The position numbers and the translations under genes were made by a program. 39,578 bases of DNA, from positions 1-39,578 of the forward strand of contig JAIRQX010000089.1 of the NCBI GenBank assembly GCA_031256375.1, in the 5' to 3' direction. Below the pieces are notes generated by a model. It searched no databases and was not told where the DNA came from. It was given only the letters and a program-made list of their open reading frames with translations. This document shows, one piece after another, positions 1 through 39,578 of this stretch. Numbering within the stretch: the first letter of the stretch is position 1; every line of letters begins with the position of its first letter. Source of the stretch: Deferribacteraceae bacterium (GTDB taxonomy: Bacteria; Chrysiogenota; Deferribacteres; Deferribacterales; JAISNW01).

Positions 1-656
1 CTATAGCTGAAAATAAAAAGATTATGCTTGAGGGGGCGCAGGGAACCCTATTAGATATAGATTTTGGCACATATCCGTATGTTACCTCCAGTAATGGGAC
101 AGCCGGCGGCGCATGTTGCGGCACAGGGATATCTCCCCGCAAAATTGATAATATTGTAGGTGTGTCTAAAGCTTACACCACAAGGGTTGGAAGCGGTCCG
201 TTCCCGACTGAGCTTCTTGATGAAACAGGTGAAATACTCCGCAAAAACGGAAACGAATACGGCGCAACGACCGGCAGACCCCGCCGCTGCGGATGGATAG
301 ATTTGACAGCCCTGCGTTACGCTGTTATGATTAATGGAATCTCTCACATTGCGCTGACTAAGCTGGATGTCCTGAGTGGCATGAAAACAGTTAAGGCGTG
401 TGTTGCATATAAAATAGACGGTAAAGAGACTACGGTATTCCCTTCAGATATAACGCAGCTTGAGCGTGCGGAACCTGTTTACAAAGCTTTTGAAGGGTGG
501 AGTGATAATATAAGCAGTATAAAACAGTTGGAAGATCTGCCAAAAACAGCCCGCGATTTTATTGATTTCATCAAAAACACTGTTATGTCGCCGTACTGCC
601 TTGTTTCAGTGGGAGCTGACAGAACAGAAACCATAACGCTGGAACAAATTTTCTAG
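1..656 (+). CDS. purA: Adenylosuccinate synthetase, C-terminal part (left-truncated by window)
   Basis: Adenylosuccinate synthetase joins IMP and aspartate using GTP, the first committed step from IMP to AMP, in the cytoplasm. The frame is open from base 3 and no start lies in the window, so only about the last 218 residues are present; the full family protein is about 430. Visible family motifs are EGAQGTLLDIDFGTYPYVTSS, GVSKAYTTRVGSGPFPTE and GATTGRPRRCGW, which contribute to the GTP/IMP site, and LTKLDVL, the guanine-specificity segment. The reading frame ends in TAG at 654-656. The next element, four bases on, is a strong promoter for a tRNA, so purA appears to be the last gene of its own unit. 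Assignment is secure. Confidence 0.97.
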   Translation, partial: IAENKKIMLEGAQGTLLDIDFGTYPYVTSSNGTAGGACCGTGISPRKIDNIVGVSKAYTTRVGSGPFPTELLDETGEILRKNGNEYGATTGRPRRCGWIDLTALRYAVMINGISHIALTKLDVLSGMKTVKACVAYKIDGKETTVFPSDITQLERAEPVYKAFEGWSDNISSIKQLEDLPKTARDFIDFIKNTVMSPYCLVSVGADRTETITLEQIF

Positions 657-660
657 CAAG

Positions 661-689
661 TTGACAGTTTGAGTAAAAAGTGTTATAAA
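661..689 (+). promoter_or_regulatory. Sigma-70 promoter for tRNA-Pro
   Basis: A perfect -35 box TTGACA (661-666) is followed after exactly 17 bases by TATAAA (684-689), five of six matches to the -10 consensus, with an extended -10 TG at 681-682. The expected start of transcription, near 696-698, falls just before the first tRNA base. This is the best promoter match I found in the window, as expected for a stable RNA gene. No terminator separates the tRNA from the kinase gene at 785. Confidence 0.85.
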
Positions 690-698
690 TTCTGTATT

Positions 699-772
699 CG
701 GGGCATGGCGCAGCTTGGTAGCGTACACCCTTGGGGTGGGTGGGGTCGCTGGTTCAAATCCAGTTGCCCCGA
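699..772 (+). tRNA. tRNA-Pro (anticodon GGG)
   Basis: The cloverleaf folds fully. The acceptor stem is CGGGGCA (699-705) with TGCCCCG (765-771), discriminator A772. The D arm is GCGC...GCGT. The anticodon stem CACCC/GGGTG encloses the loop TTGGGGT, with anticodon GGG at 733-735. The T arm is GCTGG-TTCAAAT-CCAGT. CCA is not encoded. GGG reads proline CCC/CCU codons. Confidence 0.95.
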
Positions 773-784
773 TAAAGTAAAAAT

Positions 785-3250
785 ATGCATTCTAAAATAA
801 AACTCCGTAACAGTGTTGCTATCCGTATAGTTGTACTAGCTTTCGTATGTTTTGCAGCAGTTTCTTTTATTGCTGATTTTATTAATTTTTCAATGTACAA
901 ACGGGTACACTATAATAACAGCAATGATATTATCATCAACAGCAATATCCAGACCACGCTTATGATTGATGGCGATGAGATAGAGCATTATGCCAAAACA
1001 TTAACAGTTGATGAAAACTACATAAAAATGGCGGAAAAACTTATCGCATTCAAAGCCACTATTAATGCAAAATATCTTTACATTATGGCTGATACCGGTG
1101 TCCCCGGAGAGTTCACTTTTATATTTGACGCCGAGATAAAAGATTCAGATGACGGAAAGTATTATCTGGGGGATAGCGAAAGCAAAAACGAATTTAAAGG
1201 TGGAGACGAGGTGTTGTCTACAGGAAAAGGTTTTACTGAAGCTCAATATTACAAAGACGGTAAATATGGCGAGCTTTACTATGCTTATTCTCCTGTTTTT
1301 AACTCTGAAAATAAAGTTGTCGCTTTTGTAGGAACAGATATAGATATATCTGACATGAAAGCGGAAATTATTGAATACAGAAGAAATACAGCTATTATAC
1401 TTTTTGCTACCGTAGCGCTTTTTGCCCTTATACATGCGGTCAATACCAGACGCCTTTTAACATACGCGTTTTCTGTTGTAACCTATAATGCTGACCGTTT
1501 GTCAGAAGGCGAATTAAAACTGGATATTCCTCCGGACATACTAGCAAGGAAAGACGAGATCGGACTTTTAGCTAATGTTTTTAACTCCATATCCGAAAGC
1601 TTTTTATATATGATTAAAGGGGCAAACAATATATTAAACGCTGCAAAGGAGGGCAAACTTAATGAACGTGTAAACATTTCCGACTATAAAGGTGATTATA
1701 AATATGTGATGGAAGCCGTGAACAATACAATAAATATATTTTGCCAGCATTTTGACAACCTTCCGGAGGCAATCGGCTTTTTTTCTATGGATCATACCAT
1801 GGTATGGAGAAACAATACCATGTCTATGTTTATGAATATGCATGAACTGAACGATGATAACGGCAATCTGCTGGCTCTTATTATTTCCGGCAAAAAATCA
1901 ACCGAATTGGATCATGAGGTGGTCGGGATTTTCAACGCGCATCAAATAAAATGCGTTGAAAGGGTTGTAACAATGGATACTGAGGAATACAAACGCACAT
2001 ACATTGTCTCCCTTCATATGGCGCAGAAAAATGTTGAGATTGCCGCCTGTGTTATGCTTGCTGTTACAGATATAACTATACTAACCCAAGCTACAAAAGA
2101 AGCGGAAAAAGCCAGCAGAGCCAAAAGCGATTTCCTGTCCCAGATGTCTCACGAAATAAGAACTCCTATGAACGCTATAATCGGAATGACGCAAATTGTC
2201 AAATTAGAGAAAGACTATGATAAAATAAGAAAATGTATTGACCAAATAGAAATCTCTTCTAATTATCTTTTGGCAATGATCAATGATGTGTTGGATATGG
2301 CTAAAATTGAGTCCGGAAAGTTTGAATTAACGGAAGATATATTCTCACTGAGTAAAAATATAGAGTTTGTCACATCTATGTTTAAAACAAAAACTACTGA
2401 TAATGATATATCTTTTAAGGCAGAAATTAATATTAAGAATGACACGATAGTTTCCGATTCATTAAGATTAAATCAGGCTATTATTAATTTGCTTTCAAAC
2501 GCGTTTAAATTTTCAGATAAAAATGGAAATATCAGCCTCTCTGTGTCAGAAGCCGAATCGGATAAAAATTACTCTATCTACTCTTTCATTGTTTCAGATG
2601 ACGGAATAGGGATAAGTGAAGATGAAATTGCACGCTTGTTTATGCCGTTTACACAAATAGATAACAGCACAACCAAAAAATACAGCGGTTCAGGGCTGGG
2701 TTTGGCTATTACAAAAGAGATAGTCAGAATGCTGGGCGGTTCAATTTCTGTTGAAAGTAAAAAAGGCATGGGGAGCAGATTTATCTTTACAATCAAAGCC
2801 GGAATTGTAAAAAAAGAGCAGATTGATCCGGCTAAAAATATATTTTATGAAAGTATACCGGATTTTTCTTCATTATCTATTCTTGTTGCGGATGATATCA
2901 GTATAAACCGCACCATAATAAAATCCCTTTTATCGCCTACCGGAATAAAAATAGAAGAAGCCTCAAACGGGCTGGCAGCGACAGAAATGTTTGCGGCATC
3001 TGAACAGGGCTACTACGATTTAATCTTTATGGATATGCAGATGCCTGAAATGGATGGTTGCAGCGCAACAAAGATTATACGCAAAATGGACAGAACCGAT
3101 GCTGAATCAGTGATAATAGTTGCTATGACAGCCAATGTTTTAAAAGAGGATATTGCCATTGCCATTGAGAGTGGCATGGATGGGCATATTGGAAAACCGG
3201 TGGACTTCAGTAATATTGTAACAACAGTAAAAAGGTTGTTAAATATCTAA
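785..3250 (+). CDS. Membrane-bound hybrid sensor histidine kinase with receiver domain
   Basis: This 821-residue hybrid kinase starts with a membrane segment (about 13-33), a periplasmic Cache-like sensor region (about 35-198) and a second membrane segment (about 201-220). A HAMP-like linker and a PAS-like stretch follow. The HisKA domain has the H-box MSHEIRTPMNAIIGM, with phospho-acceptor His456. The HATPase_c domain shows an N-box (NLLSNAFKF) and G-boxes (DDGIGIS, GSGLGLAI). The C-terminal receiver (about 698-815) has acidic DD, phospho-acceptor Asp750 in MDMQMPEMDG, and the conserved Lys in GKPVD. The layout implies an intramolecular phosphorelay. The ligand and downstream partner cannot be told: no Hpt or output regulator is adjacent. 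The gene lies 12 bases after tRNA-Pro and may be read through from its promoter. The ribosome site before ATG785 is weak. Confidence 0.93.
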   Translation: MHSKIKLRNSVAIRIVVLAFVCFAAVSFIADFINFSMYKRVHYNNSNDIIINSNIQTTLMIDGDEIEHYAKTLTVDENYIKMAEKLIAFKATINAKYLYIMADTGVPGEFTFIFDAEIKDSDDGKYYLGDSESKNEFKGGDEVLSTGKGFTEAQYYKDGKYGELYYAYSPVFNSENKVVAFVGTDIDISDMKAEIIEYRRNTAIILFATVALFALIHAVNTRRLLTYAFSVVTYNADRLSEGELKLDIPPDILARKDEIGLLANVFNSISESFLYMIKGANNILNAAKEGKLNERVNISDYKGDYKYVMEAVNNTINIFCQHFDNLPEAIGFFSMDHTMVWRNNTMSMFMNMHELNDDNGNLLALIISGKKSTELDHEVVGIFNAHQIKCVERVVTMDTEEYKRTYIVSLHMAQKNVEIAACVMLAVTDITILTQATKEAEKASRAKSDFLSQMSHEIRTPMNAIIGMTQIVKLEKDYDKIRKCIDQIEISSNYLLAMINDVLDMAKIESGKFELTEDIFSLSKNIEFVTSMFKTKTTDNDISFKAEINIKNDTIVSDSLRLNQAIINLLSNAFKFSDKNGNISLSVSEAESDKNYSIYSFIVSDDGIGISEDEIARLFMPFTQIDNSTTKKYSGSGLGLAITKEIVRMLGGSISVESKKGMGSRFIFTIKAGIVKKEQIDPAKNIFYESIPDFSSLSILVADDISINRTIIKSLLSPTGIKIEEASNGLAATEMFAASEQGYYDLIFMDMQMPEMDGCSATKIIRKMDRTDAESVIIVAMTANVLKEDIAIAIESGMDGHIGKPVDFSNIVTTVKRLLNI

Positions 3251-3274
3251 AAAAAGGGAGCGGCGGAGCGTTAA

Positions 3275-4147
3275 ATGGGATGGACAAAGAAAATTACCGT
3301 TGGTTATTATAATATAGAGTCAGATGAAGAAGATTTTTTCTCCAATTTTCATGGCAGTATGGAAACGATCCTTTCTTCGGAACACAGAACCGGAATGTTT
3401 GAGGCGGGGCAGCTTAAATATGCGTGGAAACTGCTTGAAAGTATTGACGCTAAAAATACTGCGGCGTACTTTTTTTCTGTAGTGAAAGAGCGTGCATCAT
3501 GGCCGGTATGGGTTCACGATGATGGTGAAACAAGTGAGATCACCTTGCCGAATGGAATGCTTGGAGAGATATACTACGGTTTAATCAGCCATGCTTATAA
3601 ATTTTTACTTTGTTTTGCGACAGGTTCAGGCAGCGCCGCCGCCGGATTTAAAAAAACGCTTGGGCAGTTTACCTCCGAAGGGTTGATACGCCTGACTCCC
3701 TTATTTGAAGAGGGGATTGAGGAAAAAGTTATGTCGTGGGATTCTTTCAAACGGCTGGCAGTAGGGGTAAGCCTTGCAGGTGAGGACGATCTGTCAGCGT
3801 TTTCAGCCTCCAGAGCCGGTGGGCTTATGAAGATGGCGGAATATCTGGGGGGGCTAAAAGTGGATATTACCGTTTCCTCTGGCTCAGGCAAAGAAAATCT
3901 GTCAAATATGATAGTAAAAGATTTACTGCCGGAGCTTATTGCTAACGATCTGTGCAAATCCCTTACAGTTAAAGGGTGTGATTTTGAAGACGCGGTAATG
4001 GAACAGTTTGATCTGAAAAATGCTCAGATAAAATACAATGAACAGATTGAGACGGAAGGAAACTATATTACCGAAAGCGATGCTAAACAGACGCTTATGC
4101 GGGCGCTGAAAGCCCGCGGCAATATATTATTCAGACCGTCATCATAG
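3275..4147 (+). CDS. Hypothetical protein, 290 aa, downstream of the hybrid kinase
   Basis: I do not recognise the family. The protein has no signal peptide or membrane segment and looks soluble and mixed alpha/beta. Near the N-terminus is WTKKITVGYYNIES, beta-strand-like. The middle is Gly/Ser/Ala-rich (residues 115-125 and 200-207), and the C-terminus ends in a charged helix (QTLMRALKARGNILF). It begins 24 bases after the kinase stop, with a good ribosome site GGAG (3265-3268) six bases before ATG, so it is probably co-transcribed with the kinase. A role linked to the kinase is only a guess. Base use resembles the neighbours, so it is unlikely to be a spurious frame. Confidence 0.75.
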   Translation: MGWTKKITVGYYNIESDEEDFFSNFHGSMETILSSEHRTGMFEAGQLKYAWKLLESIDAKNTAAYFFSVVKERASWPVWVHDDGETSEITLPNGMLGEIYYGLISHAYKFLLCFATGSGSAAAGFKKTLGQFTSEGLIRLTPLFEEGIEEKVMSWDSFKRLAVGVSLAGEDDLSAFSASRAGGLMKMAEYLGGLKVDITVSSGSGKENLSNMIVKDLLPELIANDLCKSLTVKGCDFEDAVMEQFDLKNAQIKYNEQIETEGNYITESDAKQTLMRALKARGNILFRPSS

Positions 4148-4168
4148 ACAATAATAGTAAATATTGTC
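4147..4168 (+). other. Weak hairpin before the GspL/PilM-like operon; possible terminator
   Basis: A 7-bp perfect stem GACAATA/TATTGTC with an 8-base loop starts at the last base of the preceding stop codon. A T-rich stretch follows only from about 4189, so it is not a textbook intrinsic terminator. The 97-base gap to ATG4245 also holds TTGGTG (4181-4186) 18 bases before AATAAT (4205-4210), a poor promoter match. Confidence 0.3.
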
Positions 4169-4244
4169 GCTGTGATTTTGTTGGTGCATTTTTTGTTTTT
4201 TAAGAATAATATCTGTAACAGTTTATCAATCAGGAAAGAGGTTA

Positions 4245-5648
4245 ATGAGGATATTTTCAGCTTCCATTACCGGAGGCAAAAAAAATGCTGAATTTAAAGC
4301 TGTTACAATAGATAAGATAAGAAACAGGCTTGTTCTTGAAAGTGTTCAGACCCTCTCCCATACGGAGTTTTTTGCATGGGCTAAAAACGGACGGACAATG
4401 CTCACGTGCGAATATACTGATATGATTGCCTATGAAGCGGAATTGCCCTCTGTTTTGAATAAAAAAACAACTGATCTGCTTATAAAAAACAAGATTCAGA
4501 ATATGCTTAATCCTGACACAGATTATACATTTGTGCTTCACAATCTTGTCAATACTGTCAACCCCGCCACTTCATACCGAACGGACAGTACATCCTATTA
4601 CAAAAGGTATGCCATATACGGCGTACCCTCAGATTATCTGAACGCTTATATAGGTGACAGGACGCGCTCAAAACTGTCCATAGCGACCATTGATTGTTTT
4701 GCGCTTGCCGCTCTGTCAAAACAGATTGATCCTGAAGGGTTTGTATGCCACGCTTACGCGGATATAACCCATATTATATTATCTTTCAGCGTTGGCGATA
4801 ATCTTATCTACTCCAGAGTAGCGGATATTTATATAAAACACACAGACTTGGAAGATATAGACAATTCCATCTTTGAAATAATCAACCTTACAATGCTTTA
4901 TGTTAAACAGACGAAACAGCGTCCTGTAAACACTGTGATTTTCAGCGGTACGCTGAAAGGGCGGATTTCGCTTGAAGAAAGGGTTAAAAACTTTTGCGGG
5001 CAGAGTGTGCGGCACCTGAATGCGCAGGACTACATTAAAAATTGCAGCGACAATATTTTTCAGGAGTATTTGCTTGCCATCGGATGCGTTTTGGTAAAAA
5101 ACAACGCCAATTTTTTACCGGCGGAAGATATGGAACGAAATACATACAAAGCTGCGCTGGTTAAGATAAATATAATCCTGTCGCTGTTTTTAGCGGTGGC
5201 TATAATATTTGGCGCGGTTAAATATGCCGGATACACAAAAAAGCGTGAACAACTGACAGTTGCCGCCGAAACCCTAAGCGGACGTTTGACGGCGCTGGAT
5301 GAAGCAGTGCCGGACAGTGACGTTCTTAGTTATATCAGCAGTTACATAAATATACTTGCCGAAAATGAAGACACCCCGGTCAATCTCCTTGTCCCGCTTC
5401 AGGAACTTCTTATGCAGGCAAGATATTCCTCTGTGCGTTTTTATCGCAGTACAGAAAACAGCGTCACTCTTCAGGGAACAAAAACGTTTAAAACCTACTC
5501 TTCAGGCTGGCTCTTTGCATCAGAATACAGCGATTATTTAAAAGAGTTTGGCATACGCGGCGGCATATCCGCAGAGCAAAGCTCTGTTTTGAAAATTACC
5601 GACCGTGAATTTGAGATAAAAACCGAGATTGGGACGCCTGAAGAATGA
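4245..5648 (+). CDS. GspL/PilM-like inner-membrane assembly protein (PilM-PilN-like fusion)
   Basis: This 467-residue protein has a roughly 295-residue cytoplasmic part with the feel of the actin-like PilM/GspL fold (early strands, DCFALAALSKQ, HAYADITHIILSFSVGDNLIYSR, TVIFSGTL). One membrane helix (about 305-328) follows, then a periplasmic coiled coil and a compact C-terminal domain like PilN or the GspL periplasmic domain. Such proteins link the secretion/pilus ATPase to the inner-membrane platform. It is the first of three genes joined by 4-base overlaps, preceded by a good ribosome site AGGAAAGAGG (4232-4241). No gspE, gspF, pseudopilin or secretin gene is in the window. Sequence likeness is distant: the architecture and gene order support the call more than any motif. 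Confidence 0.6.
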   Translation: MRIFSASITGGKKNAEFKAVTIDKIRNRLVLESVQTLSHTEFFAWAKNGRTMLTCEYTDMIAYEAELPSVLNKKTTDLLIKNKIQNMLNPDTDYTFVLHNLVNTVNPATSYRTDSTSYYKRYAIYGVPSDYLNAYIGDRTRSKLSIATIDCFALAALSKQIDPEGFVCHAYADITHIILSFSVGDNLIYSRVADIYIKHTDLEDIDNSIFEIINLTMLYVKQTKQRPVNTVIFSGTLKGRISLEERVKNFCGQSVRHLNAQDYIKNCSDNIFQEYLLAIGCVLVKNNANFLPAEDMERNTYKAALVKINIILSLFLAVAIIFGAVKYAGYTKKREQLTVAAETLSGRLTALDEAVPDSDVLSYISSYINILAENEDTPVNLLVPLQELLMQARYSSVRFYRSTENSVTLQGTKTFKTYSSGWLFASEYSDYLKEFGIRGGISAEQSSVLKITDREFEIKTEIGTPEE

Positions 5649-6172
5649 AAGAAAACAATTTCACCTTCCAATATATATTGTGCGTTGCGCTGATGATAAC
5701 TACCGCTGCGGCAATCTACTTTGCCAAAATTATAGATATTTACTCAGAAAGACTTGATTCGGAGATTTTTAGGATTAATAAAGAAATGCTCCTATACGAT
5801 TATAACGAACTCCGGGTAAGAGCGCAGTCGCTTCGCGGCATAATTTCCACGCTGAATATTGCTCCATTGGATAAAAATGCCGCGATGACCGAAATATTAG
5901 GGTATGCTGATTTATTGAATGAAAAATATGGCGCCGTAGTAACGGATAACCCCCGAGATACTGACGGTACGCTAATTTTACCCATGCTGATGAGTTATGT
6001 GCCGGCGGATTCCGCAGATTTTATGAATACGCTGAGTGCGCTCACAGGGAAAGGGAAACCGGCTGTTTTTATAAACGAACTGTCATGGGAACTTACAGAT
6101 ACTGTCCGCGGCGTATATACTGTAAAAATTAAACTGGAACTTTCGGAACCATATATGGCAGAAGCAAAATGA
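5645..6172 (+). CDS. Single-pass membrane protein, PilO/GspM-like
   Basis: This is a 175-residue protein with one N-terminal membrane helix (about 9-27), a coiled-coil stretch (about 30-65) and a small periplasmic alpha/beta domain. That is the architecture of PilO and GspM, which pair with PilN/GspL in type IV pilus and type II secretion platforms. The ATG overlaps the preceding stop by four bases (ATGA, 5645-5648), which indicates translational coupling. The likeness is structural rather than by a clear motif, so PilO versus GspM cannot be decided. Confidence 0.55.
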   Translation: MKENNFTFQYILCVALMITTAAAIYFAKIIDIYSERLDSEIFRINKEMLLYDYNELRVRAQSLRGIISTLNIAPLDKNAAMTEILGYADLLNEKYGAVVTDNPRDTDGTLILPMLMSYVPADSADFMNTLSALTGKGKPAVFINELSWELTDTVRGVYTVKIKLELSEPYMAEAK

Positions 6173-6480
6173 TTTTGAAAAAAAACTACATATTAAACGT
6201 AAGGCAGAAAATCAATCTGGCGATTCTTTTGCTGATTCCTTTTTTCTTTTATGCAATTTTCGGGATGGTTGCTGAAATAGCGCAAAATAAAGCGTCCGCC
6301 TTACCGGAAGTTATCCTTGCCGACAAGGTTTCTGTTCGCATCAACGCCAACCGTGCGGTTTACGATATGCTGAAAAACACAAATCCGCAATATGTACGCA
6401 AAAATGTACTTGAAGGGGCTAAGGCTGAAAACTTTACCGGTTATTTTGGACCGGAACCGGGGAATGATCTGAAAAAATGA
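6169..6480 (+). CDS. Small single-pass membrane protein in the GspL/PilM-like operon
   Basis: This 103-residue protein has a short basic N-terminus, one membrane helix (about 17-37) and a short periplasmic tail ending in Pro/Gly/Lys. Its start overlaps the preceding stop by four bases (ATGA, 6169-6172), so it belongs to the same translational unit. In size and position it could play the part of a short GspC or a non-lipidated PilP-like subunit, but I see no diagnostic motif. There is no lipobox Cys. Treat as an uncharacterised third member of the platform. Confidence 0.55.
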   Translation: MILKKNYILNVRQKINLAILLLIPFFFYAIFGMVAEIAQNKASALPEVILADKVSVRINANRAVYDMLKNTNPQYVRKNVLEGAKAENFTGYFGPEPGNDLKK

Positions 6481-6513
6481 AATTATTTTGCATGCCGTTG
6501 GAAAGGGATAACT

Positions 6514-6882
6514 ATGGAACGTATTGAAAAATTTGAACTTGACGGGAAAGTTTTTTTTTATTATGACCTATCCGGCTTTGAGACAAACGATGATTTTATA
6601 AAATTTATTGAGGCGGCTCAGGAGCAGATTGTAAAATGTGATTATAATTCTTTACATACTGTAACTAACATTGAGGGTATCAGGTTTGATTCGGAAACAA
6701 AAGAAATTGTCGCAGGGTGGATGACGCGCAACGGACCTTACGTGAAATATGGAGCTATTATTGGTATAGACGGAATAAAGAAGATGATGGTTAACATGAT
6801 ACTCACTATAAGCGGACGGAAAAACATAACCTTTGCATCCACAAAAGAACAGGCTATTGAATGGCTGCTTAAGCAAAAATGA
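6514..6882 (+). CDS. SpoIIAA-like (STAS-related) small soluble protein
   Basis: This 122-residue soluble protein has the beta-alpha pattern of the SpoIIAA-like/STAS-related family: strand FELDGKVFFYYDLSG, helix DDFIKFIEAAQEQI, strand SLHTVTNIEG, helix IKKMMVNMILTI and a final helix EQAIEWLLK. Members of this group are single-domain proteins, often of unknown role; some bind lipophilic ligands or act as partner-switch proteins. The conserved phosphorylatable Ser of true anti-anti-sigma factors is not evident. It starts 33 bases after the membrane trio with GAAAGGGAT as a modest ribosome site, so it may be co-transcribed with it. Confidence 0.6.
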   Translation: MERIEKFELDGKVFFYYDLSGFETNDDFIKFIEAAQEQIVKCDYNSLHTVTNIEGIRFDSETKEIVAGWMTRNGPYVKYGAIIGIDGIKKMMVNMILTISGRKNITFASTKEQAIEWLLKQK

Positions 6883-6892
6883 TGGTGTATAT

Positions 6893-7237
6893 TCAGGCGG
6901 CTATAAACATATTAATAGCAACGCTCGCGCCAAGTATCGCAAAAAGCAGGAATGAAACTGACGCCATTTTAAACTGTTTTTTTACCGTAAAAATCAGCCC
7001 TGCGCAAAAAGATACAATTATCGGAGTTATAAGAAGTAGTACTGTTGCTGCGTTGAAAAACAGAGCGCTGTCCGGCATAGGCAAACCTATTTTCATCAAT
7101 TCCCGCTGTATCAGTGTTTCACCGGTCGCCTGATTTGTCTTCAGCGTTGAGGATATGATACCGATAAGCATCAGAAGCAACGAAATACGCAGGATATACT
7201 TCATCAAAAAAGCTGTAACCCGTTCGGCAGTAATCAT
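6893..7237 (-). CDS. Small membrane protein, DUF1634-like
   Basis: This 114-residue minus-strand frame encodes three hydrophobic helices (about 12-29, 58-80, 92-112) and short polar loops, matching the size and layout of DUF1634 membrane proteins. These often accompany TauE/SafE-type transporters and have no proven function. It converges with the preceding gene, ending 10 bases beyond its stop. No clear ribosome site precedes the first ATG; the Met at residue 12 is an alternative start. The overlapping + frame at 6879-7133 has non-membrane, low-complexity composition and looks like its shadow. Confidence 0.55.
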   Translation of the reverse strand: MITAERVTAFLMKYILRISLLLMLIGIISSTLKTNQATGETLIQRELMKIGLPMPDSALFFNAATVLLLITPIIVSFCAGLIFTVKKQFKMASVSFLLFAILGASVAINMFIAA

Positions 7238-7354
7238 AAATTTTCAATAACATAAAAAAAAATAATAATCCAGAATTGTTATAAAAAAAAATATCCGGAC
7301 TTGTAATTTTTAAAAAAATATAGTAATAGTGTCATTAAATCTTGGAGGCGTGTT

Positions 7355-9895
7355 ATGAATCTGATTGAAATCCCTGTCAAAATAAAGTTGCCTGAGAAAC
7401 TTTCACATTTGCTGGATATTGCGTATAATCTGATGTGGTGTTGGAGTACTGACGCTCTTGAATTGTTTGAAAGCATTAACCCTACTGTTTGGACAGAATC
7501 CAAACACAACCCGATAGAGGTTCTCTCTTCGCTTAACGATGCAACGTGCAAAAAACTTATGAACGATACCCTTTTTATGTCGTCCCTTGCAAATGTGTAC
7601 AGAATGCAAAAGGAATATATGGAAAGACCGCGTTGGTTCGGTTCAAAATTCCCAAAAGAAAAAGACTTTCTGGTAGGTTATTTTTCACTGGAATATGGTT
7701 TGCATGAGTCTCTGCCTCTGTATGCGGGCGGTTTGGGCATACTGTCAGGCGATCATTGCAAATCCGCCAGCGATGTTGGTCTCCCTTTTGTCGCGGTTGG
7801 TCTTTTATACAGATGTGGATATTTTCACCAATATACAAATTCTGATGGCTGGCAACAGGAAAGTTACGGGTATAACCAGTTTTACAGTATGCCCATTAAA
7901 CCGGTATATAACGATAAAGGGGAAGAGGTAATTGTTGAACTTCCAATGTGTGACAGACTGCTGAAGATTAAGGTATGGAAACTCACTATCGGTTTAATAA
8001 ACCTTATGCTTTTAGACACCGATTTATCCAACAATCATCCCGAAGACAGGGAGATTACAAGCAAACTTTACTCCGGCGACACAAATATGCGCATACGTCA
8101 GGAGATAGTGCTGGGGATCGGCGGAGTTAAAGCTCTGAAAGCCTGTGGGCTGAATCCGACAGTTTTTCACCTTAACGAAGGGCATCCAGCTTTTGTAGGA
8201 TTTGCCAGAATAGGTCAATTTTTGTCCGAAGGGGTTGAACAGAGAAGAGCCGTAGAGATTGTACGTAAAAGTACGCTTTTTACGACTCATACGCCGGTAC
8301 CTGCAGGGTTTGATGTGTTTAATGCCGATCAAATGCGTAAATATTTAGAACCTATTTGTAGACCGTATGGACTGAATTTAAACCAGATAATGGCAATCGG
8401 TAAAGCTAATCCGTTTGATGAGAAAGAGCCTTTCTCCATGGCGCTTGCCGCTATGCGTATGTCAACGTACCGCAACGGCGTCAGTGACCTTCACGGAGAT
8501 GTAAGCCGTAAAATGTTTCATTATCTGTGGGTGCAGTCATTGGAGTCACATGTGCCTATAGGTCATGTGACAAACGGAATACATCTGCCTAGCTTTATTA
8601 ACCCTGAATTTAAGCGTGTGCTGTATCATTATTTGTCGGATAACTGGTACAAAAAACCACAGGATTTGAATCTGTGGGAGAAAGTAAGAGATATTCCCGC
8701 GGGTGTACTATTTGATACAAAACGCCGTCTGCGTGAAAAATTGGTCAACTTTGCAAGGAAGCGCCTTAAAGAGCAACTTCTGAGCAAAGGGGGCAGCACA
8801 ACGGAGCTGCTTGAGGTTGAAGATGTTTTGCGACCGGATGTGCTAACCATAGGGTTTGCCCGAAGGTTCGCCACCTACAAGCGCGCTTTCCTTTTCTTTT
8901 CCGACGAAGAGCGTCTGCGTAAAATTCTTTTGAATCCTGAGCGCCCCGTTCAGATAATCATTGCCGGTAAAGCGCATCCCCATGATAACGAGGGGAAAGA
9001 TTTCATAAGACGTATAATTCAAACCGCGCGCAAACCTGAGTTACGCAAAAATATAGTTTTTATTGAAGATTACGATATAGAGATTGCCCGTTACATAACA
9101 AGCGGTTCTGATATTTGGCTCAATACGCCGCGCAGACCGATGGAGGCGAGCGGTACTTCGGGGATGAAAGCCGCATGTAACGCAACTCTTAACTTTTCAG
9201 TTCTTGATGGCTGGTGGGTTGAAGGGTTCAACGGTGAAAACGGCTGGAGTGTTGGCGCCGGTGAAGACTATATGGATCATGCCTATCAGGATTATGTTGA
9301 AAGCCATGACCTTTACAATAAACTGGAGCAGGAGATTGTGCCGCTCTTCTATACAAAGGCGAGAAGCGGTTTGCCTGAAGGTTGGGTATCAATGATGAAA
9401 TCTACCCTGACTACCCTGCCTCCGTTTTTCAACTCTACCCGTATGTTGATGGAATATACGGAAAACTACTATATGCCGCTGCACAATCTGAGAAAATCGT
9501 TTGAAAAGGATGATAATGCAAACCAATACTTCAAGTGGTACGACAGTATAATTGCCCAGTGGGACAGTGTAACTGTAAGCAATGCTAAGGTGGATGCAAA
9601 AACCTCAACAATGGGTGACCAAGTGACAAGCTCTGTTCATGTAAACATAGGCGCCCTCCGTTTTGAAGATGTTGCCGTTTACACCGTGATTGAATATGAC
9701 GGTGATTCAAATACTCTGAAAGATCCTAACTTTCTGCCTATGAAACACGGGGAAAAAGCTGCTGACGGTTCCGTAACATACCAATGCGATTTTACCCTTT
9801 CAAGGGCTGGCAGGTTAAAGGTTACGTTTGCAGTGGTTCCCGCTCATCCGTTTGTTGCGCATATGTTTGAGTTAAATAAAGTTAAATGGGGTTAA
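7355..9895 (+). CDS. glgP: Alpha-glucan (glycogen/maltodextrin) phosphorylase, GT35
   Basis: The enzyme releases glucose-1-phosphate from alpha-1,4-glucans with pyridoxal phosphate as cofactor. The 846 residues begin with a DUF3417 N-terminal domain (LLDIAYNLMWCWSTDALELF), followed by the phosphorylase core: YFSLEYGLHESLPLYAGGLG, HLNEGHPAF and FATYKRAFLF. The cofactor-binding segment is EASGTSGMKAACNATLNFS, with Lys605 as the likely Schiff-base lysine. Length and DUF3417 place it in the bacterial/archaeal alpha-glucan phosphorylase branch rather than the E. coli GlgP branch. GGAGG (7344-7348) sits six bases before ATG. The 117-base gap upstream is A/T-rich and should hold the promoter, but no box pair is convincing. 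No other glycogen gene is nearby. Confidence 0.95.
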   Translation: MNLIEIPVKIKLPEKLSHLLDIAYNLMWCWSTDALELFESINPTVWTESKHNPIEVLSSLNDATCKKLMNDTLFMSSLANVYRMQKEYMERPRWFGSKFPKEKDFLVGYFSLEYGLHESLPLYAGGLGILSGDHCKSASDVGLPFVAVGLLYRCGYFHQYTNSDGWQQESYGYNQFYSMPIKPVYNDKGEEVIVELPMCDRLLKIKVWKLTIGLINLMLLDTDLSNNHPEDREITSKLYSGDTNMRIRQEIVLGIGGVKALKACGLNPTVFHLNEGHPAFVGFARIGQFLSEGVEQRRAVEIVRKSTLFTTHTPVPAGFDVFNADQMRKYLEPICRPYGLNLNQIMAIGKANPFDEKEPFSMALAAMRMSTYRNGVSDLHGDVSRKMFHYLWVQSLESHVPIGHVTNGIHLPSFINPEFKRVLYHYLSDNWYKKPQDLNLWEKVRDIPAGVLFDTKRRLREKLVNFARKRLKEQLLSKGGSTTELLEVEDVLRPDVLTIGFARRFATYKRAFLFFSDEERLRKILLNPERPVQIIIAGKAHPHDNEGKDFIRRIIQTARKPELRKNIVFIEDYDIEIARYITSGSDIWLNTPRRPMEASGTSGMKAACNATLNFSVLDGWWVEGFNGENGWSVGAGEDYMDHAYQDYVESHDLYNKLEQEIVPLFYTKARSGLPEGWVSMMKSTLTTLPPFFNSTRMLMEYTENYYMPLHNLRKSFEKDDNANQYFKWYDSIIAQWDSVTVSNAKVDAKTSTMGDQVTSSVHVNIGALRFEDVAVYTVIEYDGDSNTLKDPNFLPMKHGEKAADGSVTYQCDFTLSRAGRLKVTFAVVPAHPFVAHMFELNKVKWG

Positions 9896-10428
9896 ACTCT
9901 CTAAATGACATAGAGTATTATCTGCCACATTCTACAACCTGTTTTGTATGCGGCGAAGCCAATGAGATCGGTTTGAAATGCAGATTTTTTGCGGATGAGC
10001 ATGGTCATGTTCATCTGAACCCTGTGGTGGACAGGCGTTATTCGGGATTTATGGATGTTGTTCACGGCGGAATACAATCTGCTATGTTGGACGAAGCGAT
10101 GGGTTGGTGCGGGGTTATACAGGGTGATTCGGAGGAGTTTTTTTTCACACGGGAGATGACTTTAAAGTTCCGTAAAAGCGTACGCCCTATGACGCCGCTA
10201 TTTATAGAAACCTCGCTGATTGATTCCAAACGCGGCATAGCCTTCACCGAGGGGGAGATAAGGGACGATTCCGGCGCTGTATTGACGCTTGCAAGCGGTG
10301 TTTTTGCGCCAATACCAAAAGAAAAGATGGCGGAAACGCAAAATGCCCTGCTTTTCATAGACGATGGCAGATTATACCATGAAAAAGCCATGCGTATATG
10401 CAAACCAAAACCCGGTAAAAAGGGTTGA
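9886..10428 (+). CDS. PaaI-like hotdog-fold thioesterase
   Basis: This 180-residue hotdog-fold protein has the family signature VVHGGIQSAMLDEAMGW (His60-Gly-Gly, then a conserved acidic residue on the long helix), as in PaaI/YbgC-type acyl-CoA thioesterases. It opens with TTCFVCGEANEIGL, a Cys-x-x-Cys segment common in one subgroup and possibly metal-related. The substrate cannot be predicted. Its ATG lies inside the last codons of glgP (10-base overlap), so the two are translationally coupled; a functional link between glucan breakdown and acyl-CoA hydrolysis is not obvious. Confidence 0.85.
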   Translation: MGLNSLNDIEYYLPHSTTCFVCGEANEIGLKCRFFADEHGHVHLNPVVDRRYSGFMDVVHGGIQSAMLDEAMGWCGVIQGDSEEFFFTREMTLKFRKSVRPMTPLFIETSLIDSKRGIAFTEGEIRDDSGAVLTLASGVFAPIPKEKMAETQNALLFIDDGRLYHEKAMRICKPKPGKKG

Positions 10429-10449
10429 ACAGGAGTATTGTAAGTTAAT

Positions 10450-11451
10450 ATGGCGTATAAAAACGACAAAGAGTACATTGAAAACGGATTTTCACTGAAG
10501 AAAATGTTAAACCTGACTTTTAATTTTACAGTTAAAAGTGTTTTACTGATCGGTGTTATAATAATAGCGGTAATTATGGGAAAAACCTGTTTTTACATAG
10601 TGTCGCCATCAGAAGAGGCTGTAATAAAGCGTTTTGGTAAAGTAATTGATGTAACGGCTCCCGGTCCGCACTTTAAGCTCCCAAACCCCATAGAAACTGT
10701 AAACAAAGCAAAAGTAACTGAAATTCACCAAATGGAGATTGGTTACAGGAGCCAGAGCGGTATAGAAAAAGTTGTGGAAAACGAATCGCTGATGCTTACC
10801 GGGGATGAAAATATCATTAGTATTGATCTTGTTGTGCAGTATCAGATAAAGGATATAGTGGAATACCTTTTCATACTTCAGGATGTGGAGATGACGATCC
10901 AGCTTGCGGCAGAAGCAACTATACGTGAAGTTGCAGGGAAAGCGAATATTGATGACATCTTAACCACAGGGAAAGAGCAGGTACAGGAAGATACAAAGCA
11001 GCTTTTGCAAGAAATTCTTGATAACTATAGAGCCGGTGTTCGCATAGTAGCTGTGGAATTACAGGATATAGAACCTCCGGCGCCTGTTATGGGTGCATTT
11101 CAGGATGTCGCGTCAGCAAGAGAAGATAAGAACAAGTTTATAAATGAAGCTCAGGCGTATGAGAATCAAAAAATTCCTATGGCGAGGGCGCAAGCCGCCA
11201 CAGTGCTTCTTGAAGCGGAAAGCTACAAAGCTACTGTATTAGGGCGAGCGGAGGGCGAGGCGGAGCGGTTTATGCAGGTTTATGAAAGCTACCGCAAAGC
11301 GCCCGATGTTACCAGAAAGAGGATGTATCTTGAGGCAGTGACCAGTATAATCGCAAATTCAGAGGTGATAGTTGTTGATGATTCCGTGAAAAACCTTAAT
11401 CTTTTTTCCGGTATGGAGCGGCTTATTCCGGCTGCGGGAGCTGGCAAATGA
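10450..11451 (+). CDS. hflK: HflK-like band-7/SPFH membrane protein
   Basis: HflK and HflC form an inner-membrane SPFH complex that surrounds and modulates the FtsH protease. The 333 residues have one N-terminal membrane helix (about 28-50), the band-7 start YIVSPSEEAVIKRFGKVI, the SPFH domain (about 50-215), and an alanine-rich coiled coil (EAQAYENQKIPMARAQAATV). It lacks the Gly-rich N-terminal leader of E. coli HflK. An in-frame stop nine bases upstream forces the start at ATG10450; AGGAG is rather far away (15 bases). The hflC start overlaps its last codon by four bases. Confidence 0.92.
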   Translation: MAYKNDKEYIENGFSLKKMLNLTFNFTVKSVLLIGVIIIAVIMGKTCFYIVSPSEEAVIKRFGKVIDVTAPGPHFKLPNPIETVNKAKVTEIHQMEIGYRSQSGIEKVVENESLMLTGDENIISIDLVVQYQIKDIVEYLFILQDVEMTIQLAAEATIREVAGKANIDDILTTGKEQVQEDTKQLLQEILDNYRAGVRIVAVELQDIEPPAPVMGAFQDVASAREDKNKFINEAQAYENQKIPMARAQAATVLLEAESYKATVLGRAEGEAERFMQVYESYRKAPDVTRKRMYLEAVTSIIANSEVIVVDDSVKNLNLFSGMERLIPAAGAGK

Positions 11452-12296
11452 AAAAAATAACAGTTATACTTCTTTTTTTCGTTGCGGTTATACTTTTTGC
11501 CTCCTGCTATGCCGTAGATAACACTGAATCCGTAATAATAATACGTCTGGGCGAACCTGTACGGGTTGTTGATATGCCCGGTCTGCATATTAAAATACCC
11601 TTTATTGAATCAGCAGTATCAATTACAAACAGGATATTATATTCCACCTCTCAGCCGTCACAGGTGATTACAAAAGATAAAAAATCAATACTGATTGATT
11701 ATTATTGCCAATGGAAAGTTTTGGATCCGTTACAGCTTTACAAAAGTGTACGTAACGAGATCGGGGCAATGAAACGCCTTGAAAATATAATATATTCCGG
11801 AATGCGTATGGAATTGCCAAAACATGACCTTGTTGAGATCATAAACGCTAACCGCCGCACTATTATGACCAATGTGACTGAGGCTGCCGGAATTAAAGCA
11901 AAAACAGAACTGGGAATAGAGATAATAGATATACGCCTGAAACGCGCAGATCTGCCTAAAGAGAATGAAAATAATATCTTTGCGCGTATGATAACTGAAA
12001 GGGAACGTATAGCTAAACAGTACCGTTCTGAAGGGCAAGAGGAGGCCCAGAAAATAAGGGCAAAAACTGATACCGAAGTTGCTGTCATGCTTGCGGAAGC
12101 GGAGAAAAATGCGCAGATACTTCGGGGTAAGGCGGATGCGGAGGCTATAGCGTTATATGCAAAGGCTTTCAGCTCTGATCCTTCGTTTTATGAGTTTAAT
12201 AAAATTATCGGTTTTTACAGCGACAGCAAACATCCGATGAAAATTATAATCAGCACGGATTCAAAGATGTTTAAACTTTTAAAAGATAATAAATAG
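11448..12296 (+). CDS. hflC: HflC-like band-7/SPFH membrane protein
   Basis: This 282-residue partner of HflK has an N-terminal membrane helix (about 4-22, with a Cys at residue 20 in ASCYAVDNTE) and the band-7 domain (ESVIIIRLGEPVRVVD...GLHIKIPFIE). A long helical region follows (ITERERIAKQYRSEGQEEAQ), typical of HflC, then a conserved tail (FYEFNKIIGFYSDS). It overlaps hflK by the ATGA at 11448-11451. The ASC segment could be read as a lipobox-like end, but HflC proteins are normally signal-anchored, so I do not call it a lipoprotein. Confidence 0.92.
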   Translation: MKKITVILLFFVAVILFASCYAVDNTESVIIIRLGEPVRVVDMPGLHIKIPFIESAVSITNRILYSTSQPSQVITKDKKSILIDYYCQWKVLDPLQLYKSVRNEIGAMKRLENIIYSGMRMELPKHDLVEIINANRRTIMTNVTEAAGIKAKTELGIEIIDIRLKRADLPKENENNIFARMITERERIAKQYRSEGQEEAQKIRAKTDTEVAVMLAEAEKNAQILRGKADAEAIALYAKAFSSDPSFYEFNKIIGFYSDSKHPMKIIISTDSKMFKLLKDNK

Positions 12297-12308
12297 GTTT
12301 TTAACCTA
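12294..12308 (+). terminator. Short hairpin at end of hflKC, possible weak terminator
   Basis: TAGGTT/AACCTA form a 6-bp stem with a 3-base loop, beginning at the hflC stop codon. It is A/T-rich and is followed by a mixed A/T stretch rather than a clean U-tract, so termination would be weak. Confidence 0.3.
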
Positions 12309-12346
12309 ATCATAAAATAATATTTTGCGTTTGCATAAATTATGAA

Positions 12347-13624
12347 ATGGGAAATAATATGAGCTTATTTGACGATGCCAAAAAAGTTATACCCGGCGGT
12401 GTAAACAGCCCTGTAAGGGCATTTGCTTCTGTAGGCGGCGAGCCTTACTTTGTTGAAAGAGGCTACGGTTCAAAGGTGGTAGACACAAACGGAAAAGAGT
12501 ATATAGATTACGTTTGTTCATGGGGACCTCTGATACTGGGACACTGCGATCAGGACGTAATCAGGGCGGTTAAGGAGTGTGCCGATAAAGGTACAAGCTA
12601 CGGCGCGCCCACTGTCAGGGAGACCAAACTTGCGGAACTGATTACAGAGATGATCCCTTCAATAGAGATGGTTAGGATGGTAAACTCCGGCACGGAAGCG
12701 GTAATGAGCGCTATCCGTCTGGCACGTGGTTTCACTAACCGTGATATGATAATTAAATTTGAAGGCTGTTATCATGGGCATTCTGACGGTCTGCTTGTAA
12801 AAGCGGGAAGCGGGCTTCTTACTTTCGGCGCGCCGTCCAGTCCGGGTGTTCCCGTCAGCATAGCGGGCAATACGCTTATAGCCCAATACAACGATATATC
12901 AACTGTTGATAAGTTGTTTCTTGAGTATCCGGGCAAGATTGCCTGTGTGATTGTTGAGCCTGTCGCCGCAAACATGGGGGTTGTGCCGCCGGAAGACAAT
13001 TTCCTGCAAAAGCTCAAAACAAGCTGCGAAAGGGAAGGGGCGCTTCTGATATTTGACGAAATAATTACCGGTTTTCGCCTTTCTCTTTCAGGCGCACAGG
13101 GATACTATGGAGTAACGCCTGATATTACCGCATTGGGAAAGATAATCGGCGGCGGTCTCCCTGTAGCTGCATACGGTGGGCGCAGAGAGATTATGAAACT
13201 TGTGTCCCCATCCGGCAGTGTTTATCAGGCGGGAACCCTTTCAGGCAATCCGCTTGCGATGGCTGCGGGAATAGCAACTTTGGAAAAGCTTAAAACACCC
13301 GGGTTTTATAAAAAACTTAAGGAAAAATCAGACTATCTCCGGTGCGGCATGGACGAAAATATGTCAAAACTGGGGTTAAAATACACGCTGAACAGCATAG
13401 AATCTTTGTCGTGCCTGTTTTTTACGGAACACAAGGTTGACAGCTATCAGACAGCTATATCCGCAGATACAAAAATATATGCAAAATATTTTCACGGGAT
13501 GCTTGAACGCGGAATAGCTCTTGCGCCGGCGCAGTTTGAAGCAATGTTTGTATCCGCCGCCCACACTGACGCCGATCTGGATACCACCATTAAAGCGCAT
13601 TATGAAACGCTAAAAAATCTTTAA
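12347..13624 (+). CDS. hemL: Glutamate-1-semialdehyde 2,1-aminomutase
   Basis: HemL converts glutamate-1-semialdehyde to 5-aminolevulinate, the precursor of haem and other tetrapyrroles, with pyridoxamine/pyridoxal phosphate. Length is 425 residues, as in E. coli (426). Hallmarks are IPGGVNSPVRAF, NSGTEAVMSAIRLARG, FEGCYHGHSD, FDEIITGFR and ALGKIIGGGLPVAAYGG, whose lysine (265 counted from this start) binds the cofactor. Two in-frame ATGs compete: 12347 gives the family-typical length, while 12359 has GGGA (12349-12352) six bases ahead. It stands about 50 bases after hflC. No other haem gene is adjacent. Confidence 0.96.
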   Translation: MGNNMSLFDDAKKVIPGGVNSPVRAFASVGGEPYFVERGYGSKVVDTNGKEYIDYVCSWGPLILGHCDQDVIRAVKECADKGTSYGAPTVRETKLAELITEMIPSIEMVRMVNSGTEAVMSAIRLARGFTNRDMIIKFEGCYHGHSDGLLVKAGSGLLTFGAPSSPGVPVSIAGNTLIAQYNDISTVDKLFLEYPGKIACVIVEPVAANMGVVPPEDNFLQKLKTSCEREGALLIFDEIITGFRLSLSGAQGYYGVTPDITALGKIIGGGLPVAAYGGRREIMKLVSPSGSVYQAGTLSGNPLAMAAGIATLEKLKTPGFYKKLKEKSDYLRCGMDENMSKLGLKYTLNSIESLSCLFFTEHKVDSYQTAISADTKIYAKYFHGMLERGIALAPAQFEAMFVSAAHTDADLDTTIKAHYETLKNL

Positions 13625-13634
13625 TGTATATTTT

Positions 13635-13910
13635 ATGAGTGATGACAACGATCAAGAAAAAAACCGTTATACCTTACTTTTCAGCAAGGAAATGCGTCCT
13701 ATGCTTGCCGCTTCAAGTATAGGGATGGTTTTTGTAGTGAGCATAGTCATCGGCGCCTTTATGGGGGTGTGGATTGATGGTAAACTTTCTACAAAGCCTT
13801 GGTTCACGCTCTTTTTTCTGGGAATAGGCATAGCCTCTGGGATTAAAAATGCTTACTACTTTATAAAAAAATCGGGGGCTCTGGAAAAGGCTGAAACAGA
13901 GAAAGAGTAG
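13635..13910 (+). CDS. AtpZ/AtpI family small membrane protein
   Basis: This 91-residue protein has a polar N-terminus, then two membrane helices (about 27-47 and 53-73) with a conserved Gly-rich first helix and a WIDG turn, and a charged tail. This is the pattern of AtpZ/AtpI proteins that assist F-type ATP synthase assembly or bind Mg/Ca in its vicinity. Such genes normally stand just ahead of atpB, but here the next gene is hom, so the ATP synthase operon is either elsewhere or has been separated from it. It starts 10 bases after hemL. Confidence 0.75.
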   Translation: MSDDNDQEKNRYTLLFSKEMRPMLAASSIGMVFVVSIVIGAFMGVWIDGKLSTKPWFTLFFLGIGIASGIKNAYYFIKKSGALEKAETEKE

Positions 13911-13982
13911 TGTGTCAAATCCACATAAACATGGGCATAAATTATTTAAACAGCCTATTGCGGGTTATACGGAGTAAAAATT

Positions 13983-15290
13983 ATGAATAAGGTTAACGTT
14001 GGCATTATAGGTTACGGTGTTGTGGGGAAGGGTACAGTTGATACCTTGGTTCAGAATAAAGAAACGATACGTCTTAAAACAGGGATAGAGATCAACCTTA
14101 TGGGGGTTGCAGATTTAGCCTTTAAAGGGAAATCGCCGCTTCCTTTCACGCAGATTACCGCAACCGACGGTATGGAGCTTATAAATAATCCTGATATTCA
14201 TATAATTGTAGAGCTTATCGGCGGGTATGATCACTCTAAAAGGTTTATTACCGCGGCAATTAACAATGGCAAACACATTGTTACCGCAAATAAAGCGCTT
14301 CTTGCCGTTCACGGCAAAGAGATATTTACCTTGGCAAAAGAAAAAGGGGTGGAAGTTGAATTTGAGGCAAGCGTTGGCGGCGGTATCCCCATAATCAAGG
14401 TTATTAAAGAAGACCTTGTAGCGAACAATATCAGTGAGATTAACGCGATTATAAACGGTACGGCAAACTACATACTTAGTTGTATGACAAATGAAGGGCA
14501 GGATTATGCTTTGGTTCTAAAAGACGCTCAAAAACTGGGTTACGCGGAAGCCAATCCCAGCTTTGATGTGGATGGGATTGATTCCGCTCATAAGATAACG
14601 CTTCTGTCATCTATTGCGTTCGGAACATGGGTGGATTTTAATAAAGTCTATACAGAGGGGATAACACGCATATCAGCTGTGGATATTGATTTTGCCAAAG
14701 AGTTGGGGTGTACTATAAAATTGTTGGCAATAGCCAAAAAAAACGGAGATGAAATTGAAGTTCGCGTACACCCCACAATGATTCCGAATCACTATCAGCT
14801 CGCTTCGGTTAACGGTGTTTTTAACGCTGTACAGATTCATGGAGATATTGTTGGCAACACACTACATTACGGGCGCGGCGCAGGCGGGATGCCTACAGGC
14901 AGCGCAATTACTTCGGATATAGTCAATATTGCGCGAAATATTGTGAATAAAACTATTGACAGAGTTCCGGCGCTGGGGTTTGAACAACCGCTGGAAGAAA
15001 GGTACCGGATGAAAAGTATTAAAGATGTTGTATCCTCCTTTTATATGCGTTTTATGGCAGCGGATCTCCCGGGGGTGCTTTCATCTATAGCGGGAATACT
15101 AGCCAAAAATAATATAAGTATAAGAAGCGCGCTGCAAAGAGGGTTACAGCCTAAAGACGAAAATGTCCCTCTTGTTTTTCTGACGCATGAAACCACAGCC
15201 AGACAGATTGACAGCGCCGTAAAAGAGATAGATAACATGGATTTGGTATCTGACAAAACTGTAATAATTCGTGTTGAAGGCATAGAATAA
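13983..15290 (+). CDS. hom: Homoserine dehydrogenase with C-terminal ACT domain
   Basis: It reduces aspartate-4-semialdehyde to homoserine with NAD(P)H, the branch point to threonine and methionine. The 435 residues comprise an N-terminal Rossmann domain (VGIIGYGVVGKGTVD), the catalytic/dimer region (TANKALLA, EFEASVGGGIPIIK, INGTANYILSCM, GYAEANPSFDVDGIDSAHK) and a C-terminal ACT domain (from about residue 353), expected to sense threonine. CGGAG lies nine bases before ATG. It heads a run of hom, apgM-like, lysC, cimA and argA genes with gaps of at most 7 bases or overlaps, probably one operon. Confidence 0.97.
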   Translation: MNKVNVGIIGYGVVGKGTVDTLVQNKETIRLKTGIEINLMGVADLAFKGKSPLPFTQITATDGMELINNPDIHIIVELIGGYDHSKRFITAAINNGKHIVTANKALLAVHGKEIFTLAKEKGVEVEFEASVGGGIPIIKVIKEDLVANNISEINAIINGTANYILSCMTNEGQDYALVLKDAQKLGYAEANPSFDVDGIDSAHKITLLSSIAFGTWVDFNKVYTEGITRISAVDIDFAKELGCTIKLLAIAKKNGDEIEVRVHPTMIPNHYQLASVNGVFNAVQIHGDIVGNTLHYGRGAGGMPTGSAITSDIVNIARNIVNKTIDRVPALGFEQPLEERYRMKSIKDVVSSFYMRFMAADLPGVLSSIAGILAKNNISIRSALQRGLQPKDENVPLVFLTHETTARQIDSAVKEIDNMDLVSDKTVIIRVEGIE

Positions 15291-15294
15291 ATTT

Positions 15295-16449
15295 ATGAAA
15301 TATTTGGTTTTGCTATGCGACGGTATGAGCGATGAGCGTCAGCCTTCTCTGAATAACAAGACTGTTATAGAATATGCAAAAACCCCTAACATGGACAAAT
15401 TAGCAAAAGAAGGTGTGTGTGGCTTTGTCTGCACTGTTCCGGAAGGGTTTCCGCCCGGCAGCGATATATGCAATCTTTCCGTGTTCGGCTATGATCCGCG
15501 TAAATATTATACTGGACGCAGTCCGCTTGAAGCGGTAAGTATGGGGATCAATCTTGGTGCGGACGACATGGCGTTCCGCTGCAATCTGGTGTCGCTTTCG
15601 CCGGATGGCGCTGTGATGGAAGATTTCAGCGCTCACCACATAGACAGCAAAAGCGCCGGAATTGTTATAGAACGTCTTAATAAACTGTTTGCGGGAAGCA
15701 ATATTGAATTTTATCAGGGATTAAGCTACCGGAACCTCGCCGTTGTGCGCAATATGAATATTAACGCGGATACCACGCCTCCGCATGATATATCCGGGAG
15801 GGAGATAGCGGAATATATCCCTAAAGGTAAAGATGGCGGTTTTGTTTGTGATATTATGAAAAAAGCCGCTCAAGTATTTGATAATGAAACAGGGAAAGCA
15901 AATTCCGTATGGTTTTGGGGGCAGGGGAAACGTCCTTTGATGCCGCTGTACAAAGATTTATACGGTTTAAACGGCGCAGTTATTGCCGCTGTTGATCTCA
16001 TAAAAGGGATTGGTCTGTGCGCCGGAATGGAACTTATAGAAGTACCCGGCGTAACGGGTTTTATTGATACAAACTTTGAAGGGAAAGCCTCTTATGCTGT
16101 TGATGCGCTGAAAAATAAGGACTATGTGTTCATACATGTTGAAGCGCCGGACGAGGCGGGGCATATGGGAAGTCTTGAGCATAAGATTGCCGCGGCGGAA
16201 AAGATAGATTCCGTTATGCTTCCGGTAATTACAGAAGGGTTAAGACAGTTTGGCGATCACCGGATTCTGATGATGCCGGATCATCCCACGCCGGTCAGAA
16301 TTAAAACGCACGCAGCCTCTCCGGTGCCAGCCGTTATTTGCGGAACCGGTATTGAGCCTGACGCAAACACTGCGTACAGCGAGTTTATAACGCCGTCATT
16401 TACAATAAAAGATGGTTACAAAATAATGGAAATGTTTTTAAAGAAATAG
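15295..16449 (+). CDS. ApgM-family (phosphoglycerate-mutase-like) protein, probable homoserine kinase
   Basis: This 384-residue member of the alkaline-phosphatase-like superfamily is related to archaeal-type cofactor-independent phosphoglycerate mutase. Metal and catalytic motifs include CDGMSD (9-13), GSDICNLSVFGYDP with the likely catalytic Ser56, and HVEAPDEAGHMG. The C-terminal PDHPTPV replaces the usual GDHSTP. A subfamily of these proteins sits in threonine operons of bacteria without ThrB and has been proposed as an alternative homoserine kinase. Here it lies four bases after hom and seven bases before lysC, which supports that role; no classical GHMP homoserine kinase is in the window. 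A glycolytic mutase activity remains possible. Confidence 0.85.
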   Translation: MKYLVLLCDGMSDERQPSLNNKTVIEYAKTPNMDKLAKEGVCGFVCTVPEGFPPGSDICNLSVFGYDPRKYYTGRSPLEAVSMGINLGADDMAFRCNLVSLSPDGAVMEDFSAHHIDSKSAGIVIERLNKLFAGSNIEFYQGLSYRNLAVVRNMNINADTTPPHDISGREIAEYIPKGKDGGFVCDIMKKAAQVFDNETGKANSVWFWGQGKRPLMPLYKDLYGLNGAVIAAVDLIKGIGLCAGMELIEVPGVTGFIDTNFEGKASYAVDALKNKDYVFIHVEAPDEAGHMGSLEHKIAAAEKIDSVMLPVITEGLRQFGDHRILMMPDHPTPVRIKTHAASPVPAVICGTGIEPDANTAYSEFITPSFTIKDGYKIMEMFLKK

Positions 16450-16456
16450 GTGTTGT

Positions 16457-17692
16457 ATGAGTTTAGTAGTGATGAAGTTTGGCGGTACCAGCGTTGCCGA
16501 CACAGATAAAATTAAGAATGTCGCCGCAAAAGCGGCTGCAAAAAAACTTCAGGGGCACGATGTTGTTGTGGTGGCGTCTGCTATGGCGGGTGTGACCGAC
16601 AAACTGATCGGATACCTGAAAGCGATTACACCCAACTATGATTTGCGTGAGTATGATCAGATGGTTTCAACCGGTGAGACGGCGAATGTTCCGCTTGTAG
16701 TACAGGCGCTGAAACAAGCGGGATTATCATCGGAATCTTTTACCGGTATGCAGGCGGGAATAGAAACGGACAATAAATATTCCAAAGCCCGTATAACCAA
16801 AATAAACGCTGAAAGGATAAAAAAAGCGCTTTCTTCCGGTAAAATTTGTGTAGTGGCAGGTTTTCAGGGATACTGTCCTGAAACGGGCGATATTACTACA
16901 TTAGGAAGAGGAGGTTCAGATACCACTGCAGTGGCGATAGCTGCGGCGCTTAAAGCTGACGTATGTGAAATTTATACGGATGTGGATGGAGTATATACAG
17001 CTGATCCGCGCATTGTAAGAAACGCGAAAAAAATGGATGTAATATCCCATGAAGAGATGCTTGAGCTTTCTTCGCTGGGAGCCAAGGTGCTTGTATCCAG
17101 ATGTATTGAATTAGGAATGAATTATAATGTGAATATTATGGTACTTTCTTCACTAGAGGATAAACCCGGCACACTTGTGACATCACAAACGGAGGCAATT
17201 ATGGAAGAGATGGTTGTATCAGGAGTAACAAGCGATAAAAATCAGGCAAAAATAGCATTACGGAATTTGCCGGACAGACCCGGCATTGCTGCGGAGCTTT
17301 TCACAAAACTGGCAGAGGCAAACGTTAATGTTGATATGATTATCCAGAATTTTGGTTCAAACGGCAAAGCCGATATAACTTTTACGGTATCCAACACCGA
17401 ATTTTCCCTTGGTAAAGATGTATGTAAAAAATTGTATGACGGGATTAGCGGAGTTAAAATGGAATTTGACGAAAATATAGCTAAGGTATCCATAGTGGGT
17501 GTCGGAATGAAAAGCCACTCAGGCGTTGCGGCAACTATGTTTAAAAACCTTTCTGACAATAACATTAATATTATGATGATCTCAACCAGCGAGATTAAAG
17601 TTTCATGTATAATAAACGAAAAGTTTAACGAACTGGCTGTCAGGGTATTGCATGACGCTTTTTTAGGCAATGAGGATGATGTTGGGAAATAA
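16457..17692 (+). CDS. lysC: Aspartate kinase
   Basis: It phosphorylates aspartate, the first step to lysine, threonine and methionine. Its 411 residues have the N-terminal signature VVMKFGGTSVADTDKI, the kinase core with TLGRGGSDTTAVA and EIYTDVDGVYTADPR, and two C-terminal ACT domains (about 265-335 and 345-405), expected to give feedback inhibition by lysine and/or threonine. Length and layout match the monofunctional class with tandem ACTs (as in Bacillus LysC II and Corynebacterium). The ATG follows the upstream gene by seven bases, and its 3' end overlaps cimA by 23 bases. Confidence 0.97.
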   Translation: MSLVVMKFGGTSVADTDKIKNVAAKAAAKKLQGHDVVVVASAMAGVTDKLIGYLKAITPNYDLREYDQMVSTGETANVPLVVQALKQAGLSSESFTGMQAGIETDNKYSKARITKINAERIKKALSSGKICVVAGFQGYCPETGDITTLGRGGSDTTAVAIAAALKADVCEIYTDVDGVYTADPRIVRNAKKMDVISHEEMLELSSLGAKVLVSRCIELGMNYNVNIMVLSSLEDKPGTLVTSQTEAIMEEMVVSGVTSDKNQAKIALRNLPDRPGIAAELFTKLAEANVNVDMIIQNFGSNGKADITFTVSNTEFSLGKDVCKKLYDGISGVKMEFDENIAKVSIVGVGMKSHSGVAATMFKNLSDNNINIMMISTSEIKVSCIINEKFNELAVRVLHDAFLGNEDDVGK

Positions 17693-19250
17693 AATTTTTT
17701 TATATGATACCACGTTACGTGACGGTACACAGGCAGAGGAAGTTAATTTTACAGTAAATGATAAAATACGTATAGCTAAACGTTTGATAGATTTCGGAAT
17801 TGATTGCGTAGAAGGGGGATGGCCCGGTTCCAATCCCAGAGATATTGAGTTTTTCAAAACCCTTGCATCTGAAGATGTTCCGAAGGGAAAAATATCTGCA
17901 TTCGGCAGTACAAGGCGCGCAAAGTTGGCGTGTGATAGTGATGCGATAATCCAGTCGCTTCTTGCGGCAGATGTGCCTAATCTGACAATATTTGGCAAGG
18001 CGTGGGATCTTCATGTGCGCGATGCTCTGGGGATCACTCCGGAAGAGAATCTGGAGCTTGTTTACGATACTATCCGTTATCTGAAAAAACGCGCTGATAA
18101 AGTATATTTTGATGCCGAGCATTTTTTTGACGGTTATAAAGCTAACCGTGAATATGCGCTGAAGGTGTTACGTACTGCGATTGACGCCGGCGCAGATTGT
18201 GTGGCGCTGTGTGAGACCAACGGCGGAAAACTGCCTGATGAAATTTTTGCTGTATCATCTGAAATAAAAAACTTTTTAAACGATGTACCTTTTGGGATAC
18301 ATTGCCATAACGATTGTGAATGTGCGGTTGCAAACACCGTTATGGCTGTTTTAGCGGGAGCGGCGCATATACAAGGTACCGTCAACGGGATTGGGGAAAG
18401 GTGCGGGAACGCTAACTTATGTTCCATTATCCCAAATCTGCAACTGAAATACGGATATGACTGCGTTGCTTCTGAGCGGCTTGCGGAACTCCGTGATGTG
18501 TCAATCTTTGTAAACGAACTTGGGAACCTCTCACCTAATAATAAACAGCCTTATGTAGGCAGGTCGGCATTTGCACATAAAGGCGGCGTGCATGTATCGG
18601 CGATTATGAAAAATTCCGCCACGTATGAGCATATCAAACCTGAGCTTGTAGGAAACTCTCAACGGGTGCTTCTTTCTGATCTGTCAGGTAAAAGCAACCT
18701 TTTTTATAAAGCTAAATCTTTTGGGTATAATCTTTCGGATCAAAATGCCGGAGAGATACTTGAAAAACTTAAGTTGATGGAAAACCGCGGTTATGAATAT
18801 GAAGGCGCGGAAGCCTCCTTTGAACTGATTATCCTTTCCGCTCTGGGGAAATTGCCTGTTTTTTTTAACCTTATAGGCTACAGGGTAATAGATGATAAAC
18901 GGAGTCTCTATGAATCGCCTTTAGCTGAAGCGACTGTAATATTAAGCGTAGATAGTGATACAGAACATACCGCGGCTCATGGGAACGGTCCGGTGAATGC
19001 GCTGGACAATGCGGTACGAAAAGCCCTGCTGAAATTTTATCCGTCTCTTGCGTCAATGACTCTGGTGGATTATAAAGTGCGTATTTTGGACGGAAGTGAC
19101 GGCACGGGGGCGCTGACCCGGGTTCTGATGGAGTCAAGCGACGAAAGCGCCAGTTGGAGCACTGTGGGGGTGGCAGCCAATATTATTGACGCAAGTTATC
19201 AGGCGTTGGTAGATGCTATCCAGTATAAACTCTATAAAGGTAGCAAATGA
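17670..19250 (+). CDS. cimA: (R)-citramalate synthase
   Basis: It condenses acetyl-CoA with pyruvate to citramalate, opening a threonine-independent route to 2-oxobutyrate and isoleucine. The 526 residues hold an HMGL-like TIM barrel (LYDTTLRDGTQAEEVNFTV, VDCVEGGWPGSNPRD, IHCHNDCECAVANT, NGIGERCGNAN) and a C-terminal LeuA-type dimer/regulatory domain (from about residue 385), the likely isoleucine sensor. The GGWPGSNP segment and overall length distinguish it from 2-isopropylmalate synthase. The exact start is uncertain among ATGs at 17670, 17676 and 17679; AGG (17665-17667) fits 17676 best. It overlaps lysC in another frame. Confidence 0.95.
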   Translation: MRMMLGNKIFLYDTTLRDGTQAEEVNFTVNDKIRIAKRLIDFGIDCVEGGWPGSNPRDIEFFKTLASEDVPKGKISAFGSTRRAKLACDSDAIIQSLLAADVPNLTIFGKAWDLHVRDALGITPEENLELVYDTIRYLKKRADKVYFDAEHFFDGYKANREYALKVLRTAIDAGADCVALCETNGGKLPDEIFAVSSEIKNFLNDVPFGIHCHNDCECAVANTVMAVLAGAAHIQGTVNGIGERCGNANLCSIIPNLQLKYGYDCVASERLAELRDVSIFVNELGNLSPNNKQPYVGRSAFAHKGGVHVSAIMKNSATYEHIKPELVGNSQRVLLSDLSGKSNLFYKAKSFGYNLSDQNAGEILEKLKLMENRGYEYEGAEASFELIILSALGKLPVFFNLIGYRVIDDKRSLYESPLAEATVILSVDSDTEHTAAHGNGPVNALDNAVRKALLKFYPSLASMTLVDYKVRILDGSDGTGALTRVLMESSDESASWSTVGVAANIIDASYQALVDAIQYKLYKGSK

Positions 19251-19696
19251 TACGAAATGCCGTTATGGCTGATGCAAACAGCATCCAGCTTTTAGTCAAC
19301 TCTTTTGCCGGTAGAGGGCAGATGCTGATGCTGAGCAAAAATGAGATATACGAAAAAATATTTGAATTTATGGTTTATGAAAAAGATGGGGAGGTAGCGG
19401 GTGTCTGCGCTTTACATCCGATGTGGGAAGACCTTGCTGAGATACGTTCTCTCGCTGTATCTGAAAAAATACATAAATGCGGAATAGGCGGCAGTCTTGT
19501 GTCCGCTCAGCTTGAACGGGCAAAAGAGTTTGGGCTTTGTAAAGTTTTTACCCTTACATATATGGAAAATTTTTTTTCAAAACAAGGGTTCAATATCATT
19601 TCCAAAGAGGAGCTCCCTAAGAAAATTTGGACAGACTGTCTTAAATGTGTTAAATTTCCCGACTGCGATGAAATTGCAATGATTAAGGAGTTATGA
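19247..19696 (+). CDS. Short ArgA-type N-acetyltransferase (probable N-acetylglutamate synthase)
   Basis: This single GNAT domain of 149 residues has the acetyl-CoA loop motif CGIGGSLV and the characteristic tail of the short ArgA group: FTLTYMENFFSKQGFN, then LPKKIWTDCLKCVKFPDCDE. These stand-alone proteins make N-acetylglutamate for arginine synthesis in bacteria lacking the long ArgA with its kinase-like domain. Its ATG overlaps the cimA stop (ATGA, 19247-19250). It closes the amino-acid operon; the following 212 bases carry no gene. Confidence 0.85.
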   Translation: MIRNAVMADANSIQLLVNSFAGRGQMLMLSKNEIYEKIFEFMVYEKDGEVAGVCALHPMWEDLAEIRSLAVSEKIHKCGIGGSLVSAQLERAKEFGLCKVFTLTYMENFFSKQGFNIISKEELPKKIWTDCLKCVKFPDCDEIAMIKEL

Positions 19697-19908
19697 CCTA
19701 AATTTCTCTTTGAATTTCAATTTTTTTATGGTTCCGGTTTTTCAAGTCAATATCATTTCTCCTTGGAGTTTATCCTTTTACTATGCCGGAATAACTTGAC
19801 TGTCTTGCGTCTATACCTCTTTTTCATTGTATAAAACTGAAAATTATGTTAATTTGTATATGTAATAAGGGAACAATTTTTATTCAAAAATGAATTAAGG
19901 AACTTCGG
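19697..19908. other. Gene-free 212-base spacer before prfB
   Basis: The spacer is A/T-rich and very likely holds the promoter of the prfB-alr-mla run. Candidate boxes include TTGACT (19796-19801), which lacks a -10 at proper spacing, and TATAAA (19830-19835), preceded by TTGCGT at a long 19-base spacing. No strong hairpin, repeat or conserved riboswitch core was visible. A T-run (19728-19734) after short A/T inverted pieces may end argA transcription. Confidence 0.4.
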
Positions 19909-21042
19909 ATGCAGCCTGAAGAGATAATTGCCGAGCTTGACAGCGATAAAAAATTGATAAACAGCTTTGCTTCCGCCGTTAAAGAGGGTGAGGTAAATAA
20001 ACGGATTGAGGAGATAAACGCCTTATCTGTTTCCGATCCGAACTTTTGGAATAAAAAAGAATCCAGATCACTCTTGAAAGAGCAGTCAAATTATAAAAAG
20101 TTTATTGAAGAGTGGGGAAAACTTAAATCCGCGCTGGAAGATTGTTATGTGTTTCTGGAGTTATATAAAGAGGGGGATGAATCGCTTTTGCCTGAACTTG
20201 AGCAGAATGTGAAAACCCTTTCAAAAACAGCCGGGGATTTTGAACTTAAATTAATCCTCGGTGGCGATCACGATCTGAACAATGCTATCTTAACGATCCA
20301 TTCCGGCGCCGGCGGTACGGAATCCAACGACTGGGTAGCAATGATTATGCGTATGTACAGCCGTTATGCGGAGACAGAAGGTTTTAGCCTTGAAATACTT
20401 GATCAGCTTGAAGGCGAAGAGGCGGGAATAAAATCAATTACTTTTAATGTTATTGGTCCGTACAGTTACGGTTATTTAAAAGGGGAGACCGGAATACACA
20501 GACTTGTGAGAATATCCCCTTTTGACTCGCAAAACCGGAGACACACCTCATTTGCGTCTGTGTTTGTATTGCCTGAGATAGACGATGATCTGGAGATAGA
20601 GATAAACGAATCAGAGCTTCGCATTGATACATACCGCGCGGGAGGCGCCGGAGGACAGCATATCAATAGAACCGATTCCGCTGTGCGTCTGACCCATATC
20701 CCTACAGGGATAGTTGTAACGTGCCAGAGTGAGCGAAGCCAGCATAAGAATAAAGCGCACGCTATGAAGATACTGCGATCCAAACTGTATGAATATGAGA
20801 TGAGCAAGCGTAACAGCGAAAAAGAGAAGATAGAAGCTTCTAAGTCTGATATCGGATGGGGAAACCAGATTCGCTCGTATGTTATGCATCCGTATAAAAT
20901 GGTAAAAGATTTGCGTACACGGCATGAAACAGGAAACGTGGACGCAGTGATGGACGGAGAACTGGAACCGTTTATCAGATCGTATTTACTATATACTGCG
21001 GGGATTCTCAAAATTAACGAGGGTTCAGGCGACAATGAATAA
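19909..21042 (+). CDS. prfB: Peptide chain release factor 2 (uninterrupted frame)
   Basis: RF2 terminates translation at UGA and UAA. The 377 residues contain the stop-codon-reading tripeptide Ser-Pro-Phe (203-205) and the catalytic Gly-Gly-Gln (248-250) in AGGAGGQHINRTDSAVRLTH. SPF, as opposed to PxT, identifies RF2. Most bacteria split this gene with an in-frame UGA near codon 25 and a programmed +1 shift. Here the frame is continuous from ATG19909 and about 43 residues precede the conserved FWN, close to the 47 of E. coli, so nothing appears to be missing. Its last bases overlap the start of alr. Confidence 0.96.
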   Translation: MQPEEIIAELDSDKKLINSFASAVKEGEVNKRIEEINALSVSDPNFWNKKESRSLLKEQSNYKKFIEEWGKLKSALEDCYVFLELYKEGDESLLPELEQNVKTLSKTAGDFELKLILGGDHDLNNAILTIHSGAGGTESNDWVAMIMRMYSRYAETEGFSLEILDQLEGEEAGIKSITFNVIGPYSYGYLKGETGIHRLVRISPFDSQNRRHTSFASVFVLPEIDDDLEIEINESELRIDTYRAGGAGGQHINRTDSAVRLTHIPTGIVVTCQSERSQHKNKAHAMKILRSKLYEYEMSKRNSEKEKIEASKSDIGWGNQIRSYVMHPYKMVKDLRTRHETGNVDAVMDGELEPFIRSYLLYTAGILKINEGSGDNE

Positions 21043-22156
21043 CCTGGCTGAAGCCGCGGTTAAAAGTTTGAGACCTACTTATGCTCTGATAAATCTGAAA
21101 AACTTTGAACATAATATAACTTTAGCAAAAAAACTCTCCGGTTCGGATATAATTGCCATAGTTAAAGCTGACGCTTATGGTCACGGAGTCAAAACAACCG
21201 CCGGTCATGCCAGCCGCCACGGGGTGCATGATTTCGGCGTGGCTACCATATCTGAAGGGGTTATCTTGCGGGAATCTCTGGAAGACAACTCAGCGCGTAT
21301 TATTGTATTGGGATATGTGGATCCGAATTTTTACAGTTACGCTTATGATAACAAACTTCAGCTGACGCTCTTTGACAGCGGGTATGCCGATGCTTTTCAC
21401 AGTTACCTTAAAAATACAGGTCGTTCCGCCGGCGTTACTGTAAAGATTGATACAGGGATGGGGCGGCTGGGATTTAAACCTTCCCTGAATTTATATGAAT
21501 TTGCTGAAAGATATCCATGTTTTAAAGTAAATCATGTTATGAGCCATTTAGCCTCAAGCGATGATGATCCTGAATATACATCCCATCAGGAGGGTATTTT
21601 CAGGGAGTTTATATCAAAATACGCTTCGCTTAATTTCAATACAAGTCTTTATAACTCTTCCGCTATAGCCAAATATAAAAATTTATATAATTACACCCGC
21701 CCGGGGCTTTTTTTGTACGGGTATGTCAACGGCTCCGCAAATGTTCCCCTGAAACCGGTGATGAGTATATTTTCCAAAGTTATTCATGTCCATAAACTGG
21801 CGAAGGGGGAGTCGGTCAGCTACGGACGGCGTTTTTTTGCTCCCAATGATTGTGTGATTGGCGTTGTCCCTGTAGGTTATGCGGACGGGTATAACCGTCT
21901 GCTCACAAACAAAGGCGCTATGTACGTGGAAAATGTCCGTTGCCCTGTAGTGGGAACTGTTTGTATGGATATGACTATGATTGACATTTCAGCGATTGGG
22001 GAGAGCGCTTACGGAAAAGTTGTTGAGGTGCTTGGCAGCCGTATAAACGCGACAGAGATAGCATCATCTGTAAATACGATAGAATACGAAGTTATGTGCG
22101 GCATCTCAGACAGAATACCAAGAGTTTATGATTATTCTGACGGAAGCATAAAATGA
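21035..22156 (+). CDS. alr: Alanine racemase
   Basis: This PLP enzyme interconverts L- and D-alanine for peptidoglycan. The 373 residues form the N-terminal barrel with the cofactor lysine Lys44 in AIVKADAYGHG, and the C-terminal beta-domain bearing the catalytic Tyr263 in VSYGRRF. Other family motifs are KIDTGMGRLGF and PVVGTVCMDMTMIDIS. It overlaps prfB by eight bases and mlaE by four, so the cell-wall and envelope-lipid genes here are translationally coupled to RF2. Confidence 0.96.
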   Translation: MNNLAEAAVKSLRPTYALINLKNFEHNITLAKKLSGSDIIAIVKADAYGHGVKTTAGHASRHGVHDFGVATISEGVILRESLEDNSARIIVLGYVDPNFYSYAYDNKLQLTLFDSGYADAFHSYLKNTGRSAGVTVKIDTGMGRLGFKPSLNLYEFAERYPCFKVNHVMSHLASSDDDPEYTSHQEGIFREFISKYASLNFNTSLYNSSAIAKYKNLYNYTRPGLFLYGYVNGSANVPLKPVMSIFSKVIHVHKLAKGESVSYGRRFFAPNDCVIGVVPVGYADGYNRLLTNKGAMYVENVRCPVVGTVCMDMTMIDISAIGESAYGKVVEVLGSRINATEIASSVNTIEYEVMCGISDRIPRVYDYSDGSIK

Positions 22157-22920
22157 ACCCTTTTGGTTATCTGGGCAGTTTTGTACTTAATCTGCTGAAC
22201 ACTCTCGGCGGACTTTCCACTATGTTGTGGGATGCGCTTCGCTGGACTGTGCGCCCTCCGTTTCGTTTCAAACTTATTTTGGAACAGATGGAATCTATCG
22301 GTGTAAAATCGGTGCCGGTAGTAATATTTACGGGTATGTTTACAGGGATGGTTTTTGGTTATCAGTGTTATTTTGGTTTCCATTATTTCGGCGCGGAATA
22401 TATGACGGGAATGGTTGTCGCTTTGGCTATGGCAAGGGAATTAGGTCCCGTATTGAGCGCTATAATGGTAACCGCGCGATGCGGTTCCGCTATGACAGCG
22501 GAACTTGGTACTATGAGGGTAACGGAGCAGATAGACGCTCTCTACTCGCTTGCGGTGGAACCGTTGCAATACCTTATATCGCCAAGAATTATTGCAAGTG
22601 TGTTAATTATGCCTGTACTGAACCTTATAACGGTTACTTTTGGTATAGTAGGCGGATATGTAGTTGTGGTAAAATGGCTCGGGGTTAATTCCACGATCTT
22701 TTTGGAAAATATATCATATTATGTCGGTTTGGATGATTATCTCAACGGTACTGTAAAGGCTTTAGTTTTTGGTTTGATATTATCAGTTGTGGGATGTTAT
22801 AAAGGCTATTATGTCTCCGGGGGCGCGCTTGGAGTGGGACAAGCCACAACGCAATCGGTTGTGCTGTCGTGCATATTAATCCTGTTGTTTGATTATATAA
22901 TAACTGCGTTGTTATTTTAG
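22153..22920 (+). CDS. mlaE: MlaE-family ABC transporter permease
   Basis: This is the permease of the MCE-type phospholipid transporter in the inner membrane. The 255 residues carry five to six hydrophobic helices and the MlaE signatures VIFTGMFTGMVFGYQ, ALAMARELGPVLSAIMVTAR, GSAMTAELGTMRVTEQIDAL and the C-terminal GCYKGYYVSGGALGVGQAT. It works with MlaF (next gene, 10 bases on) and MlaD. No mlaB-like STAS gene follows. Its start overlaps the alr stop by four bases. Confidence 0.95.
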   Translation: MNPFGYLGSFVLNLLNTLGGLSTMLWDALRWTVRPPFRFKLILEQMESIGVKSVPVVIFTGMFTGMVFGYQCYFGFHYFGAEYMTGMVVALAMARELGPVLSAIMVTARCGSAMTAELGTMRVTEQIDALYSLAVEPLQYLISPRIIASVLIMPVLNLITVTFGIVGGYVVVVKWLGVNSTIFLENISYYVGLDDYLNGTVKALVFGLILSVVGCYKGYYVSGGALGVGQATTQSVVLSCILILLFDYIITALLF

Positions 22921-22930
22921 AGGCAGGTAT

Positions 22931-23677
22931 ATGATAGAGTTTGTACACACCAGCAAAAGTTTCGGAAATCATATTGTACACAGGGATATAAACCTAAAAA
23001 TCCCAAAAGGGAAGATCACGTTTATTATCGGACCTTCCGGCACAGGTAAAAGTGTGTTTATCAAACAGATCATAGGGCTGATGAAACCGGATTCAGGGCG
23101 GATAATGATTGACGGTGAAGATATGACCAGAATGGATGAAAAACGTCTTTTATCCATACGAAGCAAGTTAGGGTTGCTTTTTCAAAACGCGGCGCTGTTT
23201 GATTCCATGAATGTATTTGAAAATGTGGCTTTCCCCCTCATTGAACATACAAGCAAAACTTCGCGTGAAATCAGAGATATTGTACATAAAAAACTTTTGC
23301 AGGTAGGGCTTAAAGATATTGATCAAAAATACCCCTCGGAATTGTCCGGCGGGATGAGAAAACGTGTAGGATTAGCAAGGGCGCTGGCTTTGACCCCCGA
23401 ATTAATGCTTTACGATGAACCCACTACAGGGCTTGATCCGATAATGACTGACGTTGTAAACAACCTGATAGAATATACCCATAAAAGTACAAATATGACA
23501 TCAGTTGTTATTTCACATGATATAAAGTGTACATTGAAAACAGCGGACAATATTGCTATGATATACAATGGAGTAGTTGTCGCTCAAGGAACGCCGGAAT
23601 ATTTTCAGTCCACGGATAACCCGATTGTAAAGCAGTTTTTTACAGGTTCGGCGGACGGACCGATAAAAATTTACTAG
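22931..23677 (+). CDS. mlaF: MlaF-family ABC transporter ATP-binding protein
   Basis: This is the ATPase subunit that powers MlaE. The 248 residues show Walker A GPSGTGKS, Q-loop LLFQNAALFDS, ABC signature LSGGMRKRVGLARAL, Walker B LMLYDEPTTGLDP and the switch His in VISHD. The AALFDSMNVFENVAFPL stretch is typical of the MlaF branch. AGGCAGG precedes the ATG. After its stop comes a 118-base non-coding palindromic block before mlaD, unlike the tight spacing elsewhere in the run. Confidence 0.95.
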   Translation: MIEFVHTSKSFGNHIVHRDINLKIPKGKITFIIGPSGTGKSVFIKQIIGLMKPDSGRIMIDGEDMTRMDEKRLLSIRSKLGLLFQNAALFDSMNVFENVAFPLIEHTSKTSREIRDIVHKKLLQVGLKDIDQKYPSELSGGMRKRVGLARALALTPELMLYDEPTTGLDPIMTDVVNNLIEYTHKSTNMTSVVISHDIKCTLKTADNIAMIYNGVVVAQGTPEYFQSTDNPIVKQFFTGSADGPIKIY

Positions 23678-23795
23678 AGCAATTTACAGATGAGGCGGCG
23701 CTTTATACTCAGCGGGCGAAGCCTGCTTCCGTTACGCGCCTCCTAATAGCATTTCGATGACGAAATGCTAAAAAAATGCCAAAGGCAGGCAGTTA
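23678..23795 (+). repeat. Palindromic spacer between mlaF and mlaD
   Basis: This 118-base gene-free spacer contains a perfect 10-bp inverted repeat, TAGCATTTCG/CGAAATGCTA (23747-23756 and 23761-23770), around the loop ATGA. A second small hairpin, TGCC-AAA-GGCA (23777-23787), immediately precedes the mlaD start. The stem is followed by A rather than T residues, so it is not a standard terminator for + strand transcription. It could be a dispersed palindromic unit or an mRNA element controlling mlaD translation: the second hairpin overlaps the expected ribosome-binding position. Confidence 0.5.
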
Positions 23796-25235
23796 ATGAC
23801 ACGTGAAATAAAAGTCGGTATTTTTCTTGTCGGCGGTATCGCGCTGGCGCTTGTTTTATCAACAATATTCGGCAATCTGCGGCTTTTCAGTTCCGGCGGG
23901 ATGAAGGTTACTTTTTTTGTAGATGATTCATCCGGCATAACAATAAATTCCAAAGTTAAATATAGAGGAGTCACTGTAGGTGAAGTAGTTGATGTGGAGT
24001 TAGAGAACGGCAAAGTGGCTGTCAGGGTTTATATTAAGGATCAATATAAGATACCGGACAACGTTACGGTTATGATCTCACAGGACGGGCTGATTGGAGA
24101 GAAATATATTGATTTAAACACAAAATCACATTCGCCCGCTGCTGGCAATTTAGCTGACGGCGGTGAATACAGTAATTACAAATCCACTGTGACCATAGAT
24201 GATCTTGCTGAAAAAGTACAGGAAATAGCAAGTCAGGTAAATATTTTAGTTTCAAGTTTAAATAATGTCTTCTCATCTGAACAGGGGAAAGACGATATGT
24301 CAACTACACTCCACAATTTAAGGGTCAGCTCAGACAGTATTAGAAATATTTTAACTTCAAATCAGGATGAAATAAAGTCAGCTATAAGTAATCTTAACAA
24401 AATGAGCTACTCTATGAATAAATTCAGCAGTGACCTTGAAAGGATTATGTCAGCGGAGAATTCCAATATTCAGGCAAGTATTCAGAATCTTAAAGAGATA
24501 ACTCAGGAAAGTAAAACCCTCATAGACAACATCAATAAAATTACTCAGGAAGCGTACGACGGGAAAGGCACTATTGGTATGCTGTTGTCCGATAATGAAA
24601 CCAGAGATCAGATAAAAGACACTGTAAGCAGTCTTAAAAATATGCTGACGCGCGCGGATCAGTTAGTATTAAAATTGGAGGCGGGAATTGAGTATATGCC
24701 TTCCAATGATAACTACCATGGCTCGTTTATGGCTAAACTCCAGCCCAGCGATAAACGCTACTATATGTTTGGCGTGAGCAACAGGCTTTACAACACTTCA
24801 TCTTCATCTACCATATACACTGTTTCTGACTATCTGGATCCGGCGGGTAATAAGTATTATTCGGAAGAAAAAAACAAAACAGAGGAGAATGTTATCGCCT
24901 TTTCACTTCAGTACGCGCTGTTGTTCGGTAAGTATCTTGGGGTCAGGGGAGGGTTATTTGAAAACCAAATCGGGTTTGGTATAGACCTCTATCCGTTTGG
25001 TGCGGAGAATTTGGCGCTGACGTTTGAAACATCAGATTTTTTCAGGAGAGATGGCGGTATTTATTTAAAAGCAAATGCAAAATATTACTTCCTGAACAAC
25101 TTCTTTATTCAGGCGGGATTAGATGATTTCGGTTCAGGGCGCAGCAGTTTTTCATTCGGCGGGGGAATACATTTTATAGACGATGATCTGAAATATATTA
25201 TAGGTTCAATGCCTATTTCATCTGTTGCTAAATAG
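23796..25235 (+). CDS. mlaD: Long MlaD: MCE domain, helical linker and predicted C-terminal beta-barrel
   Basis: The 479 residues are far longer than E. coli MlaD (about 180). An N-terminal membrane anchor (about 7-25) leads to one MCE domain (about 36-115, with SGITINSKVKYRGVTVGEV and QDGLIGEKYIDL). A long helical region rich in Asn/Ser/Ile follows (about 130-295). From about residue 300 the sequence changes to alternating aromatic/polar beta-strands with Gly turns (IAFSLQYALLFGKYLGVRGG, GGIYLKANAKYYFLNNFF, SSFSFGGGIHFI), as in an outer-membrane barrel. This matches the trans-envelope MlaD described in Veillonella parvula, where one protein spans from inner to outer membrane. No MlaC or MlaA gene is present here. 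Confidence 0.88.
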   Translation: MTREIKVGIFLVGGIALALVLSTIFGNLRLFSSGGMKVTFFVDDSSGITINSKVKYRGVTVGEVVDVELENGKVAVRVYIKDQYKIPDNVTVMISQDGLIGEKYIDLNTKSHSPAAGNLADGGEYSNYKSTVTIDDLAEKVQEIASQVNILVSSLNNVFSSEQGKDDMSTTLHNLRVSSDSIRNILTSNQDEIKSAISNLNKMSYSMNKFSSDLERIMSAENSNIQASIQNLKEITQESKTLIDNINKITQEAYDGKGTIGMLLSDNETRDQIKDTVSSLKNMLTRADQLVLKLEAGIEYMPSNDNYHGSFMAKLQPSDKRYYMFGVSNRLYNTSSSSTIYTVSDYLDPAGNKYYSEEKNKTEENVIAFSLQYALLFGKYLGVRGGLFENQIGFGIDLYPFGAENLALTFETSDFFRRDGGIYLKANAKYYFLNNFFIQAGLDDFGSGRSSFSFGGGIHFIDDDLKYIIGSMPISSVAK

Positions 25236-25256
25236 TTTTGCCGGAGGTTATTAACT

Positions 25257-26048
25257 ATAAAAAATTTTTCATTGGGCATATCAAGCTGCCCTAACGACAC
25301 TTTCATATTCGCCGCGCTGCTTTCGGGAAAAACAAACGCAGATATTGATTTTGATCTGACAATGGATGATGTGGAGCGGTTGAATGGGCTTGCCATTGGC
25401 AAAAAACTTGACATTGTAAAAATATCTTATGGTGTGGTAAATGAGATAATTGATGAATATGCTCTTCTCCCCGCGGGCGGGGCGTTAGGGTTCGGCTGCG
25501 GTCCGCTTCTGGTCAAAAAGCCTGATACACCCCTAAAAGGCAAAATTGCTGTTCCCGGGCTGCGTACTACGGCATTTAAACTTTTTTCCATGTTTTATCC
25601 TGAACATATACCAGACTGCACGCCGGTGCGTTTTGACAGAATCATGCCGGAGGTGAAGAGCGGAGAATACGCTGCCGGGCTGATTATTCATGAAGGGCGT
25701 TTCACATATCAGAACTATGGGCTTGATAAAGTTGCGGATATGGGTGAGTTGTGGCAGGAACGGTTCAAAACCCCTTTACCGCTTGGCGCCATAGCTATGA
25801 AACGGTCACTGGCGGCTTATGCACATACAATGAACACGCTCATAACCGCTTCTCTGAATTACGCGTATAAAGATACTCAGGGTATTATGCCGTTTGTGAA
25901 AAAATATTCCGATGAGATGGATGAAGATGTTATGAAGTCGCATATAGAGTTATATGTAAACCGTTACTCTATTGACGCGCGCCCCGCGCTGAAAGGGATA
26001 TCGGAATTTTTAAATTTGCCTGAAGAGAGAATTTTTCATAAGGTTTGA
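25257..26048 (+). CDS. mqnD: 1,4-dihydroxy-6-naphthoate synthase, apparent ATA start
   Basis: MqnD acts late in the futalosine route to menaquinone, turning cyclic de-hypoxanthine futalosine into 1,4-dihydroxy-6-naphthoate. Family motifs are LGISSCPNDTFIFAALLSG, VVNEIIDEYALLPAGGALGFGCGPLLV and the IIHEGRFTY segment with the conserved His. No ATG or GTG lies between the mlaD stop (same frame) and the conserved region. The only standard candidate is TTG25272, 24 bases after the ribosome site and after the first strand. ATA25257 lies nine bases after GGAGG (25243-25247) and would give (M)KNFSLGISSCPND, the family-typical N-terminus. I therefore place the start at ATA, as inference. Confidence 0.9.
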   Translation: MKNFSLGISSCPNDTFIFAALLSGKTNADIDFDLTMDDVERLNGLAIGKKLDIVKISYGVVNEIIDEYALLPAGGALGFGCGPLLVKKPDTPLKGKIAVPGLRTTAFKLFSMFYPEHIPDCTPVRFDRIMPEVKSGEYAAGLIIHEGRFTYQNYGLDKVADMGELWQERFKTPLPLGAIAMKRSLAAYAHTMNTLITASLNYAYKDTQGIMPFVKKYSDEMDEDVMKSHIELYVNRYSIDARPALKGISEFLNLPEERIFHKV

Positions 26049-26049
26049 A

Positions 26050-26571
26050 ATGGACAAAGAGAAACAGCTTTTTACCGCTTCCCTTTTTTTGTCGGGAAAA
26101 CCGCTTGATATTGCTTTTTTAAATAAGCTGTTGGACCCTTTTAACCTTGAAAACCGTTTATTGGAATATTCGGAAGAGTTTAACAAACAGGAAAACGGTT
26201 TGAAAATACGCTTTATTTCGGGTGGATTTCAGATGGCGGCAGATCCGACTCTGACACAGACGCTTGAAAAATATTTCGGAGAAAGATCAGAAACGCTTTC
26301 ACGCGGTTCGCTTGAAACTATATCTATAATAGCGTATAAACAGCCGGTAACAAAAGCGGAAATAGAAAAGCTCAGAGGAGTTGACTGCTCGGGAACTATG
26401 CGCACCCTTTTGGACAAAAATCTTATTACTGTGGCAGGGCGTAAAAGTGTGCCCGGACGCCCTTTACTGTACGTTACTACCCGTTATTTTCTGGAATATT
26501 TCGGTTTGAATGACCTTTCGGAGTTGCCTACATTTATGGAATGGCAGGCTCTGCGTTCGAGGCAGCAGTGA
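26050..26571 (+). CDS. scpB: Segregation and condensation protein B
   Basis: ScpB is the winged-helix kite subunit that binds ScpA and SMC in the bacterial condensin complex. The 173 residues show the family core: SLETISIIAYKQPVTKAEIEKLRGVD, GRKSVPGRPLLYVTT and FLEYFGLNDLSELP. The usual partner gene scpA is not upstream: mqnD ends one base before its start codon. Its stop overlaps the next gene's GTG (GTGA, 26568-26571), the common scpB-rluB coupling. Confidence 0.94.
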   Translation: MDKEKQLFTASLFLSGKPLDIAFLNKLLDPFNLENRLLEYSEEFNKQENGLKIRFISGGFQMAADPTLTQTLEKYFGERSETLSRGSLETISIIAYKQPVTKAEIEKLRGVDCSGTMRTLLDKNLITVAGRKSVPGRPLLYVTTRYFLEYFGLNDLSELPTFMEWQALRSRQQ

Positions 26572-27281
26572 GTGAGGGGATACGGTTAAGCAAAAGGGTT
26601 GCCCAGACCGGCAAATATTCCCGCCATGAGGCTGATAAGCTGATTTCGCAGGGAAGGGTGACTGTAAACGGAAAGATCGCTCTGCCCGGAACAAAAACCA
26701 ACTCTGAAGGGGAAGTGATCACTGTTGACGGGGTAACGTTGGGTGAGAAAGATTTTAGTATCTATAAATTTCATAAACCAAGAAAAATTCTGTCTTCATA
26801 TAGCGACCCTAACGGTAAAGCCAATCTTTCCGGTTTTCCTGCGCTTACGGAAAAAAAAATGGGATATTCCGGCAGACTGGATTATGACAGCGAAGGGCTT
26901 ATGCTTTTTACAAGTGACGGAGAACTTATATACAAGCTGCAACGAAGTGAATTTCACGTTGAGAAAGAGTATCTGGTTTACACCGATAAAGAGATTGATA
27001 ATAAATATATAGATAGAATATCCGCGGGGATTGAATCGGACGGAGAGCGTTTTCTGCCGTGTAAAGTAAGACGTATCTCTTTTAATCAATATAGTGTTAT
27101 ACTTATTGAGGGAAAAAAGAGGCAGGTGCGCAGAATGTTTAAATATGCGGGAGCGGAGGTAAAACGCCTTATTCGTACCCGTATCGGCTGCGTATATTTG
27201 GACGGTCTTCCTGAAGGCGGATTAGAAAAGATAACGGATGAAGAGATAAAGGAGTTGTGGAGATGTACAGAGTCAAAGTAA
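26568..27281 (+). CDS. rluB: RluB/RsuA-family pseudouridine synthase
   Basis: It modifies uridine to pseudouridine in rRNA, most likely in 23S rRNA helix 89/90 (RluB type). From GTG26568 the 237 residues have an N-terminal S4 domain (about 3-50, KRVAQTGKYSRHEADKLIS) and the catalytic motif SGRLDYDSEGLMLF with Asp105; the KRQVRRMF motif follows. GTG26568 is chosen because GAGG (26559-26562) sits five bases ahead and it overlaps the scpB stop. An in-frame ATG at 26541 would add nine residues inside scpB. RluB versus RsuA specificity cannot be proven from sequence alone. Confidence 0.92.
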   Translation: MSEGIRLSKRVAQTGKYSRHEADKLISQGRVTVNGKIALPGTKTNSEGEVITVDGVTLGEKDFSIYKFHKPRKILSSYSDPNGKANLSGFPALTEKKMGYSGRLDYDSEGLMLFTSDGELIYKLQRSEFHVEKEYLVYTDKEIDNKYIDRISAGIESDGERFLPCKVRRISFNQYSVILIEGKKRQVRRMFKYAGAEVKRLIRTRIGCVYLDGLPEGGLEKITDEEIKELWRCTESK

Positions 27282-27622
27282 TGAAAGATTTTTCATCGGC
27301 GCATAATTTGCGCGAATACGAAGGGGATTGCGAAAACCTGCACGGGCATAACTGGAGGGTGGAGGCGGCGCTGCGCGGAGAGAAACTTGACAAAATAGGT
27401 ATGCTGGCAGATTTCCGCATAATAAAAAAAGCGCTGAAAGATATAGTAGATGATCTGGATCATAAATATTTAAACGATCATCCTATATTTAAAAGCATAA
27501 ATCCTACAAGTGAGAATTTAGCTTACCATATTTACAATGAACTGAAGAAAATTTTTCCTTCTATGGTTGATCGGGTAGTAGTTTGGGAGAACGAAGACAC
27601 GGCGGCGGAGTATTTTGAATGA
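27263..27622 (+). CDS. queD: 6-carboxy-5,6,7,8-tetrahydropterin synthase
   Basis: QueD converts dihydroneopterin triphosphate to 6-carboxytetrahydropterin in queuosine/7-deazaguanine synthesis. From ATG27263 the 119 residues show the zinc His14 (SSAH), the catalytic Cys23 and the zinc pair His27/His29 (GDCENLHGHNW), and the C-terminal VVVWENEDTAAEY. A GTG at 27257 is possible, but GGAG (27251-27254) is best spaced for ATG27263. It overlaps the rluB end by 19 bases. The stop touches the first copy of a palindromic repeat. Confidence 0.94.
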   Translation: MYRVKVMKDFSSAHNLREYEGDCENLHGHNWRVEAALRGEKLDKIGMLADFRIIKKALKDIVDDLDHKYLNDHPIFKSINPTSENLAYHIYNELKKIFPSMVDRVVVWENEDTAAEYFE

Positions 27623-27779
27623 TATAGCGGTTCCACTTGTCAATATAGCAGTTCCACTTTACATTAACCGTCTTTGCAAGCGGAATGTTTTTTATGAAGC
27701 GCGGCAATCCATGCAGGTAAAAGCTCTAACTGGATTGCTTCGTCACTGCGTTCCTCGCAATGACGAGTGAACTGCTATA
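27623..27779. mobile_element. MITE-like palindromic repeat, copy A (with duplicated left end)
   Basis: The core spans 27644-27779. It begins TATAGCAGTTCCAC and ends GAACTGCTATA, terminal inverted repeats bounded by TA, as left by IS630/Tc1-type transposition. Inside are nested inverted arms: CGTCTTTGC (27669-27677) against GCAATGACG (27757-27765), and CAATCCA (27705-27711) against TGGATTG (27731-27737). A partial extra copy of the left end (27623-27643) abuts it directly, starting right after the queD stop. It codes for nothing. No transposase is in the window. Confidence 0.7.
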
Positions 27780-27807
27780 GTGACAATGATTTCCTGAGCG
27801 GTATTAT
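27780..27807 (+). promoter_or_regulatory. Putative promoter of the hsd operon at the repeat edge
   Basis: GTGACA (27780-27785, five of six to TTGACA) and TATTAT (27802-27807, five of six to TATAAT) are separated by 16 bases. The predicted start near 27814 leaves about 25 bases of leader with AGGAG (27824-27828) before ATG27840. The -35 box starts immediately after the end of the palindromic repeat. Confidence 0.55.
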
Positions 27808-27839
27808 GAAGTTGATGAAACATAGGAGTGGAAACTGTT

Positions 27840-30443
27840 ATGAATAAACAGCAATTAGCGTCAAAAATCTGGCAATCTGCCAACAAGATGCGTTCCAAAA
27901 TTGAGGCTAACGAGTATAAGGACTATATACTTGGTTTCATATTTTATAAATTCCTGTCGGATAAGGAGTTAAAGTTACTCAGAGCCGAGGGTATGACCAC
28001 CGAAGGGATTAAAAGTTTAACTGAAAGCGACACTGAGTCAGTCAGCTTTATCAAAAACAAGATAGGCTACTTTATGGCATACAATGACCTTTTCTCAACA
28101 TGGCTTTTAAAAAGTTCGGATTTTAATGTTTCTGATGTCCGTGATGCCCTGTCAGCGTTCAACCGCCACATAAACTCCGCCCATAAGAAAGTATTCACAG
28201 GGATTTTTAATACCCTGCAAACAGGGTTATCCAAACTTGGCGACACAGCCGCCTCGCAGACAAAGGCAATTAGCGACCTGTTAGGGCTTATAAAGGATAT
28301 TCCTATGGACGGCAAACAAGATTATGATGTGTTAGGCTTTGTCTATGAATATCTCATAAGCAACTTTGCAGCCAACGCAGGGAAAAAGGCGGGAGAGTTC
28401 TACACCCCGCACGAGGTTTCATTGCTTATGTCAGAAATAGTCGCTGAGCATTTGAAAAACTACAAAAAGATTAAGATATATGACCCAACGAGCGGTTCGG
28501 GTTCATTATTAATCAATATCGGACAATCGGCTGCAAAACATATTGACGATGAAAACAACATCAGGTATTACGCCCAAGAGTTAAAAGTTAATACATTTAA
28601 CCTTACCCGCATGAATCTTATTATGCGCGGTATTCTGCCCGATAACATAGCCATCAGGAACGGCGATACATTAGAGGATGACTGGCCGTATTTTGACGAA
28701 GATGACCCGCACGGCGCTTATGAACCGCTATATGTGGACGCTGTGGTATCAAATCCTCCATATTCCCAAGCATGGGAACCGGCATACAAAGATGCTGACC
28801 CGCGTTACTCCGGTTTTGGACTTGCCCCAAAAACGAAGGCTGATTTTGCGTTCCTTTTGCACGACCTTTACCACTTAAAGCCGGATGGTATTATGACAAT
28901 AGTTCTTCCGCACGGCGTCCTTTTCCGCGGCGATGCGGAGGGAGCGGACGGCGAGGGTAAAATCCGTAAGAACCTTTTTGAACAAGGTCATATTGACGCT
29001 ATTATCGGCTTGCCTCCTAATGTTTTCTTCGGGACAGGCATTGCAACAATTATCATGGTACTGAGGCAAAGACAGAAAAATGATGATGTGCTGTTTATTG
29101 ACGCCTCGAAAGGGTTTGTTAAAGTCGGTAAAAACAACCAACTCCGCGCTTCTGACATCAAAAAGATAGCGGACACAGTCGCTTCCCGCGCTGATATACA
29201 CAAGTTTTCCCGAAAAGTTAACCGTGATGAAATCCGTAAAAATGGTTATAACCTGAACATTCCCCGGTATGTTGATTCCTCTGACGCTCCTGTTTCATGG
29301 GATTTGTACGCAACAATGTTCGGCGGAATACCAAAACCGGAACTGACAGAACTGGACGCTTATTGGTCAGCTTTCCCAAAGCTCTGGACCAGCCTGTTCA
29401 AAGATGAGGGTACGCCGTTTGTATCGCTTGCAACGGATGATGTTAAACAGGCGATATTAAATAACGCAGATATTGAGGCGTACATAAAGCGATACACAAA
29501 CGTTTTTGACAGCTTTGAGCTTTATCTGAATAACGAACTTATTGGAAAGGCGCTTACGCTTAATATTTCACGTCAAGAAACCATTATCTGCGAAGATATT
29601 TTTTCCCGCTTACTTTCCGTGCCGCTGATTGATAGGTATAAGGCATACCAAGCGTTAAATAACGAATGGGTGAAAATCGCCATTGATCTTGAAATTATCC
29701 AGACAGAGGGTTTTGAGGCGGTAAAAGTCGTTGACCCAAACATGATTGTTAAGAAAAAGGGCGATACGGAATCCGAAGCGCAAGAGGGCTGGATTGGGAG
29801 GGTTATCCCATTTGAACTGGTGCAGGCTACTTTGCTCCGTGATGTAAGCGACGCCTTACGGCAAAAGGAAAACCGTATAACAGAAATAGCCGCCGGTTTA
29901 GAGGAAATAATTGAATCATTGTCTGAAGAGGAAAAAGAAGAGTATAAGGATGCGTTTAATGAAAAAGATGGCACGCTATCAAAAAATGGCATTCTTAATT
30001 ATTTGAAATCGGTACAGGATGGTGTTGAGTTTCCCGATGAATCAGTTGAAAACAAGCTGATTATCGCAAGAGATTTGTTTGCTGAGGAATCAAAGCTGAA
30101 AAAAGAGGTCAAAACCGAGGGAGCGCTTCTGAATAAGCTTACAAAAGAAACCATTGAAAATCTTACGGACGAACAAGCCTTGATGTTGCTTGATTTGAAA
30201 TGGGTTAAGCCTATAGTAGCCGCCATGAACGAATTGCCTCACGATGTAATTCGGGAGTTGGTGACAAAATTGACCGCTTTGGCGGAAAAATACGCCGTTA
30301 CATACACAGATGTCACGGACAAAATAAACAAGGCGAAAAATGAGGTTGTTACCCTTGTTGACAAGCTGCGGGGCAGTGAGTTTGATATGAAAGGACTTAG
30401 CGAATTTCAATCATTATTAAGGGGTGAAAAACTTGTTGAATGA
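27840..30443 (+). CDS. hsdM: Type I restriction-modification DNA methyltransferase subunit
   Basis: HsdM methylates adenine in the sequence chosen by HsdS. From ATG27840 the 867 residues contain an N-terminal HsdM helical domain (to about 130) and the N6-adenine methyltransferase core, with SAM motif YDPTSGSGSLL and catalytic NPPY (305-308). The C-terminal half (from about residue 470) is long, largely helical and charged, making the protein much larger than EcoKI HsdM (about 530). This matches the long HsdM class. AGGAG lies 11 bases before ATG27840, which I prefer to the GTG at 27828 that overlaps it. The gene overlaps hsdS. Confidence 0.95.
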   Translation: MNKQQLASKIWQSANKMRSKIEANEYKDYILGFIFYKFLSDKELKLLRAEGMTTEGIKSLTESDTESVSFIKNKIGYFMAYNDLFSTWLLKSSDFNVSDVRDALSAFNRHINSAHKKVFTGIFNTLQTGLSKLGDTAASQTKAISDLLGLIKDIPMDGKQDYDVLGFVYEYLISNFAANAGKKAGEFYTPHEVSLLMSEIVAEHLKNYKKIKIYDPTSGSGSLLINIGQSAAKHIDDENNIRYYAQELKVNTFNLTRMNLIMRGILPDNIAIRNGDTLEDDWPYFDEDDPHGAYEPLYVDAVVSNPPYSQAWEPAYKDADPRYSGFGLAPKTKADFAFLLHDLYHLKPDGIMTIVLPHGVLFRGDAEGADGEGKIRKNLFEQGHIDAIIGLPPNVFFGTGIATIIMVLRQRQKNDDVLFIDASKGFVKVGKNNQLRASDIKKIADTVASRADIHKFSRKVNRDEIRKNGYNLNIPRYVDSSDAPVSWDLYATMFGGIPKPELTELDAYWSAFPKLWTSLFKDEGTPFVSLATDDVKQAILNNADIEAYIKRYTNVFDSFELYLNNELIGKALTLNISRQETIICEDIFSRLLSVPLIDRYKAYQALNNEWVKIAIDLEIIQTEGFEAVKVVDPNMIVKKKGDTESEAQEGWIGRVIPFELVQATLLRDVSDALRQKENRITEIAAGLEEIIESLSEEEKEEYKDAFNEKDGTLSKNGILNYLKSVQDGVEFPDESVENKLIIARDLFAEESKLKKEVKTEGALLNKLTKETIENLTDEQALMLLDLKWVKPIVAAMNELPHDVIRELVTKLTALAEKYAVTYTDVTDKINKAKNEVVTLVDKLRGSEFDMKGLSEFQSLLRGEKLVE

Positions 30444-31653
30444 GAGAATGACCCCCGAAATAAGGTTTGATGGGTTTAAAGGGAACTGGAATATAGACAC
30501 ATTGGATATATTAACTGATGTGTATGATGGTACTCACCAAACCCCTCTATATGAAAACTCTGGTATCATGTTTCTGTCCGTTGAAAATATAAAAACTCTG
30601 ACATCAAAAAAGTATATTTCCGAAAAGGCGTTTTATAGTGATTTCAATGTATTTCCGCAAAAAGGCGATGTTTTGATGACACGCATTGGAGATATAGGTA
30701 CAGCAAATATAGTGGAATCCGACAAGCCTGTTGCCTTCTATGTTAGCCTTGCTTTGTTGAAAAAAAAATCACTTGACCCATATTTTTTAAAAGCGGTTAT
30801 TAGCTCGGAGGCTGTTTGGCGTGAACTTTGGCACAGGACATTGCATATTGCCTTTCCAAAAAAGATTAATGTGAATGAAATCAAGAGAGTTCCTGTTAAT
30901 TATCCAACCGACGAAAACGAGCAAGCCGCCATCGGCAATTTCTTCCGCACAATCGACGATATGATCACTCTAAAAAAACAACAGTATGGGCAGACGAAAA
31001 ACATCAAAAAAGCTATGCTTGAAAAGATGTTCCCAAAAAAGGGAGCTGATGCGCCTGAAATCCGGTTTGATGGGTTTACAGGAGCGTGGAAAGAACGAAT
31101 TATAGGAGATGTCGCTGTTTTTTCAAAAGGTAACGGTTATTCAAAAGCTGACTTAACAGACTGCGGTATACCCATTATTTTATACGGCAGATTATATACG
31201 AAATATGAAACTGTAATTGATGACGTTGACACCTATACCATTCTGAAGGCTAATTCTGTGATTAGTCTGGGTGGCGAAATTATTGTGCCGTCATCCGGTG
31301 AAACAGCCGAAGATATTGCGAGAGCATCAGTAGTTGTTAAATCAGGCGTTGTTCTTGGCGGTGATTTGAATATAGTTAGCGCTGATAAAACAATAGACCC
31401 CATTTTTTTGGCTCTAACCATATCAAACGGCGCTCCGCAAAGGGAGTTAAGCAAAAAAGCGCAAGGGAAATCGGTTGTACACATTCGTAATTCAGACTTG
31501 AAAGAGATCAGGTTACCTGTGCCCGATGTTAAAGAACAAACCGCCATTGGCAATTTCTTCCGCAGCTTAGACGCCCTTATCGAAGCCCAACTGGAGGAGC
31601 TAAAAAAGCTAAAAAACATCAAGAAAGCTTGTCTTTCTAAGATGTTTGTATAG
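30433..31653 (+). CDS. hsdS: Type I restriction-modification specificity subunit
   Basis: HsdS reads the two halves of the target site and bridges two HsdM subunits. There are two target-recognition domains (about 15-155 and 215-355), each introduced by a near-repeat (PEIRFDGFKGNW and PEIRFDGFTGAW) and followed by a helical spacer repeat (AIGNFFRTIDDMI...NIKKAMLEKMF and AIGNFFRSLDALI...NIKKACLSKMF). Both domains look intact and differ from each other, so an asymmetric bipartite site is expected. The start is uncertain: GTG30424 lies within the ribosome site AAGGGGTGA, so TTG30433 (or TTG30436) is more likely. The gene overlaps hsdM in another frame. Confidence 0.93.
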   Translation: MLNERMTPEIRFDGFKGNWNIDTLDILTDVYDGTHQTPLYENSGIMFLSVENIKTLTSKKYISEKAFYSDFNVFPQKGDVLMTRIGDIGTANIVESDKPVAFYVSLALLKKKSLDPYFLKAVISSEAVWRELWHRTLHIAFPKKINVNEIKRVPVNYPTDENEQAAIGNFFRTIDDMITLKKQQYGQTKNIKKAMLEKMFPKKGADAPEIRFDGFTGAWKERIIGDVAVFSKGNGYSKADLTDCGIPIILYGRLYTKYETVIDDVDTYTILKANSVISLGGEIIVPSSGETAEDIARASVVVKSGVVLGGDLNIVSADKTIDPIFLALTISNGAPQRELSKKAQGKSVVHIRNSDLKEIRLPVPDVKEQTAIGNFFRSLDALIEAQLEELKKLKNIKKACLSKMFV

Positions 31654-31664
31654 GAGGCAATATC

Positions 31665-34600
31665 TTGTTTAACCGTGAATCCGATTTTGAAAAAGCCCTT
31701 GTTGAGTTGCTGCTTGCTGAAAAAGGCTGGCGAGAAGTTATATACAACCCAACAGAGCAAGACTTAATCAATAATTGGGCGAAAATCCTGTATGAGAACA
31801 ACAAAGATATAGACAAGCTGAACTGCAAACCCCTCACAGACGGAGAGATGGCTCAGATTTTAGAGCAAATCAACAGCCTAAAAACACCTCTGCGATTAAA
31901 CGGTTTCATCAACGGCAAATCTGTGTCTATTGTCAGGGACAACCCTGACGATACCCTGCACTTCGGCAAGGAGGTCAGCCTCAAAATATATGACCGTATG
32001 GAGATAGCGGCAGGGAAAAGCAGCTATCAAATTGCACGGCAGCCTAGGTTTTTCGCAAGATCAGCTATTATAAGCGATCGCAGGGGGGATATAATGCTGC
32101 TCATTAACGGTATGCCGCTTTTTCATATCGAACTGAAAAAAAGCGGCGTACCCATAAGCCAAGCTACCAATCAGATAGAATTTTACGCCAAAAACGGCAT
32201 TTTCACAGGATTGTTCTCTTTGGTACAAATTTTTGTTGCCATGACCCCCGAAGATACAGTTTACTTCGCAAACCCCGGTCCGGAGAGGAGATTTAACCCC
32301 GATTTTTACTTTAACTGGGCAGATTTTAACAACGAACCAATACGGGATTGGAAAAATATCGCGTCACACCTAATCTCTATCCCAATGGCTCATCAGTTAA
32401 TCGGCTTTTACACTGTCGCAGACACGGCGGACGGCGTTTTAAAAGTCATGCGAAGCTACCAGTTTTACGCCGCTCACGCCATTACTGACAGAGTGGCAAA
32501 AATCAAGTGGGGCGGCAACAATTTGTTAGGCGGATATATATGGCATACGACAGGTTCAGGCAAAACCATGACCAGTTTTAAGTCTGCACAGCTTATCGCT
32601 AATTCCAAAGATGCCGATAAGGTTGTTTTCCTTATGGACAGAATAGAACTCGGCACACAATCGCTCAAAGAGTACCGCGCCTTTGCCGAAGAAAATGAAT
32701 CCGTCCAAGGAACAGAGAACTCCGGCGTTTTGTTATCCAAGCTAAAAAGTAACGATCTCGCAGATACACTAATCGTTACCTCTATCCAAAAGATGAGTCA
32801 GATAAAAGACGAGAACGGCGGTAAAAACGCAAAGGATATAGAGATCATCAGCAAAAAACGTATTGTCATTATCGTTGACGAGGCTCACCGCTCCACCTTC
32901 GGAGGTATGCTGTTGACTATTAAAGACACATTACCTGAAGCTGTCTTTTTTGGCTTTACAGGCACTCCGATACATGACGAAAATCGCAGGAAAGACAATA
33001 CAACATCGGACATTTTCGGCGACGAACTTCACCGATACAGCATTGCTGACGGGATAAGAGATAAAAACGTACTCGGTTTTGACCCTTATAAAGTTATGAC
33101 ATTCAAAGATAAAGATGTGCGTACCGCTGTGGCGTTGGACAAGGCAAAGGCTGTAGGTAACACAGCGGAGGAACAAATCAAAGATGTGTTTGCCGATCCG
33201 AAGAAAAAAAAGATTTATGATAAGTTTATGAACGAATTAGGCATGGCAGGCACTTGGGATGTAAATAACGAGTATATAAAGGGTATCGAGGATTTCATGC
33301 CTGATGAGCAGTATAACGAAGTACATTATAAAATGGTGGTTAAAGACATCCTTGAAAACTGGCTGACGCTTAGCCAAAACAACAAATTTCACGCTATTTT
33401 CGCCACTCACAGCATACCGCAAGCCATTGACTACTATAGGCTGATAAAATCAAAGAAACCGGACTTGAAAATAACGGCGCTTTTTGACCCAAACGTGGAT
33501 TTTGACGACAGCCCCGATAGTTCAAAAATTAAAGAAGACGGGCTTATAGAGATAATAACAGACTACAATCAAAGGTTTAATCAGACATTTGATATAGCCT
33601 GTCATGCCAGATTCAAGAAAGATATCGCGGCGCGACTGGCGCACAAAGACGCTTACAAAATGATTGACCGCACACCCGGCAAGCAGCTTGACCTACTGAT
33701 TGTGGTTGACCAAATGCTCACCGGCTTTGATTCAAAGTGGATAAATACGCTCTACATGGATAAGGTTAGGCGTTACGCTGATATTATTCAGGCATTTTCA
33801 AGAACAAACAGGCTAAACGGTTCTGACAAACCTTTCGGCACAATTCGTTACTACCGCAAACCCCATACAATGGAGCGGAATATTGCCGAAGCTGTAAAAC
33901 TGTATTCCGGCGACAAACCGTTTGACCTTTTTGTGAGCAAACTTGAAGGCAATATCAAGATGATGAATCTTAAATTTGAGGAAATAAGCATGGTTTTTTC
34001 CGGCGCAGGCGTTCCCGATTTTAGCAAACTGCCGTATGATAAAGAATCAAGGGGTAAATTTGCTAAACTGTTTAAGGAGTTGACCGCTCACTTGGAAGCC
34101 GCGACAATACAGGGATTCAAATGGGAGCAAACAGACTTTGAAATGGCTTTTGACGAGCGGACATATTTGATTTTGGCGTTAAGATATAAAGAGCTGTTCG
34201 GCGAGAGCGGTGGCGGTAATGGTGATTATGACGCCCCTTACGATTTGGACGGATACCTTACCGAAATAGACACAGGCAAGATTGATAATGATTATATGAA
34301 CTCCCGCTTTGAAAAATATTTAAAAACGCTTGGCTCATCTGATGAAAAAGTAAAAGTTGATGCTCTGAACGATTTGCATAATACGTTTTCTATGTTGACA
34401 CAAGAGGAGCAGCGTTATGCCGCTATCTTCCTCCATGATATCCAGCGCGGCGAAGCTGCTATTGAGGATGGTAAAACTCTAAGAGATTATATCACCGAGT
34501 ATCTTATGGACGAAAAGAACGCGCAAATTGAGAAGGTGTCAACGATATTCGGATTGGACAAAAATCTGTTGGTTGAACTGACAAAGCAACGACTGATAGA

Positions 34601-34781
34601 AGTTAATATCAATGAATTTGGGCGTTTCGATAAACTGATTTCCTCTGTTGACAGGGCAAAAGCAAAAGCCTACTTTGAAAAGATTGAAGGGCAGACGGTT
34701 TCCATTTTTGCAACGAGCAGTAAAACCTCGAGATTGCTGAGAGAATTTCTGTTAAAGGGCGGGTTTGACATAGAAGGTTGA
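31665..34781 (+). CDS. hsdR: Type I restriction endonuclease/translocase subunit
   Basis: HsdR pumps unmethylated DNA past the complex and cuts it. The 1038 residues contain an N-terminal PD-(D/E)xK-type nuclease with the ELK motif (156-158) after a conserved acidic strand. The SF2 helicase motor has Walker A TTGSGKT (295-301, Lys300) and the DEAH box (405-408), followed by AFFGFTGTPI-like motif III. Motifs V and VI appear in VVDQMLTGFDSKW and IIQAFSRTNRL, and a helical C-terminus binds the methylase. It starts at TTG31665 with AGGAGG (31652-31657) seven bases ahead and 11 bases after hsdS. All motor and nuclease motifs look intact, so the system is probably active. Confidence 0.95.
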   Translation: MFNRESDFEKALVELLLAEKGWREVIYNPTEQDLINNWAKILYENNKDIDKLNCKPLTDGEMAQILEQINSLKTPLRLNGFINGKSVSIVRDNPDDTLHFGKEVSLKIYDRMEIAAGKSSYQIARQPRFFARSAIISDRRGDIMLLINGMPLFHIELKKSGVPISQATNQIEFYAKNGIFTGLFSLVQIFVAMTPEDTVYFANPGPERRFNPDFYFNWADFNNEPIRDWKNIASHLISIPMAHQLIGFYTVADTADGVLKVMRSYQFYAAHAITDRVAKIKWGGNNLLGGYIWHTTGSGKTMTSFKSAQLIANSKDADKVVFLMDRIELGTQSLKEYRAFAEENESVQGTENSGVLLSKLKSNDLADTLIVTSIQKMSQIKDENGGKNAKDIEIISKKRIVIIVDEAHRSTFGGMLLTIKDTLPEAVFFGFTGTPIHDENRRKDNTTSDIFGDELHRYSIADGIRDKNVLGFDPYKVMTFKDKDVRTAVALDKAKAVGNTAEEQIKDVFADPKKKKIYDKFMNELGMAGTWDVNNEYIKGIEDFMPDEQYNEVHYKMVVKDILENWLTLSQNNKFHAIFATHSIPQAIDYYRLIKSKKPDLKITALFDPNVDFDDSPDSSKIKEDGLIEIITDYNQRFNQTFDIACHARFKKDIAARLAHKDAYKMIDRTPGKQLDLLIVVDQMLTGFDSKWINTLYMDKVRRYADIIQAFSRTNRLNGSDKPFGTIRYYRKPHTMERNIAEAVKLYSGDKPFDLFVSKLEGNIKMMNLKFEEISMVFSGAGVPDFSKLPYDKESRGKFAKLFKELTAHLEAATIQGFKWEQTDFEMAFDERTYLILALRYKELFGESGGGNGDYDAPYDLDGYLTEIDTGKIDNDYMNSRFEKYLKTLGSSDEKVKVDALNDLHNTFSMLTQEEQRYAAIFLHDIQRGEAAIEDGKTLRDYITEYLMDEKNAQIEKVSTIFGLDKNLLVELTKQRLIEVNINEFGRFDKLISSVDRAKAKAYFEKIEGQTVSIFATSSKTSRLLREFLLKGGFDIEG

Positions 34782-34815
34782 GGCGAGTTTGCTATAAACT
34801 CAGAATTATGATAGA

Positions 34816-35589
34816 TTGTTTTGTATGAGAGACAGAATACAGGAGCTTTACGCACTTGAACAGTTGTCAGGCGGCAATAGTTGTGTTCACAGATTGCACC
34901 CGACTGTAAAGCTGTTGACGACAGTATTCTTTATCATAACCGTCGTTTCTTTTGACAGATATGCTTTCGGGCGGCTGATTCCGTATATTTTTTATCCTAC
35001 TCTTATGATGGCGCTTTCCGAAATCCCTTATATTATGTTACTGAAAAGGTTTTTAGTAACACTTCCGTTTTGCCTGTTTGCAGGGGTAACAAACGTAATA
35101 TTTGACAATGAGCCTGCTTTTTTGATAGGCGGGGTAGCGGTCAGTTATGGTCTTGTTTCCCTTTTTACAATCCTGTTCAGAACATATTTGTGTGTTATGG
35201 CTCTTTTGGTTCTTATATCCGTAACGCCGTTTTCGGAGATTACAAAATCAATGCGCAGATTAAAAGCGCCCCACATATTTATTGTTATTTTTGAAATGAC
35301 ATACCGTTATATCGCCGTATTGTTTGAAGAAGCATACTCCATGTATATTGCCTACACATTAAGAAGCGCAGGTGCGAAAGGGATCAGAATTAAAGATATG
35401 GGCAGTTTTGTGGGACAATTGGTGCTTCGCAGCCTTGACCGCGCCGAGCGTGTCTATAACGCAATGAAATGCAGAGGATATGCTCTGCACAATTTGCCGC
35501 AGAGTACAAGGAAGCTAACACATAAAGACTTAATCTTTTTAGCTGTTACCTGCTTTTTATGCGCAGCATTTCGTTGTATTGTTTTTTAA
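34816..35589 (+). CDS. cbiQ: ECF transporter T component, CbiQ/EcfT family (orphan)
   Basis: This is the membrane coupling subunit of energy-coupling-factor vitamin/metal importers; the CbiQ branch usually serves cobalt or nickel. Up to 257 residues with about five hydrophobic helices precede the coupling motifs KSMRRLKAPHIF, TLRSAGAKGIR and YNAMKCRGYAL. The latter two contain the Arg-Gly-type coupling sequence that contacts the ATPases. The true start may be ATG34825 rather than TTG34816; neither has a clear ribosome site. Expected partners cbiM/S-component and cbiO/ecfA are absent: the gene lies alone between hsdR and a repeat element. Confidence 0.85.
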   Translation: MFCMRDRIQELYALEQLSGGNSCVHRLHPTVKLLTTVFFIITVVSFDRYAFGRLIPYIFYPTLMMALSEIPYIMLLKRFLVTLPFCLFAGVTNVIFDNEPAFLIGGVAVSYGLVSLFTILFRTYLCVMALLVLISVTPFSEITKSMRRLKAPHIFIVIFEMTYRYIAVLFEEAYSMYIAYTLRSAGAKGIRIKDMGSFVGQLVLRSLDRAERVYNAMKCRGYALHNLPQSTRKLTHKDLIFLAVTCFLCAAFRCIVF

Positions 35590-35615
35590 TGCCGACCTGC
35601 AATTGAAAAAACAAT

Positions 35616-35866
35616 TATGGCAGTTCCACATTACATTGACCGTCTTTGTGAGCAACGTTGTGACGAAGCAATTCAGAATAAATAATCTGGATTGCCGCGC
35701 CCTCGGCTCGCAAAGACGAACAATGGCAGGATGCACAGCGCAGCGACTCATGAGCATAGTGCGTCTTTGCGAGGAGCAACGCGACGAAGCAATCCAGAAT
35801 AAAACAATCTGGATTGCCGCGATGTAGGTGCGGTAATAACGATCAATGTAAAGTGGAACAGCTATA
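35616..35866. mobile_element. MITE-like palindromic repeat, copy B (compound)
   Basis: The 251-base element lies between convergent genes. The left end TATGGCAGTTCCAC (35616-35629) and the right end, read inverted as TATAGCTGTTCCAC, continue as matching terminal repeats for about 28 bases with four or so differences. Inside are two direct copies of a roughly 60-base unit (35641-35699 and 35762-35821), each with CAAT-C-AG/CTGGATTG arms. Its left half also forms CGTCTTTGTGAG/CTCGCAAAGACG (35641-35652 and 35707-35718). No protein is encoded. Frames crossing it are repeat translations. Confidence 0.7.
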
Positions 35867-35899
35867 ATAAACGAAGAGCGGATGAGTATGAGCAAATAA

Positions 35900-36550
35900 T
35901 CAAGCCAGTGTCAGAATAGCGCCTTTATATATAAAATAAATCCCCGACAAAAAGATTACCGCTATAAAAATTTTTCTTGCTAATGATATGTATTTAAGCG
36001 CCGTTCCTCCAAAAAGTGATAACAGTAGGAGCGCCGCTGATGTGCCTACTCCGAAAGCCGCCATAGATAAAGCTCCTAGAAGAATATTAGCGCTTGCCGC
36101 CGAAGTTGCCAGCGCGCTGAAAATAAATCCGCAGGGCAAAAAACCAAGCGTTACGCCGGTGAGATATGGGGAAGAGAAAAAGGGGAGACGTTCAATAATA
36201 AAACCAACTTTTTTAGGTAACGGAAAACGCTTGCCGGAGGCTGTGAGTAAAGCATAAATTACCAGCAGAAATCCTGCTGCAATAAGTATGATTTTCTGTG
36301 CCGGCATAACCGACTTTGTGACAACGGCAAGGGTTCCAAGCCCGCCGGCAAAGCCTCCCATAAATGCGTAAGTGGTTGTACGCCCCAGATTATATTTGAC
36401 CTGCGGCAGCAGAAAGTTAAACAAGGACGGCGGCGCTACGTTCCTTGTTGATATGTACAGAACAAAAGGGTGGCACATTGCCACACAATGGGCAAATCCA
36501 CCGGAGATTCCAATTATGAACGCGGAAAAAATAATTACACAGTTGTTCAT
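35900..36550 (-). CDS. TauE/SafE (UreH-like) family membrane protein
   Basis: This 216-residue integral membrane protein has about six helices in two halves. Each half carries a signature: GGFAHCVAMCHP near residues 17-29, and GFLPCGFIFSAL in the second half. These His/Cys/Pro motifs identify the UreH-like branch of the TauE/SafE (LysE) superfamily, often found with metal or cytochrome-oxidase assembly genes. A metal or small-molecule export role is plausible but not shown. Its start overlaps the upstream rlu gene stop by four bases (36547-36550), so the two are co-transcribed on the minus strand. Confidence 0.8.
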   Translation of the reverse strand: MNNCVIIFSAFIIGISGGFAHCVAMCHPFVLYISTRNVAPPSLFNFLLPQVKYNLGRTTTYAFMGGFAGGLGTLAVVTKSVMPAQKIILIAAGFLLVIYALLTASGKRFPLPKKVGFIIERLPFFSSPYLTGVTLGFLPCGFIFSALATSAASANILLGALSMAAFGVGTSAALLLLSLFGGTALKYISLARKIFIAVIFLSGIYFIYKGAILTLA

Positions 36551-37314
36551 AATATCTGCACAAACGCATCTTTATAAGGGCTTTCAGCGCTTACTCCATT
36601 TATTGTAACCTTGTAACAGTGCAACATTATACGCTGCGGCAATAATTCATCTTCGGTCTCTTTGCCGTTACTGCCGTAAAGATGGTCGCCGACAATAGGA
36701 TACCCTATATAAGCACATACTGCCCGTATCTGGTGTCTGCCCGCGCTTTCAAGCGTGACATCAACAAGGCTTTTTCCGTTTGACCTCTTCAGGCAGCGAA
36801 AATATATCTTTTTCCCTTTTTCAGTTTCTTTTACCGCAACTTTGCGTCTTTTACAGGCGTCTATAGACCACATGCCCGTACACTCATCAGGAAAATCGCC
36901 ATAAACCCAAGCATAATAGTTTTTTTGTCCGTATTCAGCATTAACGGTTTCATTTAGGGCGGATACAATGCCATCCACGCCATAGTCCAGACGTGAAATC
37001 AGCCTGTATCCCTGAAAGCTGCCTTTAATCACATCATCAAGGCATAATGTATCAAGCGGCGTTTGCCGCTCAGTATGGATAAAAGGGGGTTTGTACAGAA
37101 AAAGTATTCCATTTCCGTTTTGTATCAAAAATTCAGAAAGATCATACGTTATGTCGGGAAAGTTAATATCGATCTTATAATTTTTATCGCCGGCGGCTTC
37201 TATGTCTTTAATAATTTTTGTACCCTCCAGTGTGATTTTCCCTGTATGTATCAGCTCCTTTGTAAACCGGCGTGAAAAATTATACTGCCGCGCCAAATAT
37301 GAGGACAGCCTCAC
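36547..37314 (-). CDS. RluA-family RNA pseudouridine synthase
   Basis: This 255-residue pseudouridine synthase has an N-terminal S4-like segment (about 1-45, RLSSYLARQYNFSRRFTKELI) and the catalytic motif SRLDYGVDGI with Asp110. The usual HRLDxxTSG of RluA/C/D is altered in three places, so the RNA target is uncertain. The later SAGRHQIRAVCAYIGYPIVGDHLYG block is the classic RluA C-terminal motif. Translation starts at GTG (37312-37314) with GGAGG six bases upstream (37321-37325 on the + strand). It faces prmA across a 43-base divergent gap. Confidence 0.88.
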   Translation of the reverse strand: MRLSSYLARQYNFSRRFTKELIHTGKITLEGTKIIKDIEAAGDKNYKIDINFPDITYDLSEFLIQNGNGILFLYKPPFIHTERQTPLDTLCLDDVIKGSFQGYRLISRLDYGVDGIVSALNETVNAEYGQKNYYAWVYGDFPDECTGMWSIDACKRRKVAVKETEKGKKIYFRCLKRSNGKSLVDVTLESAGRHQIRAVCAYIGYPIVGDHLYGSNGKETEDELLPQRIMLHCYKVTINGVSAESPYKDAFVQIL

Positions 37315-37357
37315 TTTTATCCTCCACCCAATTTATTGTTGATATATAACAACTATT

Positions 37358-38155
37358 GTGATACGCACTCATATGCTTGAATACCGTTTGTCATCTATGC
37401 CAGCGTCGCTGAAAAAGAAATTAACCGGACAAGGCATTAATATCATAGAAGAGAAATTCAATCAACGTAAAAGCTGGCTTTTATATGTAACTTCCAATAT
37501 TGATAGGTTACTTAACCGATATGAAATTGACTACATACATCAGGATATTAAAGATACAGGATGGGATACGCTTTGGCGAGATTACATTAAAGACGGATGG
37601 TTAACCGATAATGTTTATTTTTGTTTTGAAAATAAAGATTTCAGAGATAAACGTTTGTCAATTCAAATAAATCCTGCATTAGCCTTCGGCACCGGAGGGC
37701 ATTCAACCACACAGATAGCTGCGCGGCTTTTGGAAAGGGTGGCAAACAGGCGCACTGTACTTGATATAGGTACAGGGAGCGGCATTTTGGCTATCCTTGC
37801 CTCTTTAACCGGCGCCAAAAAAGTGTTTGCGTGTGACACAGACTCAGTTGCGATAATGAATGCAAAAGAAAATACCGGACTAAACAGCCGTGATAATATT
37901 TACTTATGGACCGGAGGGATAGAAAGTTTTGCTGTGAAGTCAAAACCATCGGTAGTTGTAGCAAATATAATAAGCTCTGTGCTGAAATGCCTACATCCAT
38001 ATGTACTTGCGCTGAATCCGGAGTACATAATCTATTCAGGCTTAACGCTAAAAGAAAAGGATAAATTTTTTTCATCAATTCCCACAAAAGGATATAAGCC
38101 GGATGAAATTCTTGTTATAAATGAGTGGTGCGGCATACGGTTTAAAATGATATGA
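37358..38155 (+). CDS. prmA: Ribosomal protein L11 methyltransferase
   Basis: PrmA trimethylates ribosomal protein L11. The up to 265 residues have a short N-terminal substrate-recognition domain, the linker FGTGGHSTTQIAARLLE and the SAM-binding domain with motif I VLDIGTGSGILAIL and ACDTDSVAIMNAKEN. The NxxxxL-type motif IV is present as VVANIISSVL. The start may be GTG37358 or ATG37373; neither has a visible ribosome site, and the leader is short. The stop overlaps the rsmE start by four bases. With rsmE and tadA it forms a translation-apparatus modification operon. Confidence 0.92.
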   Translation: MIRTHMLEYRLSSMPASLKKKLTGQGINIIEEKFNQRKSWLLYVTSNIDRLLNRYEIDYIHQDIKDTGWDTLWRDYIKDGWLTDNVYFCFENKDFRDKRLSIQINPALAFGTGGHSTTQIAARLLERVANRRTVLDIGTGSGILAILASLTGAKKVFACDTDSVAIMNAKENTGLNSRDNIYLWTGGIESFAVKSKPSVVVANIISSVLKCLHPYVLALNPEYIIYSGLTLKEKDKFFSSIPTKGYKPDEILVINEWCGIRFKMI

Positions 38156-38844
38156 AACGCATATATATTCCTGTTTGTAATGCCGGTACATTTCAAATCA
38201 AAGATGAATCGCATCATTACCTTAAAAATGTCCTGCGCGCTCAAATAGGACAGCATATAGAAATTCTCACAGACAATGAGCTTCTTTCAGCGGAAATAAA
38301 TGATATTCAAAGACACAGCGCTTTTGTTCACATAATATCCCGGCATAAATTAACTCCGCCCGGATATGAACTGACCGTTTTTCAGGCGCTGTTAAAACGC
38401 GGATATATGGATGGCGTTGTAGAAAAATATGCTGAACTTGGCGTAACAAATATTGTTCCGCTTTTGACTGAACATAGTCTGCATAACGTAAAAGATAATT
38501 CTTTGCGCAGATACAAGGAGATAGCAAAAACAGCAGCCTTGCAAAGCGAGCAGAATTTTATTACCGAAATATGTACCCCTGTAGCTGTAAAAGATTTGAC
38601 CGCTTCGCATGACGCGGATAACATATTGTTTTATGAGCGTGCGTTGCATAAAACTCAACCGGAGATTATACATAAAAAAGTCAGGCTTATTATAGGTCCT
38701 GAGGGGGGGTTTAGTAAAAATGAGGTTGATTTTCTGACTGAATCAGGGTTTACCGCGATATCTCCCGTTTCATCAATTCTTAAAGCCGAAACTGCTGCGG
38801 TGGTATTTGCGGGATGGGTGCGGATAGCTTTGGAATCTTTATGA
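38152..38844 (+). CDS. rsmE: 16S rRNA m3U1498 methyltransferase
   Basis: RsmE methylates N3 of U1498 in 16S rRNA. The 230 residues have an N-terminal PUA-like domain (HHYLKNVLRAQIGQHIEILTDNE) and a C-terminal SPOUT knotted methyltransferase domain, with LIIGPEGGFSKNEVDFL and AISPVSSILKAETAAVVFAGW forming the SAM-binding knot. The usual LG-x-x-ILR-x-ETA is changed to ISPVSSILKAETA, with Lys in place of Arg. It is coupled on both sides: ATGA overlap with prmA and ATGA overlap (38841-38844) with tadA. Confidence 0.93.
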   Translation: MKRIYIPVCNAGTFQIKDESHHYLKNVLRAQIGQHIEILTDNELLSAEINDIQRHSAFVHIISRHKLTPPGYELTVFQALLKRGYMDGVVEKYAELGVTNIVPLLTEHSLHNVKDNSLRRYKEIAKTAALQSEQNFITEICTPVAVKDLTASHDADNILFYERALHKTQPEIIHKKVRLIIGPEGGFSKNEVDFLTESGFTAISPVSSILKAETAAVVFAGWVRIALESL

Positions 38845-39302
38845 TACACAAAGGGAAAATGCAGATTGCCATTAATGAAGCGTTAAAAGCGTATGCAGAG
38901 GGAGAGGTTCCCGTCGGGGCGGCAATTTTTCAGGGTGAAACGCTTATATCCACCGCCCACAACTGCAAAGAATCACTTAAACAAGCTACCGCTCATGCGG
39001 AGATAACGGCTATCAACCTTGCTTGTAAAATGGCTGGGGATTGGCGACTAAACGGTATGACTATGTATGTGACAGCCGAACCGTGTTTTATGTGCGCAGG
39101 GGCAATATTACAGGCGCGTATTGAAAAAGTTGTATTTGGCGTGTGTGAGCCGAAATTCGGCGGGGTGGTTACTCACGCGTCTCTGTTTGATATCCCGGGT
39201 TTAAACAGCAGAGTTGAATATATGGGAGGAGTTGAGGAAGAAACTATAGGTAATATCATGCGGCGTTTTTTTTCTGAATTAAGAAAAAATAAAACAGACT
39301 GA
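38841..39302 (+). CDS. tadA: tRNA adenosine(34) deaminase
   Basis: TadA makes inosine at the wobble position of tRNA-Arg(ACG). From ATG38841 the 153 residues hold the zinc/catalytic motif HAE (His52, Glu54) and PCFMC (Cys82, Cys85), with the family stretch CAGAILQARIEKVVFG. The start at 38841 forms the ATGA overlap with rsmE; an upstream in-frame ATG (38814) would lie inside rsmE, and ATG38859 is a shorter alternative. It is the last gene of the prmA-rsmE-tadA unit. A repeat copy begins eight bases after its stop. Confidence 0.93.
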   Translation: MIHKGKMQIAINEALKAYAEGEVPVGAAIFQGETLISTAHNCKESLKQATAHAEITAINLACKMAGDWRLNGMTMYVTAEPCFMCAGAILQARIEKVVFGVCEPKFGGVVTHASLFDIPGLNSRVEYMGGVEEETIGNIMRRFFSELRKNKTD

Positions 39303-39309
39303 AAAATTA

Positions 39310-39416
39310 TATAGCAGTTCCACTTTACATTAACCATTATTACCGCGACTTCGGCGCGGCAATCCAGATTGTTTATTCTCCTGGATTGCTTCGTCACTAC
39401 ATTCCTCGCAAAGACG
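39310..39416. mobile_element. MITE-like palindromic repeat, copy C (one end only)
   Basis: It starts TATAGCAGTTCCACTTTACA and carries CAATCCAG (39360-39367) against CTGGATTG (39381-39388), then TTCCTCGCAAAGACG. Over about 107 bases it closely follows the inverted right half of copy B, including TTATTACCGC and GCGGCAATCCAGATTGTT. No matching right terminal repeat is seen before the window ends, so it is truncated or diverged. Confidence 0.6.
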
Positions 39417-39466
39417 GGGTTTGTTCACGGGCTGTTGCGCTGCACATACTGCCGCTGCTAGTCATT

Positions 39467-39578
39467 GGATGTTGAAACCACCGGCGGAGCCGGTGAGAAT
39501 ATAAGAAGCGGTAGCGTAAAAGATGATATAAAAGCCTCCCGTGATGTTGTAAATAATATTTGGGGTTGCAAACCAAAT
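39467..39578 (+). CDS. Possible 5' part of an unidentified gene running off the window
   Basis: After a stop codon near 39463 the frame stays open to the window end (about 38 codons), encoding a hydrophilic sequence that includes GGAGENIRSGSVKDDIKAS and DVVNNIWG. The first possible start is TTG just before GATGTT; no ribosome site is evident. It contains a 7-bp hairpin CACCGGC-GGA-GCCGGTG (39479-39495). It may be coding or may simply be a non-coding structured spacer. Confidence 0.25.

Follow-up and report, generated by a model that had tools for sequence, protein, structure and literature searches.

The mlaD gene at positions 23796-25235 very probably encodes the MlaD subunit of a minimal transenvelope MlaEFD lipid transporter of the Veillonella parvula type. 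The analysed stretch of DNA (39,578 nucleotides, hereafter the window) corresponds to contig 60 in a draft genome of 1.95 Mb with a completeness of 95.6%. The reading frame lies on the forward strand, starts with ATG, is open throughout and translates into 479 aa. Structure prediction together with sequence analysis confirmed that the predicted architecture, an anchor, one MCE domain, a heptad linker and a C-terminal barrel, is real in this reading frame.

The genes mlaE and mlaF are positioned directly upstream of mlaD and form one operon with it in the order mlaE-mlaF-mlaD. mlaE (22153..22920, + strand) encodes an inner-membrane permease of 255 aa that matches the whole Pfam domain PF02405 (E=4.1e-78). 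mlaF (22931..23677, +) encodes an ATPase of 248 aa with PRK11831 MlaF as its best NCBIfam match, at 235 bits, which is under that model's strict equivalog cut-off of 441. The match ends at position 253 of the 270 in the model, which leaves MlaF with a shorter C-terminal stretch. No mlaA, mlaB or mlaC adjoins the operon and there is no STAS gene in it. The preliminary description had placed the three genes together without an adjacent mlaB or mlaC, and Pfam and NCBIfam agree with it.

Upstream of mlaE lie prfB and then alr (21035-22156). The end of alr and the start of mlaE overlap by 4 bases and the gap between mlaE and mlaF is 10 bases long. The 118-base gap between mlaF and mlaD (23678..23795, +) contrasts with this near-gapless alr/mlaE/mlaF arrangement, and it is predicted to form two stable hairpins (fold z-score -3.18, with 0 of 200 shuffles as stable). 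One hairpin is a perfect 22-nt palindrome at 23748-23769 that is followed by an A run and is unique in the window. A known RNA family was ruled out, as there was no Rfam match, and a dispersed repeat was rejected within the window and the other retrieved loci, where the spacer was present once and absent, respectively. Downstream of mlaD we found a menaquinone-biosynthesis gene (Pfam VitK2_biosynth), then scpB and rluB; the names scpB, rluB and prfB come from reading the translations. The prfB gene (release factor 2, 19909-21042) starts with ATG and is one open frame of 377 aa, within which we saw no frameshift site with an internal stop like that of E. coli. The window also carries a type I restriction-modification set (27828-34781) after a queD-like gene. 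It consists of HsdM-like (27828-30443) and HsdS-like (30424-31653) proteins, recognized by reading, and HsdR (31665-34781), recognized by Pfam.

The draft genome (95.6% complete) gave no match to MlaA (PF04333) or MlaC (PF05494), for both of which the control genomes score. Their absence is likely, though not certain with a draft of this completeness. There is one MCE protein and one MlaE-family permease in the whole genome, and no second of either was found. Three STAS_2 proteins were considered as MlaB and rejected, because each lies beside PP2C/RsbU/SpoIIE-type phosphatase-like sequences (translations read by eye). Such a neighbourhood is the setting of anti-sigma antagonists, and MlaB is therefore probably absent from the genome. 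The genome-wide search for mlaA, mlaB and mlaC that was suggested along with the preliminary description thus favours its reading, with no MlaA, no MlaC and no MlaB-like protein among the three with a STAS_2 domain.

A BamA-type Omp85 protein, which could insert a barrel, is present (E=1.3e-58). LolA is present twice, so outer-membrane lipoproteins are possible, and LpxC is present, so lipid A is probably made. The loss of LPS as the reason for this odd system was rejected on account of LpxC. LptD had no Pfam match in this genome; since only 4 of the 40 genomes in our set score, we read this as insensitivity of the Pfam model and not as real loss. TamB (Pfam, E<=0.001) scored in 14 of the 40 genomes, none of them in the family of the window. 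Its absence is uncertain, because the protein is poorly conserved and the matches are weak even in the sister families. Given LolA, the lack of a TamB match in the family and of an LptD match in the genome, the envelope may be different from that of V. parvula.

The putative transmembrane anchor of MlaD at residues 5-27 (23808..23876, +), IKVGIFLVGGIALALVLSTIF, was read directly from the sequence. AlphaFold2 modelled a helix at residues 3-25 with low confidence, and K6, V7, G8 and F10 are invariant across 27 aligned relatives. Residues 37-108 (23904..24119, +) form a single MCE domain (Pfam MlaD, E=1.1e-18, 67.7 bits against a cut-off of 25.1); nothing else in full-length MlaD was above the Pfam cut-off. 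The PDB relatives of this domain are 7ch8, 6zy2 and 6xbd, and in Foldseek it reached a TM score by target of up to 0.86 against E. coli MlaD (5uw2, 5uw8). The full-length AlphaFold2 model, built from the 27-sequence alignment of relatives, was good for the MCE and C-terminal domains and poor for the linker. Its best Foldseek E-values were to the Mce1 tunnel proteins 8fed and 8fef, a local similarity only, over the N-terminal and helical part.

The linker spans residues 129-288 (24180..24659, +), about 160 residues, with predicted helices at 134-160, 162-188, 190-217, 225-254 and 268-285, although most of the linker was modelled at pLDDT below 50. Its hydrophobicity has a period of 3.50 residues, with a power of 51.6 compared with 21.7 ± 4.6 for shuffled sequences (0 of 300 shuffles were as high), and the peak pooled over the relatives was at 3.55. 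This test is independent of the structure model, and a period of 3.5 residues is that of the coiled-coil heptad. An N-terminal anchor with one MCE domain and a helical linker of roughly 160 residues had both been proposed at the outset, and both stand.

Counted from residue 128, the distance from the MCE domain to the barrel is 161 residues in the window MlaD, 154 in its closest relative and 184 in a third member of the same family. It is 182-215 in most other Deferribacterales, 152 or 159 in most Bdellovibrionota and 119-120 in Deltaproteobacteria. Between some sister lineages (154/161, 197/204, 152/159/173) the steps are 7 or 14, and steps of 11 and 18 also occur; 7, 11 and 18 are coiled-coil repeat lengths. 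The difference between 184 and 161 does not fit them. It is possible, albeit doubtful, that the linker serves as a molecular ruler of the distance from one membrane to the other, with lengths stepping by coiled-coil repeats. If so, a narrower periplasm would be predicted in the family of the window, which has mostly shorter linkers (154, 161, 184) than most other Deferribacterales. By arithmetic, not by a model, a single unbroken helix of 161 residues would be about 24 nm long, which is close to the 24.2 nm measured for the periplasm of V. parvula (PMC10665443).

Residues 291-461 (24666..25178, +) are predicted by AlphaFold2 and Foldseek to form a ten-stranded outer-membrane barrel. When the C-terminal domain was modelled alone with 67 homologous domains, the mean pLDDT was 86.5 and the pTM 0.78. 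DSSP assigned twelve strands to this model, which we read as an antiparallel ten-stranded barrel plus two short strands that make a hairpin within the long loop joining strands 3 and 4; the count of ten is a reading of the model and involves no barrel-closure calculation. In Foldseek against the PDB the top matches of the domain were nearly all transmembrane barrels (OmpU, a KdgM-type porin, OprF, OmpX, Ail and designed barrels), with the highest TM score by target, 0.69, for the designed ten-stranded TMB10_163 (8uzl). The E-values were modest (best 2.8e-4), as can be expected of small barrels to which no PDB entry is related by sequence. The PDB sequence search with a barrel profile gave one chance-level match and no barrel relative. 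Pfam OMP_b-brl was matched by 6 of the 67 homologous domains (best E=1.1e-4), and the C-terminal domain of the window MlaD itself had no Pfam barrel match. Over the ten strands the mean contrast of the hydrophobic/polar alternation was 3.43, compared with 1.57 ± 0.35 in shuffled sequences, and 0 of 20,000 reached it; as the strand limits were taken from the AlphaFold model, this is a consistency check and not independent support. The last barrel strand, SFSFGGGIHFI, resembles the Bam recognition signal on reading of the sequence.

The barrel had originally been placed at residues 300-479. The barrel itself holds up in a confident model, but its limits do not: 291-461 places it better and a helical tail follows. 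This conserved DDLK tail (residues 462-479, 25179..25232, +) has a short helix at 462-470 in both models, and the stretch IDDDLKYIIG begins at residue 461. The motif D-[DEN]-D-[LI]-[KR] (window 25176-25205) is common to most MlaD proteins of Deferribacterales and Bdellovibrionota and is missing in some relatives, such as those at loci L046, L028 and L030. A D-[DEN]-D-L-K tail could cap the periplasmic side of the barrel or bind Bam.

In the mechanism that we propose, MlaE and the MlaF ATPase would make up an inner-membrane engine, on which six MlaD chains would be seated via their MCE domains and the helices at their N-termini. The linkers, with their heptad pattern, would bundle into a tube across the periplasm, with its far end anchored in the outer membrane by the C-terminal barrels. 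Neither MlaC nor MlaA would be needed for lipids to travel from one membrane to the other along the hydrophobic bore. We infer the hexamer, the tube, the outer-membrane location, the phospholipid cargo and the transport toward the inner membrane, and for the direction, retrieval, we argue by analogy. A C-terminal beta domain that is soluble and periplasmic and docks on a separate outer-membrane partner would account for the missing Pfam barrel match of the window domain and for the lack of a barrel relative in the PDB sequence searches. We regard such a domain as highly improbable, since the model is confident and all-beta, nearly all its top structural matches are outer-membrane barrels, the alternation is strong, six homologous domains match OMP_b-brl and the last strand reads like a Bam signal. 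The preliminary description had named a soluble C-terminal domain as the outcome that would speak against it; what we observed was a domain that models confidently as a barrel of the transmembrane type. Ten strands make a barrel too narrow for lipid to pass, and it is thus more likely an anchor than a conduit. The barrel of V. parvula is likewise too narrow for a phospholipid, its authors doubt that lipid goes through it, and stability or anchoring was one option suggested for it (PMC10665443). We therefore lean toward a barrel that is only an anchor and holds the tube in place. Lipid would then enter and leave where the helical tube opens, on the inner side of the outer membrane, and the conserved helical tail could cap the barrel on its periplasmic side. 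This is a refinement of the main explanation, with which its confidence overlaps, and nothing here contradicts it.

The direction of transport could also be the opposite one, with the system exporting lipid to the outer membrane. No TamB was detected by Pfam (E<=0.001) in the family of the window, so the exporter usually proposed may be absent, and MlaEFD could then be the main lipid bridge. However, the absence of TamB is uncertain for so poorly conserved a protein, and TamB was the one AsmA-like protein that the search covered. Most of the evidence on MlaE-type transporters that have an MlaD points to import, and the V. parvula mutants behave as expected for retrograde transport (PMC10665443). 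We consider export unlikely and prefer retrieval.

Grasekamp et al. (2023) described the MlaEFD system of V. parvula, which lacks MlaA and MlaC and in which the TM segment and the MCE domain of MlaD are followed by about 150 helical residues and then by a ten-stranded barrel (PMC10665443). Upon fractionation, the barrel fragment was found in the outer membrane and the MCE fragment in the inner membrane (PMC10665443). Barrels were inferred in 103 sequences (about 10%) from many diderm phyla, and the arrangement was reported as widespread and argued to be ancestral (PMC10665443). The main text of that paper does not name Deferribacteres. Compared with this published description, the window system is of the V. 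parvula transenvelope minimal type by every sequence-level feature that we tested. Both have three genes only and no MlaA or MlaC, and their MlaD proteins share the order of a TM anchor, one MCE domain, a long helical region and a ten-stranded barrel, the latter predicted in our case. The comparison with V. parvula made in the preliminary description was therefore apt (PMC10665443). The two differ in the length of MlaD (419 aa in V. parvula, 479 aa in the window) and of its helical region (about 150 and about 160 residues). The V. parvula operon is followed by tolC and tamB, whereas the window operon lies after prfB-alr and before the menaquinone-biosynthesis gene and scpB. The window genome also differs in having LolA, and so possibly outer-membrane lipoproteins, and no detectable TamB.

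The E. coli MlaFEDB/MlaC/MlaA system has homologues of the MlaE permease, of the MlaF ATPase and of the MlaD MCE domain. E. coli MlaD, in contrast, is 183 aa long, has no barrel and needs MlaB, MlaC and MlaA, and our searches found none of these three. With a long MlaD, no MlaA or MlaC and no likely MlaB, the window system falls outside the six-component E. coli type. E. coli PqiB and LetB/YebT are similar in being MCE proteins that span the periplasm as tubes, but each of their chains has several MCE domains and is not known to end in an outer-membrane barrel. The single MCE domain of the window MlaD sets it apart from this multi-MCE type. The Mce1 tunnel of Mycobacterium smegmatis (8fed, 8fef) also has an MCE domain followed by long helices that form a tube. 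Mce1 is made of six different subunits, each of which gives one strand to one small end barrel (PMC10665443). Unlike this shared end barrel, a complete barrel is predicted for each chain of the window MlaD.

A relative of MlaD is present in 39 of the 40 genomes of our set and in all 32 good-quality Deferribacterales genomes. Most relatives (G003-G039) also have a second, shorter MCE gene at a separate site, about 265-344 aa and mostly 300-344, which is too short for the same barrel. The genome of the window and its closest relative (G002) have only one MCE protein. A single-sequence search of the genome contig collection gave no match, and an alignment query returned 80 loci, most of which aligned through the barrel. 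The search pattern was drawn from the MCE domain, and it is thus biased toward this sequence family but not toward barrel-bearing proteins. The 80 loci include a Thermodesulfovibrionales bacterium, many Bacteriovoracaceae/Bdellovibrionales and some Deltaproteobacteria. In a single comparison, residues 10-470 of the window MlaD aligned with one Bacteriovoracaceae protein at 25% identity (E=8e-43). Distant matches (Nitrospirae, Desantisbacteria, Syntrophaceae, Omnitrophota) were few and covered the MCE domain and helical part only, to about residue 290. Judged from the alignments, the full predicted barrel-bearing architecture reaches Bdellovibrionota and other lineages.

Nearly all loci with sufficient upstream sequence have the genes in the order alr-mlaE-mlaF-mlaD, and the linkage to alr spans Deferribacterales, Bdellovibrionota, Thermodesulfovibrionales, Nitrospirae and Deltaproteobacteria. 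In a minority of the Bdellovibrionota loci alr was not found upstream. A peptidoglycan precursor gene is in this way linked to a lipid transporter across phyla. The main text of the V. parvula paper does not mention a racemase (PMC10665443).

The architecture was already described in 2023 in V. parvula and many other bacteria, and the window case is a further member. The details of the lineage, namely linker steps that are often of 7, the conserved D-[DEN]-D-L-K tail and the linkage to alr, are modest additions. What our analysis adds to the lineages with barrel-bearing MlaD is Deferribacterales, an order sampled densely, in which 32 of 32 good genomes have a relative. The same predicted protein is present in Bdellovibrionota and other lineages, mostly with an upstream alr in common. 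This spread agrees with the published view of the E. coli MlaC/MlaA shuttle as the derived exception. The sequence signature shared through the barrel and the tail offers a way to recognize this type from sequence, and the cultured members of Deferribacterales would be new organisms in which the bridge can be tested.

Follow-up and report, generated by a model that had tools for sequence, protein, structure and literature searches.

A probable AUA start codon for the menaquinone gene mqnD in a Deferribacteraceae genome

Translation of mqnD, which encodes an enzyme of the futalosine pathway of menaquinone biosynthesis, probably starts at an AUA codon at position 25257 of the window (the whole stretch of DNA analyzed, 39,578 nt of contig JAIRQX010000089.1 of a Deferribacteraceae bacterium), and this codon appears to have derived from an ancestral ATG in this lineage. 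The original prediction that mqnD begins at this ATA, with the N-terminus expected of MqnD, was supported by an ATG at the same spot in all 39 relatives compared, a GGAGG ahead of the codon, a complete enzyme, and an infC gene in the same genome whose ATA also lies behind GGAGG.

The mqnD gene and its leader

The following features, all on the forward strand, were assigned in the region.

23796-25235, + strand, gene of an MCE-domain (MlaD-like) protein, upstream of mqnD (TIGR00996, 2.3e-27; TIGR04430, 8.2e-21; both under the curated cut-offs)
25243-25247, + strand, Shine-Dalgarno core GGAGG of mqnD, 9 nt ahead of the ATA
25257-25259, + strand, ATA, most likely the mqnD start codon (homologous ATG in 39/39 relatives; infC ATA after GGAGG)
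25257-26048, + strand, mqnD, menaquinone (futalosine pathway) enzyme, 263 amino acids with the initiator, frame intact (PF02621, 5.9e-64)
25272-25274, + strand, TTG, Leu codon in the first beta-strand and first canonical in-frame start, without a Shine-Dalgarno site
26050-26571, + strand, scpB, downstream, one base from the mqnD stop (TIGR00281, 5.7e-33, over the cut-off)

Read directly, the mqnD frame past the TAG stop of the mce gene (25233-25235) runs TTT TGC CGG AGG TTA TTA ACT and then, from the ATA onward, ATA AAA AAT TTT TCA TTG GGC ATA TCA AGC TGC CCT AAC GAC. The predicted order of GGAGG, nine bases, and ATA25257 was thereby borne out, as was the placement of TTG25272 as the first standard in-frame start, 24 nt past GGAGG. 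ATA25257 is the sole in-frame ATN or NTG codon between the TAG and TTG25272. It stands in place of a canonical start at the conserved N-terminus of MqnD, and GGAGG at 9 nt provides the strong Shine-Dalgarno site looked for ahead of an AUN start.

In a simulation of 300,000 Markov sequences matched in length to the mqnD leader stretch and free of in-frame stops and canonical starts, GGAGG lay 4 to 11 nt ahead of an in-frame ATA in 0.13%, and ahead of an in-frame ATA, ATT, ATC, or CTG in 0.43%. The GGAGG-N4-11-ATA string itself is not rare, being found at 14 places on both strands of the window, that of mqnD included; the weight of the mqnD instance comes from its placement at the conserved MqnD N-terminus. 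No unusual RNA structure was seen near the start codon (z of -0.14 and 0.00).

The product belongs to PF02621, which it matched with 216.4 bits (gathering cut-off, 26; E of 5.9e-64), and phmmer matched it at 9.7e-56 to the Thermus thermophilus menaquinone biosynthetic enzyme of PDB entries 2czl and 3a3u, which we take to be MqnD. A second PF02621 protein of the genome, a weaker match on contig C114, would be MqnA. The same genome encodes MqnC, over its family cut-off; MqnB, over its cut-off only with neighboring pieces (128.6 versus 124.7 bits); and an MqnE-like match just short of its cut-off (429.7 versus 434.55 bits). Of the 49 columns without variation among 19 aligned relatives, MqnD keeps 48; the remaining one is the initiator, which the query did not contain. 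No stop lies inside the mqnD frame, and the structure model of the protein had a pLDDT of 94.4. With the second PF02621 protein, MqnB, MqnC, and the MqnE-like match in place and the conserved columns intact, the menaquinone pathway looks complete in this genome, and mqnD is, to judge from its sequence, without visible decay.

About 47 bases beyond the second PF02621 match, a 30-base unit is repeated in tandem 7.8 times (L044, 2279-2511; G000:C114).

The start in relatives and alternative readings

Within the order, mqnD was present in 40 of 45 genomes, that of the window included, and the five others gave no match. The homologous start was ATG in all 39 of the other genomes, 4 to 7 codons ahead of the motif [AGS]I[STA].CPND. 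ATA25257 sits 6 codons ahead of this motif, like the ATG of the nearest relative, G027, whose MqnD is 67-69% identical. Because the other 39 genes have ATG, the ATA would be a derived state of an ancestral ATG, to the extent that a single genome can tell, the genus having no other in the comparison set. The original prediction had listed ATG in relatives as a refutation through sequencing error. The relatives do have ATG, but with the nearest only 67-69% identical, the ATG speaks of ancestry and is no proof of error here. The MqnD of G027 has 18 extra residues inserted in frame (QHAPTYILPAGRELVGDV; L002, 1453-1506; G027:C21), which the other 19 aligned sequences lack.

The pattern extended to a wider set, the best 80 of 582 named loci confirmed in a profile search, five of which are contigs of the same order set and none of which is more than 52% identical. 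ATG lies 3 to 16 codons ahead of the motif in 76 of these 80 loci (at 5 to 7 codons in 62 of the 76), and the other four have only GTG or TTG, 5 to 8 codons ahead, one with a second TTG at 14. A search of genome contigs for close relatives, made with the single protein, found none.

The leader of the gene differs from those of the relatives. GGAG, GAGG, or a longer core, with weaker cores such as AAGG left out of the count, was found within 16 nt of the mqnD start in 6 of the 39 orthologues and in none of the other 33. The mqnD ATG of 36 of the 39 relatives follows the end of another ORF by -4 to 17 nt, an arrangement that would suit termination-coupled initiation; these ORFs were not identified individually and are truncated where the fetched stretch was short. 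The window has instead a 21-nt gap after the mce stop, together with GGAGG. The mce stop and mqnD share one reading frame, and readthrough of the TAG would fuse both proteins; we saw no sign that such readthrough is used.

That the organism has ATG and that the assembled base is wrong, through a consensus error or a minority allele, is an unlikely reading. It draws on the ATG of all 39 relatives, on the single base that separates ATA from ATG, on the draft state of the assembly (128 contigs), and on the lack of a second genome of the genus in the comparison set. Against it, the frames of the neighboring scpB and pseudouridine synthase genes are open, with scores over a family cut-off, and the accompanying GGAGG is unusual for mqnD and fits a weak start. 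That a strong Shine-Dalgarno site accompanies the weak codon argues modestly against a base-calling error, which would bring no strong site along.

Translation from TTG25272, which would yield a protein five residues shorter than that from the ATA, is very unlikely. This TTG is the only canonical in-frame start ahead of the conserved motif, and four TTG starts with strong Shine-Dalgarno sites were seen in the genome sample described below; it lies, however, 24 nt past GGAGG with no other such site ahead of it. It is also only 1 codon ahead of the motif, whereas a canonical start stands 3 to 16 codons ahead in all of the best 80 of 582 named loci. Its alignment column holds Leu, Ile, or Val in the aligned relatives, in keeping with a hydrophobic strand residue. 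The original prediction had stated that a start here would remove the first beta-strand of the enzyme. In the structure model, this strand spans residues 2 to 8, counting the Lys as 1, and TTG25272 encodes residue 5, so that a start there would be predicted to drop residues 2 to 4; the strand would be shortened but not removed whole.

That the start has been lost and mqnD is a beginning pseudogene from which little or no MqnD is made is extremely improbable, for the frame has no stop, no invariant residue is lost, and the other pathway genes are present, even though in half of the family's four genomes (G025 and G026) PF02621 found no match and the MqnC and MqnE models matched only weakly, such that the pathway may be lost nearby. 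These two genomes belong to a sister genus from which the menaquinone pathway may have been lost, and they are drafts only 78% and 88% complete.

infC and other candidate AUA starts

The infC gene of the same genome reads GGAGG TAAACC ATA TCG CAG, that is, GGAGG, 6 nt, and ATA (L042, about 1483; G000:C97, 2072). The order's 45 genomes yielded 42 infC loci, that of this genome included, and the GGAGG-6 nt-ATA arrangement is present in 34 of them. One further locus has GGAGG-8 nt-ATA and an ATG that lies 5 codons upstream; three lack GGAGG but have ATA at the start place, likewise with an ATG 5 codons upstream; and one has GGAGG-6 nt-ATC. The last three loci belong to the window's family and have ATC, followed three codons later by an ATG in G025 and G026 but not in G027, and within the family ATA is thus found at infC only in the window's genome. 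Outside the order, infC has ATA in the two other genomes of the class, whereas in the phylum's three remaining genomes GGAGG is followed by ATT, in one case with an ATG 5 codons downstream. The infC sequences suggest that the class has long used AUA at this gene. Across the lineage the infC start shifts among the non-AUG codons ATA, ATT, and ATC (loci L045-L074, L095-L105, and L202-L206).

In E. coli, the infC start is controlled by IF3 itself, an autoregulation. The original prediction had pointed to the IF3-sensitive regulation of infC through AUA/AUU starts; a regulatory role of this kind for the mqnD start found no support, the ATA being present in one genome only. A conserved non-AUG start is the mark of IF3-regulated starts of the infC type, and the mqnD genes of the relatives have ATG in 39 of 39 cases; this missing conservation would speak against a selected switch older than the genus. 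That mqnD shares the AUA/IF3 control of infC in this genus, with menaquinone synthesis following IF3 level or growth state, is quite unlikely; such control would amount to a little regulon of AUA starts that mqnD joined through a single base change and a strong Shine-Dalgarno site. IF3 regulation of mqnD is conceivable and is not needed for the explanation.

Other starts behind strong Shine-Dalgarno sites, the only kind that the scan detects, were sought in 290,617 bases (the window and 20 further stretches, 15% of the genome) with 221 ORFs picked by codon usage. Strong sites in this sample preceded ATG in 41 cases, GTG in 10, ATT in 9, ATA in 8, CTG and ATC in 7 each, and TTG in 4. The eight ATA hits included only two, those of mqnD and infC, that lie at the start of an ORF without an adjacent canonical start. 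One of the other six adjoins an ATG and five lie at least 46 codons inside ORFs; that in L083, the one inspected more closely, has an ATG 46 codons upstream. Most of the ATT, ATC, and CTG hits likewise lie far into their ORFs or are followed 1 codon later by a canonical start. An exception is an ATC in L087 (3897, minus strand), which lies 15 codons into its frame with the next canonical start 39 codons on.

Spacing was 5 to 7 nt at 29 of the 41 strong-site ATG starts of the sample and 9 nt at 4 of the 41. The 9-nt spacing at mqnD, longer than that of most such starts, weighs against an AUA start.

Recoding of AUA as Met was rejected, since none of the nine internal ATA codons of mqnD falls at a Met column and four fall at columns where all 19 relatives have Ile.

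Proposed initiation and known AUA starts

The AUA start of mqnD that we favor could have arisen from the ancestral ATG by substitution or by loss of an ATG triplet beside an ATA. Such a loss and a G to A change are equally possible, since an ATA codon precedes the mqnD ATG of G027. GGAGG would hold the 30S subunit at the mqnD leader, where the initiator tRNA (anticodon CAU) would read AUA with a third-position mismatch. The protein would start with fMet-Lys-Asn-Phe-Ser, that is, (fM)KNFSLGISSCPND..., and its output would be a fraction of that from AUG. Initiation at AUA, with fMet and a lower yield, is what we infer for this gene, and the weak codon may be tolerated because the enzyme is needed in small amounts and the Shine-Dalgarno site is strong.

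Gene finders limited to ATG, GTG, and TTG would shorten the N-terminus of mqnD. Should the reading hold, mqnD would be a metabolic gene with a natural AUA start in bacteria other than those in which such starts were measured, and the class, in which infC has apparently long used AUA, is for that reason suitable for seeking further AUA starts. Literature searches on mqnD together with the start codon gave nothing on topic, judged by title, and the searches as a whole, which were not aimed at this bacterial group, gave by title nothing on it.

Among 61,358 ancestral AUG starts surveyed in closely related genomes, switches to GUG (363), UUG (113), CUG (2), and AUU (1) were counted, and AUA is unlisted in the part of that source consulted (PMC5622118); this absence weighs against an AUA start at mqnD. 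IF3 excludes weak third-position pairs in vitro, the AUA/CAU pair itself being absent from the consulted part of that study (PMC10158994). The published AUA starts are weak. From the sections consulted of a Staphylococcus aureus study (PMC13009471), non-canonical starts, including the AUA of ccpN and of citZ, reached about 10% of the output from AUG when cells grew in poor medium, and ccpN up to 30% in rich medium. The same sections describe extended Shine-Dalgarno sites at the non-canonical starts of infC, cvfC1, and ccpN, conservation of the citZ AUA in strains of the NCTC 8325 lineage, and a suggested IF3 control of the infC AUA. Output of Listeria monocytogenes rsbW fell in the order ATG > ATA > ATT (PMC13068326, consulted in part). 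An ATG to ATA mutation of rpoS in E. coli O104:H4 lowered the protein at most 5-fold, in the consulted portion of a report that also quotes Hecht et al. 2017 for an ATA efficiency of up to 1% (PMC12864459).

Within its own genome, mqnD resembles infC in having GGAGG and ATA, but the non-AUG start of infC is shared across the order and class, whereas the ATA of mqnD is found in one genome. Going by the part of PMC13009471 consulted, ccpN, citZ, and infC of S. aureus are like mqnD in their AUA, infC and ccpN also in the extended Shine-Dalgarno site, and citZ also in being metabolic. The S. aureus starts were shown by ribosome profiling and reporters, whereas the mqnD AUA is read from sequence, and the non-canonical start of ccpN is conserved, unlike the ATA of mqnD. 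The T. thermophilus enzyme (PDB 2czl, 3a3u) is of the same family as MqnD. The rsbW and rpoS cases, as given in the consulted parts of PMC13068326 and PMC12864459, are single-base ATG to ATA changes in which expression was lowered and not abolished, as proposed for mqnD; they are, however, laboratory or clonal mutations in regulators, and mqnD is a biosynthetic gene without a known phenotype. The AUA of mqnD is in these respects a minor example of an already known type of weak start.
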